Below are positions 1 to 64,000 of a stretch of 64,000 bases of DNA, piece after piece (position 1 is the first letter of the stretch; each line of letters starts with the position of its first letter). The stretch lies in contig NZ_CP043930.1 of NCBI RefSeq assembly GCF_009720525.1, positions 6,212,001 to 6,276,000 on the forward strand, given 5' to 3'. The DNA comes from Gimesia benthica. GTDB taxonomy: Bacteria > Planctomycetota > Planctomycetia > Planctomycetales > Planctomycetaceae. The translations under genes were made by a program, and so were the position numbers. The notes beneath the pieces are model-generated. The model worked only from the letters and a program-made list of their open reading frames with translations. It was not told where the DNA came from and ran no database searches.

Positions 1-2622
1 GGCTATCCTTCCGCGTCGATTGTGCTTAAGCAGATTCCGGGCTCTAACGCTGCGGACGTGATTGCGAAAGTGAAGGAGAAACTGAAAGAGATCAAGACGG
101 AGTCATTCCCGCCGGGGATGGACTACGCGATCAGTTACGACGTTTCGAACTTCCTGGATGCTTCTATCGAGAAGGTGCTGCATACCCTGTTCGAAGCGTT
201 TATCCTGGTGTCGCTGGTGGTCTTCCTGTTCCTGGGTGACTTCCGTAGTACGCTGATTCCGACGCTCGCGGTGCCGGTGTCGTTGATCGGGACATTCTTC
301 TTTATGAGTCTGTTCGGCATGTCGATCAACCTGATTACGCTGTTCGCACTGGTGCTGGCGATCGGGGTTGTGGTCGACGACGCGATCGTGGTGGTGGAAG
401 CGGTGCATGAAAAGATGCACGCCAAGCACCTCTCGCCATATGCAGCTACCAAAGAGGTGGTGGCTGAGATCAGCGGTGCGATCATCGCGATTACCCTGGT
501 GATGACCTCCGTGTTTATTCCGGTGACCTTCATGCCCGGGGCGGTGGGTGTGTTCTATCGTCAGTTCGCATTGACGATGGCGATGTCCATTGTGCTGTCC
601 GGTGTGGTCGCGTTGACACTGACGCCTGTGTTGTGTGCGATGATTCTCAAGCCGCATACCGGCTATGTCGAACAGAAGGGGATCGTCGGTCTGATTAACC
701 GCCTGCTCAAGAAGATCAGTGGCCGGTATGCCTTTGTGCTGCGGGGACTGCTGTGTGTCTTCCTCGGGGCTGCAGTGGGATATGGCGTTTACGAACTGCT
801 GCATGTGGAGATCGTGCACGAAGTGCTTTCGGAACAGGTTGAACTGACGCATCTGCGGACCGTGATTATCGGGGTCGTGATGGCGGTGTTGTTCGCCTTT
901 ACGTTCCGGGCGGTCTTCTCCGGCAGTGAACCCAACGAGAAGAAAAAGAAGGGGCCGATCGGCATCTTTCTGTACTACTTCGACCGGGGTGTGGACAAGG
1001 TGACGAATGCGTTTACCTGGATTGTGGGTCTGATCATCACCCGGCGTATCTTCACCATGATTGTGATTGGTGTATTCGGTTACGGGATTTTGCTGGTCAA
1101 CGAAGTGCTGCCTTCCGGGTTCATTCCGCTGGAAGACCAGGGGGTAATCTATGGGATTATCCAGACGCCCCCCGGTTCCACGCTGGAGTATACGAACTCG
1201 AAGTCGCATGAACTGCAGAAGATCTGTGAAGAGTTCGATGAAATTACTTCAGTGACTTCACTGGCGGGTTACGAAATTCTGACGGAAGGTCGTGGTTCCA
1301 ACGCGGGTACCTGTCTGATTAACCTGAAGCCCTGGTCCGAGCGGAAGCTGACTTCGAAAGAGATCATTGAAGAGCTCGAACAGAAAGGGCGGGCGATTGC
1401 CAACGTGAAGCTTGAATTCTTCGAGCCGCCTGCGGTGCCCGGTTTCGGTGCAGCCGGTGGTTTCTCGCTCTGTCTGCTCGATAAGACCAACAGTGGCGAC
1501 TACGACGCGTTCGGTAAAATCACCGAAAACTTCCTGGCGGAACTGGGTAAGCGGAAAGAGTTGAAGGGTCTGTTTACCTTCTTCGCGAATAACTATCCGC
1601 AGTACGAAGTTGTGATCGACAACGACGTGGCGATGCAGAAGGGGGTCTCGATTGCAGACGCGATGGAAAACCTTTCGATTGTCGTGGGTAGTACATGGGA
1701 GCAGGGTTTCATTCGCTTCGGACAGTTCTACAAAGTGTATGTGCAGTCCGCGCCGGAGTTTCGTCGGTATCCTGAAGACCTGCGGAACATGTTCGTCAAA
1801 AATGATGAAGGAGAGATGGTACCTTACTCAGCGTTTATGAAGATCAAGAAGATGCAGGGGATGAACGAAATCAACCGTTATAACCTGTATACGACGGCGA
1901 TTATTCAGGGAGCTCCTTCGACTGGTTACAGTTCCGGTCAGGCAATCGATGCGATTAAGGAAGTGGCGGAAAAGACGCTGCCTCACGGATATGGTATCGG
2001 CTGGCAGGGGCTGGCGTACGACGAGGCCAGCAAGGGGAATACGGCGATCTACATTTTTGCGATCGTGGTGATCTTTGTGTACCTGGTGCTGGTGGGTCAG
2101 TACGAGAGTTTCATTCTGCCCCTGGCGGTAATTATCTCGCTGCCCGTCGGTCTGTTTGGTTCGTTCCTGATGTTGAAGTCGATGGGGCTGGCCAACGATG
2201 TGTACTGTCAGATTGGTCTGGTCATGCTGGTGGGGCTGTTGGGTAAAAACGCGATTCTGATTATTGAATTCGCGGTACAGCGACGCCAGGAAGGACTGAG
2301 CATCAAGGATGCGGGGGTCGAAGGTGGTAAGCTGCGATTCCGGCCGATCGTGATGACGTCGTTCGCGTTTATCGCGGGTCTGGTTCCCCTGGTACGAGCT
2401 ACGGGGCCGGGTGCCATCGGTAACCGAACTATTGGTACCACGGCGGTCGGTGGGATGCTCATGGGGACCCTGATCGGGGTGTTTGTGATCCCCGGTCTGT
2501 ACTTTCTGTTCGCCAAGATGTCTGACGGGAAGAAGCTCATCAAGGATGAGCATGATGAACCGCTCAGCGAGTTGGTCGAGCACAGGAGTCACAGTGATCA
2601 CTACGAAGAACCCGAGCATTAA
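1..2622 (+). CDS. RND (HAE1/AcrB-type) efflux permease, 5' truncated by window edge
   Basis: Inner-membrane proton-driven multidrug exporter subunit of a tripartite pump. The reading frame is open from base 1, and its first residues (GYPSASIVLKQIPGSNA) are the porter-domain motif that precedes the central part of the family, so roughly the first 300 residues lie outside the window. Visible hallmarks are the TM4 proton-relay motif VVDDAIVVVE with its Asp pair, the TM10 motif GLLGKNAILIIEF with the conserved Lys, and two clusters of membrane segments separated by a periplasmic porter domain. An extra hydrophobic and charged insert near residues 240-330 lies between the two halves and is longer than in AcrB. 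A strong terminator follows, and the outer-membrane partner is encoded next on the same strand. The adaptor protein is presumably upstream. The substrate cannot be predicted. Confidence 0.93.
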   Translation, partial: GYPSASIVLKQIPGSNAADVIAKVKEKLKEIKTESFPPGMDYAISYDVSNFLDASIEKVLHTLFEAFILVSLVVFLFLGDFRSTLIPTLAVPVSLIGTFFFMSLFGMSINLITLFALVLAIGVVVDDAIVVVEAVHEKMHAKHLSPYAATKEVVAEISGAIIAITLVMTSVFIPVTFMPGAVGVFYRQFALTMAMSIVLSGVVALTLTPVLCAMILKPHTGYVEQKGIVGLINRLLKKISGRYAFVLRGLLCVFLGAAVGYGVYELLHVEIVHEVLSEQVELTHLRTVIIGVVMAVLFAFTFRAVFSGSEPNEKKKKGPIGIFLYYFDRGVDKVTNAFTWIVGLIITRRIFTMIVIGVFGYGILLVNEVLPSGFIPLEDQGVIYGIIQTPPGSTLEYTNSKSHELQKICEEFDEITSVTSLAGYEILTEGRGSNAGTCLINLKPWSERKLTSKEIIEELEQKGRAIANVKLEFFEPPAVPGFGAAGGFSLCLLDKTNSGDYDAFGKITENFLAELGKRKELKGLFTFFANNYPQYEVVIDNDVAMQKGVSIADAMENLSIVVGSTWEQGFIRFGQFYKVYVQSAPEFRRYPEDLRNMFVKNDEGEMVPYSAFMKIKKMQGMNEINRYNLYTTAIIQGAPSTGYSSGQAIDAIKEVAEKTLPHGYGIGWQGLAYDEASKGNTAIYIFAIVVIFVYLVLVGQYESFILPLAVIISLPVGLFGSFLMLKSMGLANDVYCQIGLVMLVGLLGKNAILIIEFAVQRRQEGLSIKDAGVEGGKLRFRPIVMTSFAFIAGLVPLVRATGPGAIGNRTIGTTAVGGMLMGTLIGVFVIPGLYFLFAKMSDGKKLIKDEHDEPLSELVEHRSHSDHYEEPEH

Positions 2623-2654
2623 CGGGCCGGAGACGGTCTTGTAAACAGGAGAGA

Positions 2655-2707
2655 ACGCACGGTGCTGGACCACAAATATCTGGTTCAGCGCCGTGCGTGT
2701 TTTTTTG
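2655..2707 (+). terminator. Rho-independent terminator of the RND gene
   Basis: A 13-bp stem (ACGCACGGTGCTG pairing with CAGCGCCGTGCGT, one G-T wobble) with an 18-nt loop is followed by a run of T residues. It lies 33 nt after the permease stop codon and separates the permease from the outer-membrane gene. Confidence 0.85.
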
Positions 2708-3286
2708 TGTAAGGCACAACAATCAGTATAAAAAACTCTGATTTTCAAATGTGAAACCGTATCGATTACGCAAGCTTTTCCTGAGTCGCTTGGGCGTTAA
2801 ACGCAACGCCTGTATGCGTTCCACATGCGTGCCAACAGGCGGAAAAGTTTGACAGGCTTTCCCGATTGTATCTTTCTGCGAACGTCTTACAGGCTGTCCT
2901 GAGACGTGGCGCAGGCCGCAAACTCAACACAGCTTCTGCAGGCGTAACTTTGTTATTTCAGCGTGAAAAGAATTCACAAGTTACAGTCCTATCCTGCACT
3001 TACACGGGAAGAGCCTGTATTGCAGTACGACGCTTTCGTTGATGCTGTTATGTGAATTTAAATTGCTGCAGGCAATATAGTGGATTGCATGATTCTATGG
3101 TCTGCAGCGAACTAACTGCCGATAACAATTGAGACGGCTCTCAAGATACCCGCCTCGTTTCAGCTGTCTCGGTTCGATCGTTCAGATCGGATCCATCCGG
3201 AAGGATTTCGGATATTCTCCGGGGCGGATGCTGCTGTGTCCCCCTCGAAAGAAGCGAGATGAATTCAGTTTCACTGTTTAACAGGA
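2708..3286. other. Non-coding spacer upstream of the outer-membrane efflux gene
   Basis: No credible reading frame is seen. The stretch presumably carries the promoter of the outer-membrane lipoprotein gene, because the previous gene ends in a terminator. A TTGACA at 2849-2854 has no well-spaced -10 box, so no promoter is assigned. Confidence 0.5.
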
Positions 3287-5116
3287 ATGACGACAGTCGC
3301 AGGGTGCAGAATAATGAGATGGAACTCCCCCACTGTTTTTTTATATAACGCGATCCAACAACCGCATGTGATTGCTTTGGCGATGGTCTGCAGCATGCTG
3401 CTGCTTTCAGGGTGTCAGATCCCGGATCTGTTTGGTGCGTCTGAAGGAGCGCCTCTGCCGGATGACTTCAGCGGGAGAGCAAGTGTCGACAGCTCCGCTG
3501 ACGTGGGCATCAAGGAATTCTTCGATGATCCCACGCTGACCTTTCTGATTGGTCAGGGGCTGGCATCGAACCAGGAACTGCAGATCCGCAACTGGGAAGT
3601 CCAGGTCGCCAGCAACGAGGTCCTGTCGCGACGAGGTGCTTATCTCCCCTTCGTCACGGTGGGAGCTGAGGGGGGAGTTGATCGGACCAGTCGTTTCACT
3701 CCCCTGGGAGCCGCTGAGGATCAGTTAACCTACCCGGGTTCGGGCGGAGCGAATTTCCCGGACCCCATAGGGAATGTGAGACTGTCTGCGAATCTGTTAT
3801 GGCGGATCGACGTCTGGCGTGAATTGAGAAATGCCCGCGATGCTGCAGAACAGCGTTTGTGCGAAGCAATTGAACTGCGGAACTATTTCGTGACCCAGCT
3901 GGTGGCTGAAGTTGCGGACAATTACTACGAGCTGGCTGCCCTGGATCAGCGACTGGTCTATCTGAATCAGACCATTGAACTGCAGAAGAAGAGCCTGGAA
4001 GTAGCGAAGTTCCAGAAGGATGCGGCTCGGGGAACCGAACTGGGTGTCCAGCGATTCCTGGCGGAAGTCCGTAAAAACGAGAGTGAAAAGCTGATCGTGA
4101 GTCAGCGGATTATTGAAGTCGAGAACAGAATCAACTTCCTCGTTGGTCGTTATCCACAAGCAGTGGACCGGGTTGGCTGGGATTTCATCAAGCTCGATTC
4201 TCAGCCTTTGCACGTCGGTGTTCCTTCACAGCTGCTGTTGAATCGTCGTGATATTCAGGCTGCGGAACGCGAAGTAGCTGCTTCCGGTCTGGATGTGCTG
4301 GTTGCCCGGGCCCGTTTCTTCCCCCGGTTTGATATTACTGCCAGCGTGGGATATGAGGCTTTCAATCCCCGTTACCTGTTTGATCCAGGTGCATTCATTG
4401 CGAATGCCGCCGGTGGTCTGGTCGCACCGCTGCTTAACAAGAAAGCCATCCAGGCGGATTACAAGAATGCGAACGCCCGCCAGATCCAGGCGATCTACCA
4501 TTATCAGCGGACTGTGCTGAATGCATTCACGGAAGTCGCGAACGGAATCTCCAAAGTCGAGAAATACCGTTCCAGTGTCGAGCTCAAGCATAGCCAGGTG
4601 AAAGCCCTCGAAGAATCTGTTTCGGTGGCAACTCAACTGTTCCAGAACGCCCGGGCAGAATACATCGACGTGCTGTTCTCTCAGCGTGACCTGCTCGAAG
4701 CGAGAACCGACCTGATTGAGACCAAGCAGCAGCAGTTGTCTGCGATCGTCAATACTTATCAGGCTCTCGGTGGTGGTTTCCTGATGTCGAATGCTGGCGA
4801 TGTGTATGACGAACACTTCACTCCGGAGCCGCCTCAAATGGACGGTGGCATGGGAGTGCCTCCCGTACCGGATAATTTCGATATGACATCGGCCTCGGGT
4901 AAAGCCAGCCTGATGCCAGGTTCAGAAGACCAGGCACCGCCGGCTGCTCCCGTCACGGAAATCGTGCTGCCACCCGCGCCTGCACCGGGTAAAGTCAGTC
5001 TGGAATCAGTTCAGACTGAGGACGAGTCGCAACCGCCTTCGTTGGGCGAAGTCAGTCTGACACCGCCGGTCGGCGATGCGGCACTGCCTCCTTCGCTGCG
5101 TGAGGACAGCCTGTAG
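3287..5116 (+). CDS. TolC/NodT-family outer-membrane efflux lipoprotein
   Basis: Outer-membrane channel partner of the RND pump. The N-terminus has a hydrophobic segment ending in a lipobox (LLLSGC), so the protein should be lipid-anchored. Two outer-membrane-efflux repeats follow, with the family's long amphipathic helices rich in Glu, Gln and Arg (for example near residues 200-290 and 400-500). Usual NodT-type proteins are about 460-500 residues. This one has an additional C-terminal tail of about 90 residues rich in Pro, Ala and Ser with repeated G-K/E-A/V-S-L motifs. An alternative start ten codons in (3314) has a better-spaced AGGG ribosome site. The gene is followed directly by a strong terminator, so with the permease it forms an efflux locus that is probably transcribed in two units. 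Confidence 0.9.
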   Translation: MTTVAGCRIMRWNSPTVFLYNAIQQPHVIALAMVCSMLLLSGCQIPDLFGASEGAPLPDDFSGRASVDSSADVGIKEFFDDPTLTFLIGQGLASNQELQIRNWEVQVASNEVLSRRGAYLPFVTVGAEGGVDRTSRFTPLGAAEDQLTYPGSGGANFPDPIGNVRLSANLLWRIDVWRELRNARDAAEQRLCEAIELRNYFVTQLVAEVADNYYELAALDQRLVYLNQTIELQKKSLEVAKFQKDAARGTELGVQRFLAEVRKNESEKLIVSQRIIEVENRINFLVGRYPQAVDRVGWDFIKLDSQPLHVGVPSQLLLNRRDIQAAEREVAASGLDVLVARARFFPRFDITASVGYEAFNPRYLFDPGAFIANAAGGLVAPLLNKKAIQADYKNANARQIQAIYHYQRTVLNAFTEVANGISKVEKYRSSVELKHSQVKALEESVSVATQLFQNARAEYIDVLFSQRDLLEARTDLIETKQQQLSAIVNTYQALGGGFLMSNAGDVYDEHFTPEPPQMDGGMGVPPVPDNFDMTSASGKASLMPGSEDQAPPAAPVTEIVLPPAPAPGKVSLESVQTEDESQPPSLGEVSLTPPVGDAALPPSLREDSL

Positions 5117-5136
5117 TCCGAGAGTAAGAAAACGAC

Positions 5137-5184
5137 AACGCCTGGTGAGACGGATCAATTTCAGTTTCACCAGGCGTTTTTTTA
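5137..5184 (+). terminator. Rho-independent terminator of the efflux lipoprotein gene
   Basis: A perfect 11-bp stem (ACGCCTGGTGA with TCACCAGGCGT), an 18-nt loop and a seven-T run, starting about 20 nt after the stop codon. Confidence 0.9.
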
Positions 5185-5238
5185 TTGATAAGAACAGCTT
5201 GCCCTTACAGGAACATCATTCGCATCCATCGGTAATTC

Positions 5239-5622
5239 TTACTCTTCCAGACGTTTGTTGAGCCAGCTGGAGACCTGATGGTATAGATGCCGGCCGACGG
5301 AGTGGTGCTGAGGCCGACAGGTGACATCAATCCGCTGTCCTGCATACAGCTCTAAAGACTGATCTGAGGCAAGCGAGACCACGAGGTTGAACCGGGGATC
5401 GAGCAGCTCGTATTCGTCTCCCTGTTTTTCGGAAGACGCTGGTTTGACAGGCAGCGCACCGCCGTAAGCTGCTGCGAGAGCGGGATGAGTTAACGATACA
5501 CTGGCACGAGGGACCACCTTCTGCACCGGACAGGGAATCGCTTGATGGTGAGGGAGATGTGCCAGGACGGTGCTCCCCGGCGTGTTCAGGAAATGCTCGA
5601 GCTCATGCTGCGCAACGAAAGA
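5239..5622 (-). pseudogene. C-terminal fragment of a HlyD/M50-associated membrane-fusion-type protein
   Basis: The minus-strand frame is open from inside the neighbouring RAYT element to the stop at 5239. It reads like the end of planctomycete HlyD-type adaptor proteins: a FLNTPGSTVLAHLP segment, PHPAL/YGG-like spacing, then an ELYAGQRIDV turn and a basic amphipathic C-terminal helix. The coding sense continues upstream of the first possible start (GTG at 5526) as far as about 5620, where the repeat end of the RAYT element begins. No matching 5' portion is found beyond the element, so the gene lost its N-terminal part. The family assignment rests on pattern recognition of the C-terminal region only. 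Confidence 0.5.
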
Positions 5623-5623
5623 A

Positions 5624-6369
5624 AAAGGGGTCAGGACTCTATTCTGTTTTCATTCTCACTGGTTTCTGCTATACATTGGTTATGCCCAGAGCCAAACGAA
5701 TTTGTCCTGCCGGTGAGGTATTTCATGTGCTGAACCGGTCTGTTGCGCGGCTGACTCTGTTTGAGAAGCCAGACGATTATGCTGCGTTCATGCGAGTCGT
5801 CGAGGAAACGTGGCAGAAGAATCCTCTGCCGATCTTTGCGATGTCCGTGATGCCCAACCACTGGCACTTTGTCGTGCGACCTACCACGGATACCCAGTTA
5901 ACGGACTTCTTCCGACGACTCACCGTCACTCACACGATGCGCTGGCACGCTGATTACGCAACGGGCGGTACCGGCCACCTCTATCAGGGACGCTTCAATT
6001 CGTTTCCGATTCAATCCGACGTCCATTTACTGACCGTCATGCGTTATGTTGAACGTAACCCGTTGCGGGCGAATCTGGTCCAGCAGGCAGAGGAGTGGGA
6101 GTACGGCTCCGCCTGGGCCCGGCAGCAGAAACAAGACAAGCCGGAATGGCTGGCGACACTCAAGAATCCGCAGTTGCCGCGGACCTGGCGGGCCCTGGTC
6201 AACAAACCCCAGACCGACGCCGAACTGGCGGCCCTCCGAAAATGCATTGTCCGCGGCACTCCCTTCGGCAATGAAAAATGGACCAGCAACACAGCCCAAA
6301 GGCTGTCATTGGAAAGTACCACCCGACCCCGAGGCAGACCACGCATCAGAAAAGAGTCCTGACCCCTTT
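5624..6369. mobile_element. RAYT / IS200-like element with 17-bp terminal inverted repeats
   Basis: The ends AAAGGGGTCAGGACTCT (5624-5640) and AGAGTCCTGACCCCTTT (6353-6369) are perfect 17-bp inverted repeats bracketing a Y1 transposase gene. The right repeat overlaps the last codons and stop of that gene. No target duplication is visible. Confidence 0.8.
5682..6362 (+). CDS. REP-associated tyrosine transposase (Y1 / HUH family)
   Basis: Single-strand DNA transposase-like protein of 226 residues starting at MPRAKRICPAGEVF. This start was chosen because the residues before it do not resemble the family and would be encoded across the terminal repeat. The HUH metal-binding motif is seen as MPNHWHF (His60, His62). 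The catalytic helix with Tyr is seen as RYVERNPLRANL near residues 121-132. The YQGRFNSFPI block and an Arg/Lys-rich tail are typical of RAYTs. The family acts on REP-like hairpins and is usually domesticated or present at low copy number. The inverted repeats at both ends of this unit are consistent with such a substrate. Confidence 0.9.
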   Translation: MPRAKRICPAGEVFHVLNRSVARLTLFEKPDDYAAFMRVVEETWQKNPLPIFAMSVMPNHWHFVVRPTTDTQLTDFFRRLTVTHTMRWHADYATGGTGHLYQGRFNSFPIQSDVHLLTVMRYVERNPLRANLVQQAEEWEYGSAWARQQKQDKPEWLATLKNPQLPRTWRALVNKPQTDAELAALRKCIVRGTPFGNEKWTSNTAQRLSLESTTRPRGRPRIRKES

Positions 6370-6398
6370 ATTTATCCTCGTGGTAATCCCCGACAGCT

Positions 6399-6692
6399 TT
6401 AAAGCTTTCCGCTACGACGTTTGCGGTAGGTGATGTATACCGTGATAAACGTGATTACGCAGACTGCTTTCAGGATGAAGAGTGAAAGGGGTTGATACCA
6501 GGCGCGGGTTGAGACTTCGATCAGATCGGAGACTCCGAACAGCGCGAATGCGATGCTGCAGGCGATGGCTAAATCTCTGTTTTGCTGCAGCCGACGCAGT
6601 TGGACGAGAAACAGACACGCAATGGAAATCCAGAGAATTGCTTCAGCCAGATTGAGTATCTGATCCAGTTCCAGTGATTGAATAAAGCTCAT
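6399..6692 (-). CDS. Small three-helix membrane protein, unknown function
   Basis: A 97-residue protein with three hydrophobic segments (about residues 14-32, 42-58 and 70-88), acidic at the N-terminus and ending in a basic YRKRRSGKL tail. It starts with ATG and has typical coding composition. No family is recognised. It lies just beyond the RAYT element on the opposite strand, with no obvious operon partner. It may be a planctomycete-specific small membrane protein. Confidence 0.65.
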   Translation of the reverse strand: MSFIQSLELDQILNLAEAILWISIACLFLVQLRRLQQNRDLAIACSIAFALFGVSDLIEVSTRAWYQPLSLFILKAVCVITFITVYITYRKRRSGKL

Positions 6693-7718
6693 CCGAAGTC
6701 TGATTCCCGTAATTCATGAGCAACCTGTCAAGACGCATGTGTCTTCCCTCAAGATATTATAGCGATGCTCCCTGGGATTGAGTGCCTGATTCTGTTCCAG
6801 ACTTCGAATTCTGTTCCCTGGTCAACGGTGAAGTATTGCGCTGCTGTTCGTACATTTCAGCTGTTGGATTTTCAGCTTGGGTGGTGCGTCCCTTTGCCTA
6901 AAATGGCTCGTTTGATCTGGCTGTTTCTCAATCTGGGATCGGCGATCGGGGGGCGGTTCTTAAATTGAACGGTCCCTACCAAAGTCGTTTCATCTGGGGC
7001 TGACGCCCTGTGGTTCATTTGGTCTGTCAGGCTCATCTGCTCTGAAGAGATCTGTTGGCTGTCAGACATACTCCTTGAGTGCTGGTGAGGATTATGTGGA
7101 ACGGCGCGGGGGCGTCAAGGGGATTGTTGGGGTTGAGTTCAGTGTGAGGTTCACTGAGTTGCTGGTGAGATGCATTTGAAATGCTCTGAAAGTGCTCCGA
7201 AATGATTTGAAATTCTACGAGACATTGAGAACCGGTGCTGTCTGTTCCGGTGAAAAACCGGAAAAAACGACGGCGATTCAGGTGATCCTGGGGCGCTGGT
7301 TCGCAGTGTTCCAGTGCTCGGATCATCCGCCTCGCGCGCGAAGCACAATTTCACAACTTTATGATTCGGGGAGTGCCGATCAAGGTCAATCTATTCAGTC
7401 TTGGAGACAAAGGTGCGCTGGATAAATGGGAGGTGGCTGGTGGGGATCGAGGACCAAATGCAGAAAATCAGTGGGGTCTCGCGGATTTTTATAAAAACAT
7501 GTATTCCCATTGATCGGTCAACGATCGGTTTTTCGGTACTTCAGATGAGTAGAGGCACTCGCGCGCCAGTGAATGCCTTTCGAGTTGTCGACTGCATGAA
7601 CCCGGAAAGAGCTGAATGCGTTGCCAGTTATTTCTTGTGAGGAAGTTCTTGTTATTCCGATTTAAACATCACATAATGATCTTGAGGTGCAAAAACGTTC
7701 ATAAAAAGGGCCAACGCA
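6693..7718. other. About 1 kb without a recognisable gene
   Basis: Only short overlapping frames with poor coding character on both strands. No tRNA, IS end or terminator is recognised. The last part (about 7640-7718) precedes the DUF1559 gene and is AT-rich, so it should hold that gene's promoter. Confidence 0.4.
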
Positions 7719-8743
7719 ATGTTACGCACACCTGATCAAAGACGTGGATTTACACTGATTGAACTACTGGTATCTATCTCTATTATCGCTGTACTGATAG
7801 CACTACTGCTACCTGCAGTTCAGCAGGCGCGGGAGGCCGCCCGGCGTTCCCAGTGCAAAAACAATCTCAAGCAGGTCGGTTTGGCGCTGCAGAATTATCA
7901 CAGCGACTACCTGGTATTTCCGCTGGGGGTCCGGAACCAGTACCTTGGTTTCGGGTCGAGCTGGTGGGTGGGGCTGCTGCCTTATCTGGAATATGGCACT
8001 CTTTACAACATGTATGATCACGACGTCGCCAGCTGCGGGTTCACGCCTTTGAATCCGGCGCTGGTGGCAGATGTCAGCATGCCGGTCATGCTGTGCCCGT
8101 CGAGTCCGCTGGATGCCCGTGTCAATGGTGTTCTGATCCCTGGGGTAAATATGACAATGCCCCACTACGCAGGAATTTCCGGGGCGACGAATACCGGTAC
8201 TGTGATGGGCGATCAACTTCACTTTGCGGATGATCTGTTTCCTTCCACGGATAACTCACTTTGCTGTCTGCCCCACCTGGATGGGCGGGTTGCCGCGGGG
8301 GGCGTGCTGATTCCCAATCGGACCATCGCGATTCGAGACATCACAGACGGTTCATCAAATACGATTGTGGTGGGAGAGATCTCCAGCTCGGTGCTGAAGT
8401 CAGGGGTCAGTCTGCGTGTCGACGCGGGGAATCCGAGTGGCTGGGCCGCGGGAACGGTGAGTGTCGGGACGCCTCCCAAATGTTGGGGCCCGGTGGTTTC
8501 ACGCCAGCGTTTCCGGTGTTCAACCTGACAACGGTGCGTTATCCGATTGGAACGAAGGATGGCGGGCTGCCGGGCATTCATACGGATGGGGGGCCTAATA
8601 ATCCACTGATTTCAGCGCATAGTGGCGGCACACAGTGTCTGTTGACGGACGGCTCGGTACGTTTTCTGAGTGAGAATATGAATCTGGAAACATTGAAAAA
8701 TCTATGTACCCGCAATGACGGGAAGGTTCTCGGAGAATATTAA
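7719..8743 (+). pseudogene. DUF1559 prepilin-like (H-X9-DG) protein, frameshifted
   Basis: Planctomycete secreted protein with a type II pseudopilin N-terminus: the cleavage/methylation motif GFTLIELLVSISIIAVLIALLLP, then the signature QQAREAARRSQCKNNLKQVGLALQNYH. The first frame runs to 8528 but loses similarity at about 8480. The family's C-terminal part ([13 protein letters not shown]... HSGG...[14 protein letters not shown], containing the H-X9-DG motif) continues in the next frame to the stop at 8743. One missing base within about 8475-8490, next to GGGG and CCC runs, would rejoin the two. Restored length would be about 341 residues, normal for the family. No Shine-Dalgarno sequence is obvious. 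It may be a recent pseudogene or an assembly error. Confidence 0.8.
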
Positions 8744-8867
8744 CAGTAAGGGAGGTGATCTTAGAGCGAAAACGGAAGTAGCGATTCAGATTAACTTTGA
8801 AGCAAACTGTTTTTTCAACTCAGAATCCTGTAGCGTCACATGATTCAAAATGAAAGGGCCGACTGTG

Positions 8868-9623
8868 ATGAACCGAATGAAACTGACTTTGTTAACGGGA
8901 GCGTGTTTCCTGCTCTGCTGCCTGGCGGGGAATACGAATACGAGCGTGGCTGGCGAAAAGAAGGCACCAGTAAAACCAGATCCCAAGCTGATTACCTGCG
9001 TCTGCAAACAGGTTCCCCTGGGACCTGTCGGAGGGAATCTCTGGGCCTGGATGGCGTATCGCTATCAGTACGAAACGGACTGTTCTGCAGCGACCGCAGT
9101 TTCAATCATTGAGTACAGTGAATATACCACCGCTTACCCGGAAACGTTATGTGTGGGCTCAGGGAATTGTGGCGACCAGTGTTCGGAAAGAAAGAAATCT
9201 GACGAGAAAAAATCGAAGGGTGAACCGGTAATTAACCACTATCTGCATCCATTGCCGGCGAATCAGAATGCGAAAGTCGATTTGTATCCGCCTCAGACGA
9301 AGTATCATTACGATATCGTGCAGACCCGTTATCTGAAATTCAAAGACGAGATGCCAGGCAAACACAAATATGCCAAGGTATTCTTCCTCTGCGTTTCCGA
9401 ATCCCCGAATCCGACCGAGCAGCCCGACGCGGTTTACTTCTGGTACGGGTTTGAAATTGAAAAACCGACGGGTGTGAAACCGATCACTCTGCCTTATGGC
9501 TATGCAAGCAGAAGAGCCGATTATCAGGCAAGTGACAGCATGGGAGGCTGGAGCCAGGGGAAATGTGGCCACTTCGGGTTTCTGGATTACGGTGGATCGC
9601 AGTACCTGATTCGCTTTAAGTAA
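8868..9623 (+). CDS. Secreted Cys-containing protein of unknown function
   Basis: A 251-residue protein with a clear signal peptide (MNRMKLTLLTGACFLLCCLAG) and a mature part containing about eight Cys. The ATG at 8868 is preferred over 8850 because an AAAGG site lies ten bases before it and the signal peptide then begins with basic residues. The middle carries a CVGSGNCGDQC stretch and a Lys-rich linker; the C-terminal half is rich in Tyr, Trp and Gly. No known domain is recognised. It follows the DUF1559 gene on the same strand with about 120 bases between and ends in a terminator, so the two may be co-transcribed. Possibly exported and disulfide-stabilised. Confidence 0.75.
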   Translation: MNRMKLTLLTGACFLLCCLAGNTNTSVAGEKKAPVKPDPKLITCVCKQVPLGPVGGNLWAWMAYRYQYETDCSAATAVSIIEYSEYTTAYPETLCVGSGNCGDQCSERKKSDEKKSKGEPVINHYLHPLPANQNAKVDLYPPQTKYHYDIVQTRYLKFKDEMPGKHKYAKVFFLCVSESPNPTEQPDAVYFWYGFEIEKPTGVKPITLPYGYASRRADYQASDSMGGWSQGKCGHFGFLDYGGSQYLIRFK

Positions 9624-9662
9624 ACGAACCTTCAATGCCACTCTGGGAGAAGGCGATACAGG

Positions 9663-9710
9663 CAACCCGCAGATCATGACAGCTCTGTCACTGGTTTGCG
9701 GGTTGTTTTT
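9663..9710 (+). terminator. Rho-independent terminator of the secreted-protein gene
   Basis: A 9-bp stem CAACCCGCA / TGCGGGTTG followed by five T residues. It overlaps the 3' end of the convergent kinase gene, whose stop lies in the loop. Confidence 0.75.
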
Positions 9711-11834
9711 CTTTCAGGACAGGTGCTGTCGCAGAGCGGATGAGGCGAAATCCGATGGGGGACTGTTTGCCGTAGCGAATCGCGGTGTTGACTGAATATT
9801 CGTAGGTCTGTTTGTTTTGCATTTTCCCGTCGACTTTGGAGGTGACTTTATCGCGGGAAACAATCAGGCCGATAAAATCCGGCTTACGGAATTCGGGATT
9901 CAACGCCAGGGCAACGGCGGAGGTTTTGATCTGTTGTGGTGAGGCTTGAGTCGCGGTCCATTCTGTTCCTCTGGCTAGAAAATTCTGCAGTTCAGGATGT
10001 AAGGGGAGTGAGCGGACAATATGTTCGAACTCGTGAACCGTCATGAGTCGCCCTCCTGCTTCTTCCGCGAAATGAATCGCGAGGTCCTGTCCTTCTGGGT
10101 AATATCGATCTTCGAGAGGGGACTGACGAGGCGGTTTGTTGGGGCTTGTACCTGGTCGGATTTTAATATAATCATGATTTGTGAATGCTGTGGTTGAGAC
10201 ATAGAGGTCCGGGATATCGATCTGATTTCCTTTGACGCGCACCATGCCATCGAGAACGCTCTGAGGGGGAATGATGATCTCCGGCCAGTCGATGGTCTCC
10301 GCATCAATTTTATTCCAGAATCTGTTTTTGGTACTTCCGATGGGAATCTCCGCTCCCCGGGGAGGCACTTTGCGGAAGACTTGTTGAAACCGGGGCGTTC
10401 CTTCGAGTATCGCAACTACGTAGTATTCTCCAGGCGCGAGGCGGAGATCGGTGGGAGTTGTTCCGTCGGCTTCATATTCGATGCTGGAATCGGGTTCTCC
10501 GGAGACCGGGTCCCGGGGATAGACGAGGATGCGTGCTCCCGGTGGTTCGGTCTGGACATTTACCTGCCATTTGCCATCATCATGCATGACGATCATGGCG
10601 GTTGAGCTGCTCAACAAAAGTACGCAGGTTGTCAACAGGGACGCGCTCAATAACCGGTTTCGCTTTGCCCAGCGCCACAGTTTCTCGTGCAGGGAGAGCC
10701 GACGCGCTGTGATGGGTTTTCCTTCGATGAACCGCTGCAGGTCCTCAGCCAGCTCGTCAGCAGTGTCGTAGCGATCGCCTGGGAGTTTACTTAAGGATTT
10801 CAGGCAGATCGTTTCCAGGTCACGGGGGATGCTGGCATTCCATTTGTGTGGGGGAACCGGTTCGGTGTGCAGGATCTGTGAAATCATTTCCTGGCAGGAA
10901 TTCCCCTTAAAAGGAACCCGGTTCGTCAGCAGTTCGTACAAAATGACTCCCAGGGAGTAGATATCAGCACGTCCATCGACAGTAGATGCTTTGCCATCTG
11001 CCTGTTCGGGGCTCATGTAGGCGAAGGTTCCCATGATCGCACCGGTTACGGCGATTGTGGATTCGACATCAGAGCGTTTGGCGAGACCAAAATCGGTGAT
11101 GCGCAGCTGGTCGTCGTCTGTAACCAGGACGTTATTCGGCTTGAGATCCCGGTGGATCACGGACTGCTGGTGCGCGGCATGGAGGGCGATGGCCAGATCG
11201 CGACAGATACTCGCGGCTTTGCTGAAGTCGACCTCGTGGTGTCGGGTCCATTCGCGGAGGGTGGAGCCTTCAACAAATTCCGTTACCAGCACGAGAGTGC
11301 CGTCAATTTCCTCGAAGTCATGGATGGATACAATTCCGGGATGGGAAAGTCGGGCGGCGGAGCGGGCTTCTCGGGAGAAGCGTTTCCGTTCGACAGCCGA
11401 GAGTGACTTTTTTCGAGGTAGCTTGAGGGCGACGGTCCGCTGGAGTTCTTCGTCCCACGCTTTCCAGACCAGCCCGAAGGCACCTCGGCCGACGATTTTT
11501 TCAAGCCGATAGCGGCCGAGCCGACGTACCTGCCGAAATGAATCTGCCAGCTGGGAGGAGAAGTCCTGCAGGATTTCACTGTATTGGGGAAAGCGGGACT
11601 GATAGTCATCCAGGGAGAGCAGGTTCCCATTCATCCTGCGATAGTGGATATCCAGTCGGAGTAATTCGGCGAAGACAATAGACTGGGTCTTACCGGAAGT
11701 CTCTTTGAGGAAACTTTCGATTTCGGGGATTGTCCCTGTTTCCAGGATGATTCGAAGCTGTCACAGATGCGATCAATGGTATAGGCTGCCGCCATGAGAT
11801 CGTCATCTGCAGGATCATAGGGGGTATTATTCAT
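9688..11834 (-). pseudogene. Ser/Thr protein kinase with PEGA and FGE-like C-terminal region, frameshifted near the N-terminus
   Basis: Hanks-type kinase counted from the ATG at 11634: GRGAFG loop (49-54), VALK lysine 71, HRDLKPNN (161-168), DFG (181-183), SPE (208-210). One membrane segment (about 328-350) and a PEGA-like segment follow (QTEPPGARILV, LAPGEYYV). The C-terminal part resembles formylglycine-generating-enzyme-like domains (GTEWTAT... PIGFRLIRS). The usual planctomycete N-terminus (MNNTPYDPADDD... IDRICDSFESSWKQGQSPK) lies in another frame starting at 11834. It joins the kinase frame (PEIESFLKETSGKTQ...) if one C is added to the CCCC run at 11725-11728. The start overlaps the sigma-factor stop by 8 nt, implying translational coupling. 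If the base is really absent, only a shorter product from internal starts such as 11634 is possible. Confidence 0.85.
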
Positions 11835-12417
11835 GACTCCATGCTTTTCGGATCAGCCGTACCTTTCTCGTTACAGTGGCCGGGGAGATTTCCAACAGCT
11901 CACTGATTTCCTCATGCGTGTAACCCTGTATCTTGTAAACCGCAATTTTCTTCAAAACATCATCAGAAAGTTTATTTAAGACGCGCTGATATTCTTCTTC
12001 CAGGATGGCAAAGTATTCGGGGGACTGGTCGGTAGACACGTAAGCCTGGAAGTTTTCAATGGAATTAATCGAGACCGGCAGTTTCCCTTCTGGTGAGGTG
12101 CGTTTCTGGGCCGTTTCCCGGCGGATATGGCTGACTGCTTTTCGTTGGGTCATGGCAATCAGCAGCCACCATAATTCATCCCGGTTCTGGACTGAATCAA
12201 ATCGGCCGCGTTGTGAAGCCGCCCATACACTTTCGAAGACGGAAAGCACGATATCTTCGGCGTCCAGGGTGGCTGTCGGAAAGGTATTGACCCGGGTCTG
12301 TGCATAGCGGATCAGCTTCTCATAAAACTCGTCCCAGATTTCCTGGACGGCGTCCTTCTGATCGTTTCCCAGAGTACTCAGCCAGCTGGAGACCGGGGTG
12401 TCTTCTTCGTAATCCAT
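11827..12417 (-). CDS. ECF-type RNA polymerase sigma factor
   Basis: A 196-residue sigma-70-like regulator. The region-2 core is DAEDIVLSVFESVWAASQRGRF with the following RDELWWLLIAMTQRKAVSHIRRE helix. Region 4 has the helix-turn-helix YTHEEISELLEISPATVTRKVRLIRKAW at the C-terminus. No anti-sigma gene is adjacent. Instead the downstream gene, overlapping by 8 nt, encodes a Ser/Thr kinase. Sigma-kinase coupling is frequent in planctomycetes and fits phosphorylation-linked control of ECF factors, though no biochemical link can be shown from sequence. The product presumably redirects transcription in response to an envelope or metabolic signal. Confidence 0.9.
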   Translation of the reverse strand: MDYEEDTPVSSWLSTLGNDQKDAVQEIWDEFYEKLIRYAQTRVNTFPTATLDAEDIVLSVFESVWAASQRGRFDSVQNRDELWWLLIAMTQRKAVSHIRRETAQKRTSPEGKLPVSINSIENFQAYVSTDQSPEYFAILEEEYQRVLNKLSDDVLKKIAVYKIQGYTHEEISELLEISPATVTRKVRLIRKAWSHE

Positions 12418-12584
12418 GTCGGTTTTCTAAATTGCAGATGGTTTAGAATAACAGGGCCCACTTTAGATGTAAGTCGTCCATGACCGATTCAGTATACCAT
12501 TTTGTTTATGTGTAATCTCCCCAGAACTGAAAGATTCGTCGTTTGCTGAAACCAGTGGGAAATCTATTTCAGAGGCGGAAAAAC

Positions 12585-12842
12585 ATGGCAGGGGAATCTT
12601 GGGAAATTTCTGCAAAGTACGAATTAAGTGATTCGCAAAACTACGATTACGCGGTTTCAGGAATAAGCGATTATCTGACTCCGATTCGCTGGAATCGGTA
12701 TGGAGATCAGTCAGTGACTTTGATCAGCCGAATCGGGCCAAATCGGTTGATCATCCTTAGTCAGGCAGGGATGCCATTTTCGCTGGACGCCTTCGATTCC
12801 AGCGTAGTTTATCGGGTGAAATCGTTGGGGGGCAGTATCTGA
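12585..12842 (+). CDS. Hypothetical protein
   Basis: A possible 85-residue protein from MAGESWEISAKYE. This start is chosen because an AGAGG ribosome site lies at good distance before it; a longer frame starts at 12543. The sequence alternates polar and hydrophobic residues without membrane segments or Cys and could be a small beta-rich domain. It is divergent from the ECF sigma gene with about 165 bases between. No homology is recognised, and coding status is only moderately supported. Confidence 0.45.
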   Translation: MAGESWEISAKYELSDSQNYDYAVSGISDYLTPIRWNRYGDQSVTLISRIGPNRLIILSQAGMPFSLDAFDSSVVYRVKSLGGSI

Positions 12843-12871
12843 TTATGAAAGATGAAACGTAATTAAGCTGA

Positions 12872-13845
12872 TCAGGCAAATGCGTTCAGCTTCTCCATCC
12901 AGCGTTGTACCTGCATGGCATCCGAATAGGTCGCTCCAGCTGGGACCGCTTCTGTGTTTCGCACGACCCGACAGAAACAACGTAGCTCCTCAGCCATCAT
13001 GCCACTGGGGGATTGGCACGCACTTCCAATGCCAGGGGCCAGGCAGCTGCATTGTCCCAGACTGAGATCGGACGTGGATTTGGTTCGATGCGCGCAGACC
13101 AGCCCTCACCAAATACTTCAGTTCTGTCAAAACCGCGTGGCGGCATTCCCGCAGGCGTTAAATAGGAAGCCGCAAACGAGGCCACCGGACCTCCGTTCCA
13201 CTGGAGTTGTGCAACAGCCAGGTCGATATCGCCATTTTCTGTCCGATGAAACTGGGCACTGAAGTGATCCGGCTCTGCACAATCGAGAAGTACCTGTGTT
13301 GAATACAGGTCGTGTACCATTGCAGCCTGTAATGGGTTTTCGCCTGGGAAATCCTGCACGATGCTCGCCGGTCGATGGCGTACACAGTCGATGTAGGAAA
13401 TCGGACCACGTTTGCGGGCTATTTCTCGCAACTCCTGAAATTCGCTGTTGAACAGCAGGATGTGTCCCAGCATCAGGTTACTGGAATCGGGGTGCACCAG
13501 TGGGGCGAGACTTTCCGCTTCTTTGAGTGTCTCTGCAATCGGCTTTTCCAGCAGTACGACTTTCCCATGTTCGAGCAGTTCTCTGGTAACCGCCACGTGA
13601 GACTCTGTCGTGCAGGCGACCACCCAGGCCTCTGCGTCAGACTCTTCAATCGCCTGCGTCAGATTGGTCCACCCTGGTACATCGAGAAGTTCTTTATGCA
13701 GGGCATCAAGACTTTCCTGGCGTCGTGCTACCACCGCTGCCAGCTCAGCCTCTGCCAATCCTGCTAATGTCAATGCATGTAATCGTCCAAAACGCCCCAG
13801 ACCTATGACACCTGTTTTTACGGGTTTAAAACTCTTCGCAGCCAT
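12872..13845 (-). pseudogene. Gfo/Idh/MocA-family oxidoreductase, frameshifted near the C-terminus
   Basis: NAD(P)-dependent sugar or inositol dehydrogenase-like enzyme. The Rossmann motif is VKTGVIGLGRFGRLHALTL, followed by the LLEKPIAETLKEAE active-site Lys block (EKP) and the C-terminal alpha/beta domain. The main frame stops at 12997 after ...ANPPVA. Clear family C-terminal sequence (SGMMAEELRCFCRVVR, then AGATYSDAMQVQRWMEKL) continues in another frame to a stop at 12872-12874. Adding one base to the five-G run at 13007-13011 restores one frame of about 324 residues. If the missing base is real, the last helices are lost. The substrate is unknown and no pathway partners are adjacent. Confidence 0.85.
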
Positions 13846-14138
13846 CGGGGTTCCTTAACTATTCCAGATCGGTTGTCCGCAGTGAGACGCAGGATTTGCA
13901 TAAGCGTTCATCATATCTGAAGTGGAATTTCCCCATCAAGGCATCAGCCAGAGATGATCATCAGAACGGAACCTTTCGGTTGTCGATAGGAATCCGTGAG
14001 CAGAAAATATGAGAAAAAACACCGGACGCTGGACTTGAAGGGGGGGAGCGATGGTACGATAAGAATTGTCTTTTACCTGAATCGGTTTCAGGAGCATCAT
14101 GAACGGGAATTCCCGACCCTAATCAGATTGAGTGACCT

Positions 14139-15266
14139 GTGCAGAAAAATAAATCCCCCCGAATTCTGATCCAGCTGATTCTTCTCCTGCTGCTTGCAGT
14201 GTCTCCCGCATCGGCTGCTGAAAAAACACAATCTCTTCAGCTGACGCTGCCGCCCATGTTTTATGCGGTACCTGGCGTTGAGATGAGTATCTATTTCGAC
14301 AATATCGTTCTGACCGAAACTCCCGAAAAATATCGGTTTGAAGTGGATTGCGAAATCGGCACTGTCGACCAGAATCGCTGGTCCGTGACGCCGACAGAGT
14401 CGAATGTCGGACAATATTCTCTCTCGGTCAAAGTGACAGACGCCGACGGAGCGAACATGGGGACTGCGAATACAGTTCTGCAAGTTTCAAAGTCAGATGC
14501 GGGAGCCAATCGTGACACCTGTCGGTTGTTGATTATCGGCGACAGCCTGACAAACGCGACTACTTACTCCAACGAGATCGCACGATTGCTGTCGACTCCC
14601 GGCAATCCAAAATGGCAAATGCTGGGAACGCACAAACCGAAGTCCGCCGCTGCGGGGGTCGCCCACGAAGGTTACGGCGGTTGGACCTGGCAGAGGTTTG
14701 TTTCACAGTATGAGCCGAAACCCGATGGAACCAATCGCAAACGCAGTAGTCCGTTCGTCTACCTCGGAAAAGATGATAAGCCTGGCCTCGATTTACCGCG
14801 CTACTTCAAAGAAGAGTGTAATGATCAAAAGCCAGATTATGTGATCATTATGCTGGGCATCAACGATTGTTTTTCAGCGAAACAGGATGCCATTGATGAA
14901 AAGATCGACGGCATGTTCACACAGGCTGATATCCTGATCAAAGCCCTGCAGGCAGCTGCGCCGCAGGCGGAAGTGGGAATCTGCCTGACCACGCCGGGGA
15001 ATTCACGGCAGGAAGCGTTTTATGCCAATTATAAAGACCGCTACAGCCGCTGGGGGTGGAAGAAGATTCAACACAGGCTGGTGCAACGTCAAATTGAAAA
15101 ATTCAAGGGCCGCGAAAATGAGAACCTGTTCATCATTCCGACGGAGCTAAACCTCGATATCGTGGATGGCTACCCGGTCAATAATGGGGTGCACCCCAAT
15201 AAAGTCGGTTATCAGCAAATCGGGGCGAGCATTTATGCGTGGTTGAAGTATCGAATGGAAGAGTGA
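14139..15266 (+). CDS. Secreted SGNH/GDSL hydrolase with N-terminal Ig/cadherin-like domain
   Basis: Predicted esterase or deacetylase exported by a signal peptide (about residues 1-26, ending ASAAEK). Residues about 30-120 form a beta-rich domain (FEVDCEIGTVDQ... YSLSVKVTDADG), like the bacterial Ig/cadherin folds found on planctomycete hydrolases. The catalytic domain shows block I IIGDSLTN with Ser136, block III-like MLGINDCF and block V NNGVHPNKVGY. In block V the usual Asp three residues before His is Asn in this reading, a variant seen in some family members. The start is GTG. The protein may act on acetylated polysaccharide. It stands alone between divergent and convergent neighbours. 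Confidence 0.85.
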   Translation: MQKNKSPRILIQLILLLLLAVSPASAAEKTQSLQLTLPPMFYAVPGVEMSIYFDNIVLTETPEKYRFEVDCEIGTVDQNRWSVTPTESNVGQYSLSVKVTDADGANMGTANTVLQVSKSDAGANRDTCRLLIIGDSLTNATTYSNEIARLLSTPGNPKWQMLGTHKPKSAAAGVAHEGYGGWTWQRFVSQYEPKPDGTNRKRSSPFVYLGKDDKPGLDLPRYFKEECNDQKPDYVIIMLGINDCFSAKQDAIDEKIDGMFTQADILIKALQAAAPQAEVGICLTTPGNSRQEAFYANYKDRYSRWGWKKIQHRLVQRQIEKFKGRENENLFIIPTELNLDIVDGYPVNNGVHPNKVGYQQIGASIYAWLKYRMEE

Positions 15267-15361
15267 AGGCATAACCGGTTTGTTAAAAACACGGTTAGCC
15301 CGATTCTGTATCTTCGAATTCAAACCTTGGGTAACAAGTGAAAGCTGAGTTTTGTTTCGGT

Positions 15362-17881
15362 TTAACGCGAGCGAAAGATACGGGAAGTCATGACTTCGAT
15401 CACGATGGTCTCTAAACCGTAGTCTTCGGCTTTGACACGCTTCAAGATATCTTCGATCTCGTACTGGTCGGACCGTTCCATCTGCCTTCCGGTTGAGTAG
15501 GTGAGCAGTTTTTCGATCAGACAGTGGGTAAACTTATCAAGACGGTTTTCGAGCAGTACCTGTTTAAAGCTCTCGAAATCTTTGAATGATTCGCCTGAAG
15601 GCAGTTTACCCGTTGGATCGACTTTTGGACCGCTCCCTTTTCCTCTCGGATGAGGATACTTTTCACGCCAGCGGCCGATCGGATCGAATGATTCCAGTGC
15701 GTGTCCGTGGGGATCGATATTACGATGACAGACATAACACGTCTGATCCTGGCTGTGTTTGAGCAGCCGCTCACGAATGGTCGTGGCTCCGCTGACATCA
15801 GCCTCAATGGCAGGCACTTCATCTGGCGGAGGTGGTGGCGGAGATCCGAGCAGATTTTCAAGGACATACACACCACGTGTGACTGGCGATGTATCAACGC
15901 CGTTAGCGCTGACGGTCAGTACGCCAGCCATGCCCAGCAATCCACCACGGTGTTTCGTACCGGAAAGGCTGACACGCTGAAAACCATCTTTCAGCCGCAT
16001 TTTGTCCTTCTCAGGTAACTGATAGAGATGGGCCAGTTTCTTATCAACGAAGGTATAGTCTGCATCCAGGAATTTCTCGACCGATCCGTTTTCATCCAGC
16101 AGGGAGCGGAAAAACAGACGCGCTTCCTGTTTCATCGATTCAGGCAGGTTCTGAGCATAATATTCCCAGGCGGCTCTGCGTGGTGGAGGCTGGTCGCCCA
16201 TGGCACGCAGATTGAGCCAGCTGTCCAGAAAGCCATTGACGAATTCATCCGAACGGGAATCTTTCAACAGACGTCGAACCTGTTTCTGAAATTCTTCTTT
16301 GTTCTTCAGTTGACCCGAGGCGGCCGCGGCGAACAATTCTGCATCAGGCGGTGCCGTCCAGAGTGCATAGGAAAGACGCGACGCCAGATCATACGGGTGT
16401 AATTCGAGTTCTTCCTCGGGAGTGATCTCACTGAGGTATAAAAACGAGGGTGAGCAGAGTATCAGCTTGACGGTGTCGAGGGCTGCCTGACGTGGGGGGG
16501 CCTGCTCGGAAAGTCGTTTTTCGTAAAGTGTTTTAATTCGTTGTTGATCGGATTCGTTCAGCGGACGCCGATAGGCCTTTTTCGCAAAGCGATACAGTTG
16601 ATCCAGGGCATGGGCTTCCTGGAATCCCTCTTTCCCGAATACGGCGAGTTCTTCTTTACTGCCTCCCGGTTCCGGGAGCGGACCATTGATTTTGATTTCG
16701 CTGATCCTGATGTGAGGTAGCTCTCCTTCGCGAAGCAGAGCACTTCGTCTGACACCTGTCTCAGGATTCTTAAATTCGTCTTTGTAGCGTTTATTGAGCG
16801 TAATGACGGATGCCCGCGACTCGTAAGGTCCGTTTGGAAAAATGAATCGGGGTGTCTGCCCGGCTTCCAGCCAGACGCGAAACTTTAGCCACTCAGGTTT
16901 GTCATCCGGAACTACGGTGCTGGCCAGGATCGGTTCGATGGCCTGGGGGTAATGGATATGCCCTTTCTTCACATCACCCGTCACAACAGCCAGTTGAAAC
17001 GGTTCCGAAAAGTCGATGCGGAAAATCTTGGGATCGTAATGGGTGTCACGGTGCAGCGCCTGGGCTTGAACCTGGATGTCATACAGACCTGAGACCGGTA
17101 CGCCATCCAGAAAATCTTCAATGTGTCCATAGCCACCTTGACGTGTGTCGGTATTGGGCTGCTCGTAGAGACAGAGATACCGATATTTAAACACACTGCG
17201 GTGTGCCCCCGACAATTCTTCGTACTGTTTGAAATTGTCCTTAAAGTGCCAGGACTTCGGTTTCATCTCGGGTTTTCCCAGACGGGCCTCTACCAGCCGG
17301 GAGGCTGACTGGAAATATTGATCCAGCAGAAAGCCGGACGTCACCAGCGACTCGCCGATATTGTCCATGTGCTGGCTGGTCTCTTCTTTCGGAAAGTCCG
17401 CTGTTAATCCCAGCGTGTCGACACGACGGTCAAACAGAGTCGCCAGGGTGTTTTCATATTCCCGATTGGAAAGGCGGCGCATGATTGTACGTGATCCGGT
17501 ACTTTCGAACTGGCTCCGTGCTTCCTGAATGCTGTCGCGTAAGGCACCGATTAAAGCGAGTCGTTCTTCGTCAGTTGGCTGGTCAGATTCTTCAGGCGGC
17601 ATTTTCCGCAGCGTGACCTGATCGATGATGCCATCCGCGGTAATCAGCTGCTGTTCCGATTTCAGCGGCAGGGAAAATGTTTCGAACTCGCGCTCACCAT
17701 CAGCGGTTGCGACGTCATGGCAATCAAGACAGTATTTTTTCAACAGTCGAGTGACGGTCGGGGCATGCTTGTGTTGCGGCTCCGCTGCAGAGCAGGGAAC
17801 CAGCCATGAAAGACAGAATACAAAACCGCAAACGGCGCGAAATACGCTCATGCTGAAAATCTCATTGAACCGCGTATTCAT
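15362..17881 (-). CDS. DUF1587/1592/1588/1585 cytochrome-like planctomycete protein
   Basis: Large exported protein (839 residues) of the PSD-type family. A signal peptide is followed by a haem-c-like CLDCH motif near residue 52, DUF1587 (LSNREYENTLATLFD), DUF1595/1592 (LASRLSYALWTAPPDAELF), DUF1588 (TSPVTRGVYVLENLLG, then a second CYVCHRNIDPHG site) and DUF1585 (KFTHCLIEKLLTYSTGR). The start could be ten codons later (MSVFRAVCGF), which gives a more normal signal peptide. It lies two bases after the DUF1552 stop, so the two genes form an operon. Such pairs are very common in planctomycetes and are presumed to act together in periplasmic redox or polymer degradation. No substrate is established. 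Confidence 0.9.
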   Translation of the reverse strand: MNTRFNEIFSMSVFRAVCGFVFCLSWLVPCSAAEPQHKHAPTVTRLLKKYCLDCHDVATADGEREFETFSLPLKSEQQLITADGIIDQVTLRKMPPEESDQPTDEERLALIGALRDSIQEARSQFESTGSRTIMRRLSNREYENTLATLFDRRVDTLGLTADFPKEETSQHMDNIGESLVTSGFLLDQYFQSASRLVEARLGKPEMKPKSWHFKDNFKQYEELSGAHRSVFKYRYLCLYEQPNTDTRQGGYGHIEDFLDGVPVSGLYDIQVQAQALHRDTHYDPKIFRIDFSEPFQLAVVTGDVKKGHIHYPQAIEPILASTVVPDDKPEWLKFRVWLEAGQTPRFIFPNGPYESRASVITLNKRYKDEFKNPETGVRRSALLREGELPHIRISEIKINGPLPEPGGSKEELAVFGKEGFQEAHALDQLYRFAKKAYRRPLNESDQQRIKTLYEKRLSEQAPPRQAALDTVKLILCSPSFLYLSEITPEEELELHPYDLASRLSYALWTAPPDAELFAAAASGQLKNKEEFQKQVRRLLKDSRSDEFVNGFLDSWLNLRAMGDQPPPRRAAWEYYAQNLPESMKQEARLFFRSLLDENGSVEKFLDADYTFVDKKLAHLYQLPEKDKMRLKDGFQRVSLSGTKHRGGLLGMAGVLTVSANGVDTSPVTRGVYVLENLLGSPPPPPPDEVPAIEADVSGATTIRERLLKHSQDQTCYVCHRNIDPHGHALESFDPIGRWREKYPHPRGKGSGPKVDPTGKLPSGESFKDFESFKQVLLENRLDKFTHCLIEKLLTYSTGRQMERSDQYEIEDILKRVKAEDYGLETIVIEVMTSRIFRSR

Positions 17882-17883
17882 CT

Positions 17884-19167
17884 TCAGGAGAACCTTCCGG
17901 TACTCGTTCCGAATGCTTCCTTCTCCACACCCATTCGCTGAGCGATGTCCAGGAAGAGATTACACAACGGAACCTTGCCCGGGCCTTTCGCGGGTGCTTG
18001 CTTGAATTCACCAGTCCCATACCCGCCTCCTGCCAGAATAATGGGGAGGTCTGAGTTGGTGTGTGAATTGGCATTCCCCATACCGCTGCCAAACAGGACG
18101 GCGGTTGAATCAAGCAGGGTCCGTTCGCCGTCAGAGATCCCAGCCAGACGCGTCAGGAATTTTCCAAACTGTTCTATCTGATAGAGTTCAAGCGTGACCA
18201 GGTCCGCGATGGACTCTTCGTTATTGCCATGATGCGAAAGACCGTGGTAGGACTTATTGATGCCCAGGTGTTGTGGCAAAAAGCTGCCGCCGATTTCCAG
18301 CGTAGCGATCCGGGTGGAATCGGTCTGTAAGGCCAGCGCGATTAACTCGTAGAGCATCGGCAGATCTTCGACGGTATTCTTATCAGCCGGTTTGTCGAAG
18401 GGGGCTTTCGGTTTGGGCTGATCGGACCAGACCTGACGGAGCTTCAAGCGTTTTTCGACATCGCGAATAGAGCTGAAATACTCGTCGAGCTTCGCCTTGT
18501 CTTCGCTGTTAACTCGTTTTGAAAGTGAACGGGCTTCGTCGTGAATCGAATCAAGGATCGAGGCCTGCAGTGAGTTCTCTTTCACTTTTCGAGCCTGAAC
18601 CTGTTTTGAGTCTGCGACAAACAGGCGATCAAATAGCTCGGCAGGCCCTGTGATCGGCGGGACGCGAACGCCCGACTTCGTCCATGAAAGCTGGCAGCCA
18701 CCATGGATGCCACCCTCAGAACCAACCGTGAGTGACGGAAACCGTGTCTGGTTTCCGATTTCATCTGCGATGAATTGATCAATGGTAACGTTCCCGTCGG
18801 TACGGTTCTTGGACTCGTGATGGAGCAGACCTGACAGGAAGGTGTGCACGGCAAAGTGACCGCCGCGAAGTCCATGATCGAGTCCGCGATAGATTGTCAG
18901 CTGATCGCGATTCGCAGCCAGAGGTTTGAGCAGCTTTGTTTCTTCAAAGTCTTTGCCGGTTTTCTCAGGGAAAAAATGTTTCAGTTGAAAACCGAGTAAA
19001 TTACCCACCGCGACGAACCGCTGGGCCCCAGCACCGGCTCCCCGGTCCTCTGTAATCGCTGAGTTCCCGGCGAGGGCACTACTCATCAGAGAAGGCAGCG
19101 CTGGTAAAGCGATAGATCCGGCCATGGAGCGAATCAAGAATCGACGGCGATTGATTTTATTCTTCAT
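17884..19167 (-). CDS. DUF1552 secreted protein
   Basis: A 427-residue DUF1552 protein with a twin-arginine-like leader (KINRRRFLIRSMAGSIALPALPSL). The start MKNKINRRRF at 19167 is chosen over 19215 because it puts the leader at the N-terminus. Family features include QLKHFFPEKTGKDFEETKLLKPLAANRDQLTIYRGLDH, the GGHFAVHTFLSG motif and a C-terminal GSGMGNANSHTNSDLPIILAGGGYGTG block, reminiscent of the alkaline-phosphatase-like DUF1501 fold. It is first in an operon with the DUF1592 gene. Function is unknown; the pair is thought to work in the cell envelope. Confidence 0.9.
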   Translation of the reverse strand: MKNKINRRRFLIRSMAGSIALPALPSLMSSALAGNSAITEDRGAGAGAQRFVAVGNLLGFQLKHFFPEKTGKDFEETKLLKPLAANRDQLTIYRGLDHGLRGGHFAVHTFLSGLLHHESKNRTDGNVTIDQFIADEIGNQTRFPSLTVGSEGGIHGGCQLSWTKSGVRVPPITGPAELFDRLFVADSKQVQARKVKENSLQASILDSIHDEARSLSKRVNSEDKAKLDEYFSSIRDVEKRLKLRQVWSDQPKPKAPFDKPADKNTVEDLPMLYELIALALQTDSTRIATLEIGGSFLPQHLGINKSYHGLSHHGNNEESIADLVTLELYQIEQFGKFLTRLAGISDGERTLLDSTAVLFGSGMGNANSHTNSDLPIILAGGGYGTGEFKQAPAKGPGKVPLCNLFLDIAQRMGVEKEAFGTSTGRFS

Positions 19168-19493
19168 GCTGGGAGTCAATCCAATAGCTAAGGGAGGCAA
19201 TACGAAGGAAGGCATTCAACTCTCTTGAAAGCCGCAAGGTTCGAAACTGGTTTCGAGGAGCAGCTAAGAGCGATTTTCATCACGCAGGGATCAGGGCGAG
19301 GATCCTGAACCTGTCCATTCATTTTACCCGACACAGTGACGTAATGCCATGTGTCTTTGCCACAAGATCCCCATTAATCTGCCCGATCCCGGGGATGGAT
19401 TATGGCTCAGTTTAGGGGGATTACCAGTCAGAGAAAATAGTTAAACAGTGTGGCGACAGGGGATTTCGTTTCTTGCCTTGGTAAGAAATCCCG

Positions 19494-19940
19494 TCAGGAT
19501 TGCACGTTCATCTTCCGTCCGACGGACCAGAATTCATCGATCGATTCGATTGGTTGAGTCTCGTATTCCCCGGGTAACAGGATCACTTTGCGACCAGAGT
19601 GCTGTGAGACAAGCAGGCTGACTTCATCCGGGGAAATCTGATCGGGGGGAATTGAAACCGACTTCAGTTCTACATCCTGGCTATTTGGGTCATCGATACC
19701 ATACTCATACGGAGGCAGATAAATGGTTCCGTTGATGAAATCGACAGCGAACGCGATCACCCCGGGAACAAAGAAAAACAGGAGGCCGATGGAATTCAGA
19801 CCCACGATTTTCCAGTCGAGCGGGCCCGCAGGCTGTCCTCTGCGTTCGGGGTACAGTATGGTCCCACAACCTGTCAGAGAGCCTGTTAGAACGAGATTGA
19901 TTCCAGACAATAGAAAACGGCGTCGAGATGGGCTAAGCAA
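19494..19940 (-). CDS. Small lipoprotein of unknown function
   Basis: A 148-residue protein with an Arg-rich start (SRRRFLLSG) and lipobox LTGSLTGC, predicting lipid attachment at Cys25. One further hydrophobic stretch (GLLFFFVPGVIAFAVDFINGTIYLP) suggests a second membrane contact. The C-terminal half is soluble and acidic. It resembles a recurrent planctomycete lipoprotein type (GCGTILYPERRGQ motif) that I recognise only loosely and whose role is unknown. It is monocistronic as far as can be seen. Confidence 0.7.
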   Translation of the reverse strand: MLSPSRRRFLLSGINLVLTGSLTGCGTILYPERRGQPAGPLDWKIVGLNSIGLLFFFVPGVIAFAVDFINGTIYLPPYEYGIDDPNSQDVELKSVSIPPDQISPDEVSLLVSQHSGRKVILLPGEYETQPIESIDEFWSVGRKMNVQS

Positions 19941-20595
19941 AGCGAATGGTCTCCGAATGCTGTACTGCCGCTTGGCCCGGTGTGTGCAGACAGCGCATGT
20001 CTTTAGATTGAATTGTTAAAGTTGAGGGGAAAAAACTAACCAGAAAGGATGATCGGGTAGGGGGCAGGAGAATACTCGATTCTGTGATCGGGGGAAAGAT
20101 GGATTTTAAATCAGCGACAATTATCATCCTGCAGTTTAAATCCCTAATTCTGTGACCTGTCCATGTGAATATCACACGCTCAGAGACTCTGATGCAACTG
20201 ATCAGTCGAGATATCTACGTACGCCGCAAGAAACGCAGTTATGTCGTGAGTTAGGCAGTAAAAAGGGCTTTTTGATTGAGGGCACGAGATCTCCGATACG
20301 TCGTGACAAACAGTCAGTTTGGAATTTCGTCCACTTCTCATCACTGGGCTCTATTGCCCGGATCGCACTTCCTGACTTCAACACAGGATTGGTCGCCTTC
20401 AGTGCGAATCAGACCGGAAAGGTGATCCTGTCTGACTTCTGCAGGGACGGGTTCGCACTAAGCAGTGGGATTGGCTGCATGGGGGTTGATACTGAAAATC
20501 CAGTATCGCCCAACAACAATTCTTGAATTGAGCATAGATTCGGGTAACATAATTGAAATCATATTCACTCTGAACATTTTTTTCATTCCGCCTTT
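19941..20595. other. Intergenic stretch with one doubtful frame
   Basis: Upstream region shared by the divergent lipoprotein and kinase-LRR genes. A frame on + at 20152-20526 could encode 124 residues but has no ribosome site and no recognisable domain, so it is not called. The last 60 bases before 20596 are AT-rich and probably hold the kinase promoter. Confidence 0.35.
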
Positions 20596-22623
20596 ATGAC
20601 ATTATCCCGCAACCAATTTCTGTCGCTACTGGATGAAAGCGGTATTTTTTCCGCCAAGGATGTCATTGCACTTCAAGAGACACAGGTCGACTCTTCCGAA
20701 ACCGCCCTGGATCTGGCTAAGACACTGGTCAAGAATAAGAAGCTCAACGAGTTTCAAATCAAGATGATCCTGCAACACAAAGGTGACCGGCTCGTGTTGG
20801 GCGACTATCTGATAATGCGCGAGATTGGTGCGGGGGGAATGGGAAAGGTCTATCTGGCAGAGCATCGCCGGATGAAGCGAAAGGTGGCGCTGAAAACGCT
20901 TCCCGCTAAAATTGCCCTGGATGAAGAATCGATCGGTCGGTTCCAGCGGGAAGTCCAGGCAGCAGCAAAATTGACTCACCCCAATATCGTGACCGCATAT
21001 GACGCCGGGGAAGCCAAGGGGGTCTCTTATTTTGTGATGGAGTATGTTGATGGAATCAATCTGTCAGACCTCGTCAAAGAACATGGCGTCCTGCAGGTTG
21101 ATGTCGCCGTTAACTACATCATCCAGGCGGCTAAGGGCCTGGGGTTTGCGCACTCCGAAGGAATTATTCATCGAGACATCAAGCCTGCCAACCTGTTGCT
21201 GGATCTGAAGGGGACTGTCAAAATCCTTGATATGGGGTTGGCTCGAATCGATAATCTTGAGCCCAGTGACGTGCCTGTCACGCAGCTGACAGAATCGGGA
21301 AGCGTAAAGGGGACTCTCGACTATATGGCCCCGGAACAGGCTCAGAATACACACGCTGCGGATGCACGCTCTGATATCTATAGCCTTGGTTGTACCCTCT
21401 ACTATTTACTGACCAGCAGGGTGATGTACCCGGCTGATTCGTTTGTCAAAAAAATACTCGCTCACCTGGAACAGCCGATCCCCTCGATTCAAAAGCAGCG
21501 TCCTGAAGTACCTGACGAACTGGAAGCCATCTTTAATAAAATGGTGAGCAAGGAGCCCGTTGAACGATATAATTCAACCGCGGAACTGATTGAGGCACTG
21601 GAAAGCATTCCCTTTGATCAATCCTCGCTGACCGACCAGCCGCAGCAGGGGCCGATACAAATCCAGCCCGGCCCGCGTAATACCGTTTTGGATGAAGATC
21701 TCTCGACACTTTTTTCACTATATAAGGATGATGAGTGCTTTTCAGAGTATGGTCGTATCTGTCTTGATTCTACAGTCATGCAACCGAAAGCGCGCTACCC
21801 ATTTATGAGATGGTTGTTGCCCCTCGGCTTTCTGGCGCTGTTGTGGTGGGCATTCTCCAATCAGCATCTGTTTTTCAGTCCGCTCAAGAATCCGGCTAAA
21901 ACTGCTACCGGTGCACCTGAAAAAGCCGTTTCAAATCCTGCGAACAAAAAAAGTACCAGTCCCGTCAATCCTGCAGATAATGACAGGGCAGCTGCGTCGA
22001 GGGCATTGGAATTAGGGGGAGTGGTTGAGATTTCAGTCGATGAAGAGCCGCAGGTCATCGAGCAAATATCTGATCTTCCCACCGGGAATTTTCAAACTAG
22101 AAAAATCCTGCTGCATGAAAATAAGCAGGTTCTTGATGAAGACCTGAAGTGGTTCTGCTATTTGAAGAATCTTGAGACATTGGATCTCTATGATACGAAC
22201 ATTACCGATATGGGAATCTCACATCTGAAAGCACTGCCAGCGCTAAGCAAGATTGATCTGTACAATACAAAGACAGGTGATACGAGCCTGGAACAATTGA
22301 GCCAGTTTGGTACGTTGCGGTCAATTACGATGCAACATACAGCAGTGACCAATGACGGTTTAAAATACCTGTCAGGGCTTTCCAGCCTCGACTCTTTAAA
22401 TCTGGGGAATACGGGGATAAATGATTCCGGCCTGACCCATCTGAAAAACCTGGCAGGTCTTCAATGGTTACAATTATCTTTTACAAATGTGACGGATTCT
22501 GGTTTGCTGTATTTGCAGGATCTGAAGAGTCTGCGAGAACTGTATCTTACCGAAACCCAGGTTACCGATGACGGGAAAAATCTGCTGATGGAAGCGCTCC
22601 CCGAATGCAGCATTATGCAGTGA
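20596..22623 (+). CDS. Ser/Thr protein kinase with C-terminal leucine-rich repeats
   Basis: Membrane-spanning kinase of 675 residues. An N-terminal helical segment (about 1-65) typical of planctomycete kinases precedes the catalytic domain: GAGGMG (79-83 region), VALK Lys100, HRDIKPAN (192-199), a DMG variant of DFG at 212-214, and APEQ after GTLDYM. A single membrane helix lies near residues 404-422 (MRWLLPLGFLALLWWAF). The outer part carries an Ala/Pro/Ser linker and then five or six LRRs of about 24 residues (LETLDLYDTNITDMGISHLKAL and similar). The topology implies that the repeats sense something outside the cytoplasm and signal to the kinase. DMG instead of DFG occurs in active kinases of this group. 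Confidence 0.92.
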   Translation: MTLSRNQFLSLLDESGIFSAKDVIALQETQVDSSETALDLAKTLVKNKKLNEFQIKMILQHKGDRLVLGDYLIMREIGAGGMGKVYLAEHRRMKRKVALKTLPAKIALDEESIGRFQREVQAAAKLTHPNIVTAYDAGEAKGVSYFVMEYVDGINLSDLVKEHGVLQVDVAVNYIIQAAKGLGFAHSEGIIHRDIKPANLLLDLKGTVKILDMGLARIDNLEPSDVPVTQLTESGSVKGTLDYMAPEQAQNTHAADARSDIYSLGCTLYYLLTSRVMYPADSFVKKILAHLEQPIPSIQKQRPEVPDELEAIFNKMVSKEPVERYNSTAELIEALESIPFDQSSLTDQPQQGPIQIQPGPRNTVLDEDLSTLFSLYKDDECFSEYGRICLDSTVMQPKARYPFMRWLLPLGFLALLWWAFSNQHLFFSPLKNPAKTATGAPEKAVSNPANKKSTSPVNPADNDRAAASRALELGGVVEISVDEEPQVIEQISDLPTGNFQTRKILLHENKQVLDEDLKWFCYLKNLETLDLYDTNITDMGISHLKALPALSKIDLYNTKTGDTSLEQLSQFGTLRSITMQHTAVTNDGLKYLSGLSSLDSLNLGNTGINDSGLTHLKNLAGLQWLQLSFTNVTDSGLLYLQDLKSLRELYLTETQVTDDGKNLLMEALPECSIMQ

Positions 22624-22697
22624 CAGCCAGAACCAAACTGACGCATTAAATTCGATCTCTGAAACATGATTTACCGGCGATGAGAGGAATTGATTTG

Positions 22698-24158
22698 ATG
22701 GTGGGCGGGCTAAAATTACCAGGAGAAAAAACGGGCAGGAATCCGAGCTTAGAAAAGTCTGTAAAGAAAAATCAGTCTCGCAGTCGAGTCAGCGTTATTA
22801 TTGCGGCCCGCAATAACGAAAGATATCTGGCAGAAACCATCGAGTCTGCACTTCAACAATCCATCCCGTGTGAGGTGATATACTCGGACGACAACAGCAT
22901 CGACGATTCCCTCGAACTGGCCCGTCAATATCAGTCGCAGGGGTTGACTGTTCTGGAGAGTCCTCGGCACCAGGGAGTCTGTGAAACGCGCAACCGTGGT
23001 GCTGCTGCATCTTCGGGGGACTACCTGGTGTTTCTGGATGGCGACGATATCATGCCCGCCAATTATATCGAAGAACATTTAAAAGCGATGCGGAATGACA
23101 CTCCCTTTGTCTATGGGCCGGCTCAGGCGTTTGGTGATTTTTCCATCTTCTGGGATGCACCAGAGTGGGAGGGATCTGACATCTGGCGCAACAATTTTGT
23201 TAATACTTCGGCAATGTGGCGTCGAAAAGTATTTGAAGTGGCGGGACGCTGGCGCGAAGGTATTAAAACCATGTGGGACTGGGATCTGGCGTTGCGAGGA
23301 TCTCGCCTGGGAGTTCCCCGGCGCAGCAATGCGACGCTCAAATACCGCCAGCATGCGGCTTCCTGGTCGGCAAACAATCGTGAGAAAACCCATGATCAGC
23401 AGGAAGCGTTCATGCCGGAAGTACGAAAGCTGAATGCACGCGTCGCTGTGGGCTCGATCATCAGTGGCCGAATTCCCAAATTGTTTCCCGCCTGGATGTC
23501 TGCTGTCGCCCAGGCGACACGGCTGCTCGACAACTCCTCAAAACCCGAGCTGGTTCTGCTTGATAACAGCAATGATCCCGATTTCCGTATCACGATTGAA
23601 AAAGAGGTGAGCCGCTACTGGTCCACTTTCCAGACCATCAAAATTATTCCATTGGAAGAGCGCGTCTCTCACAACCATCAGAGTGAAGAGGAACGGCGAG
23701 ACGCTGTGTCTCGTTTTATGGCTCATGCCTGTAATCAACTTCGCACGCACATGGGTGGCGAAATTCATTGGATCATTGAAGACGATATCATGGTCCCTAT
23801 TCAGGCAGGCGCCGATTTGATGCAGGCTCTTGTTTCAGGCTGGACACCTCCCAATGCGGTGTCTGGATGTTACCACAATCGCCATATTCCCAAGCTGTAT
23901 GTCGGCGGCTGGTGGAACGACGATGCTTCCCACGAAATTACAGATCTGCCTGCAGATCCGTTTCAGGTCGACTACGCAGGCACTGGGTGTTTAATGTACT
24001 GGGATTCCAGAACCCCGCGTTATTGGAGCAGTCATCACGCAGGCATTCCCGCACATGACTGGAACTGGTCAATGGAGTTAACCGGATCAGGGGGGCAGCT
24101 GTTGATGTTGCCTCAAGTATGCTGCCAGCACGCCATTGACGATATCAGTTTTGTCTGA
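22698..24158 (+). CDS. Family 2-type glycosyltransferase with duplicated GT-A-like region
   Basis: The N-terminal half is a canonical GT2 fold: VSVIIAARNNERYLAETIESALQQ, the nucleotide-binding EVIYSDDNSIDDS and FLDGDDIMPANYIEEH metal-site region, and a WDWDLALRGSRLG acceptor block. The second half (about residues 250-480) has a second transferase-like pattern with LVLLDNSNDPDF and IIEDDIMVPIQAGADLM, so the protein may carry two GT-A domains. I chose ATG at 22698 (GAGAGG nine bases upstream) over 22680. It directly follows the kinase-LRR gene on the same strand (about 75 bases). Donor and acceptor sugars are unknown; cytoplasmic, as no signal or membrane helix is seen. Confidence 0.85.
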   Translation: MVGGLKLPGEKTGRNPSLEKSVKKNQSRSRVSVIIAARNNERYLAETIESALQQSIPCEVIYSDDNSIDDSLELARQYQSQGLTVLESPRHQGVCETRNRGAAASSGDYLVFLDGDDIMPANYIEEHLKAMRNDTPFVYGPAQAFGDFSIFWDAPEWEGSDIWRNNFVNTSAMWRRKVFEVAGRWREGIKTMWDWDLALRGSRLGVPRRSNATLKYRQHAASWSANNREKTHDQQEAFMPEVRKLNARVAVGSIISGRIPKLFPAWMSAVAQATRLLDNSSKPELVLLDNSNDPDFRITIEKEVSRYWSTFQTIKIIPLEERVSHNHQSEEERRDAVSRFMAHACNQLRTHMGGEIHWIIEDDIMVPIQAGADLMQALVSGWTPPNAVSGCYHNRHIPKLYVGGWWNDDASHEITDLPADPFQVDYAGTGCLMYWDSRTPRYWSSHHAGIPAHDWNWSMELTGSGGQLLMLPQVCCQHAIDDISFV

Positions 24159-24314
24159 AAGAGGCGGCCAGGGATAGACCATCTATTCTCGCAGTCAGAC
24201 TACAAAATGCTCCGCTCTGTTTAAAAGAGTCAGATCAGATTGGCAGCGTAAAGAGCCCCTGTCCTTTTAAATCCTTCATGATGGGGTGAAGTTTAAGAGA
24301 ATGGTGACTGCGGC

Positions 24315-25620
24315 TTAGGGTTTTCGCTGGAACAATCTTCTAAAAGCTCGGTACACGAGGTCGAAAGGCTTGATCAACAGCAGGATCAGGATTAAAGACT
24401 TGGGCATGTAGACTGGAGTGGAGCCAATCTCTTCGAATGCTGGCTTATCACGATAGTCGTAATGCAGTGTTGTAGCTGGAGTCAGCTGCATTCGATACCA
24501 GACAGGCAATGAGCCGATAGAAGTCATCATTGGGTACGTATTCATCAATCTGGCTAGTTGATCACAATATGGAAACATCTCCACCGGATAAATGGACTCC
24601 AGTCTTAAGTGCTTAAAGCGAACTTTTCTGCTGATCGCATCTGCCCGATGCAGTGCCTCGATATCAGCAGGACGAGGAAATGTTTCGGCGATTAACCCCG
24701 CAAATATAACGTGCCTGTACCTCACTGATGGATGGGATGTTCCCAATAATCGGACGCGCGAAGCCGACAAGGAACAAGTCAAGATAGGTTGCATGTACGC
24801 AGCCCAGGTAAAAGTCTGAAAGTTGAATGTGTCCTTCCGACAATTCACTCAGCCTCTCCTGGAACCCCACTGCCGGAACAACAAGCGTCGGCTCGATACG
24901 CTCTTCCTGATCGGAATCAAAACTGCGAAATACATTGAACTGATTGTCATCGGGAGGACCGACAATGGTAATCCTGACTGCTCCGACAGCATCTAAAAAA
25001 TCATCGCTCTTGTTATGAAACATATTGAACAAGTCGTCTTTTGCTGCTTTCGTAAGTTTAAAGGCCCACTCTTTTCGGATCTCGCGTGCATTCTGATCTA
25101 TTTCAGAGGACGATAAATCATCCACTTCTTTGGCAGGAAATAGGCGGCGGAATGTCTCCTGAAAGTGGATTCACAATTCGACGAACCGTTGGCCGATCCA
25201 GTTTCGAATGTTTTCGTGAATCGATAGCATTAATCGATTTCTCAAAAAGTCCGATGGCACTCCTCGAATGGGATGATATCTGGTGCTGACTCGAATCCCC
25301 GACCTCAATGACAAAAAGACTTTATTATTCAACTCAGGCTGCGCAAGACGGTTGGCATAATCAACGGCAGACTCTCCACCACCGATGACCACAATACGTT
25401 GATCTGTAATATGCCCCAGCCCGTCGGGATGATTCAGCTCGGAAACAGGCAACATCTTGATTTGACAGTCTATTTGCACCGGCTGAGCAGTCAGTCCAGT
25501 ACAGAGGATTACACAATCAAAATATTCTGTGCTTGATTCTGACTGTTCTTCCTTCAGGTCAGAAATCAATAATTCCCAGCCATCTCGATCAACATTGCGA
25601 GAAATCCTGGTGATGCCTGA
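24315..25620 (-). pseudogene. Flavin-containing monooxygenase, degraded
   Basis: The minus strand reads as the C-terminal two thirds of a class B flavoprotein monooxygenase. From the 5' side: ITRISRNVDRDGWELLISD, FDCVILCTGL, the NADP Rossmann motif IVVIGGGESAVDYANRL, SLRSG..., then a GFARPIIGNIPSISEVQARY block and a C-terminal hydrophobic helix. Three lesions are visible. The FAD-binding N-terminal part is missing at about 25610-25620. An in-frame TGA at 25171-25173 interrupts ...RFVEL/IHFQETFRRLF. A frameshift at the CCCC run 24696-24699 shifts QARYICG to LIAETFPRPADIEALHR (removing one base restores it). The missing 5' end is fused directly to a divergent response-regulator fragment. Confidence 0.8.
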
Positions 25621-26086
25621 TATCTGTGGGATTGAAGCGATGGAACTGATTCGCAGAAAGGGTGTGTACCATCCGGTCGTAATAATAAGCGCTTACGGTG
25701 ATATCGAGAAAGCGGTTTCCGTAATCAAGCTGGGTGCCTGCGACTACCTGGAAAAGCCCTTCGACAAAGAGAGATGCATTAATGCGATCGAGTATGCAAT
25801 ATCGCAACTGGATGCTGACGGAATTCTTTCTGATGCAGACGGGTATGAGTATTTGAGACTATACGACAGGCTGACCCGACGGGAAAAACAGATCTTTCAA
25901 CTGATTGCAGACGGGCAGACGGGCAAGCAGATCGCAAATTCGATGTCGATCAGCTATCGCACCATGGAGAAGCATAAGGCGAATGTGTTGAAAAAACTGG
26001 GGGGCTCCAGTGTGACTGAGATTGTGCATATTCTCTACAAAATTAAAGACATGCCTGCATATCAGAAAGACGAGAGCAGTCCCTGA
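25605..26086 (+). pseudogene. FixJ/NarL-type response regulator lacking the first part of its receiver
   Basis: Reads from LVMPDICGIEAMELIRRKG (the residues just after the phospho-acceptor Asp in FixJ receivers), through VVIISAYGDIEKAVSVIKLGACDYLEKPFDKERC (alpha4-beta5, KPF motif), a linker and a LuxR-type HTH (LTRREKQIFQLIADGQTGKQIANSMSISYRTMEKHKANVLKKLGG). The first 50 or so residues with the acidic pocket and the phosphorylated Asp are gone, replaced by the 5' side of the monooxygenase remnant. A frame does continue upstream to 25529 with unrelated residues, so a fusion product with an intact DNA-binding domain could be made but could not be phosphorylated normally. It may have been the partner of the FixL-like kinase at 31.8-34.6 kb. 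Confidence 0.8.
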
Positions 26087-26299
26087 AATTGGGGACCCAG
26101 ATTTTGGAGTTAGTTTAGGGAGTATGTCCGTAAAGCTCCATCCGGCATAGCTCCCAAAGCTATTCTATCTACAATTCGCCACAAGGGACCATAGTGTTCA
26201 AGAACGACTGTAACACCGTTTGCAAAATTGGCAGCGGTGACGTGCCCCCTTCCCTCGAGAGATTGCCTCATACACAGCGTTCTGCTCACGTTCAATCTA

Positions 26300-26464
26300 A
26301 CCCCTATCAATCTTGGTCTCGAGTAATAGTAGTTCGTCGGTTTCTGGGTTTTCTATTACTGCCTCGCCTGCTTCTGCTCCGCTTCAACTGGTACAGAGTT
26401 GGGGGCAAGGTCAAAAACAACTGAGCACTAAGTCGTGACTGGTATCATTCGTGGGGGCACGTCA
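26300..26464 (+). mobile_element. IS3-family right-end remnant
   Basis: Shares CTCGCCTGCTTC-GCTCCGCT and the terminal GTGACTGGTRTCATTCGT / GGGGGCASGTCA segments with the IS3 end at 45705-45904. The transposase tail is degraded. The terminal sequence is the inverse of the TGACCTTGCCCCC left end at 35477. Confidence 0.6.
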
Positions 26465-27030
26465 CGCTCTTCAAAGCGATAATTTCCTCATAGTAGAAGT
26501 TACCCACACGATGTCAGTTCCCTCGTCAGATATTGTTACAAAAATCATTTGGCTACGTGACTTAATGGGCGACAGTCTTTTTTAAACGCGACATAAAATT
26601 CCATTTTCCAATTATCAAAGAGGCGATTCCATATAGTGCAGGAAGTAATCTGGTTGACTTCAGAGCCTGCGGTTCTATGCAGAAATCAAGGCTCGTAGTT
26701 CTGCCCAAACAGGCATGTGATATTTTCTGCTGTTGAACGGTATTCTATGGTGTGGATATTACCCAGTTTTTAATTACTGCTCGTATCATTTAAGCCCTAC
26801 AATTCGTTAGGCCGGATGCAAAATCTCCTGATTCTAAAAGAAAATCCTAATCACATCTACTTATTTTGATTTGTCTATGAATTCCAAGCTAGGTTTATCT
26901 CGCACTTGAGAAACGAATTATTTGAAGTGCGAATAGAACAAAATATCTCTCGATTACCCTCACGATCAAAGTGACGAGGAATCGTACTGCAGTAGGTAAA
27001 TCAAGCAAGAAATAATAAAGGTAGACAAAG
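26465..27030. other. Gene-poor stretch with another IS-end scar
   Basis: At 26553-26584 the sequence (GACTTAATGGGCGACAGTCT and following T run) matches the right end of the integrase-type IS seen at 30692 and 53046 but lacks the final GTACCC. The rest is AT-rich with no credible gene; the last 100 bases should contain the promoter of the GGDEF-EAL gene. Confidence 0.45.
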
Positions 27031-28773
27031 GTGATTAAGGTCAATACTGAAGTTCGCAGTGAATTGATTAGTTCTGGATTAGCTTGTTCACACGCGTTTC
27101 GCGATGCGGTGTATGAAGCAGGGATCGTCGCAATTACTGATGTCCAAGGAAGGATTATTGAGGTGAACGATAAATTTTGTCAAATATCCGGTTACACCCG
27201 CGACGAGTTAATCGGTCAAAATCACCGTATACTCCGTTCTTCAGAGCATACTACCGAATTCTTCCGCGACATGTATCGAACGATTGCCAGAGGTTTTACC
27301 TGGCATGGCGAAATTTGTAATCAAGCCAAAGATGGAACGCTATATTGGGTAGACACAACGATTGCCCCTATGTACGACAGTCAGGGGAAACTGGAAGGAT
27401 ACTTGGCCCTACGGATCGATATCAGTGAGCAGAAATGGATCGTGGAGCATTTGGAGAGGCTCGCTTACCATGATCCGCTGACCGGTCTTCTCAACCGGGC
27501 CGCAATCCATAATTCTATCCAGAATACAATCGAACGTAATGCAGGTAATCACTTTGCTTTGCTTTTCATAGATGTTGACCGTTTTAAACTTATTAATGAC
27601 AGCTTCGGTCATGAACTCGGAGACAAACTGTTACAGAAGATCTCTCACCGATTGCGCAAGGCGGTACGTATGTCGGATACAATCCAAGCAGCGCGTCTGG
27701 GAGGGGATGAGTTTGTTGTGTTACTCAATAATCTTACTTCTCCCCAGGATGCGACTCTCGTCGCGGATCGATTGATGGAAACTCTTTCGCAACCATATGA
27801 ATTAAGTGGCCATAAAATTTACTCTAAGGCCAGCATCGGTATTGTGACCAGCGAACATCTCTCGGAGACTGCAAATGAAATGATTAGTAGTGCCGACCTC
27901 GCTATGTATGAAGCAAAAGCTTCCCAAATGGGCCGTCCGTTCGTATTTGATCATAGACTTCGCGACAAAGCCCAGAAGCGACTTTACATTGAAAACCAAT
28001 TAAGAGATGTAATATCACGCGATGAACTCACACTTTTTTATCAACCGATAATTGAGTTAGAATCGGGGGCGTTGAAAGGGGTAGAGGCACTCCTCCGCTG
28101 GTTTCACCCGGAAAGTGGTCTCATTCTTCCCACTGAATTCATTCCTACTGCGGAAGAGATGGGCATGATCATACCAATCGGAAATTTTGTTATTGATGAG
28201 GCGTGCCGTCAATTCGGTGAGTGGCGAAAGTCATTGGAAGAGCACGCGCCTGCGAATCTGCATGTGAATGTCTCCCGCAAACAGTTAGAGCAGCCAACCT
28301 TGGTTGCGGTTGTAGAACAAGCGATTCATAATTATGCGATCCCCCCGGAATCTCTCCATCTTGAAGTTACCGAAAGCGTTATCATGCACGACAGTCAGAC
28401 ATCAATCCAGACGCTTAATCAACTGAGTAATCTGGGAGTGCATATTGATGTAGACGATTTTGGTACGGGATATTCATCTTTATCCTGCCTCTGTGATTTA
28501 CCAATCGACGTAATCAAGCTAGATAAGGAATTCATCAAGAAATCAAAACGAAGACGTGAAGGAAAGCTTATCAAAGCCTTGATCACTCTAGCAGATCAAG
28601 TTGGTCTGGAACTGATCGCTGAGGGCATTGAAACCCCTGAACAACTGAAATTCTTGCAGCTGTCAGGATGCGAATACGGACAAGGTTACCTCTTTTCCAA
28701 ACCTCTTAGTGCGGAAGATATGGAACTATCGATTCTCAATTCAAAGTGCAACTCATCGCTTCTGAAGAAATAA
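27031..28773 (+). CDS. PAS-GGDEF-EAL protein (c-di-GMP turnover)
   Basis: Cytoplasmic 580-residue signalling protein starting at GTG. A PAS domain with PAC (about 25-140: GIVAITDVQGRIIEVNDKFCQISGYTRDELIGQNHRI) precedes a diguanylate cyclase domain with intact ARLGGDEFVVLL (about 223-234). An EAL phosphodiesterase domain follows with all main motifs: GVEALLRW, NVSRKQLEQ, TESVIM, DDFGTGYSSL, KLDKEFIK, AEGIETPEQ and QGYLFSKPL. Both active sites look intact. The I-site-like RMSD lies seven rather than five residues before GGDEF because of a two-residue insertion, which may change feedback inhibition. No membrane segment; the PAS ligand is unknown. Probably monocistronic. Confidence 0.93.
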   Translation: MIKVNTEVRSELISSGLACSHAFRDAVYEAGIVAITDVQGRIIEVNDKFCQISGYTRDELIGQNHRILRSSEHTTEFFRDMYRTIARGFTWHGEICNQAKDGTLYWVDTTIAPMYDSQGKLEGYLALRIDISEQKWIVEHLERLAYHDPLTGLLNRAAIHNSIQNTIERNAGNHFALLFIDVDRFKLINDSFGHELGDKLLQKISHRLRKAVRMSDTIQAARLGGDEFVVLLNNLTSPQDATLVADRLMETLSQPYELSGHKIYSKASIGIVTSEHLSETANEMISSADLAMYEAKASQMGRPFVFDHRLRDKAQKRLYIENQLRDVISRDELTLFYQPIIELESGALKGVEALLRWFHPESGLILPTEFIPTAEEMGMIIPIGNFVIDEACRQFGEWRKSLEEHAPANLHVNVSRKQLEQPTLVAVVEQAIHNYAIPPESLHLEVTESVIMHDSQTSIQTLNQLSNLGVHIDVDDFGTGYSSLSCLCDLPIDVIKLDKEFIKKSKRRREGKLIKALITLADQVGLELIAEGIETPEQLKFLQLSGCEYGQGYLFSKPLSAEDMELSILNSKCNSSLLKK

Positions 28774-29112
28774 TGCTCAAGGCTGTGCAGTATTGAATGG
28801 CATTGGGTGATTAAGCTGATTGATGAAAGTCGCAATCAACACAAAGTTGTGCCAACAGCAGGAAGGTACAGGAGAATCTGCTAGAATTTAGAGAGTGTAA
28901 AGAGAAGCAAACCTGTGAGAGTTCTTTTCTTGACCGATAACTTATTTGCATGTTTGGAAGAATTCCGAGCTACTCTCGTTTTAACAACCGCAACCAGCAA
29001 ATGCATGAAATCAGGATATAACCTGTTTGGGATATTTAGAAGACGTCGTGCGAAGACGGTCTTATCTGTGGAAACGTGCTATTGCCCATTATAGCCCAAT
29101 TATAGTTTATAA
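28774..29112. other. Spacer between convergent genes
   Basis: No gene, IS end or clear terminator is seen between the GGDEF-EAL gene and the convergent P-loop gene. Confidence 0.35.
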
Positions 29113-29754
29113 TCAAAGGCTGTTACCGCACAGTATAGATACAAGACTCTCAGTATCCACATCACCATAAAGATTCTGAGAGATTGGAGTGACGACAGAA
29201 ACATTAATTTCAGGGAGCAATTCCACTGCTGGTGCCAGGTCGATCAATTCATAGCTTTGGGGAGTTTCAAGGCCCGCTGCCTCAGTGGCGCTATAGACAA
29301 TACACCTGAAAGTTTTACGAAACGCGTTCTTTAGACTATCGACGGACCATCTCGAATAATGTAGGTTCGTGCGATTTGTGACTGCGTTTCTGATATGAAT
29401 TGTAGGATCCACCCAGATCAAAACTGTATTCTGTTTGATGGTGGGATCTTTTTCTCTGACATAAGCAGAAATTGCTGTAGAAGAAAACTGCCAATGATGA
29501 ACGATGGTGTCACATGATCCGTCACGGCTTTCAATTAGCGAATCGATATCTTTCTTGAGGTGTGACAGGTCTCTTTTTAATTGTGTGCTTACAGGGTCGG
29601 GATATTTGCAATTTCCAACAAGTCCAAATCGATTCACAAAGTATTTCTGCTGAGCTGTCAGTTTATCAAGGGCCTTTGGATTCGCTTGTTTCAACTTTCG
29701 AATTAAGTGGTGTTTACCGACTGCAGAATATCCGCAAATATGAATAATCTTCAT
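29113..29754 (-). CDS. P-loop protein of unknown function
   Basis: A 213-residue protein whose N-terminus is a beta-strand and Walker A-like loop (MKIIHICGYSAVGKHHLIRKL, fitting GxxxxGK). A Walker B-like strand ending in Asp follows (NTVLIWVDPTIHIRNAV, residues about 115-130), so it resembles small nucleoside or nucleotide kinases or an AAA-type ATPase. The last residue of the classic P-loop is His rather than Ser or Thr, which would weaken Mg-nucleotide binding. No recognised family. It is separated by about 230 bases from the upstream hypothetical gene on the same strand, with a terminator between. Confidence 0.65.
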   Translation of the reverse strand: MKIIHICGYSAVGKHHLIRKLKQANPKALDKLTAQQKYFVNRFGLVGNCKYPDPVSTQLKRDLSHLKKDIDSLIESRDGSCDTIVHHWQFSSTAISAYVREKDPTIKQNTVLIWVDPTIHIRNAVTNRTNLHYSRWSVDSLKNAFRKTFRCIVYSATEAAGLETPQSYELIDLAPAVELLPEINVSVVTPISQNLYGDVDTESLVSILCGNSL

Positions 29755-29810
29755 GACCGGAGATTCTCTTATTCATCAATCGATTGAAGAGTTAATGCTG
29801 ACACAGCGTT

Positions 29811-29845
29811 AAAAAGGCCCCTGAGGGTTTACAAAGCTCGGGGCC
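29811..29845 (-). terminator. Rho-independent terminator (minus strand)
   Basis: On the minus strand, GGCCCCGAG and CTCAGGGGCC pair around an 11-nt loop, followed by TTTTT. It terminates the 29983-30405 gene. Confidence 0.7.
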
Positions 29846-29982
29846 ATCACCTGATCTACCAGAATCTGCATCCCTGCTGACTGAGTAATAGTCTAAAATA
29901 TCAGACAGCATCTGCATTCCATAACTAGAGCAATGTCGGTTATGCACCAAAATAAGAGAACTATGTTCTAAATGACTCCTAT

Positions 29983-30405
29983 TCAAAAATAATCATTTTC
30001 GAACAGAAATTTTAAAACGATACCGTGATTCAGGTCACACCACTCGATAAAACGCAGCAGCACTGGTCGATCCGTTTCGAAGTGGAGAAAATCATACCGA
30101 CCTTCGCCTTCCATAAATTCATTTTCATGTGACAATTGCATGTAATCTGAGAGCTCTAGTAATTCAGCTTTTAACTTTTTGAAGAAATCTCGATCTTCCT
30201 GATTCTCCGGATCTAAGTAGAAATCTTTTTTGTCATCATCCTGATGACCTAGAGTTTCAAGCTGCTTCCCAATTCTTGAGAAATGGTTCTTCAATAAATG
30301 CACACACTCTGAAGGGAGAACAAATAGCAAGGCATCCTTTTTTTCTGTAGAGGCTGTTTTTGGGGGTTGTGTCTCTTTCCGAAAAATTAATTTGATGAGT
30401 TTCAT
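29983..30405 (-). CDS. Hypothetical acidic protein
   Basis: A 140-residue protein with a basic start (MKLIKLIFRKE) followed by a strongly acidic, helical sequence (QDDDKKDFYLDPENQEDRDFFKKLKAELLELSDYM) and a C-terminal WCDLNHGIVLKFLFENDYF. No signal, membrane segment or known domain. It has its own terminator downstream. Coding character is good, but the role is unknown. Confidence 0.6.
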   Translation of the reverse strand: MKLIKLIFRKETQPPKTASTEKKDALLFVLPSECVHLLKNHFSRIGKQLETLGHQDDDKKDFYLDPENQEDRDFFKKLKAELLELSDYMQLSHENEFMEGEGRYDFLHFETDRPVLLRFIEWCDLNHGIVLKFLFENDYF

Positions 30406-30413
30406 AATCTTTG

Positions 30414-30455
30414 CAAATGAGGCTTTTTGCTCAGTCTACAAATGAGGCTTTTTGC
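30414..30455. repeat. Tandem 17-bp direct repeat upstream of the acidic protein gene
   Basis: CAAATGAGGCTTTTTGC occurs at 30414-30430 and again at 30439-30455, a period of 25 bases. It begins 8 bases upstream of the start codon of the minus-strand gene, so it could include regulatory sites or be a simple duplication. Confidence 0.6.
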
Positions 30456-30691
30456 AGACTCGATATAAAAATATATTTCTTTTACGGTTGCACATCTCCT
30501 TGAACTAGGGCCTGAATGTAGCAGTGATTTGTCAATTACACATAACTTCACCAAGGCATAATTGTATCTACATTCTTTTATGGGATGATGGGGGATTTTC
30601 CCCGGTAGGATAATTTCTCAAACATGCAAGCATCTTTACAATCGGTCAGATCAACAAAGGGCACTCAAAATTGTTAGTGACCGTGCCCGTC

Positions 30692-31510
30692 GGGTACAAA
30701 ACACTGTCGCCAGTTAAGTCCAATAACTAATTGATCTTTGAAGACAAAATCTTGTGAAAGAACTGACGTGAGTCATGGCAAGTACGCCGTGAAAGACTGT
30801 TGGTTGTGATTTTCCGGAACAAACGCACGTACACTTACCGTGAAGAAAAGACTTGTACTCGAATCGATCTATGCCGCAATCCGCTCGTACGACCTTATCA
30901 GTCCCCCGCGGTGTCACAGCTCGTTTCGGAGAGAAATCGCAGGCCCAGAGTGTTTCCGCATGAGCTTTGCGAAACTGGGCCCAGGTGCCGGTACTTCGCT
31001 TCGGCCCGGGCCCGATACCTTCTTCCTAGAGGATATTTTCACATTCTGACGGCAGCCCCGGGGGATGCCGAGTTTCCGAAGTTCATCAAGGATGCGAGTA
31101 AAGCCGAACCCCGTTTCACGGGCGATCTTGAGAATCAGTTCTCGCAGCACGACACTCTTTCCTGGCCGACCGATAGTCTTTTTCTCCCGGCCTCGTTTCT
31201 CTTCCTGTAACCAGCGATGAAAGGTCCCGGGAGTGAGGATCGTGATCAGTTCGTTGATCCCTTTTCCGAGCGGCTTGCCATATTTCAGGAGCTTCGCACG
31301 TTCGTTAGGCTTTATATGAATTCCCCTGGGGGGCACGGTCCCGCAAAATCCGGTTCGCGTTTTTCAAGTAGAGGACGTATCAGGCCAGCAGGCTGTCGGA
31401 AGCAGTCGTAATTAGAGTCAGCAGTGGATGAAAAGGTTGAATCATCTTGGTAAAATGAGTCTCGGTGGTAACATACTGTGAAATAAGGAGATGTCATTTT
31501 ATTTGTACCC
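30692..31510 (-). mobile_element. Internally deleted integrase-type insertion sequence (copy A)
   Basis: The ends begin with GGGTACAAA in inverted orientation (30692 and 31510). The minus strand encodes the N-terminal part of a DDE-type transposase and then jumps near 30908 to the 3' terminal part. That part matches copy B at 52.8-53.05 kb in the opposite orientation (GTACGAGC.GAT.GCGGCATA, AATTCGAGTACAAGTC, CACAACCAACAGTC, TTTGTCTTCAAAGATCAATTA). The catalytic core is therefore deleted. Confidence 0.7.
30908..31420 (-). pseudogene. Transposase N-terminal fragment in IS copy A
   Basis: The minus strand gives a helix-turn-helix region (LLKYGKPLGKGINELITILTPGTFHRWLQEEKRG, then IGRPGKSVVLRELILKIARETGFGFTRILDELRKLGI), as found before the rve integrase core of this IS type. 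After a frameshift it continues GPGPKRSTGTWAQFRKAHAETLWACDF, the start of the catalytic domain, and is then cut off by the internal deletion. Upstream residues RQPAGLIRPLLEKREPD are in a further frame. No functional product is possible. Confidence 0.7.
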
Positions 31511-31817
31511 CACTGAGACACAGTTCACATTCGATGGACGACTTCTTTCCGTGCTCTGCTGAACCCTCTCCGACTACAGGCCCGCAGAGTTGAGGTAGCT
31601 CACCTTCGATACCGGTGTCGCGGATGCCATTAAGCTACTCCAGAAAAGTTCGAAAGCGGTGAGTTACCTCATAAATCACCATAGTGGCTTGAACTTTTGG
31701 TAGCTACTTTCGTTTCTAGGCTCCCTGAATCAGCTCGAGTAAAAGTCTTTACGAATAGGGTTTCGTACGCGACGGGGCCACCCTGTCAATGAAGAGAATT
31801 GAATTATGCAAAAGATA
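31511..31817. other. Non-coding spacer after the histidine kinase
   Basis: No gene recognised. It lies between IS copy A and the 3' end of the minus-strand kinase gene; no U-rich terminator hairpin is seen. Confidence 0.3.
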
Positions 31818-34625
31818 TTAACACTCATCCATCTCACTACAGGGCAGAAACACATCAAACGAGGCACCACGATCCGACTTCGGGTTGAAACAGATTTTGC
31901 CCCCTGAAGCCTCCACCAGCGAGCGACTGAGCGACAGGCCGATTCCCAATCCGCCCTGTTTATTGGTCGTGAATGGCGTAAACAGTTGCCCGACAAAATC
32001 GTCAGGCACTCCGGGACCGTTATCAGAGACGGTGACCCGCACCATGAATTCGCCAGCCGGCGCAACTTCAATTGTCAACCTGCGTGATACAGGCATCTCG
32101 GACATCGCGTCTATCGCATTTATAAACAGGTTGGAAAGCACCTGCTCAATCTGCACGCGGTCCGCATAGACCACCGACATTCGGGATTCGCCGGCCATCT
32201 GCACATCGATCTGCTTCTGACGCAATTCATATTCAATCAACTGCAGGGTGCTGCGAATACTGTCCAGAATGTTAAACCGCGTCAGTTCCAGCGGCCGCTT
32301 CTCGGCCATCGATTTCAACCTGTGGACGATATTCCCTGATCGGTGGGAGAGAGCTTCGATCCTTTGCACCAGATCTGAAACATCCTGTCCCTGCTCAATA
32401 CGAGACTTCATCGCGGAACTGTAATTCGCCATCGCCGTCAGCGGTTGATTCAGTTCATGGGAAATACCAGCCATTAATTCCCCCATGATTGACAGCCGCG
32501 AAGCATGTGCCAGAATATCTCGGTATTCCTGCGTCTTGCATTCAGCTTTATGCCGTTCCGTGATATCCTGCACCGTCCCATGCACACCTATAATCTCACC
32601 TGCAGCATTTCGTTTCAAGGCTCCCCGTTCATGTACATAGCGGACTTCCCCACTAGGCCGGATGATGCGATGCTCGATACTGTAGGGCAAATCATATTCG
32701 ATGGTTTGGGCTACAGCGCTATCGACATAGGCTCGATCATCAGGATGGATCGTTTCAAGAAAATCAGGATACGTCGGTTTGAATGAATTCGGCGTCTGTC
32801 CAAAAATCCGATAGACTTCCTCTGACCACCAGAGCAAATCACCCGCGATATTACACTCCCAACTGCCCACATGCGCGAGTCGCTGCGCCTCGGACAGTTT
32901 TTCATATATCTTGTTGAGTTCAATCTCTGCAATTTTCTGTTCGCTGATATCTTCAACTATGACCAGAATCTCATCCTGCAGGTAAGGCTGCACTCGCGCC
33001 CGACACCAGCGCTGCAGACCCTTTATCGTCAGCGGATAATCAATCGACTCTTTTTTCCTTTCACTATGCACCCGCTGAATGACTTCAGTAAACGGTAACC
33101 TGATTTCTTCGAGAAGCAGTTCCGTGAACTTACTACCTGTCGACAGATCCCTGTCGGAAAACAGATACTCCCGATGTCTGCCGTTGAAGTTAACGATCTC
33201 TCCCTCGTGGTTGATTACCAGTACCTTGTCAGGCAGTCCCTGAAATAATGCTTTCAACTGGGCCGTTTTCCTGGCCAACTCCGAGGTATGCTGCCGCACC
33301 CGTTCTTCCAGTTCCTCGTTGACTTTGAGAATCGCGTCCTCATCCTGTTTTCGCCGGGTGATATCATCAATAATTCCCACCAGCCGCGTCACTTCACCCT
33401 GATCGTTGTAAACGGGAAAAGAGCGAGATTCCAGCCAGCGGATGCTCCCATCCGGGTGCACTACCCGGAACTGGGGAAAGTTCTTATCCGAAAAATCACC
33501 ATGAATTTTCCGGTTCATGCTTTGTAGCAGCGACTCCCGATCATCTGGGTGAATCCGTTCCACCCAGATCCGCGGATCATCGTAGGCACTCTGGCAGGTC
33601 TGTCCCCAGAACTCTTCGTATTTCGGGCTGAGATAATAGATTTTTTGTATGTCAGCGGAACTTACCCATAGCAACTCATTGATGTTCTCAGAAATCTGGT
33701 GGAAGATCTGTCGATTTTGACGAAGCATCTGCTGCTCTTCCTGGCGTTCTGTAATGTCAACTGCCACATTCAGAGTCCCGATATTTGTTCCTGACTCATC
33801 CTGCAAAATCGAAAAGTGCCAGGCGATCCGTTTCAACGTACCTTTGAAAGTCAACACATCATTTTCGTAATATTCGACAGGCTGAACGGCTCCTTGTTGA
33901 ATCATCCGTTGAAAGAAATACCGATCTTCTTCACGGCGTTCTGCCGGCAGAAAATGGTCAAACCAATTCCTGCCGACAATATCGTTCTCGGCCGCTTCCA
34001 TGAGTTGACAACCATGCTGATTGATCAATGATACCTTTTCATCAGCATCGACGACCAATATCATTTCGCGGACCAGATTGAAATACTGACCGGCCAGTTC
34101 TGCTTCCTGCCCCCGACTGGACTTAGCCGTGCGACGTTCTGTTGTGACTGCCAGCAACTCTGTAGCCTTCCCTGAAACGTCACGCTGACAACGCCACTTC
34201 ACTTCTACCGGAATCCGTTTGCCGTCCTGATGATAATGAACCGTCTCCTGGGAATAAGACGAAACCTGCTCCTCTGTCAGCTGCTCCAACGCGCGGCGGC
34301 AGGCATCACGATCTTGGTGATCCGCGACAAGATCAGTATAATGCCTGCCTGTGAGTTCTGCTTGCGGATACCCGTGCAACGCTGCAAAAGCTGGATTCGC
34401 CAACAGGATCGTTCCTGTCAAATCGCATTCACAGATCGCACATGGCAGGGCATCAATCAACGAATGCGTCGAGTCTGATTGATTATTAGACAGCCCTACG
34501 GGCCCTCGCGAAGCGGGTGTTATTTCTCCAGCATCGATCCGGCGATGTTCCTGCTCCAGTTCACCGACGCGGCGGCGGAGGCGGCTTACTTCTTCCATAA
34601 GATCCGACGTCGTAGCGTGTGGCAT
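31818..34625 (-). CDS. Multi-PAS FixL-like sensor histidine kinase
   Basis: A 935-residue cytoplasmic sensor kinase with no membrane segments. A short coiled coil (residues 5-30) is followed by five PAS/PAC units (about 50-170, 180-300, 305-430, 455-570 and 580-700). A HisKA region follows with the phospho-acceptor in MAGISHELNQPLTAMANYSSAM, then a HATPase with N box (NLFINAIDAMSE), G1 (SDNGPGVPDD), F (FTPFTTNK) and G2 (GGLGIGLSLSRSLVE) motifs, ending GASFDVFLP. The HELNQPLTA signature is that of FixL/DctB-type kinases, which signal to FixJ or NtrC-type regulators. No His ligand pattern for haem can be asserted in any PAS. No intact response regulator is adjacent; the nearest is the decayed FixJ-type gene at 25.6 kb. 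Confidence 0.93.
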   Translation of the reverse strand: MPHATTSDLMEEVSRLRRRVGELEQEHRRIDAGEITPASRGPVGLSNNQSDSTHSLIDALPCAICECDLTGTILLANPAFAALHGYPQAELTGRHYTDLVADHQDRDACRRALEQLTEEQVSSYSQETVHYHQDGKRIPVEVKWRCQRDVSGKATELLAVTTERRTAKSSRGQEAELAGQYFNLVREMILVVDADEKVSLINQHGCQLMEAAENDIVGRNWFDHFLPAERREEDRYFFQRMIQQGAVQPVEYYENDVLTFKGTLKRIAWHFSILQDESGTNIGTLNVAVDITERQEEQQMLRQNRQIFHQISENINELLWVSSADIQKIYYLSPKYEEFWGQTCQSAYDDPRIWVERIHPDDRESLLQSMNRKIHGDFSDKNFPQFRVVHPDGSIRWLESRSFPVYNDQGEVTRLVGIIDDITRRKQDEDAILKVNEELEERVRQHTSELARKTAQLKALFQGLPDKVLVINHEGEIVNFNGRHREYLFSDRDLSTGSKFTELLLEEIRLPFTEVIQRVHSERKKESIDYPLTIKGLQRWCRARVQPYLQDEILVIVEDISEQKIAEIELNKIYEKLSEAQRLAHVGSWECNIAGDLLWWSEEVYRIFGQTPNSFKPTYPDFLETIHPDDRAYVDSAVAQTIEYDLPYSIEHRIIRPSGEVRYVHERGALKRNAAGEIIGVHGTVQDITERHKAECKTQEYRDILAHASRLSIMGELMAGISHELNQPLTAMANYSSAMKSRIEQGQDVSDLVQRIEALSHRSGNIVHRLKSMAEKRPLELTRFNILDSIRSTLQLIEYELRQKQIDVQMAGESRMSVVYADRVQIEQVLSNLFINAIDAMSEMPVSRRLTIEVAPAGEFMVRVTVSDNGPGVPDDFVGQLFTPFTTNKQGGLGIGLSLSRSLVEASGGKICFNPKSDRGASFDVFLPCSEMDEC

Positions 34626-35476
34626 GATTTCCTTTCAATCCACTCAGGTTCAACTTTAATAATTAAGACTCAAGCTCCACTATCATAAGCAGGCTGGATT
34701 AAATTTAATCAGACATCACTTAGACCAGGGAACAAACACGAAACACTGAATTCTCAAAAAACCTGCTAATACCGCTGGCACATTAACCCGAGATTTCCCA
34801 TTTGGGTTGAGCCTGGAATCACTCCAGGCACATTTTGCTGACCATATTACATTGGCTCGCCCCTCGCGTCTATCGCCTGCTGAATTCTATGCAATTTTTC
34901 CGTCCCGGAAGCCGCAACACTCTCAGCCAGTCGGCTACTGGCTCGCTATTGCGCCCTGAAAACTGCAATCGGCGCGTAGTTTTGGAGCGGGGTGGTCAGC
35001 ATCAGAACCTGTCATTACGCATGTGATTGGGCCTGTTACCAGCGCAATTCATGAGCCCTGCCGATTTGTGTCTGACCACGATTATCAGCTTAACTAAATT
35101 GCCAGACTTATAAATTAAGTCAACGTTCTCTTTGCAATTTAGGCGACTGGCATTCCCATCCAGACGTTATTGGGAGCCTTAGAAACATGACTTTTCGAGT
35201 TTACGTTGGAGAGCAAATAGTCGGACTGCAAGTGTTGATCATCCCCCTGATGCTGATTGCGTCTGGGGGACCAGAGTGGGAACTAACTGGGGGCAATACG
35301 AAATTCGCTGTGAATGGTTCTGCAGTTTCTCTGGGATATGATCAATGCAGATAATCACTTTTGAATAATCTAGAATAAGTCCTGTGATTACTTTCTTGAG
35401 GGTGGGAGGCGTTTTAATGTTATCAAACTCAATCAAGGTATTGTTCCCGTTCTCTGAAGAGAGCATGGTATAAACC
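34626..35476. other. Gene-poor stretch upstream of the kinase and IS3 fragment
   Basis: Contains the promoter side of the divergent kinase gene. A minus-strand frame ending at 35239 has no recognisable domain and runs through the IS3 left end, so it is not called. Confidence 0.35.
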
Positions 35477-35636
35477 TGACCTTGCCCCCTTAACCGGAAC
35501 CAGAACTTGATATACTTAATCAGGATTCTGGACCAATTGAGGAGGAGGCGATCATACCCACCAAGCGTCATTCATCCGAACAGATCATTTCGAAGCTCAG
35601 GGAAGCGGAAGTCCATCTTGCCCAGGGGAATCGTCA
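35477..35636 (+). mobile_element. IS3-family left-end fragment with start of orfA
   Basis: Begins with TGACCTTGCCCCC, the inverse of the right ends at 26464 and 45904. It continues through GAGGAGGAGGCGATC into the orfA start, whose codons read MPTKRHSSEQIISKLREAEVHLAQG (start codon degraded to ATA), the IS3 OrfA N-terminal helix. It is cut off after about 25 codons. Confidence 0.75.
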
Positions 35637-35678
35637 TCCCCTGGGCGAGATGGACTATGGCTTCCCGTAGTTTGCGAA
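35590..35678. repeat. Large imperfect inverted repeat of IS3 orfA sequence
   Basis: The arms 35590-35629 and 35637-35678 are about 40 bp each with a 7-nt spacer. The minus strand of the right arm again encodes LRKLREAIVHLAQG, so two non-identical orfA starts lie head to head. Confidence 0.75.
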
Positions 35679-35710
35679 GTTTTCAGACCAGGCATGCCTG
35701 GTCTGAAAAC
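35679..35710. repeat. 32-bp perfect palindrome
   Basis: GTTTTCAGACCAGGCA is followed immediately by its exact reverse complement. It abuts the inverted orfA repeat. Without a loop it is a poor terminator; it may be a replication or repair scar or a protein-binding site. Confidence 0.8.
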
Positions 35711-35946
35711 CATTATTCACTCGCAATCCAATTATTGCAGAGTTGAGGACAAGGTCGGCTCATTCCCCAGTCAGCATTCCGCTTTCATTAGAAATGCCTT
35801 GACAATCGTCTTAAGGCAAACCTAGGATTTAGAGAACGATCATTCATTTGGGCCCCACCTGTTCTCCTCGTTCTGCGATGTCGCAGTTTCAGTATTTCTT
35901 GAGACGCACCAGGATCGTTAATTGTGTTCAGATTTGAAGGACATAA

Positions 35947-38900
35947 TTGAGTATGCGCACGCTGCCTCGCTCCGGTCTCTTATTATGGTCAGGTTTTCTC
36001 GCTCTGACGATCAATGTCTGTCGGGCGGAAAATGATCAGACGCTGAAGTCCGTTACCGCTCCTAAAATTGATTTCAGCCGCGATATCCGACCGATTCTTT
36101 CTGATAACTGTTTTCATTGTCATGGTCCCGATCCCAAACATCGTGAAGCAGATCTGCGGCTGGACCTGGCAGAAGCAGCGAAAGCAGACTCGATCGTTCC
36201 CGGGCATGCCGATCAGAGTGAATTTTATAAGCGGATCAGCAGTACGGACCCTGATCTGAAAATGCCTCCCGCTGATTCGAACAAAAAGTTAACTGCAGAA
36301 CAGACGAAAATGCTCAAACGCTGGATCGATGAAGGAGCCGAATGGACCAGTCACTGGTCGTTTATCGCTCCGGAAAAATCAGCATTACCTCCCGTCAAAA
36401 ACAGCCAGTGGGTGCGGAATCCCATCGACCGGTTTGTCCTGGCTAAGCTGGAGTCAGAGCAACTGCAGCCATCCAGAGAAGCCAGCCGTCGCACTTTGAT
36501 CCGCCGACTGACCTATGATCTGACCGGTCTGCCTCCCACCATTCCCGAGATTAATCAATTTTTGAATGACGAATCTCCCCACGCTTATGAAAAACTGGTG
36601 GACCGTCTGTTAAGTTCTAAAAAGTACGGCGAACGCATGGCTTTGATGTGGCTGGACGCAGCCCGCTATGGTGATACGAGCGTGTATCACGCTGATGGCC
36701 CGCGCGATATGTGGGCCTGGCGCGATCGCATCGTGCAGATGTATAACGAAAATATTCCCTTTGATCAGTTTTCCATAGAGCAACTCGCGGGAGATTTGCT
36801 GCCCAATGCCAGCCCTTTGCAAAAAGTCTCTTCGGGGTTTAATCGAAATAATGGGACAACCGATGAAGGTGGTCTGATTCCGGAAGAGTACCGCGTTGAG
36901 TACGCCGTCGACAGAGTGAAAACGACGTCCACGGTCTGGCTGGGACTCAGCATGGAATGTGCTCAATGCCATGAGCATAAATATGATCCGATTTCACACG
37001 AAGACTATTACCGCTTCTTCGGGTTTTTCAATATCAGTGCCGACGCTGGTAGTCAGACGCGGAACGGGAATGCCAAACCAACAGTCGATCTGGTGGATCC
37101 GGAAAAACAGAAAAAACTGCCGGCGACACGTGGCCGCATCAAAGAAAACCAGGAGCAGATCGCCGCGCATCAAAAGGCAGCCGAGCCTCAGTTTGCAGCC
37201 TGGCTGGCGGCCAAAGAAAAAGAACAACATGCAGCGTCATCCGCAATAGAAGGGCAGATCCTGCACTTCAGACTTGATGAAGGCAAAGAAAACCAGGTTG
37301 TTGATCAGGTGGACCCGAAACGCAAAGGGACTATTCATGGTAAGGCGGACTGGGTGAAGTCTCCGTACGATCAGGGGATTCACTTTGATGGCACAACCTA
37401 TGTCGATCTGGGGGAGGTCTGTGATTTCGAACGCACCGATTCATTTTCCTACGGTGGATGGATCAATCTCGACCCGAAAGGCTCCGGTGCACTTTTAGCG
37501 AAAATGGATGATGCCAGCAGTTTTCGCGGGTACGATATTCTCATCTCAGGCGAACAGATCTCGGTGCATATCATCAATAAGTGGCCGACGAATGCCATTA
37601 AGGTGACGACGAAGAAAAAACTCAAACCTTCTACCTGGCAACATGTGTTTGTGACCTACGATGGTTCTTCCAAAGCCAAGGGCGTGAAAATCTATGTTGA
37701 CGGCCAGTTGTGGGACTGGAAGATTGAGCAGGATCGCTTAACGGAATCCATCCGTACGCCAAAAACGTTACTGATTGGCAGCCGACATCCCAGTTCCCGA
37801 TTGAAGGGAACCATCGACGAAGTCTCTGTCTTTAACCGGGAGCTCAGTCAGTCTGAAGTAGAGACACTCACAAAACAACTGCCGATTACAACCATCCTGG
37901 CGGTCTCGCCTGAGAAGCGAACGCCGGAGCAACAGCAGCAGTTGCGCAACTACTATCTGGAACGGGAAGACGCAGAATACATTGCGTTGCTCAAGAAAAA
38001 GCAGGAATTAAAAGCAGAGGAGACCGAACTTCTCAAACCACTGACGTCAGTCATGGTCATGGGAGACATGCCCAAGCCTCGGGATACATTTATTCTCGCT
38101 CGTGGTGCTTACGATGCGCCCACCAAACAAAAAGTCGAACCGGGGACACCAGTGGTTTTACCGCCGATGCCCAAAGACGCCCCCCAGAACCGCCTGGGTT
38201 TAGCACAATGGCTCTTTGCCGAGAATCATCCTCTGACAGCGCGCGTTGCCGTGAATCGGTATTGGCAAATGTTATTTGGGACGGGGCTGGTCACGACGCC
38301 GGAAGATTTCGGTTCGCAGGGCGCTTTCCCCAGTCATCCGCAATTACTGGACTGGCTAGCCGTTGATTTCAGGGAATCCGGCTGGGATGTCAAGCGGATA
38401 CTCAAACAAATGGTGATGTCAGCAACTTATCGGCAGACATCGGATGTCTCGCGGGCCGCCTATTTACGAGATCCTGATAATCGACTGCTGGCACGCGGTG
38501 CACGTTTTCGATTGCAGGGAGAAATGATCCGCGACTGCGCACTCCAGATCAGCGGTTTGCTCAACCCCAAAATGGGAGGTCCGGGAGTCAAACCCTATCA
38601 GCCGCCCGGACTTTGGAAAGAAGTTGGCTTGGGCGGAAATCCCATATTCGTCCAGGATCACGGCGAAAAACTGTATCGACGCAGCTTATACACCTACTGG
38701 AAACGATCGGCGCCCCCTCCGTCGATGCAGATCTTTGATGCACCAACACGGGAAAAGTGTACGATCCGAAGACCGCGCACGAACACGCCTCTGCAAGCCT
38801 TAGTCACGATGAATGATATCCAATATGTGGAAGCGGCCCGTCATCTGGCAGAACGCATGCTGAAAGAAGGGGGAGCAACCAGTGCCGAACAGGTGGGGTA

Positions 38901-39132
38901 TGCCTTTTTACTGGCAACAGCCAGAGAACCCCGATCAACAGAAAGAGAAGTGCTGCTGGATGTTTATGATGAAAGCCTGAAACACTATCAGGCCCATCCT
39001 CAAGCGGCTGAAGAACTGCTTAAAGCCGGTGAGTCGCCCCGCGATAAAAATCTGAGTGTCACGCAACTGGCGGCCTGGATGGTCGTGGCCAACATGATTC
39101 TCAATTTAGACGAAACTTTAACTCGTGAGTAA
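35947..39132 (+). CDS. PSCyt1-DUF1549-LamG-DUF1553 planctomycete protein
   Basis: Large exported protein (1061 residues). A signal peptide is followed by a planctomycete cytochrome C domain with haem motif CFHCHGPD near residue 56. DUF1549 follows ([22 protein letters not shown]... [34 protein letters not shown], a second CxxCH). Next come a LamG/concanavalin-like domain (about 430-620: [43 protein letters not shown]) and DUF1553 ([70 protein letters not shown]). TTG at 35947 has the best-placed AAGGA; ATG at 35953 is the alternative. It forms an operon with the DUF1501 gene six bases later. Carbohydrate binding plus redox is the usual guess. Confidence 0.93.
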
Positions 39133-39138
39133 AGCGCA

Positions 39139-40605
39139 ATGAATCCTCTCGAAGAATATCAGCGACACTTAACGCGCCGACAGCTATTGTCACGCTCCCG
39201 CGGATGTCTGGGGGCGGCGGCACTTGCTTCGTTGCTGGGAGACGTGCCTGAACTCTCCGCTGCCGGCCAGTCCAATCCGGATCAACGGGGACTACCCGGC
39301 CTGCCTCATTTTGCCCCCAAAGCGAAACGGGTGATCTATCTCTTCATGGCCGGTGGTCCCAGTCATATCGACCTGTTTGATTACAAGCCTGAGCTGAAGA
39401 AGATTCATGGGACGGAACTGCCGGAGTCCATTCGAAAAGGACAGCGACTCACGGGCATGACCAGCGGTCAAAAATCGTTTCCCTGCGTCGCCCCCATGTT
39501 CAATTTTAAACGCTACGGGGAACGGGGAACCTGGATTAATTCAGACATCCTGCCGCACACGGCTTCTATCGCAGATGACATCGCGATTATCCGTACCATG
39601 AATACCGAAGCCATCAACCACGATCCAGCGATTACCTACATTAATACGGGAACACAACAGTTGGGACGCCCCAGTTTCGGTGCGTGGCTGAGTTATGGAT
39701 TAGGCAGCCCCAACAAAGATCTGCCCGCTTATGTGGTCATGATTTCCGTCGGTAATGCACCAGGACAGGCACTTTATTCACGACTCTGGAGCAGCGGCAA
39801 CCTGCCCTCGCGACATCAGGGAGTGCAGTTTCGCAGTGCTGGCGATCCCGTTTTGTTTCTCTCCGATCCCAAAGGGCTGGACAGAGGACTGCGTCGTAAA
39901 ATGCTGGATGGACTGGCAAAGCTCAATGCCGAAAAATCCCAGCTTTCGGGAGACCCCGAGATCGAAGCCCGCATTGCGCAATACGAAATGGCGTATCGGA
40001 TGCAGACCTCGGTACCGGGCTTGATGGACCTGAGCGGAGAAACGAAAGCGACGTTTGAGATGTACGGGCCCGATTCAGACAAAAAGGGAACGTTCGCTGC
40101 AAATTGCATTTTAGCACGTCGGATGGCGGAACGCGGCGTGCCCTTCATTCAGCTCTTTCAGCGGGGTTGGGATCAGCATGGGAATCTCCCTAAAGCAATT
40201 CGCAATAATTGTGATAAGGTGGATCAGCCCGCGGCTGCCCTCGTGAAAGATTTAAAACAACGGGGATTATTAGACGATACCGTTGTCATCTTTGGTGGTG
40301 AATTCGGCCGCACGATTTACAGTCAGGGAACATTGACGAAAGATAATCACGGCCGGGACCACCATGGTCGCTGTTTCTCAACCTGGGTTGCCGGCGGCGG
40401 TTTTAAGCCAGGAATTGATTACGGAGAGACCGACGATTACTGCTATAATATTGTCAAAGATCCGGTGCACATTAACGATTTAAATGCCAGTGTGCTGCAC
40501 TGTCTGGGCATCGACCATAATCGCTTTTCCGTGAAATACCAGGGCCTCGATCTCAAACTCACCGGAGTCGATGGGGCCCAGGTTGTCAAAGGCCTGCTTT
40601 TTTAG
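39139..40605 (+). CDS. DUF1501 secreted protein
   Basis: A 488-residue DUF1501 protein with a twin-arginine-type leader ([24 protein letters not shown]). Family motifs: [21 protein letters not shown], an [15 protein letters not shown] metal-site-like block, YVVMIS, and near the end [42 protein letters not shown]1501 proteins have a sulfatase/alkaline-phosphatase-like fold and are nearly always encoded next to PSCyt1/DUF1553 genes, as here with a six-base gap. Activity has not been established for this pair type, so no reaction is given. Confidence 0.93.
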
Positions 40606-41436
40606 GCAACAGATATCTCATATTCTGCGTTTTTTTAGAGAGTGGGTCTGTCTGCTCCGATTTTGTTCTAGTCAGGATTCTCGACATTAGAGGTCGATCA
40701 GTTGAGTTAAGTCGATCATCCTCTCACGATTGGTCATCTGATTATGAAGTAATAGCAAGTTTTTCAAAGGAACAATCTATGCACGGTTCTGCAGGATCAC
40801 AGTGCTGTTTGTTCCGGCATTCTACGCATCACTGCGCGAGCTCTCGCGTCTTGGAATGATACAACCGTGGCGTAAAGCGAAGTCGATTTGTTCCTCTTTG
40901 TAGCGTTTTCGTTTCATAGATCTAACCTTTTCCGGAATACAACATAACTAAATCTCTTGCATTTCACATAGATCGGAAAACGGGGAGAAGGTTAAGCCGA
41001 AGTGGCTGTGCTGCGGAGATTGTTCACCGCGATTCTTGATCGGATTGCACGACTGGTAATCCCGCCGCCGGTTACGCATGACGTGAAGCGGAAGTATATC
41101 AAATAGCAAAAACCTGGTTCCTCTTAGAGATGGTCTGTGCAAAACAAACGCTGGTCGCTGGGAAATGCTCCGTTTGGCTCCGTTCCCGGATCGCTGGGTC
41201 TCGAAGATGGGAAAGATGTCGATAAATACACACAAATTACACTCGGGGAGCTGTTGTTATTATAATCGGAAAGGTCACAAGTCTGGACCGGCTTCAGGCT
41301 CAACCGAGATGGGAAATCCCAGTTATTGGAAGGTGCCCGGCACCGATTGGCCTTGCTCAGTCAAAGAAGGATCGGTAGCCTTTGATGTGTATTCGGTCTT
41401 CGATGTCAATCCAACACGGGAAGTGAAGTGTGAATC
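40606..41436. other. Decayed region between two DUF1501 loci
   Basis: Contains an IS3 orfA scar (separate entry) and short coding-like pieces without recognisable family. One is a plus-strand frame ending at 41443 that overlaps the next start as ATGCTGA, as a lost upstream operon partner might; another is a VAVLRRLFTAILDRIARLVIPPP-like piece near 41001-41106. None is firm enough to call. Confidence 0.35.
40824..40960 (-). mobile_element. IS3-type orfA start fragment
   Basis: From ATG at 40917 the minus strand reads MKRKRYKEEQIDFALRHG, the typical IS3 OrfA N-terminus, preceded by an AAAAGG ribosome site. Similarity ends after about 16 codons and a stop follows. Confidence 0.55.
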
Positions 41437-42873
41437 ATGCTGACAGTCCACGGTTATCCGAATCGAGTCTGTTCCGGTCTGACGCGCCGTGAGGCGCTGC
41501 AGATCGGGGGGGCAGGTCTGTTTGGTCTCAGTCTGCCCGGTGTGCTGGCTGCTGAAGACGCGGCGGCAACCTTCAGCAGCGCCAGGGCGAAATCGGTGAT
41601 CTTTCTCTACCTGTTTGGTGGTCCCAGTCAGTTGGAATCGTTCGACATGAAACCGGACGCATCAAGTTCCATTCGTGGGCCCTTCATTCCAATTGAATCC
41701 CGAACTCCCGAATTACGGATCTGTGAACATCTCAGCAGGACGGCGCAGATCTCAGATAAGGTCTGTGTCATCCGCACGATGACCCACCCGCACAATGATC
41801 ATAATGCCAGTCATTATATTCAGACCGGACATAAATTTACCCGGTCAGCCGCCGACGGGGGAGATGTCAACGCCCGTTCGACGGACTGGCCTTCCATGGG
41901 CAGTGTCGTGGAATACCTTTCGCGCCAGGCCCCCGCTGCGCATCTCCGCAGCATTCCTGATTACATCTACCTGCCCAACAAGCTGGGCGCCCTGCAGGGA
42001 TACGAGCGCACCGGGCAACACGCAGGCTGGCTCGGCTCGGCGTACAACGCGTTTGCCACCAACATCCAGAAACGGAACTCCGCCGACAATCCCTATTTTC
42101 GAGACTGTGTGGACCAAGAACTCGACTTCCGGATTAAGGGAATGGTGACGACAGAAGCGATCACGCTGGATCGCCTGAACCAGCGCAACAGTCTGCTGAA
42201 ACAGTTCGATCAGGCCAACAGAGCCTTTCATGAGCAACAAGTTTACGAAAACTTCGATCGCATTCAGCAACGTGCACTGTCGCTAGTGACTTCGAAGAAA
42301 ATGCGGTCGGCTTTTGATATCCGACAGGAATCGGCGGTGGTCCGCGATCGTTACGGCAGGCATCTGTTTGGTCAGTCCGCCCTGATGGGGCGGCGGATGG
42401 TGGAAGCCGGCGCACGCTTTGTCACGGTCTGCTGGGATGCCCCCGATGGCTACAGCTGGGATTCGCATCGCAGTTCAAAACATCTCCAGCAGCATCTGCT
42501 TCCTGGGTTTGACCAGACCTATTCTGCCCTGATAGCCGATCTGGACGAGCGCGGCTTACTCGAGGAAACACTCGTCGTGGCCGTAGGCGAAATGGGACGC
42601 ACTCCCAAACCAAATAGCGCCTGGGGCCGGGGGCACTGGTCACATTGTTTCCCCTGCCTGTTGGCCGGCGCCGGCATTCAAGGCGGTGCCGTATATGGCA
42701 CATCTGATGACCAGGCCGCCTATCCGCTGGAAAGCCCTGTCAGTCCCGAGGACCTCGCCAAAACTATCTACTGGTCACTCGGTATCAACCCTGATCTGTT
42801 CCTGAAAGATCAGGAAGACCGACCGATTCCCATCATCGAAGGCGGCCAGCCCCTTAAACAGCTCTTTGCTTGA
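41437..42873 (+). CDS. DUF1501 secreted protein (second copy)
   Basis: A 478-residue DUF1501 protein with Tat-like leader LTRREALQIGGAGLFGLSLPG. Motifs: SVIFLYLFGGPSQLESFDMKP, VCVIRTMTHPHNDHNASHYIQTGH, GRHLFGQSALMGRRMVEAGARFVTVCWDA, VVAVGEMGRTPKPN, GRGHWSHCFPCLLAGAGIQGG. It belongs to a different subgroup from the copy at 39139. Its start overlaps the end of a decayed upstream frame (ATGCTGA), which suggests it was once the second gene of an operon whose first member (a PSCyt1/DUF1553 gene in other loci) has been lost through IS activity. Confidence 0.92.
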   Translation: MLTVHGYPNRVCSGLTRREALQIGGAGLFGLSLPGVLAAEDAAATFSSARAKSVIFLYLFGGPSQLESFDMKPDASSSIRGPFIPIESRTPELRICEHLSRTAQISDKVCVIRTMTHPHNDHNASHYIQTGHKFTRSAADGGDVNARSTDWPSMGSVVEYLSRQAPAAHLRSIPDYIYLPNKLGALQGYERTGQHAGWLGSAYNAFATNIQKRNSADNPYFRDCVDQELDFRIKGMVTTEAITLDRLNQRNSLLKQFDQANRAFHEQQVYENFDRIQQRALSLVTSKKMRSAFDIRQESAVVRDRYGRHLFGQSALMGRRMVEAGARFVTVCWDAPDGYSWDSHRSSKHLQQHLLPGFDQTYSALIADLDERGLLEETLVVAVGEMGRTPKPNSAWGRGHWSHCFPCLLAGAGIQGGAVYGTSDDQAAYPLESPVSPEDLAKTIYWSLGINPDLFLKDQEDRPIPIIEGGQPLKQLFA

Positions 42874-42984
42874 TTCGAAAAGGGAAACCAAAAAGCATTG
42901 AGAGGAAGCATTCTCTTCCCGGCCTCAATACCCTGCTATTTCTCATGACATTACTGACATTTTTGAGCGAGTTCTCGACATCGT

Positions 42985-43060
42985 CCCGTACAAAACCCTC
43001 TTCGTAACGACTTTTGCACGGGCCGATTCCGGAACTTGTGAACTCAGTGAAACTTACAAC
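42985..43060. mobile_element. IS left-end scar
   Basis: CCCGTACAAAAC...TTCGTAACGACT... GAAACTTACA matches the left end of IS copy B at 52337-52413. No transposase remains. Confidence 0.55.
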
Positions 43061-43227
43061 AGTTAAAGCCCACAGCGACTCGGAGTTAACTCGCAACTTT
43101 CGAAGTTTTGATTAGCAGGTTAAAAGCAACAGCGACAGCGCGATAAGTAGAAATGGCTGCGGCTCGCTCATCGCCTGATTGGTGGTGAACGCGCTGCAGG
43201 ACCTGAGCGATTCGAGTTGCCTATCGG

Positions 43228-44814
43228 CTATTGCCGACCCTTCTTGATGAACTCGTCGATGACGTTCGACATGTCGAACGACTTGCCGCCTTGCACGGGC
43301 GGGTATTTGGCGAGCGTCTCCAGGTGCTGCCCCATCAACTCACCCATCGGGGCCATCAGCCAAGAGACCTTTTGTAGCAAGTGCCCGTAGGAGTCCTTGC
43401 TGTCATAGCTCTCGTAGGGATCCATGCGGATGTTGAACACGAGCGGCACGGTCCGCGGAATGACGTTTGCGTAGTAGTCCTCCTTGGTCGAGAAGTGGAA
43501 CTTCCAAGGCCCCATACGGACTGCGGTTAGCTTGCTCTCATAGTAGTGGAAGATGTGGTTACGGCTCGACTTGTCGGCCTTGCCCATCCAGTAATCGAGG
43601 TTGTCAACGCCGTCGATGTACTGCTTCTTCTCCTTCATCACACGGGCGGCAACGTCGTCGATGCCGGCTGCCTTGGCGAGCGTGGTGAACAGGTCTTGGT
43701 GGCCTTGGATGCCGTTGAGCTTCGTGCCAGCGGGAATCTTTCCGGCCCAACGGACGACGCAGGGAACACGGACGCCGCCCTCGTAGGTCGTCATCTTCTC
43801 GCCGCGGAACGGTGTCGTGGCTCCGTGTGGCCAAGAGGCGTGTTCGGGACCATTGTCCGTCGAGTAGACAAGAATCGTGTTCTTGGTCAGCCCCATGTCT
43901 TCGAGGGCTTTCAGCACGATGCCCACTTCGTGGTCGTGCTGGAGCATGCCGGCCCCGTGGTAGTCGTCCTCGCTTGTGATCTTCTCGACCTTCTGCAACC
44001 AGTCGTCGCCGATTCGCGTATAGAGGTGCATGCGGCTGGTATTGAGCCACACGAAGAAGGGCTTGTCCGCCTTCTGGCAACGCTCCATGAAGTCAACAGC
44101 CTTCGGAATCACCTCCGAGCCGTCGAAGGTCTTCATCCGCTCCTGCGTGAGCGGTCCGGTGTCCTTGATCTTTTGCTTGCCGACCTTGCCAAACCTCGGG
44201 TGAGTTGTTGGGTCGTCCACATCCGTCGCCAACGAGTGGATTACACCGCGCGTACCGAACTTGGCTTCGTACTTCTCAAGATCGCCTGAGTACGCTTTGG
44301 CGAAGTTCTGGTAGTCCCGCTGCTCTGCTTCTTCTTGCGTATTGAGGTGGTAGAGATTGCCAAAGAACTCGTCAAAACCATGCACGGTCGGCAAGTGCTC
44401 GTTGCGGTCGCCCAGATGGTTCTTGCCAAAGTGCCCAGTCGCGTAGCCCTCTGCTTTGAGCACTTCCGCGAGACACGGCGAGGCTGCTTGAAGACCCAGT
44501 GCGTCCCCCGGCTGGCCCACAGTCGTCATCCCGGAGCGGATCGGATACTGCCCGGTGATGAACGCCGCCCGTCCCGCCGTACAAGACGGCTGGGCGTAGT
44601 GATCAGTGAACAGCACTCCCTCTTTGGCTATGCGGTCGATGTTGGGAGTGCCGTAGCCCATGACGCCATGGTTATAGCAGCCGAGGTTCGACCACCCGAC
44701 GTCGTCCCCCCACAGGACGAGGATGTTGGGTTTGTCTGCTGCATGGGTGTCGATTGCGGACATCAATGTTGCCATGAACGACATAATGAGGACGAGCAGG
44801 GATCGCGAGAGCAT
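43228..44814 (-). CDS. Type I sulfatase (formylglycine-dependent), exported
   Basis: Arylsulfatase-like enzyme of 528 residues with a signal peptide (about 1-25). The start at 44814 ([13 protein letters not shown]) is chosen over 44859 because of an AGAAAGG site and the signal peptide position. Metal ligands Asp37-Asp38 lie in [11 protein letters not shown]. The modified Cys78 sits in CTAGR, the C-x-A-x-R form of the sulfatase signature, followed by [14 protein letters not shown]. Other motifs: [32 protein letters not shown] and [13 protein letters not shown]. Base composition is richer in GC than the surrounding IS-scarred DNA, suggesting acquisition. A GntR/FadR-type operator lies about 51 bases upstream. 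It hydrolyses sulfate esters, likely of marine polysaccharides, but the exact substrate is unknown. Confidence 0.93.
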
Positions 44815-44864
44815 GGTGCACCTTTCTAGTTGAGGAATCTTCCGGTCCATCTCATTCATAGCTC

Positions 44865-44881
44865 AGTTGGTCCGACCAACT
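44865..44881. promoter_or_regulatory. GntR/FadR-type operator upstream of the sulfatase
   Basis: AGTTGGTCCGACCAACT is a perfect 17-bp palindrome that fits the FadR-subfamily consensus TnGTnnnACnA. It sits 51-67 bases upstream of the sulfatase start on the minus strand, a position suited to repression. No GntR gene is in the window. Confidence 0.6.
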
Positions 44882-45340
44882 ACAATTTCTACATTTACCA
44901 TAGATAATGTCAGCGCGGATTTGGACATTTTGTAAGAATCTAGGCAGAGTTTGCTGTTTAACCACTGTACTTTCGTCACATTTCAGGAAAAAGTCAGCCT
45001 GGTGTCGGCGAAACGGTCTTGCCGCTGCCAGTGTTCCGTGCCGAGTGGACCGCGTCGGCCGGGATCAACGGCTCTTCGCTCAGGCGCGTGTGATGGCACT
45101 TGGCTTTCCACCTGAGGGCTAAAGAAACGCCCTGAAGCGGGGCAAGGAACTTGCTGCGCATCACGTTAGCCGCTGGTGATCGCCTCGCCCGCGGTTGGCA
45201 GGCCCTGGGGCGACCGTCGCGAGCGGTTGATCCAGGGCCTTCTCGTTGCGCGTTCATCAGAGTTCGCTCTCGCGTGTGCGGGAGCGGTTGTGTTTCACCA
45301 CGACCGCCCCGCGCAGGGGCGGTCCCAAAGGAGGATAACC
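44882..45340. other. GC-rich leader without a gene of its own
   Basis: No supported gene. GC content rises sharply from about 45000. The part before the DUF932 fragment looks like the long leader usually found upstream of such plasmid or phage-like genes. Confidence 0.35.
45302..45324 (+). promoter_or_regulatory. Leader hairpin before the DUF932 fragment
   Basis: GACCGCCCC-GCGCA-GGGGCGGTC, a perfect 9-bp stem, followed at once by AAAGGAGG and the ATG at 45341. The hairpin abuts the ribosome site and could influence translation. Confidence 0.55.
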
Positions 45341-45552
45341 ATGCTGAATCTCTGTCTGCACGCCGGAGCCAGTAGCGTCGAACTAAGCGATGTCTGGGAC
45401 TGTCCCACGCCGCGGCGAACCCATTCCTGGGTGCCTGTCCCTCATCAGAAGCTGTTGTCACTCGTTGAGGGGACGCTGGAGGGGAGCGGCCTTCACGTCG
45501 TCAACGAGGCCCATGCCCTGTGGAACGACGGGGCGCGTTACTTCGGGCAAAC
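45341..45552 (+). pseudogene. N-terminal fragment of a DUF932-type (plasmid/phage-like) protein
   Basis: Starts MLNLCLHAGASSVELSDVWDCPTP after a strong AAAGGAGG site and continues WVPVPHQKLLSLVEGTLEGSGLHVVNEAHALWNDGARYFGQ, matching the beginning of DUF932-domain proteins. These are normally about 300 residues and found on plasmids and integrated elements. After about 70 residues the sequence changes abruptly to a WD40 fragment. Expression signals look intact, so a chimeric short protein could be made. Confidence 0.55.
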
Positions 45553-45704
45553 TATGGGATGTCCGCACAGGTGAGGAACAGAGCATACTAAAGGGCCATG
45601 AAAGTCCCATAAGCGGTTTAGCTTTCAGACCAGATGGGACGCGAATCTATACATGGGATGAGAAGGTACAATTGATTTGGGATACCAAAACTGGCCTATG
45701 GGAA
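45553..45704 (+). pseudogene. WD40-repeat fragment
   Basis: In a different frame from the DUF932 piece: KLWDVRTGEEQSILKGHESPISGLAFRPDGTRIYTWDEKVQLIWDTKTG, one and a half WD40 repeats. It is fused in frame at the right to the end of an IS3 orfB, so it is an orphan piece of a larger, unidentified WD40 protein. Confidence 0.65.
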
Positions 45705-45904
45705 GCCAAGGTGCTGATCGAACGCTGGAGGAGAGATTACAATTCCATCAGACCGCACAGTTCCCTGGGCTACAGAGCCCCGGTACCGGAAGCGAAGCTG
45801 TTCTGCTCGCCTGCTTCCGCTCCGCTACAGCAGACGAGCAGAACAGCCATGAAAACAACAGAACACTAAGTCTTGTGACTGGTGTCATTCGTGGGGGCAG
45901 GTCA
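45705..45904 (+). mobile_element. IS3-family right end with orfB C-terminus
   Basis: Encodes AKVLIERWRRDYNSIRPHSSLGYRAPVPEA, the conserved C-terminal helix of IS3 OrfB transposases, then a stop. The element end is GTGACTGGTGTCATTCGT followed by GGGGGCAGGTCA. The next base begins the GH94 gene fragment. Confidence 0.8.
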
Positions 45905-46721
45905 GTATCGCCGCGCCTATTTTGATGACGGCACGCCGCTGGGATCGTCCTCGAACGAAGAATGTCAGATTGATGCCATCGCGCAGAGTTGGTCGATTCT
46001 TTCTGGTGCCGGTCCGGAAAATCGAACGACGGTCGCTATGCAAAGCGTGGATCGCCGACTGATTGACGACGACGAGCGATTGATCCGGTTACTGGATCCA
46101 CCCTTTGATAAGTCAGATCTCAACCCGGGATATATCAAAGGTTATGTTCCTGGCGTTCGGGAAAATGGAGGTCAATACACCCACAGTGCTATCTGGACTG
46201 TCATGGCGAAAGCAGCAATGGGAAACAGCAGCCGCGCCTGGGATCTGTTCTCGCTGATCAATCCCGTATCCCATGGATCGACACCAGATGAGATTTCAAC
46301 CTATCGAGTTGAACCGTACGTCGTAGCTGCAGACGTTTATGGAGTGGCCCCCCACACCGGACGGGGTGGTTGGACGTGGTATACGGGATCAGCCGGCTGG
46401 ATGTACCGCCTGATTGTAGAATCCCTGTTGGGGATGGAACTGGAAGTGGATCGACTACGGATAACTCCCCACCTGCCTGCTGACTGGCCCACTTTTAAAA
46501 TGCACTATCGCTATCGCGAAACCTTCTATCATATCACCATTCACAACAGTGGCACCGATGCCGAAGTCAGCCAGATGTCTCTGGATGGTGTAGAGTTGCC
46601 AGACCTATTCATTCCCCTGATCGACGACCACCTGGACCATGAAGTTGAGATAATGATGCAAATGAAAGATCCACCAAACGAAGTGCGAAGAATATATAAA
46701 CCTGGATCATCCTCCTTTTGA
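45904..46721 (+). pseudogene. C-terminal fragment of a cyclic beta-1,2-glucan synthetase / GH94 phosphorylase
   Basis: Reads YRRAYFDDGTPLGSSSNEECQIDAIAQSWSILSGAG, then LDPPFDKSDLNPGYIKGYVPGVRENGGQYTHSAIW, YRVEPYVVAADVYGVAPHTGRGGWTWYTGSAGWMYRLIVESLLG, and a C-terminal beta domain. This is the end of the (alpha/alpha)6 barrel of NdvB-type enzymes (usually above 2,700 residues) or cellobiose/chitobiose phosphorylases. It joins the IS3 right end directly, so at least 500 to 2,500 N-terminal residues are missing. It ends at a stop formed where another IS3 fragment begins. It cannot be active by itself. Confidence 0.8.
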
Positions 46722-46756
46722 GGTGGAGGTAACCATACCCACCAGGCGTCATTCAG
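46719..46756 (+). mobile_element. IS3 orfA start scar
   Basis: TGAGGTGGAGGTAACC then ATACCCACCAGGCGTCATTC closely matches 35539-35574 of the IS3 left-end fragment (orfA start, ATG degraded to ATA). The terminal repeat and the rest of orfA are absent. Confidence 0.6.
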
Positions 46757-46966
46757 CTTCCCGTCCACCGCAACCTTTTCAAATGATTCAAGTACCTCCA
46801 GGCCACGCCAAATTCCAAAGCCGCCGATAATTACAGCGAGGCACGTCGTAATCCAGTTCTCAATGTTCGTATCGCCCGCGTCGAACATTTGACTCCAAGA
46901 ATCAGCCCGCGTAATAAAGGGGGTATACGGGATGAGCACCTTGCCAACACAGCGACGAACTGTCAT
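46757..46966 (-). pseudogene. Possible membrane-protein fragment
   Basis: The minus strand from ATG at 46966 reads MTVRRCVGKVLIPYTPFITRADSW, SQMFDAGDTNIENWITTCLAVIIGGFGIWRGLEVLESF and then runs into the IS3 scar. It has one likely membrane helix. No ribosome site and no recognised family, so this is weak; it could be the N-terminal remnant of a gene cut by the IS3 element. Confidence 0.25.
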
Positions 46967-47039
46967 ACTGGAAGAATTGGACGAAAGCCATCGTCTGTTG
47001 CCGCTCCGAACGATAGCAAACACGTTACAAGGAGCAATT

Positions 47040-47441
47040 ATGAAAATTGTCAGAATCGAGGATTTGACAGGTGGGGAACGTGAAGTGATAAGTCCGGCGG
47101 GGTGGACAAGCTTCCGCTTTCTGCTGAAGAGTGACAATATGGGCTTTTCCATGCACGAAACCGTTTTCCCGCCCGGCCTGGAAGTGCAGATGTGGTACAA
47201 GAACCATCTGGAGGCGGTCTACTGTTACCAGGGGACCGGCGAGATTACCGACCTGGAAACGGACGAAAAGCACGATATCAAACCAGGGACACTTTATGCC
47301 CTGGACAAGCACGACCGACACATCCTGAAAGCCCATACCGAGCTACGGCTGGTCTGCACGTTTAACCCGCCCGTGACGGGACGTGAGATTCACGACAAGG
47401 ACGGCGCTTACGCTCTGCCCGAACAGAACGAAGAATCATAG
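47040..47441 (+). CDS. ectC: Ectoine synthase (orphan)
   Basis: A 133-residue cupin enzyme. The known reaction is ring closure of N-gamma-acetyl-2,4-diaminobutyrate to ectoine, a compatible solute. ATG at 47040 has an AAGGAG site six bases upstream. The metal ligands of the family are present (Glu58, Tyr86, His94 here), as are the substrate-pocket residues Trp22, Arg26, Thr41, Tyr53, Cys106, Phe108, Glu116 and His118. The signatures MWYKNHLEAVYC and GTLYALDKHDRH are intact. No ectA, ectB or ectD is near. Orphan EctCs are known in non-producers and can use imported precursor or cyclise glutamine slowly. The neighbours are an ATP-grasp enzyme and an HDAC-family deacetylase, which may hint at a different use. 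Confidence 0.93.
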   Translation: MKIVRIEDLTGGEREVISPAGWTSFRFLLKSDNMGFSMHETVFPPGLEVQMWYKNHLEAVYCYQGTGEITDLETDEKHDIKPGTLYALDKHDRHILKAHTELRLVCTFNPPVTGREIHDKDGAYALPEQNEES

Positions 47442-47729
47442 GAACGACGCCCTGAGGTGACTGAAAAGAACCCGTAAAAGAGATGCGTTGGGCCGAGGTT
47501 TGGGTGCGTTCAGGCAGCCAAGCGCTTTGCTCGACGGTAAGTGTTCGTTGCGCCGCGATGGGACGACGATGCGAACAAAATGGGACCGAAGGACGTCATG
47601 TCAAAGTGTATGCACCCGATGTCCTGGTCCAGGAAACGTCCCTGCACACTAAGGTTGGCGGAGTGTCTGGTGTATAGAAGTGTTCTCTCACTCCGATGAA
47701 TTATTGTAAATACAAAAAGGAGTGAAAAT
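47442..47729 (+). other. Spacer between ectC and the ATP-grasp gene
   Basis: No gene or clear terminator. Both genes point the same way, so co-transcription is possible. Confidence 0.35.
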
Positions 47730-49037
47730 ATGGCTGTTACACCTGAGTCAAAGCTGTCCCAGGAAGTCCTAAGTTGGCGGGATCCTTCCCTGGATTCTGT
47801 TCGTGGGACTGAAACGCCCAAAGATCCCAACAAGGGTTATATTGCTCTGCTCGGCTGGAGCGTAAACGCGATTAAAGCCGCGCAGAAATTTAACCGCCGC
47901 TATATCGTGGTCGCGCCTGACTGGGCAGCCGATTTTTGTACCGCGAATAACATCCCGTTCATTCCCTGGGACTTTGAGCGTCTGACTGACCGCTCAATGG
48001 AAATCGTCGAGAAACTGAAAGCAGAGGGAGTGGATGTGGCAGTCCCGTTGTTCGAAGAGACTGTCGAATGGTCCGGGGTGATCAACTCTGTCTTGCTTGA
48101 TAGCCCCCGCATGTACGGTCAGTCCATTTTATTCCGCGACAAGGCGCTGATGAAGCGTCGGGCTCAGCTTGGCGGCATACGCGTCGGGATCTTCGAAGAG
48201 GCGCACGAAAAAGAAGACGTGGTTCGCTTTATGAAACGAGTAAATCAGACTTTACTCCATCTCGATGGCGACCCGGACGATCCGATTCACGTCAAAGCTT
48301 TCGATAAAGCCGGTTGCCTGGGGCACCGCGTGATCCGCACGGTCGAAGATATCGATGCAATTCCCGATGAAGAATACCCGTTGTTGATGGAAAGCCACCT
48401 GGATGGCTGGGAGTTTGCAGTTGAAGCCTGGATTCACAATGGAAAGATCAAGTTCCTGAATATCTCAGAGTATGTCACATTAGGCTATTCTGTATTCGTA
48501 CCTGCCACGAAAGAACTGGAAAGCTGGCGAGAAGCAATTACCAAACAGGTTGAGTTGCTGATCAAAACCTTTGATATCCAGTTCGGTCAGATTCATCCTG
48601 AGTATTTCGTGACTAGTGACGGCACCATGTACTTTGGCGAAGTTGCATACCGCCCGCCGGGGTTCAAAGCCTTCGAACTGATAGAGCGGGCTTATGGCTT
48701 TAGTGGCTATCAGGCCTCGATGTTGGTGTTTGACCCCAAGAGTACTCCAGAAGAGGTCGATGCCTTCTTCCCTCGTGAAGTGGTCGATGCGAAGGGCTAC
48801 GCCGGCTGCTTTGGTGTATATCCAAGACGTCGTGTGGTCAGCAAGTTGGAAATGCCGAAAGAGTGTGTTGAGCATCCTTACTTTGAGTCGCACGAACTGG
48901 TGCCACCTGCGGGAGCGACAGTGCCGGAGCGAAATGCATTCGGCACCCACTGGGGCCTTGTCTTCTTCTTTGGGGATGACCCGATCAAGATGCGAGATTT
49001 GCTGAAAGCCCAGGAAGAGCTGGACTTTTACGTTTGA
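47730..49037 (+). CDS. ATP-grasp superfamily ligase-like protein
   Basis: A 435-residue cytoplasmic protein. An N-terminal Rossmann-like pre-ATP-grasp part (IALLGWSVNAIKAAQKFNRRYIVVAPDWAADFC, VDVAVPLFEETVEWSGVINS) is followed by an ATP-grasp domain. This shows FRDKALMKRRAQLGGIRVG, HVKAFDKAGCLGHRVI, LLMESHLDGWEFAVEAWIHNGKI (the Glu/hinge strand) and, near the C-terminus, IHPEYFVTSDGTMYFGEVAYRPPG in place of the usual metal-binding E-x-N pattern. An AAGGAG site lies before the ATG. Family members join a carboxylate to an amine or thiol using ATP; here neither partner can be named. It lies 288 bases after ectC and convergent to the deacetylase. Confidence 0.85.
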   Translation: MAVTPESKLSQEVLSWRDPSLDSVRGTETPKDPNKGYIALLGWSVNAIKAAQKFNRRYIVVAPDWAADFCTANNIPFIPWDFERLTDRSMEIVEKLKAEGVDVAVPLFEETVEWSGVINSVLLDSPRMYGQSILFRDKALMKRRAQLGGIRVGIFEEAHEKEDVVRFMKRVNQTLLHLDGDPDDPIHVKAFDKAGCLGHRVIRTVEDIDAIPDEEYPLLMESHLDGWEFAVEAWIHNGKIKFLNISEYVTLGYSVFVPATKELESWREAITKQVELLIKTFDIQFGQIHPEYFVTSDGTMYFGEVAYRPPGFKAFELIERAYGFSGYQASMLVFDPKSTPEEVDAFFPREVVDAKGYAGCFGVYPRRRVVSKLEMPKECVEHPYFESHELVPPAGATVPERNAFGTHWGLVFFFGDDPIKMRDLLKAQEELDFYV

Positions 49038-49050
49038 TCCGGACGCGAAA

Positions 49051-50160
49051 TCACTCGCCGCCATCGTCTTCTAAAAAAGCATCTTGATGAAATTCGATCG
49101 CTTCCTCGACTTCAGGGATTCCGCACTCAATGAGGGGGGCAGGAGCCTGGCCTGCCAGAGTTCGTAGCACTGCATGAACGCCCTCCGACAGGGAATCCAT
49201 GTCGTAACCTCCTTCGAGCACGAAGGCGAGTCGGCCTGAACAATGCTGATCGGCCACTTGTTGCACAATTGCCGTAAGCATCGCGAATCCGTTGTCAGTA
49301 ACATTCCCGGCAAGATCGTTCCGGTGCCAGTCAAATCCGGCAGAGACTAGAACGAGGTCGGGATGGAATGCCTTGGCAGCCGGTACCAGGATCTCCTCAA
49401 ACGCCTTCACGATGGCGCGGTCCCCCGTTCCAGCAGGAAGGGGCACGTTCACGGTATACCCCTCTCCCAGCCCGGCTCCGGTCTCTTCCAAATCGCCGGA
49501 CCCTGGATAGAACGGGGCGGCGCGATGAACGTCGAAGAAAAGGACACTCGGGTCGGCCCAGAAGATTTCCTGGGTACCATTTCCGTGATGGGCGTCCCAA
49601 TCGACGATCAGAACCCGGTCGCAGCCCAACTTTGACTGCGCGTGGGTAGCCGCGACCGCAACATTGTTGAACAGGCAAAAACCCCTCGCTCGCGTCGGCT
49701 CGGCATGGTGCCCCGGCGGCCGCACGATCGCGAAAGCGCTGGCGGCCTCTCCCCGCAGAACCGATTCAACCGCGGCAATGGCGGTGCCTGCTGCAACTTT
49801 TGCCGCCTCAACGCTCTTGGGAGAAATGGCCGTGGTATCTTCGTCCAACCAAGCCATTTTGCCCCCCAGATCAAAAATGGTGTCCAGGTAACGAGACGTA
49901 TGAACGCGTGCCAATTGGGTACGGCTCGCTTTGGCTCCGGTTCTAAACTGAACCCGAGGGATTAGATGGGAATCGAGGTGCTCCTTGATTGCTGTCAACC
50001 GGCCCGGATGCTCGGGGTAGTCCCACTTATAATCCAGCTTGGCCAGGATCTGTTTGACACGGCGTTCTAATCGGCCCGGCAAAAAATTTTGTTCGATTTC
50101 GGGCGAGTGTTGAAGAGTTCTTTTGTCGTAGAACGCAATAATCGGGAGGGCAGCGGTCAA
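49051..50160 (-). CDS. Class II HDAC-family deacetylase / acetylpolyamine amidohydrolase-like
   Basis: A 369-residue zinc deacetylase starting at TTG with GGAG eight bases upstream. The catalytic motifs are all present: RPPGHHAEPTRARGFCLFNNVAVAA (tandem His), VLIVDWDAHHGNGTQEIFW (zinc Asp and His), VSAGFDWHRND (third zinc ligand Asp) and FVLEGGYDMDSLSEGV (transition-state region). Known bacterial relatives remove acetyl groups from acetylpolyamines, acetoin-related substrates or lysine. Adjacent to an ATP-grasp enzyme and an ectoine synthase it might act on an N-acetylated diamino acid; this is inference. It is divergent from the S41 peptidase gene by about 100 bases. Confidence 0.9.
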   Translation of the reverse strand: MTAALPIIAFYDKRTLQHSPEIEQNFLPGRLERRVKQILAKLDYKWDYPEHPGRLTAIKEHLDSHLIPRVQFRTGAKASRTQLARVHTSRYLDTIFDLGGKMAWLDEDTTAISPKSVEAAKVAAGTAIAAVESVLRGEAASAFAIVRPPGHHAEPTRARGFCLFNNVAVAATHAQSKLGCDRVLIVDWDAHHGNGTQEIFWADPSVLFFDVHRAAPFYPGSGDLEETGAGLGEGYTVNVPLPAGTGDRAIVKAFEEILVPAAKAFHPDLVLVSAGFDWHRNDLAGNVTDNGFAMLTAIVQQVADQHCSGRLAFVLEGGYDMDSLSEGVHAVLRTLAGQAPAPLIECGIPEVEEAIEFHQDAFLEDDGGE

Positions 50161-50257
50161 ATCGTCATCTCCAAAGCGATGTTGCGACTATTGATGTTAT
50201 GAGTATCATAGACGCACTGGTTAAATAGATCAATGCCGAGCGGGAGAGCCAAGCTGA

Positions 50258-51601
50258 ATGAGTAAGTCAACCATCAAGGAAGCCGATCATAACGTCGATT
50301 TCGCGACATTACAGGATGTCTGGCGATCGCGCGGGTATGGCAATCTGTTGGACATCGGTCCGAATGGTTACACGGTTTATGAAGAGACCAGCGTTAGCTG
50401 TCTGCCTGTTTTTGAAGGTTCATTGGACGAACTGGCCGAACACTACGTCGACCTACAGGTTTCGCCGCGCGGGCAGGCATTCAGTGCACGCCGGGCTGTG
50501 GGCTTGACACGACATGGCTTTCGCCGTCTCAATGCGTTGCCACATGGCTGCACTGTGGCTGATGCAGAAAGACGGTTCGATCCTGAATACAACTTCGAGG
50601 TTTTCTGGCACACGTTTGCTGAACACTACGCTTTGTTTGAATTGAAGGGAGTCGATTGGCAGTCTATGTACTCGACCTACCGCCCTATGGTTGACGCGGA
50701 GACTGGACACCGCCGTTTGTTTCAGATCTTCGTAGAAATGTTGAGGCCGCTGAGTGATGGACATGTCCAATTACACACGACCTGCGGCCACTTCAACGCC
50801 GGCGCAGCCGTGCCTCTACACGACCGGCTGGCGGCCGAGTTGGACAAGGCGGATGATGCACGCGAGGTCTCGTCCTATCTTGCAGAGCTTCGCGAATGGC
50901 TGCTGGATACGATTCGAGAAGACTATCTCCAATCTCGCTCACGACGATCCGGCAGCCGCCACCTGGAATGGGGACAGCTCGATGATGCCACCGGATACCT
51001 TGCCATCCGTGCCATGGCCGGGCTATCGGGTCATGTGGGCCAACCCCGGCTCGATTTGCAGGCGGTGGATGCAGCCATGGAGCAAGTGATGGAGGAAATG
51101 GGCCATCTTGCCACGCTGGTTGTCGATTTGCGGGGCAACGGCGGAGGCTATGACGCAGTGGCTCTGCGACTGGCCTCTTATTTGACGGATCGCAAACGAT
51201 TGGCCTTCAGCAAATCGGCACGCCACGGTACAAGCTATACGGGTAAGCAGAACGTTTACGTCGAACCGCGGGCAGACAGGCGATACGCGGGCCGACTGGT
51301 CATTCTGACCAGCGGCCTGACCGCGAGCGCTGCCGAGGTCTTCGTCCTGGCGCTGTTGCAACACCCACGTCTTACTCTGATTGGCGAGCCAACTCATGGG
51401 ATTCTGTCCGACGCCATGGAGCGCCATCTTCCCAATGGATGGTTCATGAGCTTGTCCAACGAGATCTATCAGGCTTTCGACGGAGAACTGTACGAGAACG
51501 ACGGGATTCCACCGCACGTCGAAATCCCGTTCCTGGATCAGCGCAACCGCGAAGCAGGACGCGACCCCATGTTGGATTTTGTAATGGACATATCGCCGTA
51601 A
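50258..51601 (+). CDS. S41-family (tail-specific/tricorn-type) serine peptidase, apparently cytoplasmic
   Basis: A 447-residue protein with an N-terminal non-catalytic part and a C-terminal S41 domain: YLAIRAMAGLSG, LVVDLRGNGGGYDAVALRLASYL and LVILTSGLTASAAEVFVLALLQHPRLTLIGEPTHG, in which the catalytic Ser lies in TASAAE. No signal peptide or PDZ domain is obvious, unlike CtpA-type proteases, so it resembles the tricorn-core or retinoid-binding-like subfamily. A GGGAGAG site precedes the ATG. It shares a short divergent promoter region with the HDAC-like gene; the two may be co-regulated. The substrate is unknown. Confidence 0.85.
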   Translation: MSKSTIKEADHNVDFATLQDVWRSRGYGNLLDIGPNGYTVYEETSVSCLPVFEGSLDELAEHYVDLQVSPRGQAFSARRAVGLTRHGFRRLNALPHGCTVADAERRFDPEYNFEVFWHTFAEHYALFELKGVDWQSMYSTYRPMVDAETGHRRLFQIFVEMLRPLSDGHVQLHTTCGHFNAGAAVPLHDRLAAELDKADDAREVSSYLAELREWLLDTIREDYLQSRSRRSGSRHLEWGQLDDATGYLAIRAMAGLSGHVGQPRLDLQAVDAAMEQVMEEMGHLATLVVDLRGNGGGYDAVALRLASYLTDRKRLAFSKSARHGTSYTGKQNVYVEPRADRRYAGRLVILTSGLTASAAEVFVLALLQHPRLTLIGEPTHGILSDAMERHLPNGWFMSLSNEIYQAFDGELYENDGIPPHVEIPFLDQRNREAGRDPMLDFVMDISP

Positions 51602-51626
51602 ATGCGCAGCACAAGGGATCGCAACA

Positions 51627-51770
51627 GTGGTCTACCTCATTATTGTCTGGCTCTCAACCGTTCTGGTTGATACGTTCGAGACCATCAGTGAATACGATTT
51701 GGCACCATTTCGTATTGTGCGTACACCTGCGACGCCGCGGTTGACTCGTTTTATTTCGGTTAATGGCTAA
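51627..51770 (+). pseudogene. Possible N-terminal fragment of a two-TM ion-channel-like membrane protein
   Basis: The 48 codons read VVYLIIVWLSTVLVDTFETI, like the first helix of planctomycete potassium-channel-type proteins (usually continuing with PRRV). They then change to an unrelated tail and stop. Too short to be certain. Confidence 0.25.
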
Positions 51771-51818
51771 AATTAGTATAAATATCGATGATTCATTTAA
51801 ATCGACTGGTGGAGAAAG

Positions 51819-52106
51819 ATGTCCCGTGGCGCCTACGTGGAGAAACAACTCAAAGCACAAATAGACGAATGGAACGCGAAGCTGGATCAGTGGGAGGCCA
51901 GAGCACGAGAGGCGGAGGCCAAAACAAAGATCAGTTACGAGGAACGCCTGAGCAAATTACGTCAACAGAGAGACAATGCCCAGAGCAAGCTGGAAGAATT
52001 GCAATCTGCGGGCGAAAAAGCTTGGGAAGATCTGAAAAGCAGCGCAGAGAAGACGTTCGCCAATTTGCGAGCCGGCATCGAGCGTGTATCCTCACATTCC
52101 CAATAA
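51819..52106 (+). CDS. Small coiled-coil stress-type protein
   Basis: A 95-residue, highly charged, almost wholly helical protein (MSRGAYVEKQLKAQIDEWNAKLDQWEARAREAEAKTKISYEERLSKLRQQRDNAQSKLEELQ, then AGEKAWEDLKSSAEKTFANL). It matches the pattern of the widespread small coiled-coil proteins related to cyanobacterial Sll1863, often encoded near ion-transport or stress genes. No signal or Cys. It follows a decayed channel-like fragment on the same strand. Function is unproven. Confidence 0.7.
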   Translation: MSRGAYVEKQLKAQIDEWNAKLDQWEARAREAEAKTKISYEERLSKLRQQRDNAQSKLEELQSAGEKAWEDLKSSAEKTFANLRAGIERVSSHSQ

Positions 52107-52160
52107 AAGTTGCTCCGTGAATTCATCGCGATACTTTAATCCCTAAAGTAGGACACAAGC

Positions 52161-52336
52161 ATGTCGTTCGCGATTTCGGAATTCGCAATAAGTAAGATGA
52201 TCGAAATCGCTTTGACAGGAAATCTGCCCAAGGAAGTCTTCGAGGAATTTGTTCTGTTGACGGAACAGCGGATCAAGCAATTCGGCAAAAGGTTCGCGTG
52301 CTGGTCACCATACCTGAATTCCATGGCTGGGACCGT
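52161..52336 (+). pseudogene. Hypothetical gene cut by IS copy B
   Basis: An open frame MSFAISEFAISKMIEIALTGNLPKEVFEEFVLLTEQRIKQFGKRF runs into the left end of the IS at 52337 and stops within it at 52373. It may be the 5' part of a small interrupted gene; no family recognised. Confidence 0.3.
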
Positions 52337-53046
52337 CCCGTACAAAACAAGTTTCATAACGACTCGTATATGAGTTAATTCCTGAGGTTGTAAAACCGAA
52401 GAAACTTACACCCTCTACGTGAAATCTGGATTCTGCCTGGGTCATGAAACAGGAAAAAGCATTCGTAACCACATTGTCGGCCGGGATAAGAATCCGAACT
52501 GCCTGATCCATGGTCGAGACACAAAGTTCACCACCGAGTTCAAGCAGTTCCTGAACAACAAAGGCATCCAGCGTAAGAAGCTCCGATCCTACCTACCGAT
52601 CTGAATGCCCGGGTCGATAGATTTGTACAAACGATTAAATACGAAGTCTTGAACCATTTCATCGCTTTCGGTCAACGGCATTTCGATTATCTCGTTTCTG
52701 AATTCGTTGATTATTACAACAAACATCGAGCGCAAAGTTCACGAGAACATCTACCGCCCTGCTGTGCCGAGCCGCCATCGGAATTCGAGACAATCAGGCT
52801 CGCTAAAATCCACTGCAAGGAACATCTCAGAGGGCTGATCGAGTCGTACGAGCAGATCGCGGCATACATCAATTCGAGTACAAGTCATTTCTTCACGCTC
52901 AGCGTACGTACGTTCGCTCCGAAAAAGTCACAACCAACAGTCCTTCACGGTCTTCGTGCCCTGACCCACGTCAGTCCTTTTACAAGTTTTTGTCTTCAAA
53001 GATCAATTAACTATGGGACTTAACGGGTGGCAGTCTTTTTGTACCC
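52337..53046 (+). mobile_element. Integrase-type insertion sequence remnant (copy B) with broken transposase
   Basis: The left end CCCGTACAAAAC matches the scar at 42985; the right end ...CAGTCTTTTT-GTACCC matches copy A in inverse orientation. Within 52419-53023 the plus strand encodes rve-core pieces in two frames: LIHGRDTKFTTEFKQFLNNKGIQRKKLRSYLP, then (after a frameshift near 52600) NARVDRFVQTIKYEVLNHFIAFGQRHFDYLVSEFVDYYNKHRAQSSREHLPP. The HTH part and the first catalytic Asp are absent. Confidence 0.7.
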
Positions 53047-53093
53047 GACGCTCCTGTGCACAATGTGTGTACTGGAGATTTTTTGAGACGCGC

Positions 53094-53132
53094 AAAAAAC
53101 AACGCTAAGCTATTGAATTCAACTGCTTAGCG
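53094..53132 (-). terminator. Minus-strand terminator downstream of the integrase
   Basis: A perfect 8-bp stem CGCTAAGC / GCTTAGCG with a 14-nt loop. Read on the minus strand it is followed by TTG and six T. Confidence 0.7.
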
Positions 53133-53146
53133 CGTTTGGTCAGTTT

Positions 53147-53173
53147 AAAAGCGGAGAGAGGGGGACTCTCCGC
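53147..53173 (-). terminator. Second minus-strand hairpin; possible tRNA-Ser-like attachment remnant
   Basis: On the minus strand GCGGAGAG and CTCTCCGC flank a 7-nt loop and are followed by TTTT, as in a terminator. The sequence GAGTCCCCCTCTCTCCGC also resembles the 3' end (T-arm side plus acceptor) of a tRNA-Ser gene, a common attachment target of tyrosine recombinases. Either reading is possible. Confidence 0.45.
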
Positions 53174-53309
53174 CTGGGTGGTTTCAAAGCTGATTTCAAC
53201 GCGACGAAAATAAACCCAATGGTGCGTAACTAATTGAAAATAAAACAGTTGCTTACTTCGATATTTTTCGGTTCGGCAACCACACGCTTGATCCGGCTGT
53301 CTGGCGTTT

Positions 53310-53337
53310 GCACCAGTTGTGCACCAGCGGTGCACCA
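53310..53337. repeat. Three GCACCA direct repeats spaced 11 bp next to the integrase stop
   Basis: GCACCAG at 53310 and 53321 and GCACCA at 53332, exactly 11 bases apart, begin 8 bases beyond the integrase stop codon. They could be recombinase arm-type or core sites. Confidence 0.5.
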
Positions 53338-53344
53338 ACCGAAT

Positions 53345-54913
53345 TTAAACATTCTGACCACCTTCAGGTAATGTATCTTGTACTGGATTCGATCGACTTT
53401 GACAAGCACTTATTTTTGATGTTACAAGTTGTTCGGTGCGAGTCTTAATCGCATCCAGCAGGGGACTGATCTTATTGTAATACTTAACGATTTCCTGCTT
53501 AGGGTTCAGGGGGGAATACACATTGATTATATCATTCACGGTGTGTTCTGTTAGGTATCGTAATTCTAATAAGGGGATTCCAGCCTCTTTCATCTCCTGT
53601 GTAATTGAGCCGCGTAGGTCATAAGGTTTACCTGGCTCATCTTTCCCAATCACCTGACGCAATTGTTTTCCCACATAGGCACTGGTAACACCACCTGCTT
53701 TGTTTAAGAAATCACGAAATGCAGCTTTCCGATCCTGGCTATTTCGAACTTTGCCTTTTGGTAACTTAGCCAATTCATCTTGATACTGTTGTTCTAAATC
53801 TGGAGTTGAATTAAACGTATATTTTCTTGATGTTTTACCCTGACATGTTTTCCGATTTAAGAAAAGCGGTCCTTCAACACGCTCTCCCACCAACGTCTGT
53901 AACAAAGGCATCAGTTCATCAGGTAATGGAAATTGAACATCAACTTTTCCTTTGTTGAAATCTGATCCACCCAATCGTGTCCCAAAATGTACCTGCTGCT
54001 TTTCGAAGTCCACATCACTGACGAGGAGTCCTGCGACATCTTCTAAACGGATTGGTAAAACTAAAAGTATGCTCAGCGACATGAATTGCCAGTCATCCAT
54101 GGCCTTTAAGAGCTTAATCCTTCGCTCAAGTGGAAAAACACAATCACGAAGAGGGTCCTTACTGAATGATTTTTCGAAAAGCTCATGGGTAATAGGATTG
54201 ACGAAATCGGGTGGCAAATTGCGTACATCTGCTCTACAGGCCCAGTTAAGGGCCATCCTTAAGGTATCCCCACAGTGTTTGATATGCCGTGAGGACATCA
54301 ATTTAGTGGGAGCGTTTGCACTACCATTTCTCGTTATTTTACGGTTGAACAAATATTCAAGTGATTCAAGAGCAAAGTCCCTATCGAGTGACAGTGCAGT
54401 GGGCCATCTTTTAAGTGATCGAGCTAATTCCGAAAAATCCAGATAAGGCGAAAGCCGATTATAATAGGTTCTGGCAGTCTGTTCTCCACAGACTTTACGT
54501 TTTTCGATCAAGAATCTATCACAAAGTTCGCGCAGAGTCAGATTTGGAATTCTTCTGGTTTTTAATATCTGCTTACGGGCGTCACTCGGGGGCACAAATG
54601 TGCCAGAGTCTAGCCTATGCAACAGTTCTCTCAGCTTAGATTTGGCTTCCTGTGGATCTGTTCCTAGTGTTTCTCCAAACGGTCTTCTTTCAAAACGGCC
54701 ACGCGCCAGATATTTCCCATCTCTTTCGTAGATGTGGACGTTGACACCAACTCTTGTTTCATGTGTATGATCTCCCATCAGTTTTGAGCGAACCATCTTG
54801 CGAGATTTAGACGGTGACTTTCGGGCGGTCTCTAAAGAATCATTAGGAGTGGGATCCTGACATTCTTTTTCCCGATAAGGCTGGTTAGAATTATTCTGCA
54901 CATCTGTGGACAT
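53345..54913 (-). CDS. Site-specific tyrosine recombinase (integrase)
   Basis: A 522-residue phage-integrase-family protein. The N-terminal 60 residues are polar. An arm/core-binding region follows (LTLRELCDRFLIEKRKVCGEQTARTYYNRLSPYL). In the catalytic domain the first Arg lies in LVLPIRLEDVAGLLVSDVDFEKQQV. Box II is PYDLRGSITQEMKEAGIPLLELRYLTEHTVNDIINVYSPL, which contains the second Arg, the EHT His and the nucleophile Tyr; the usual HxxR is YxxR here. Such recombinases mark the end of integrated islands. The CBASS genes lie on its upstream side, so it likely mobilised or still borders the defence island. Terminator-like hairpins follow its 3' end. Confidence 0.9.
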   Translation of the reverse strand: MSTDVQNNSNQPYREKECQDPTPNDSLETARKSPSKSRKMVRSKLMGDHTHETRVGVNVHIYERDGKYLARGRFERRPFGETLGTDPQEAKSKLRELLHRLDSGTFVPPSDARKQILKTRRIPNLTLRELCDRFLIEKRKVCGEQTARTYYNRLSPYLDFSELARSLKRWPTALSLDRDFALESLEYLFNRKITRNGSANAPTKLMSSRHIKHCGDTLRMALNWACRADVRNLPPDFVNPITHELFEKSFSKDPLRDCVFPLERRIKLLKAMDDWQFMSLSILLVLPIRLEDVAGLLVSDVDFEKQQVHFGTRLGGSDFNKGKVDVQFPLPDELMPLLQTLVGERVEGPLFLNRKTCQGKTSRKYTFNSTPDLEQQYQDELAKLPKGKVRNSQDRKAAFRDFLNKAGGVTSAYVGKQLRQVIGKDEPGKPYDLRGSITQEMKEAGIPLLELRYLTEHTVNDIINVYSPLNPKQEIVKYYNKISPLLDAIKTRTEQLVTSKISACQSRSNPVQDTLPEGGQNV

Positions 54914-55092
54914 CAGAAATCACCGGATAGCTGGAAGAAAATATTAGATCCGGCAGAACTATTCCAAGATGGTCGGAGGATATCGAGGTAAACGTTTTAG
55001 AATTCGTTTACCTCAATTTGGGAGTCATTGATTTGATTATGTTTATTTATACATTCGTGTATATTGAAGCGTACTGTTGAAGGAGGCTCAGT

Positions 55093-56202
55093 GTGTCCCA
55101 GAACTCGAAGATTCAAGAGGAGAACTATACTGCATGGGAAGAGTTGAAGAAGCGTTATCCCGATCGATTGTGTCTGGATGAAGAAGTGATTTATGCCTTG
55201 CCAGTTGATTTTATAAGTGCCCTGAATAAACATCTTCCCGGTCTGTGGACTAAAAAAGATCTTCATTTTGAGTATGACCTAAATGAGATCGCAGGGATGG
55301 GGCTCTTTTTAAAACAGCCTTTTTGGTACCCCCTGCTAAAAGAATATTTTCCCCCTACTAACGATGGCACCCGCCGTTTCCTGGCTGAACATACTAGAAT
55401 CAGTAATAACCTTCGTTTAACGATTGAAGAGTACTTGAGACGCCATGATTGCTCTGATTTCATGATCAAAAAATATTTTAAGGAGGAAGAGAAGTATAAG
55501 TTACAGGCTCAGCAACGCCAAATTGGATATGCTGGCTGGTTGGTGACAGATCCCGGGTTTCAGCTTTCCAAGGCAGGGTTTGTAGGGGAGTGGTGGGAGC
55601 AGATTGAACAACAGGGTGAGTTCCCTAGTGTCCCTCCTATGAAGATGCTAAGAGACTCAACTCCGCTTCCCCAAAGCCAGAGACCTTATTATGCAGGTTA
55701 CACTCAGTTTTATTACGAATGGAGCCTGGAAAGGCTGGCAACACTACATCTGCCAGTACCAATGCATTCGAATCCCGTCGGGGCTTCCCAATATAGCGAG
55801 GAAGTTAGTGAAGCGGCAGGACTGTCGCTGTTTGTACCCTGGTACCTACTTGCCGATCAGGATCTGAAACTGCAGGACATCGCAAATCATCATCTGATGT
55901 ACGGACATAAAAAACACCTTGAGGGTTGGATCAGCAAAAAAAATCGCGAAGAAGATAAGTGGGGATATAACAGGTATTCGATCATGCTGAAAATGTTTGT
56001 TTTCCTAAAATGTGGTTTGTATCCCAGATACAATAAGCGTCTGATTCGCAAGATGAGGAAGATCGACGAAGCGTTTACAGAATTCATGGAGGGGGCAGAA
56101 CTCGATCCATTAGAGCTGGAAAAAAAATTTCAGAGTACTCGAAAAACCAGACAAGAATTACAACGCCGATTGAAAAAATGTCAGGAAGCAGTTGAAACTT
56201 GA
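55093..56202 (+). CDS. Unknown 369-residue protein between integrase and CBASS
   Basis: Starts at GTG with AAGGAGG six bases upstream, so it should be well translated. The protein is soluble, rich in Tyr, Trp, Lys and Glu, with no signal peptide. It has a hydrophobic SLFVPWYLLADQDLKLQDIANHHLMYGHKKHLEGWI region, then KMFVFLKCGLYPRYNKR, and ends in a charged coiled coil (LELEKKFQSTRKTRQELQRRLKKCQEAVET). No nuclease, ATPase or transposase motif was recognised. It is divergent from the integrase and convergent with capH-capP. Its position inside a defence island makes a defence or cargo role possible, but this is inferred only from location. Confidence 0.75.
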   Translation: MSQNSKIQEENYTAWEELKKRYPDRLCLDEEVIYALPVDFISALNKHLPGLWTKKDLHFEYDLNEIAGMGLFLKQPFWYPLLKEYFPPTNDGTRRFLAEHTRISNNLRLTIEEYLRRHDCSDFMIKKYFKEEEKYKLQAQQRQIGYAGWLVTDPGFQLSKAGFVGEWWEQIEQQGEFPSVPPMKMLRDSTPLPQSQRPYYAGYTQFYYEWSLERLATLHLPVPMHSNPVGASQYSEEVSEAAGLSLFVPWYLLADQDLKLQDIANHHLMYGHKKHLEGWISKKNREEDKWGYNRYSIMLKMFVFLKCGLYPRYNKRLIRKMRKIDEAFTEFMEGAELDPLELEKKFQSTRKTRQELQRRLKKCQEAVET

Positions 56203-56522
56203 AGTCAAAATACAGAATCTTAGTATAAAGATTCTGAGAATTCATTGTCTCATTCAATCGGATTGGATGAACAATAGATAAGCGTTTTCCATCCTATTTA
56301 TTATGACACGTTTTTGGCCAAAATTTAGGTCAAAAGTGCTACTGATAAGGATAAGGCGATCAAGACAGAGACGATGGGGAAAAGATGACTGCCACCAGGT
56401 GAGAAATAGCAAAAATATGCCTCACTCAGCTAAATATTACCAGATTTCTGTACCGGAACCTGGATGTGCCTCTAAATACTCAGTTTAGCAAGGCGTTTTT
56501 GAGGTTATTTGAAGCAGTGTGA
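56203..56522. other. Spacer between convergent genes
   Basis: A hairpin AGAATCTT-AGTATA-AAGATTCT (56214-56235) lies just after the preceding gene but lacks a T run. No gene is supported in the rest. Confidence 0.4.
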
Positions 56523-56654
56523 TCACTCGTCTCCAGCTGAATCCGGACAGCCGCACTGAAAGTCTATCAATTGAATCATATCCGCTTCGATGTCAGGAAC
56601 CGGTTCGGCCAACGTGTTTCTTTCAAGTTGAATGTCACGATGTAAGCGGGCCAT
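56523..56654 (-). CDS. Possible 43-residue protein following capP
   Basis: The minus strand from ATG at 56654 reads MARLHRDIQLERNTLAEPVPDIE, ADMIQLIDFQCGCPDSAGDE and stop. It begins 8 bases after the capP stop, so it could be translated by coupling. It has a C-G-C pair near the end and an amphipathic start. No ribosome site and no family recognised, so coding status is uncertain. Confidence 0.35.
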   Translation of the reverse strand: MARLHRDIQLERNTLAEPVPDIEADMIQLIDFQCGCPDSAGDE

Positions 56655-56662
56655 CAACGCAA

Positions 56663-57607
56663 TTACAGGGGACGTAGAATGGCGACGATGCTTGAGGCGC
56701 CGTCGGGACCGGTTGCTTCTTCAGATGTGAACACGGGCAATGCATGAATACGAAAACGTCCGTGAAGTGTCCCAAGATCGAGGTGACAATGTCCGTCCTG
56801 AATAGTTTGACTAACTGATGCAGCATGGATTGGACCTACGCTCGGAACCGACTTGTTTTTGGGGATGTGACTGGTGCCGACGCGTTCGAATGCATCGTTC
56901 AAGATGGCATAGTCGACTCGCAACATTGGTGACGGCATCCGCAATGCTTCCCCGAACAACGGTTTTTGACGCCGGTTGCGGTTGACGAGCCGTTGTTCGG
57001 TGGGTTTCAGTTTCCAGCTGAAAAACACAGCCGCCATCGGTTCGGGATGCAGTTCGACCAAACGTCGAACCGTGGCATCGCGGGAGGCGATATAATAGTT
57101 TGCAAGCTCTGCGATGTTTGCTGCTGAGAGTTCGAAGCTGTCGATTCGATCACGAAACCAGGGATCGGGAAACATCAGCTCCGAAGCAGCAACATCACAC
57201 AGCGTTTCGAGCAGGTCTTCTGGGGCTGCCCAGTTGCGTTCGGTCCCCTTTCGACACCGGACGGCCAGTTGGTATTCCGGAAATAGAGTGTGTCCAATTT
57301 CGTGGCCGATGCTGAACCGTTGGCGTGATTCCGGCCGCGATTTGCTTACTCGTAATACAACTCGCCCATCAGCTTCCGGAGCAATCTCGGAATCCGGGCT
57401 GAATCGCGGATCGTCATCCGACCAGTGTAGTCCGCGTACACTGGCAATGGCCTTGAGGTTGAACGGGGGTTGTTCGCCGAAGAGCGAAACGTAGTCCGTG
57501 ATGACACGGCGTGCCTTCACCCTGACTGCCTCAAAGGGATCCTCCTCTCCGGTTTCATCGATAATGGCCTGAACGTGTTTATGGTAATTCTGGCGGCCCG
57601 GCGACAT
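56663..57607 (-). CDS. capP: ImmA/IrrE-type zinc metallopeptidase, CapP-like regulator of CBASS
   Basis: A 314-residue protease. I chose ATG at 57607 (AAGGGG 11 bases before it, four bases after the capH stop). A much longer frame reaches 57766 but its extra residues overlap capH. The zinc site is HEIGH (His102, Glu103, His106) with downstream Glu143 in AASELMFPDPW, the usual third ligand. The C-terminal half resembles the sensor domain of ImmA/IrrE proteins. In described CBASS loci CapP is activated by single-stranded DNA and cleaves the repressor CapH, switching on immunity after DNA damage. Pairing with an XRE gene and divergence from a CBASS operon support the assignment; cleavage itself is not shown. 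Confidence 0.82.
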   Translation of the reverse strand: MSPGRQNYHKHVQAIIDETGEEDPFEAVRVKARRVITDYVSLFGEQPPFNLKAIASVRGLHWSDDDPRFSPDSEIAPEADGRVVLRVSKSRPESRQRFSIGHEIGHTLFPEYQLAVRCRKGTERNWAAPEDLLETLCDVAASELMFPDPWFRDRIDSFELSAANIAELANYYIASRDATVRRLVELHPEPMAAVFFSWKLKPTEQRLVNRNRRQKPLFGEALRMPSPMLRVDYAILNDAFERVGTSHIPKNKSVPSVGPIHAASVSQTIQDGHCHLDLGTLHGRFRIHALPVFTSEEATGPDGASSIVAILRPL

Positions 57608-57611
57608 CGTC

Positions 57612-58064
57612 TTACCCCTTCGTGATTCTTTTGAGTGTCCTATACAGGTCATCCCAATCATCGCGGGATTTCGGTTGTCCACCACGAAACCGCATCGCTG
57701 CGAGATCACGAATCTCTTCTTCGGACAGCTTTCGGTCGGTTTTTTCCATCCATTCACAGAATTCACGTAACGACTTACTGATTTCGATATTCCTGTCGTC
57801 GGCCTGGACAGTCGGAAGCCCCAGAAGCTCGGCGATAGTAGTTTTCAGAGCGTTCGCGATGCGAAGCAGGACATCTGCTGACGGTTTCTTTTCACCCTTC
57901 TGGTCGTTTTCGAGTTCCCAGATGTAAGTCTTTGATACCTCGGCCTGACTGGCTAATTGCTCCAGAGTGAGGCCGGCTTGTTTACGGGCCATCTGGATTC
58001 GATGAGCCAGTGACATCACCGACTCTTCGGAACGTAAATCGTTTTGTTGCGAACTTTTTTCCAT
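57612..58064 (-). CDS. capH: XRE-family repressor, CapH-like
   Basis: A 150-residue regulator. The HTH at about residues 20-75 (RIQMARKQAGLTLEQLASQAEVSKTYIWELENDQKGEKKPSADVLLRIANALKTTIAELLG) is a classic lambda-repressor-like fold. The C-terminal part (NIEISKSLREFCEWMEKTDRKLSEEEIRDLAAMRFRGGQP) is helical and may be the dimerisation region that holds the CapP cleavage site in known systems. ATG at 58064 is used; a shorter start at 58016 is possible. It is the first gene of a capH-capP operon, divergent from the CBASS operon. The intergenic inverted repeats at 58140-58167 are its likely operator, so it should also repress itself. Confidence 0.82.
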   Translation of the reverse strand: MEKSSQQNDLRSEESVMSLAHRIQMARKQAGLTLEQLASQAEVSKTYIWELENDQKGEKKPSADVLLRIANALKTTIAELLGLPTVQADDRNIEISKSLREFCEWMEKTDRKLSEEEIRDLAAMRFRGGQPKSRDDWDDLYRTLKRITKG

Positions 58065-58126
58065 TCCAAGAGTCTATCAAACATCATTCGTCTTGGCAAG
58101 ATTCTTGTTCGCTGGGGTTGAATAAG

Positions 58127-58154
58127 TTGGTGCATTTGGTATATTCGTTATAGT
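58127..58154 (+). promoter_or_regulatory. Candidate promoter of the CBASS operon
   Basis: TTGGTG (58127-58132) and TATAGT (58149-58154) separated by 16 bases, about 75 bases upstream of the DUF2188 gene. The -10 box lies inside the candidate operator. Confidence 0.45.
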
Positions 58155-58167
58155 TGAATATATATTC
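58140..58167. promoter_or_regulatory. Candidate CapH operator: overlapping inverted repeats
   Basis: TATATTC-N9-GAATATA (58140-58162) has perfect 7-bp arms, and it overlaps a second palindrome GAATATATATTC (58156-58167). ATATTCGTT is repeated directly at 58141 and 58162. The site covers the proposed -10 box of the CBASS promoter, so a bound XRE dimer would block it. Confidence 0.55.
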
Positions 58168-58229
58168 GTTGCGACGATTCGATTACGAATCTTCGCACAG
58201 TCACTCTCATTACTTCGAAAGGCGCGATC

Positions 58230-58463
58230 ATGACGAAGAAGGACTATCACGTTGTTCCACAAGGAGAAGGCTGGGCACTGAAGCGGGAAAATGCTCAAAG
58301 AGCATCATCGTTACACTCGACTCAGGCCGACGCCATCACAGCGGGTAAAGAACTTGCAAAGAAACAACAAACCGAACTGGTCATCCACCGGCCGAATGGC
58401 CAGATCAGGGATTCAGACAGCTATGGCAACGATCCAGTACCGCCGAAAGACAAAAAACACTGA
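58230..58463 (+). CDS. DUF2188 protein, first gene of the CBASS operon
   Basis: A 77-residue protein matching DUF2188: KDYHVVPQGEGWALKRENAQRASSLHSTQADAITAGKELAKKQQTELVIHRPNGQIRDSDSYGNDP. A GAAAGG site precedes the ATG. The family is small, basic to neutral, found in many bacteria, and has no agreed function. DUF2188 is not one of the recognised CBASS components as far as I know. Its position between the CapH-controlled promoter and the effector gene, with 44 bases to the effector start, implies co-expression with the immune genes. It could be an accessory factor or a passenger. Confidence 0.8.
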   Translation: MTKKDYHVVPQGEGWALKRENAQRASSLHSTQADAITAGKELAKKQQTELVIHRPNGQIRDSDSYGNDPVPPKDKKH

Positions 58464-58507
58464 AACGTCAGTCGTCGCCTTTGCATCTTCTTAGTAGAGA
58501 AAATCCT

Positions 58508-59641
58508 ATGTCAGTCACTTACATTCCCGATCCGACTAAGCTGTGCCTATGGGGAAAAGCCGCTGGCCGCTGCCAGTACGACGGCTGTAATCTTGCACTC
58601 TACCGAGACGGTTTGACGCAGTTTGAGTTTAATAAGGCATACATTGCCCACATCATTGCTGACAAGCCTGGAGGGCCGCGTGGCGATCCAGTGCTGTCAG
58701 AGAAGCTGAAAAGCGATCTGAGCAACCTGATGTTACTCTGCGATGCGCATCATCGATTGGTGGACATTGCAGATGTTGAGGGGCACCCGGTAGATCGTCT
58801 CCGACACATGAAGGACGAGCACGAGAAACGCATCGAACTGGTGACATCTATCGCTCCCGACCGGCAGTCACATATCGTCTTGTACGGTGCACGTATCGGT
58901 GATCACGACGTGCCGCTCACTTTCCAGAAAGCAGCAGCTGCACTGGTTCCGGAACGTAGTCCCGCGAATCCCAGGCCCATAGAGCTGAGCCTTAACAATC
59001 GCAGTATCAGTGATGCTGAAAATCGCTACTGGGAAATGGAATCGGAACATCTGCGGCGGCAGTTCCAGACTGAGGTGAAGTCCCGGCTCAGGCCAGATGA
59101 TATCCAGCATCTGTCGATCTTCGGGCTGGCGCCGATACCACTGCTGATCGAGCTTGGCAGGTTGCTTTCGGATATTCCAGCAACAGATGTGTTTCAGTTA
59201 CATCGCGAACCGCCGGACTGGGGCTGGCAGAAAAACCCGGACGCTTTTAAATATGAAGTGGGCTGCGACGGTGATGAGACATCTCAGACGGTTGCCCTCA
59301 TACTCGGGCTCAGTGCTGACGTCGTGCTGGATCGCGTCCGGCCGATTGTCGGTGAACAAGCGGCCTGCTGGACCATAACGCACAGCAACCCGGGCAACGA
59401 CTTCCTTAAGTCTCGTGAGCAGCTCCAGCAATTCAGGGAGACGCTACGTTTTGTCTTCAATGAGATCAAGAAAAAACACGGCGAAGAAGCGGAACTTCAT
59501 CTGTTTCCGGCAGTCCCCGTAGCTTGTGCAATAGAGGTCGGGCGCGTGTGGATGCCCAAAGCAGACCTACCGATCGAAGTCTACGACCAAAATCGGAGCA
59601 CGGGGGGATTCAGTCGAGCACTTCGTATTTCCAATACCTAA
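58508..59641 (+). CDS. cap5: CBASS effector Cap5-like: HNH nuclease fused to SAVED domain
   Basis: A 377-residue effector that, in studied relatives, cuts double-stranded DNA when its SAVED domain binds a cyclic oligonucleotide, killing infected cells. The N-terminal HNH domain shows the zinc Cys pair RCQYDGC (Cys22, Cys27), the catalytic AHII His48, Asn73 and the CDAHH block (Cys78, His81, His82). After a linker the SAVED domain runs from about residue 155 to the end. It includes the FGLAPIPLLIELGRLLSDIPATDVFQLHREPPDWGW block and the C-terminal HLFPAVPVACAIEVGRVWMPKADLPIEVYDQN block, the typical SAVED signature. I chose ATG at 58508 over 58481, since the extra nine residues are atypical. The CD-NTase gene follows after 15 bases. 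Confidence 0.9.
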   Translation: MSVTYIPDPTKLCLWGKAAGRCQYDGCNLALYRDGLTQFEFNKAYIAHIIADKPGGPRGDPVLSEKLKSDLSNLMLLCDAHHRLVDIADVEGHPVDRLRHMKDEHEKRIELVTSIAPDRQSHIVLYGARIGDHDVPLTFQKAAAALVPERSPANPRPIELSLNNRSISDAENRYWEMESEHLRRQFQTEVKSRLRPDDIQHLSIFGLAPIPLLIELGRLLSDIPATDVFQLHREPPDWGWQKNPDAFKYEVGCDGDETSQTVALILGLSADVVLDRVRPIVGEQAACWTITHSNPGNDFLKSREQLQQFRETLRFVFNEIKKKHGEEAELHLFPAVPVACAIEVGRVWMPKADLPIEVYDQNRSTGGFSRALRISNT

Positions 59642-59656
59642 CTAAGCGGAGAAATT

Positions 59657-61222
59657 ATGGCTGACAACCGTTTCCTCATTGTTAATACGCTCCTGCGGGA
59701 GATCGCCGAAGAACTCGACATTTCACCGTCGAAGTACAAGGAAGCGGTGGAACGATACACCAGTGTCGGTAACTGGCTGGAAGATGGCGAGTATCCAGCC
59801 GTTGTCGCCACACCGGTCATCTATCCCCAGGGATCGTTTCGGTTGGGGACGGTCGTAAAACCGCTGCGGGGCGGAGTTGAAGTAGAATACGACATCGATC
59901 TGGTGTGTAATTTGCCGGTGCGGGCGGGTGATACGTCGGCCCGGCAGGTGAAACATTCGGTGGGCGATCGCCTGAAAGAGCACGGCACCTACAAAAAACT
60001 CCTGACTAAGGAAGGACGCCGGTGCTGGACGCTGCTGTACGCGGAGGACGATGGAATCGGATTTCATCTAGATGTCCTGCCTTGTATTCCGAATCCGCAC
60101 CAGTTGATCGGCACGGAACACGGCCTGAAGGCCGTCAGCCTCACAGACCGAAACGACGATGGAGCAGTATACGGCTGGGGGGCCACTAATCCTGCTGGTT
60201 ACGCTGACTGGTTCTTCGGGCGACAGCGGCCGGTCTTTACCCAGGTGGCTGCGTTGAGGAAAACCGAACTTCAACGCCAGCACTCGCACATCTTCGCCAG
60301 CGTCGATGACGTTCCAGATCAGCTGGTGCGGACGCCTCTGCAAAGGGCGATTCAGATCCTGAAGCGACACCGAGACGTGCGCTTTTCGGGAGACGATCTT
60401 GAAGGTGACAAGCCGATTTCGATGATCATTACCACGCTGGCAGCCACCTGCTATGAACAAGAAACTGACGTTTTTTCAACGCTGGCCACATTTCTGGACC
60501 GGGTGCAGCGATACGCTGACACGGGAGTGATCAAATGCATTGACGAGCAGTGGTACATACCTAATCCGGTGAATCCAGATGAGAATTTTGCTGATCGCTG
60601 GAATGAAACCGGCAGTCGCAAACCTGATGCATTCTTCAAGTGGCTGCACTGGGTCCAAGAAGACATTGATGAGCTTCTCAACGCAGCTACTCCACTGGAA
60701 CTGAGTGACAGATTGCAGAAGGCATTCGGTGCCTCTGCAGGCAGCCGGGTTGCAAATAAGTATTCAGGAGCGATGCCCGGGGCACACCAACAACCGCAAT
60801 CTCTATTCGGTCGTGTTACCAGAGGGTTTCTGCGTTTTGATGTTGGGCACCGGCAGGCACCTCAATGGCATATCTCCAGTACGAAATACTCGGCTTCGGT
60901 TCAAGCTCGCTACACTCGACGGGGCTTCAGACCGACACCATTTGTCAGCAATTCCTCTCCGCTGCCTAAAGGTGTTGATTTGCGTTTCGAGGCCAACACG
61001 AATGTGCCGAAGCCATACAAAATGCATTGGCAGGTGGTTAATACTGGTGTAGAGGCTGCCAGAGCTGGCCAGTTGCGAGGCGACTTCTACGAGAGTAACA
61101 AGTCCGGGAAGCAGCGAACTGAGTCAACCAAATTCCCAGGGATGCATTGGGTGGAATGTTTCGTTGTCAAGAACGGTGTCTGTGTCGCGAGAAGCGGTGA
61201 ATTCGTCGTCAATATTGAATGA
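59657..61222 (+). CDS. cdn: CD-NTase (cGAS/DncV-like nucleotidyltransferase) with AGS-C-like C-terminal domain
   Basis: A 521-residue immune signalling enzyme, predicted to make a cyclic di- or trinucleotide on phage sensing. A GGAG site is well placed before the ATG. The nucleotidyltransferase motif QGSFRLGT is at residues 58-65, and catalytic acids Asp79 and Asp81 lie in EYDIDLVC with Asp139 in GFHLDVLPC. All three metal ligands are intact. The helical core (PLQRAIQILKRHRDVRF... KPISMIITTLAATCY) follows. The final 110 residues (PLPKGVDLRFEANTNVPKPYKMHWQVVNTG... FYESNKSGKQRTESTKFPGMHWVECFVVKNG) match the AGS-C sensor domain found on some SMODS enzymes. No E1/E2 (Cap2) or JAB (Cap3) gene is present, so the system looks like type I CBASS. 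Confidence 0.92.
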   Translation: MADNRFLIVNTLLREIAEELDISPSKYKEAVERYTSVGNWLEDGEYPAVVATPVIYPQGSFRLGTVVKPLRGGVEVEYDIDLVCNLPVRAGDTSARQVKHSVGDRLKEHGTYKKLLTKEGRRCWTLLYAEDDGIGFHLDVLPCIPNPHQLIGTEHGLKAVSLTDRNDDGAVYGWGATNPAGYADWFFGRQRPVFTQVAALRKTELQRQHSHIFASVDDVPDQLVRTPLQRAIQILKRHRDVRFSGDDLEGDKPISMIITTLAATCYEQETDVFSTLATFLDRVQRYADTGVIKCIDEQWYIPNPVNPDENFADRWNETGSRKPDAFFKWLHWVQEDIDELLNAATPLELSDRLQKAFGASAGSRVANKYSGAMPGAHQQPQSLFGRVTRGFLRFDVGHRQAPQWHISSTKYSASVQARYTRRGFRPTPFVSNSSPLPKGVDLRFEANTNVPKPYKMHWQVVNTGVEAARAGQLRGDFYESNKSGKQRTESTKFPGMHWVECFVVKNGVCVARSGEFVVNIE

Positions 61223-61419
61223 GACATGCAGTACAGAATGTACAATCTGCTGGTATCAGGGGCAGCGACGTCCACGTTGCTGTGCCTGGATACCGCACAG
61301 GCACAGTGGCGGCAGCAGCCATAACGTTCAGGGATTTCGACCTGATCGGCCGTCGGAGAGTGGGCCGAATGTGTTCCAAGGCCTGGGATTGGTTGCACCA
61401 GCCAAAGTAAACAGGCGGA

Positions 61420-62757
61420 TCACTCCGTATAAGCTGGATCCGCACAATGCAGGTTCTGGGGCTCATGTCGAGAGTCAAATAATCGTACAGTGATAAATAC
61501 AGTCAACCATGCTATTAGTAAACCCAGAAACAACGACCGCGCAACGAGAACGTTATAGAGACTATGCAGTCCCATCGAAGCTAATACTGAAAATAGAATC
61601 AGAAACGTATATTCAAAGATGTCTGTTGGCGGTTTATGTGAATTATCGTCCGGATTTTCTATAAGATGATAAAAACAGGCTGCAGAAATTGTTGTCCAGC
61701 AGCCATGCAACATTGCCACTGAGAAGAATCGCAGCAAATAGATCGAGAGTGGCATTTCCTGGGGCTGATACATCTGGGAATGGTACATCACTCCTTCCAC
61801 AATACCGAAGCCGAGCCCTGACAGGGCTCCCACAAACAGGCCTCTCTGCTTCCAGTCTCCTGCGGTAGATTTTGCCACGTACATTACAGGAATGAATTTC
61901 AATACTTCCTCGCATAAAGCGACACTCGAGAACATTGCAACAAAATGGTAAAAGAAAGGTAGGCTCGCTCCCAGATCATCTGGAGAGATCTGGTTGTAGC
62001 CATTTCCGATTAACCAGGTTAGACAGAGAAAAATTTTGAAACGCCCTCCGCCGGTCTTCATGACTTCCGAAAATGGAGTACCTGCATATTTGGTAGCCAT
62101 CTCCTGGAAGAAAAAGAGCAACGGAATTGCAATGATGAATGTAAAAATGAAGGAACCGATCCCGATCCCGTAATCATTTTCCCCGGATTTAATCAATACA
62201 GAGAAGAGAATGCCACCGCAGATTGTCGCAATGATTGCAAGAAACCAGGGACTATCAGGAGTCGAGCCAAAGTTTGGTAGCAAAAACGGAACCATTATCA
62301 TCAGGTATAAGATCCAGCCCGGGTTCATGTATTGTTTTAAATCCAGGATATTCTGGAGATAGGGTTCGAATGCGTCATTTGCTCCGTAGGCAAAATTGGG
62401 TGGAGGTTCTGATGAGTTGCTAGGCTGCCCCTCTGTATTTTCTGAGATTGATTTCCTTTCTCCCCTTGATTGAAGGGTTAACTTTTCCGGAGCCGAATTT
62501 GCCTGAACACTATCCGTGATGGAAGTAAGAGGAGGAGGTGGTGGAAGTCGTGATACGGCAACAGAAATAGCGTCTGCGAACACTTCCTTCCACTCTCTAA
62601 GTGGTTTCCACTCATTCCCACCAACTGGACAAGCAAGGTTATCCGGAAAGAGCTCAAGTGTCCTGATACGTTCGCGTACGATTTCAACGTCAAATGGTCC
62701 GTCTGGTATCTCGGCTTTTGCGATCCACCATTTGGGATCGACTGGTCCAACTGACAT
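61420..62757 (-). CDS. PrsW-type intramembrane protease with N-terminal GYF-like domain
   Basis: A 445-residue membrane protein. The first 60 residues (KWWIAKAEIPDGPFDVEIVRERIRTLEL... EWKPLREWKEVF) form a GYF_2-like domain, then a Pro-rich linker (PPPPPL), then about eight membrane helices of the PrsW/CAAX-like protease family. Characteristic motifs: EEVLKFIPVMYVAK (Glu-Glu-x3-Lys), GFGIVEGVMYH and, further on, LHGCWTTISAACFYH and MGLHSLYNVLVA, all predicted active-site helices. PrsW in Bacillus cleaves an anti-sigma factor. It is convergent with the CD-NTase gene. Whether it belongs to the defence island is unknown. The next gene upstream has a similar linker. Confidence 0.85.
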   Translation of the reverse strand: MSVGPVDPKWWIAKAEIPDGPFDVEIVRERIRTLELFPDNLACPVGGNEWKPLREWKEVFADAISVAVSRLPPPPPLTSITDSVQANSAPEKLTLQSRGERKSISENTEGQPSNSSEPPPNFAYGANDAFEPYLQNILDLKQYMNPGWILYLMIMVPFLLPNFGSTPDSPWFLAIIATICGGILFSVLIKSGENDYGIGIGSFIFTFIIAIPLLFFFQEMATKYAGTPFSEVMKTGGGRFKIFLCLTWLIGNGYNQISPDDLGASLPFFYHFVAMFSSVALCEEVLKFIPVMYVAKSTAGDWKQRGLFVGALSGLGFGIVEGVMYHSQMYQPQEMPLSIYLLRFFSVAMLHGCWTTISAACFYHLIENPDDNSHKPPTDIFEYTFLILFSVLASMGLHSLYNVLVARSLFLGLLIAWLTVFITVRLFDSRHEPQNLHCADPAYTE

Positions 62758-62830
62758 TACTCAAGTTCCTTTGTGGGCAGATAATCTAAAATGTGCTTTG
62801 GGCTTTTCCAGATGCATTTCTGGAAAGAAA

Positions 62831-64000
62831 TCAAGAGCGTGTATTACTTGAGTAGATGTATATGGCTGCGATTATGATTAGCACAAAGACGATTCGACCT
62901 CCGGTCTCTCCGAAGATACTTTGAAGAAATCCAATGATCACACTTTTGATGTCGGAACTATTTTTGACAGGTTGTTCATTTGATTCTTTTGAAACTGAGG
63001 GCTTTTGAGGGGGAGATTTCTCTGTGGAAACTGGAGCGTTCGATTTGTCTGTCTGTGTGATATCATAGTTATAAATCGAATAATCTCGTTTCAGCGGGTT
63101 TTTATCTTTTGCAGTTGGAGATTTCTGTTCAATCTGTCGCTGCAGTTCATCAGTGATCCCCCTGTAAAAAGTCAACATCGACGTGGGGCCGTTATCCAGG
63201 GGTTGATTGTTGAAGTGTGTAATGATCCAGCTGTCAATTTTCCATTCATCCTTGACTTCTAATAAATGAAAATAACCATTCAGGGTGAAAGTACCACCAG
63301 CTTCGTCAGGCATCGTAGATCGGTAACCAACTAAATACCCACCGACATCGGGAGCAGCTTCAGCTTCGTCAGTCAGTTGAATGTATTCAATCTCTTCTTC
63401 GTCTTCCTGTGATTCTGGAAGTTGCTTGAGAAGAGTTTCGAGAAGCTCGAACTGCCGAATAATCGGCATCATGTTAGATGTGGTATATTGTTTTGCTTCA
63501 TCGGGAGTATCAGCGGCCAGAAACTCACTACAGACATCCCGTGGACCAGTTGGAAGAAATGCAACGGCAAGTCCAGCCAGTTGAATCAGGGCCAACGGAG
63601 ATCCGGCTAGACAGGGGACTAACCAGCTACCAGGGCTCTTATTAGTCTCCGTAATGGATTCAAACTGTTCCTGCTGTTTCTCAAGAAACAAGTACCAGAA
63701 CGCGAACGCAAATCCCCCCAGTAGTAGTAGTGAGGCAATTAGGGAGCCTTGCGCGATCTGATCAAAAAAAATATCTGCGATGAGCCAGCCAATCCCCAAC
63801 CCCACGGGCCCCCAGACTGATATTTTCTGTTTCAGTCTTTTGCTGTTAATGGCGATTAGAATCCCCAACCACAGAGGGCTGAAAAGAAATCCCAGGTACC
63901 AGAGATGAGTCGGGTTCCAGGGAACTTTTCCTAGTTTTTGTGATGGTAACGGAGGGGGAGGCGGGATCTGTTCAGATCGATCTATAGTTTCAGCAAATGC
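62831..64000 (-). CDS. Membrane protein with Pro-rich linker, partial (5' end beyond the window)
   Basis: The frame is open to the window edge, so the protein begins outside. The first visible residues AFAETIDRSEQIPPPPPLPS mirror the GYF/linker junction of the PrsW neighbour (VFADAISVAVSRLPPPPPLTS), so an N-terminal GYF-like domain probably lies upstream. Four hydrophobic segments follow (HLWYLGFLFSPLWLGILIAI, GPVGLGIGWLIADIFF, LIASLLLLGGFAFAFWYLFL and SPLALIQLAGLAVAFLP). Next comes a soluble part of about 200 residues with GGYLVGYRSTMPDEAGGTFTLNGYFHLLEVKDEWKIDSW, resembling a lipocalin/NTF2-like nuclear-transport-factor pattern, and a C-terminal helix. Function unknown; likely co-transcribed with the PrsW gene, 73 bases away. 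Confidence 0.75.
   Translation of the reverse strand, partial: AFAETIDRSEQIPPPPPLPSQKLGKVPWNPTHLWYLGFLFSPLWLGILIAINSKRLKQKISVWGPVGLGIGWLIADIFFDQIAQGSLIASLLLLGGFAFAFWYLFLEKQQEQFESITETNKSPGSWLVPCLAGSPLALIQLAGLAVAFLPTGPRDVCSEFLAADTPDEAKQYTTSNMMPIIRQFELLETLLKQLPESQEDEEEIEYIQLTDEAEAAPDVGGYLVGYRSTMPDEAGGTFTLNGYFHLLEVKDEWKIDSWIITHFNNQPLDNGPTSMLTFYRGITDELQRQIEQKSPTAKDKNPLKRDYSIYNYDITQTDKSNAPVSTEKSPPQKPSVSKESNEQPVKNSSDIKSVIIGFLQSIFGETGGRIVFVLIIIAAIYIYSSNTRS

Follow-up and report, generated by a model that had tools for sequence, protein, structure and literature searches.

A CdnG-like/Cap5 CBASS locus with a probable damage switch in Gimesia benthica, headed by a DUF2188 gene that recurs ahead of diverse defence operons

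The described systems closest to the locus analysed here are the CdnG-Cap5 pair of Asticcacaulis sp. (AsCdnG and AsCap5, the latter solved as PDB 7rwk), the CapH-CapP switch, with the solved CapP of Thauera (PDB 7t5t), and the DdrO-PprI (IrrE) pair of Deinococcus. Reported CdnG-Cap5 operons may include one further gene, whose family has no Pfam number (PMC8568899). Within the stretch of 64,000 nucleotides of G. benthica examined in this work (hereafter, the window), a divergent locus carries, on its reverse strand, genes for an ImmA/IrrE protease and an XRE repressor (56663-58064), which point away from a forward-strand operon for a DUF2188 protein, Cap5 and a CD-NTase (58230-61222), in agreement with the arrangement of the pair and the nuclease-CD-NTase operon described in the initial annotation; by the ORF calls, all five genes are open frames throughout. 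The locus start given there, 56523, lies 140 bp past the stop codon of the protease gene. As a CBASS, the locus is ordinary: it looks like a bacterial suicide defence of a known kind, apparently under a DNA-damage switch. We consider it quite probable that this is a damage-derepressed CdnG-Cap5 CBASS, headed by a portable gene that accompanies damage-switched defence operons whatever their effector. The locus bears on the question of how lethal defence systems are silenced and then triggered: it couples a nuclease CBASS of a well-understood kind with a proteolytic switch resembling PprI/DdrO, and provides a concrete candidate operator.

The effector (58508..59641, forward strand, 377 aa) is an HNH domain fused to a SAVED domain with conserved ligand and stacking residues, the combination that identifies Cap5. 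It matches the Pfam SAVED profile (2.2e-52) and the PADLOC endonuclease effector profile (6.6e-155), and aligns almost over its full length with AsCap5 (3.4e-104), of which the four mutationally tested SAVED residues, D220, R310, K347 and D349, are kept as D222, R314, K351 and D353. A homologue scan using Cap5 as the sole query gave no confirmed match. The adjoining CD-NTase gene (59657..61222, forward strand, 521 aa), which starts 15 bp after the Cap5 stop codon, encodes a protein matching the DncV-like NTase (4.2e-7) and AGS_C (4.9e-35) families of Pfam and the PADLOC cyclase profile (5.4e-162). The catalytic residues, claimed to be intact, are indeed present (G59-S60, D79, D81 and D139) and invariant in an alignment of 6 sequences. 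The CdnG-like label comes from the best matches among solved structures, which are 9woo (cyclic GMP-AMP synthase by name) and 8hsb (SmCdnG). The C-terminal AGS_C sensor domain (residues 396-521) is absent from the initial annotation.

The assignment to type I CBASS likewise held up, the families being identified with Pfam and PADLOC profiles and the type by gene content; the CBASS profile search that had been proposed as a check matched the PADLOC profiles capH, capP, endonuclease effector and cyclase. No ubiquitin-like ancillary gene adjoins the operon, as had been noted, and the frames scanned around it with Pfam and PADLOC showed none of the known ancillary families, E1/E2/JAB and HORMA/TRIP13 included; downstream of the CD-NTase, the neighbouring gene is PrsW-like (Pfam) and runs on the opposite strand. 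Compared with the Asticcacaulis CdnG-Cap5 system, the window operon differs in having no third gene after the CD-NTase, an AGS_C domain fused to the CD-NTase, and DUF2188 in the lead. The same locus is present in a second genome (G238), from another species of the genus, with a CD-NTase 98% identical, so it is not a chance assembly; the relatives found are consistent with the planctomycete origin proposed at the outset.

The initial annotation had called the regulatory pair a CapH-CapP switch. The divergent pair beside CBASS genes and the PADLOC capH and capP matches bear this out, and the description as CapH-CapP-like remains valid, although the pair is equally PprI-DdrO-like and, in sequence and model-fold searches, PprI/IrrE outranks the one solved CapP as a match to the protease. 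This 314-aa metalloprotease (56663..57607, reverse strand) has the motif HEIGH at residues 102-106, a Cys118 aligned with a cysteine of the solved CapP, and a C-terminal domain beyond residue 190. It matches Pfam Peptidase_M78 (4.9e-10) and PADLOC capP (1.5e-23, among profiles that include none for PprI); against individual solved proteins, PprI/IrrE is matched at 6.4e-8 and the sole solved CapP at 2.6e-3, and a Foldseek search with the predicted model ranks PprI bound to ssDNA (7.5e-13) ahead of CapP (6.5e-8). The 150-aa repressor (57612..58064, reverse strand; translation might instead begin at the ATG of residue 17) matches Pfam HTH_31 (2.1e-12) and PADLOC capH (3.6e-18), and its residues 16-147 align with full-length DdrO, including both the HTH and the C-terminal domain (2.6e-10). 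A further match (3.6e-10) is to 7t5u, which is named in its record only as a helix-turn-helix protein and which we take to be CapH; because that chain has 69 residues, it is uninformative on the C-terminal part of the repressor.

A sigma-70-like promoter, TTGAAT-16-TATATT (58118..58145, forward strand), is predicted from a consensus match ahead of the DUF2188-Cap5-CdnG operon. Its -10 box is overlapped by a candidate repressor operator, TTCGTTATAG (58144..58153, forward strand), recognised by its conservation in relatives: the decamer occurs in the divergent intergenic region of the window locus, of its G238 counterpart and of the IrrE-type orthologues L089, L091 and L092, with two copies in each of the latter three, and is absent from the divergent intergenic regions of both WYL-type orthologues. 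The 14-mer extending this candidate, TTCGTTATAGTTGA, has one exact occurrence in the 8.03 Mb genome; allowing up to 1 mismatch, there are 6 sites versus 4 for the reversed control, the operator itself being a guess. Unlike the Deinococcus DdrO-PprI pair, the pair in the window adjoins a defence operon, and the switch seems to be dedicated to a single promoter. Further into the leader, an inverted repeat (58170..58197; 12-nt arms with 1 mismatch, 4-nt spacer) was equalled in none of 100 Markov shuffles and may represent a second operator or an RNA hairpin. LexA control of DUF2188 was considered and rejected, the sites not being clearly enriched in 79 upstream stretches (gamma-type sites in 7/79 against a background of 5.9%, GAAC-type sites in 7/79 against 9.6%).

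The course of events that we infer from these features and their precedents would begin with the XRE repressor bound to its candidate operator over the -10 box, keeping the operon low, as the conserved anatomy suggests. By analogy with PprI-DdrO and CapP-CapH, ssDNA derived from phage or from damage would activate the IrrE-type protease, which would cut within the DdrO-like C-terminal part of the repressor, thereby freeing the promoter. DUF2188 would be induced first; the CD-NTase would then synthesise a cyclic dinucleotide, probably 3',2'-cGAMP if AsCdnG-AsCap5 is a guide, which would stack the SAVED domains of Cap5, whereupon the HNH domain would destroy DNA and the infected cell would die.

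The first gene of the operon (58230..58463, forward strand) encodes a 77-aa protein matching Pfam DUF2188 (5.7e-26) and the PADLOC phage-defence candidate PDC-S16 (1e-34; both profiles of this entry match at about 1e-34). The PADLOC entry gives no description; its association with regulators of the damage-switch kind and its place in the operon are shown here; no paper connecting DUF2188 to defence was found in the literature searched. The predicted fold, beta-beta-beta-alpha-beta-beta (mean pLDDT 85), has no confident structural match. Its resemblance to YegP/DUF1508, of interest for the CapK-CapS system with YegP, is weak and confined to the fold, sequence kinship with 2 planctomycete DUF1508 proteins having an hhalign probability below 1% (single-sequence templates). 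Across 59 sequences, E49, R60, S64, Y65, G66 and D68 never vary and the SYGNDP tail hardly does, the conservation of the tail being overstated because the sequences were found through a pattern in it. Six longer planctomycete DUF2188 frames were scanned for fusion partners and contained DUF2188 alone. Tandem-repeat DUF2188 proteins of some planctomycetes (e.g., L038 and L039) look like a different branch.

The combination of a DUF2188 first gene with the absence of ubiquitin-like ancillary genes had been called less usual, which for the first gene understates the case: DUF2188 recurs ahead of many defence operons with regulators of the damage-switch type. Our genomic sample comprises the best 80 of at least 586 confirmed genome-scan matches, all retrieved by one pattern in the C-terminal tail, and is thus not a random draw. 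In 47 of these 80 loci an IrrE protease gene lies within 3 kb upstream of DUF2188 (38 on the opposite strand, 9 on the same strand), corresponding to 35 of the 66 non-redundant groups, and 3 additional loci have a CapW-like WYL regulator within the same distance. Elsewhere in the 80 loci IrrE was found 3 times, a rate ratio of 60 in favour of the upstream position (binomial p 6e-29), with the caveat that upstream detection is favoured, the seeds of the IrrE and WYL profiles having themselves been upstream neighbours of DUF2188 in this sample; the WYL profile, built from 3 seeds, recovered just those 3 and may have overlooked more divergent WYL genes. The genes behind DUF2188 in this best-80 sample vary, from Cap5 and phospholipase or 2TM CBASS to ubiquitin-like and restriction-modification genes; a CD-NTase is present in 19 of the 80 loci (16 with IrrE upstream, 2 with WYL, 1 with neither). 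The longest frames were automatically accepted as the ORFs adjoining DUF2188, so some are spurious, and from 203 downstream frames (76, 70 and 57) we hand-picked 74 for the family scan, passing over most of the CD-NTases as well as many frames that were short or nearly duplicated others. Of the 71 loci whose upstream sequence extends for 2 kb or more, 23 have neither IrrE nor WYL upstream, and no known damage regulator was found among 10 upstream proteins scanned from such loci; the pairing is thus common, not obligatory.

Against the favoured reading stand a phylum-wide and a CD-NTase-centred sample. Among 392 genomes of the phylum, DUF2188 occurs in 38 and a CD-NTase of the window kind in 14, the two being adjacent only in the window genome and G238; IrrE lies upstream in 6 of 30 DUF2188 loci of about 3 kb each, two of the 6 being the window locus in its two genomes. 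In a sample centred on the CD-NTase, 13 planctomycete loci (with G238 representing the window locus) were combined with 13 plasmid loci picked by rank or variety from 116 records, excluding M. huakuii and M. ciceri, which had been chosen for DUF2188. Most of these 26 loci lack DUF2188, which is present in 2 of the 5 with adjacent IrrE and in 0 of the 21 without, counting as non-adjacent, by our choice, an IrrE gene about 6 kb away in L028. On IMG/VR viral contigs, DUF2188 was confirmed 82 times, and the 80 loci kept contain 12 IrrE frames in the 3 kb upstream of it and 26 in other places; the 12 of these 26 that were listed are encoded opposite to DUF2188, some 3.2 kb upstream of it, a placement that looks like prophage control regions. 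Strong among the genomic loci, the IrrE pairing is therefore less so among the viral ones when measured at 3 kb.

Within the orthologous planctomycete operon the regulator itself has been exchanged (3 orthologues IrrE-type, 2 WYL-type), which offers a natural comparison. Because DUF2188 persists despite changes of both effector and regulator, its most likely target is a feature that these loci have in common, such as a phage component, the ssDNA signal, or DNA that is damaged or of phage origin, and not one effector or regulator. Taken to its full extent, this would make DUF2188 a general third component of ssDNA-triggered immunity, a small protein that switches of the CapP or CapW type would induce first, whatever the effector, and that would act on the common damage or phage signal; we advance this broader proposal tentatively, and, if it is true, removal of DUF2188 would alter the behaviour of many unrelated defence operons. 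With similar reserve, one can envisage DUF2188 as a feedback part of the damage switch that, once induced along with the operon, would shut off or boost the response by binding ssDNA, the WYL regulator or the protease. Its place directly after the divergent promoter in the window locus and its orthologues, its occurrence behind IrrE as well as WYL switches, and the ssDNA sensing reported for both regulator types (PMC13373217) would all fit such a role, but its retention upon the exchange of IrrE for WYL and the 23 of 71 loci without either show that it is not tied to one regulator.

Rather unlikely, in our estimate, is a small stand-alone defence factor that uses the same promoters by chance. 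The PADLOC listing as a phage-defence candidate, the SIR2-, AAA- or nuclease-type genes opposite DUF2188 in some loci, and two loci, L160 and L163 (with 3-8 kb of sequence downstream), without a same-strand frame of at least 60 aa starting within 450 bp speak for it; the occurrence on IMG/VR viral contigs, by which DUF2188 is not exclusively a host-defence gene, and a fold without a confident match speak against it. We also doubt that DUF2188 is a passive leader, that is, a small first frame setting operon expression or a defence-island hitch-hiker: the gene is short, precedes many different genes and is found in those 23 loci without a recognised switch, but its invariant residues, in sequences that were themselves selected by the tail pattern, exceed what a passive leader would seem to need. 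That the whole locus is silent or decayed and non-functional as CBASS is very improbable given that the frames are open, the key residues are retained and the locus is maintained in a second species with a nearly unchanged CD-NTase. The reading of DUF2188 as a portable companion of damage-switched defence operons is the one we prefer: an uncharacterised protein is repeatedly encoded first in operons that share damage-switch-type control and not the effector, which makes it worth testing, and, if functional there, it would represent an overlooked shared step of induced immunity.

The surroundings of the locus include a gene for a tyrosine recombinase/integrase (53345..54913, reverse strand; Pfam), possibly marking an island edge, beside which the block aligned with G238 starts (53149). 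To the left of the island, the gene at 50258-51601 has only weak, partial matches in the remainder of the genus. Between the integrase and the protease lies a gene for a 369-aa protein (55093..56202, forward strand) assigned to no recognised family in the Pfam scan, and a 371-aa frame occupies the matching position in G238.

All five genes of the type I CBASS locus proposed in the initial annotation were found where it had placed them. The reverse strand carries an IrrE-type protease (56663-57607; Pfam Peptidase_M78, 4.9e-10; PADLOC capP, 1.5e-23) and an HTH-type repressor (57612-58064; Pfam HTH_31, 2.1e-12; PADLOC capH, 3.6e-18), and the divergent forward operon encodes a DUF2188 protein (58230-58463; Pfam DUF2188, 5.7e-26; PADLOC phage-defence candidate PDC-S16, 1e-34), Cap5 (58508-59641) and a CD-NTase (59657-61222). 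As had been predicted, Pfam and PADLOC searches placed the former of the last two proteins in the HNH-SAVED family (Pfam SAVED, 2.2e-52; PADLOC endonuclease effector, 6.6e-155), and the latter belongs to the CD-NTases according to PADLOC (cyclase, 5.4e-162). The catalytic residues of the CD-NTase are indeed complete (G59-S60, D79, D81 and D139), and its C-terminus additionally contains a previously overlooked AGS_C domain (residues 396-521; 4.9e-35). The closest solved relatives are CdnG-type structures for the CD-NTase (9woo, 1e-54; 8hsb, 1.2e-37) and AsCap5 (7rwk, 3.4e-104) for Cap5, in which D222, R314, K351 and D353 align with AsCap5 residues D220, R310, K347 and D349, reported to matter by mutation (PMC8568899).

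The assignment of the divergent pair to a CapH-CapP switch held in part: both PADLOC profiles match, but PprI (6.4e-8) and IrrE (1.1e-6) outrank CapP (2.6e-3) as sequence matches of the protease, and its predicted model (mean pLDDT 84.7) likewise matches the PprI/IrrE structures 8sln (7.5e-13) and 3dte (5.4e-12) ahead of CapP (7t5t; 6.5e-8). The HEIGH motif lies at residues 102-106, and F98, H102, E103, H106 and E134 are among the invariant residues in an alignment of 17 sequences including 16 relatives. Cys118 pairs with a cysteine of the solved CapP that serves there as the zinc switch. Deinococcus DdrO matches the repressor across both the HTH and the C-terminal domain (residues 16-147; 2.6e-10), and 7t5u, which we take to be CapH, matches its residues 18-74 (3.6e-10); because the 7t5u chain comprises only 69 residues, it carries no information on the C-terminal part, which the PADLOC capH profile does span (residues 17-147). 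Single-stranded DNA is reported to activate PprI (PMC10904395) and, likewise, CapP and CapW (PMC13373217).

The initial annotation considered the DUF2188-led combination less usual. The CBASS core is a clear case of an already established type, but DUF2188 turned out to be a recurrent first gene of varied operons, often with an IrrE or WYL (CapW-like) regulator upstream; what is new here is this gene at the head of the operon and the swapping of the switches that accompany it. Among the best 80 of 586 confirmed genomic loci matching a 14-sequence DUF2188 alignment, 47 encode an IrrE-family protease within 3 kb upstream (38 in the opposite and 9 in the same orientation), or 35 of 66 groups once loci with alignable flanks are merged, and three encode a WYL regulator within that distance. 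Elsewhere in these 80 loci there are three IrrE genes, a density ratio of 60 (binomial p 6e-29) for loci that are not fully independent and profiles seeded from upstream genes. The 71 loci whose upstream sequence extends for 2 kb or more divide into 46 with IrrE, 2 with WYL and 23 with neither; for the 19 of all 80 loci that contain a CD-NTase, the respective numbers are 16, 2 and 1. The association belongs to the DUF2188 type of the window: upstream IrrE genes were found in only 6 of 30 short loci selected from the phylum through the Pfam DUF2188 family and, within 3 kb, in 12 of 80 viral loci. In these 80 loci, retained from IMG/VR contigs (L169-L248), the IrrE frames among the matches listed are mostly on the opposite strand, approximately 3.2 kb or 0.7 kb upstream, resembling prophage control regions. 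A Nitrospirota MAG carries two DUF2188 genes oriented towards each other in a span of less than 1.2 kb (L096:8001-8231 and 8951-9181).

Searching plasmids with the DUF2188 protein as query yielded 491 records, and eight of the ten stretches then read contain DUF2188. The gene precedes a phospholipase CBASS in two Mesorhizobium plasmids and a TIR gene in a Sphingomonas plasmid, all with divergent IrrE and HTH genes, and a multiubiquitin-ThiF operon with a divergent WYL gene in a Synechocystis plasmid; in a Marinibacterium plasmid, the other strand carries an IrrE-type frame 1.9 kb upstream of it. IrrE and WYL profiles detected no such regulator at the Nitrosococcus, Rhizobium etli and Klebsiella plasmid loci. 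Clustering, with profile searches on representatives, identified the first gene after DUF2188 as Cap5 in five loci (all planctomycete), a patatin-type phospholipase (cluster of 8), a 2TM CBASS effector (cluster of 4), a type II methyltransferase (cluster of 3), and ThiF/E1-like or other proteins in further loci; many frames received no assignment by this procedure.

The regulator varies among orthologues of the operon. IrrE accompanies DUF2188-Cap5-CdnG in Rhodopirellula maiorica (L089), Rubripirellula obstinata (L091) and Rhodopirellula rubra (L092), and a WYL gene replaces the repressor-protease pair at the same place beside the same operon in Roseiconus nitratireducens (L090; Pfam WYL, 5.1e-10) and a Planctomycetales MAG (L093; by clustering). 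The five orthologues are 61-64% (Cap5) and 60-64% (CD-NTase) identical to the window proteins. Since the two WYL loci join the three IrrE loci in the CD-NTase tree (93/95, open fork), with the window apart, the regulator was likely swapped while DUF2188 stayed. Given the differing effectors and exchanged regulators, DUF2188 is tied to no single effector and no single regulator.

From the CD-NTase side, in 26 loci picked regardless of DUF2188 (the window locus being represented by G238, a second genome of the genus), DUF2188 occurs in two of the five that have an IrrE gene alongside and in none of the other 21 (hypergeometric p about 0.03); CBASS with a CapH/CapP-like pair and no DUF2188 exists, e.g., in Burkholderia ubonensis. 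In five of the genomic DUF2188 loci (L128, L143, L159, L166 and L168), a short IrrE gene followed by an exonuclease gene (RNase_T and Exonuc_X-T_C by Pfam in L128, by clustering in the others) lies upstream on the opposite strand, and this proximity of a nuclease that might make or remove ssDNA to an ssDNA-type sensor is suggestive. In a literature search with most subscription papers outside coverage, no paper mentioning DUF2188 or PF09954 deals with phage defence, judging from titles and abstract openings, no paper found for CBASS in planctomycetes treats this locus type, judged in the same way, and PDC-S16 is not mentioned; with such coverage, these negatives are no proof of novelty.

The divergent intergenic region contains a promoter-like TTGAAT-16-TATATT (58118-58145) overlapped by a candidate operator, TTCGTTATAG (58144-58153). 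Two copies, 37 bp apart, are present in the same intergenic region of each of the three IrrE-type orthologues, and a search of that region found none in either WYL-type orthologue. Altogether, TTCGTTATAG occurs in 10 of 252 loci searched: four of these are the site described here, from either the window's genome or G238, another three are the IrrE-type orthologues, and the positions of the decamer in the remaining three (L019, L070 and L245) are taken for chance. The longer TTCGTTATAGTTGA has this single exact site genome-wide (6 sites with at most one mismatch versus 4 for the reversed control), so that, if the candidate operator is right, the repressor looks dedicated to the promoter of the DUF2188 operon. 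The leader of this operon also contains a strong inverted repeat (58170-58197), unequalled in 100 Markov shuffles, with no counterpart seen in the intergenic sequences of relatives.

The host genome is a single contig of 8.03 Mb, and a CD-NTase match at E 1e-20 was obtained in 14 of 392 sampled phylum genomes, this one included. G238 contains the same five genes (CD-NTase 98% identical) within a shared block, 93% identical, from 53149 to 62707. Next to its left end, 53345-54913 encodes a tyrosine recombinase (Pfam Phage_integrase, 5.8e-8), and the locus may therefore be carried on an integrase-bordered island. Just beyond that end lies a short frame resembling a transposase remnant (52649-53023). 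Between integrase and protease, 55093-56202 encodes a 369-aa protein of no recognised family, with a 371-aa frame at the matching place in G238. Downstream, 61420-62757 encodes an intramembrane protease of the PrsW family, whose N-terminus resembles GYF_2 at a level under the Pfam cut-off; as a query, this protein produced nine matches in the window's genome, several only partial, and eight in G238.
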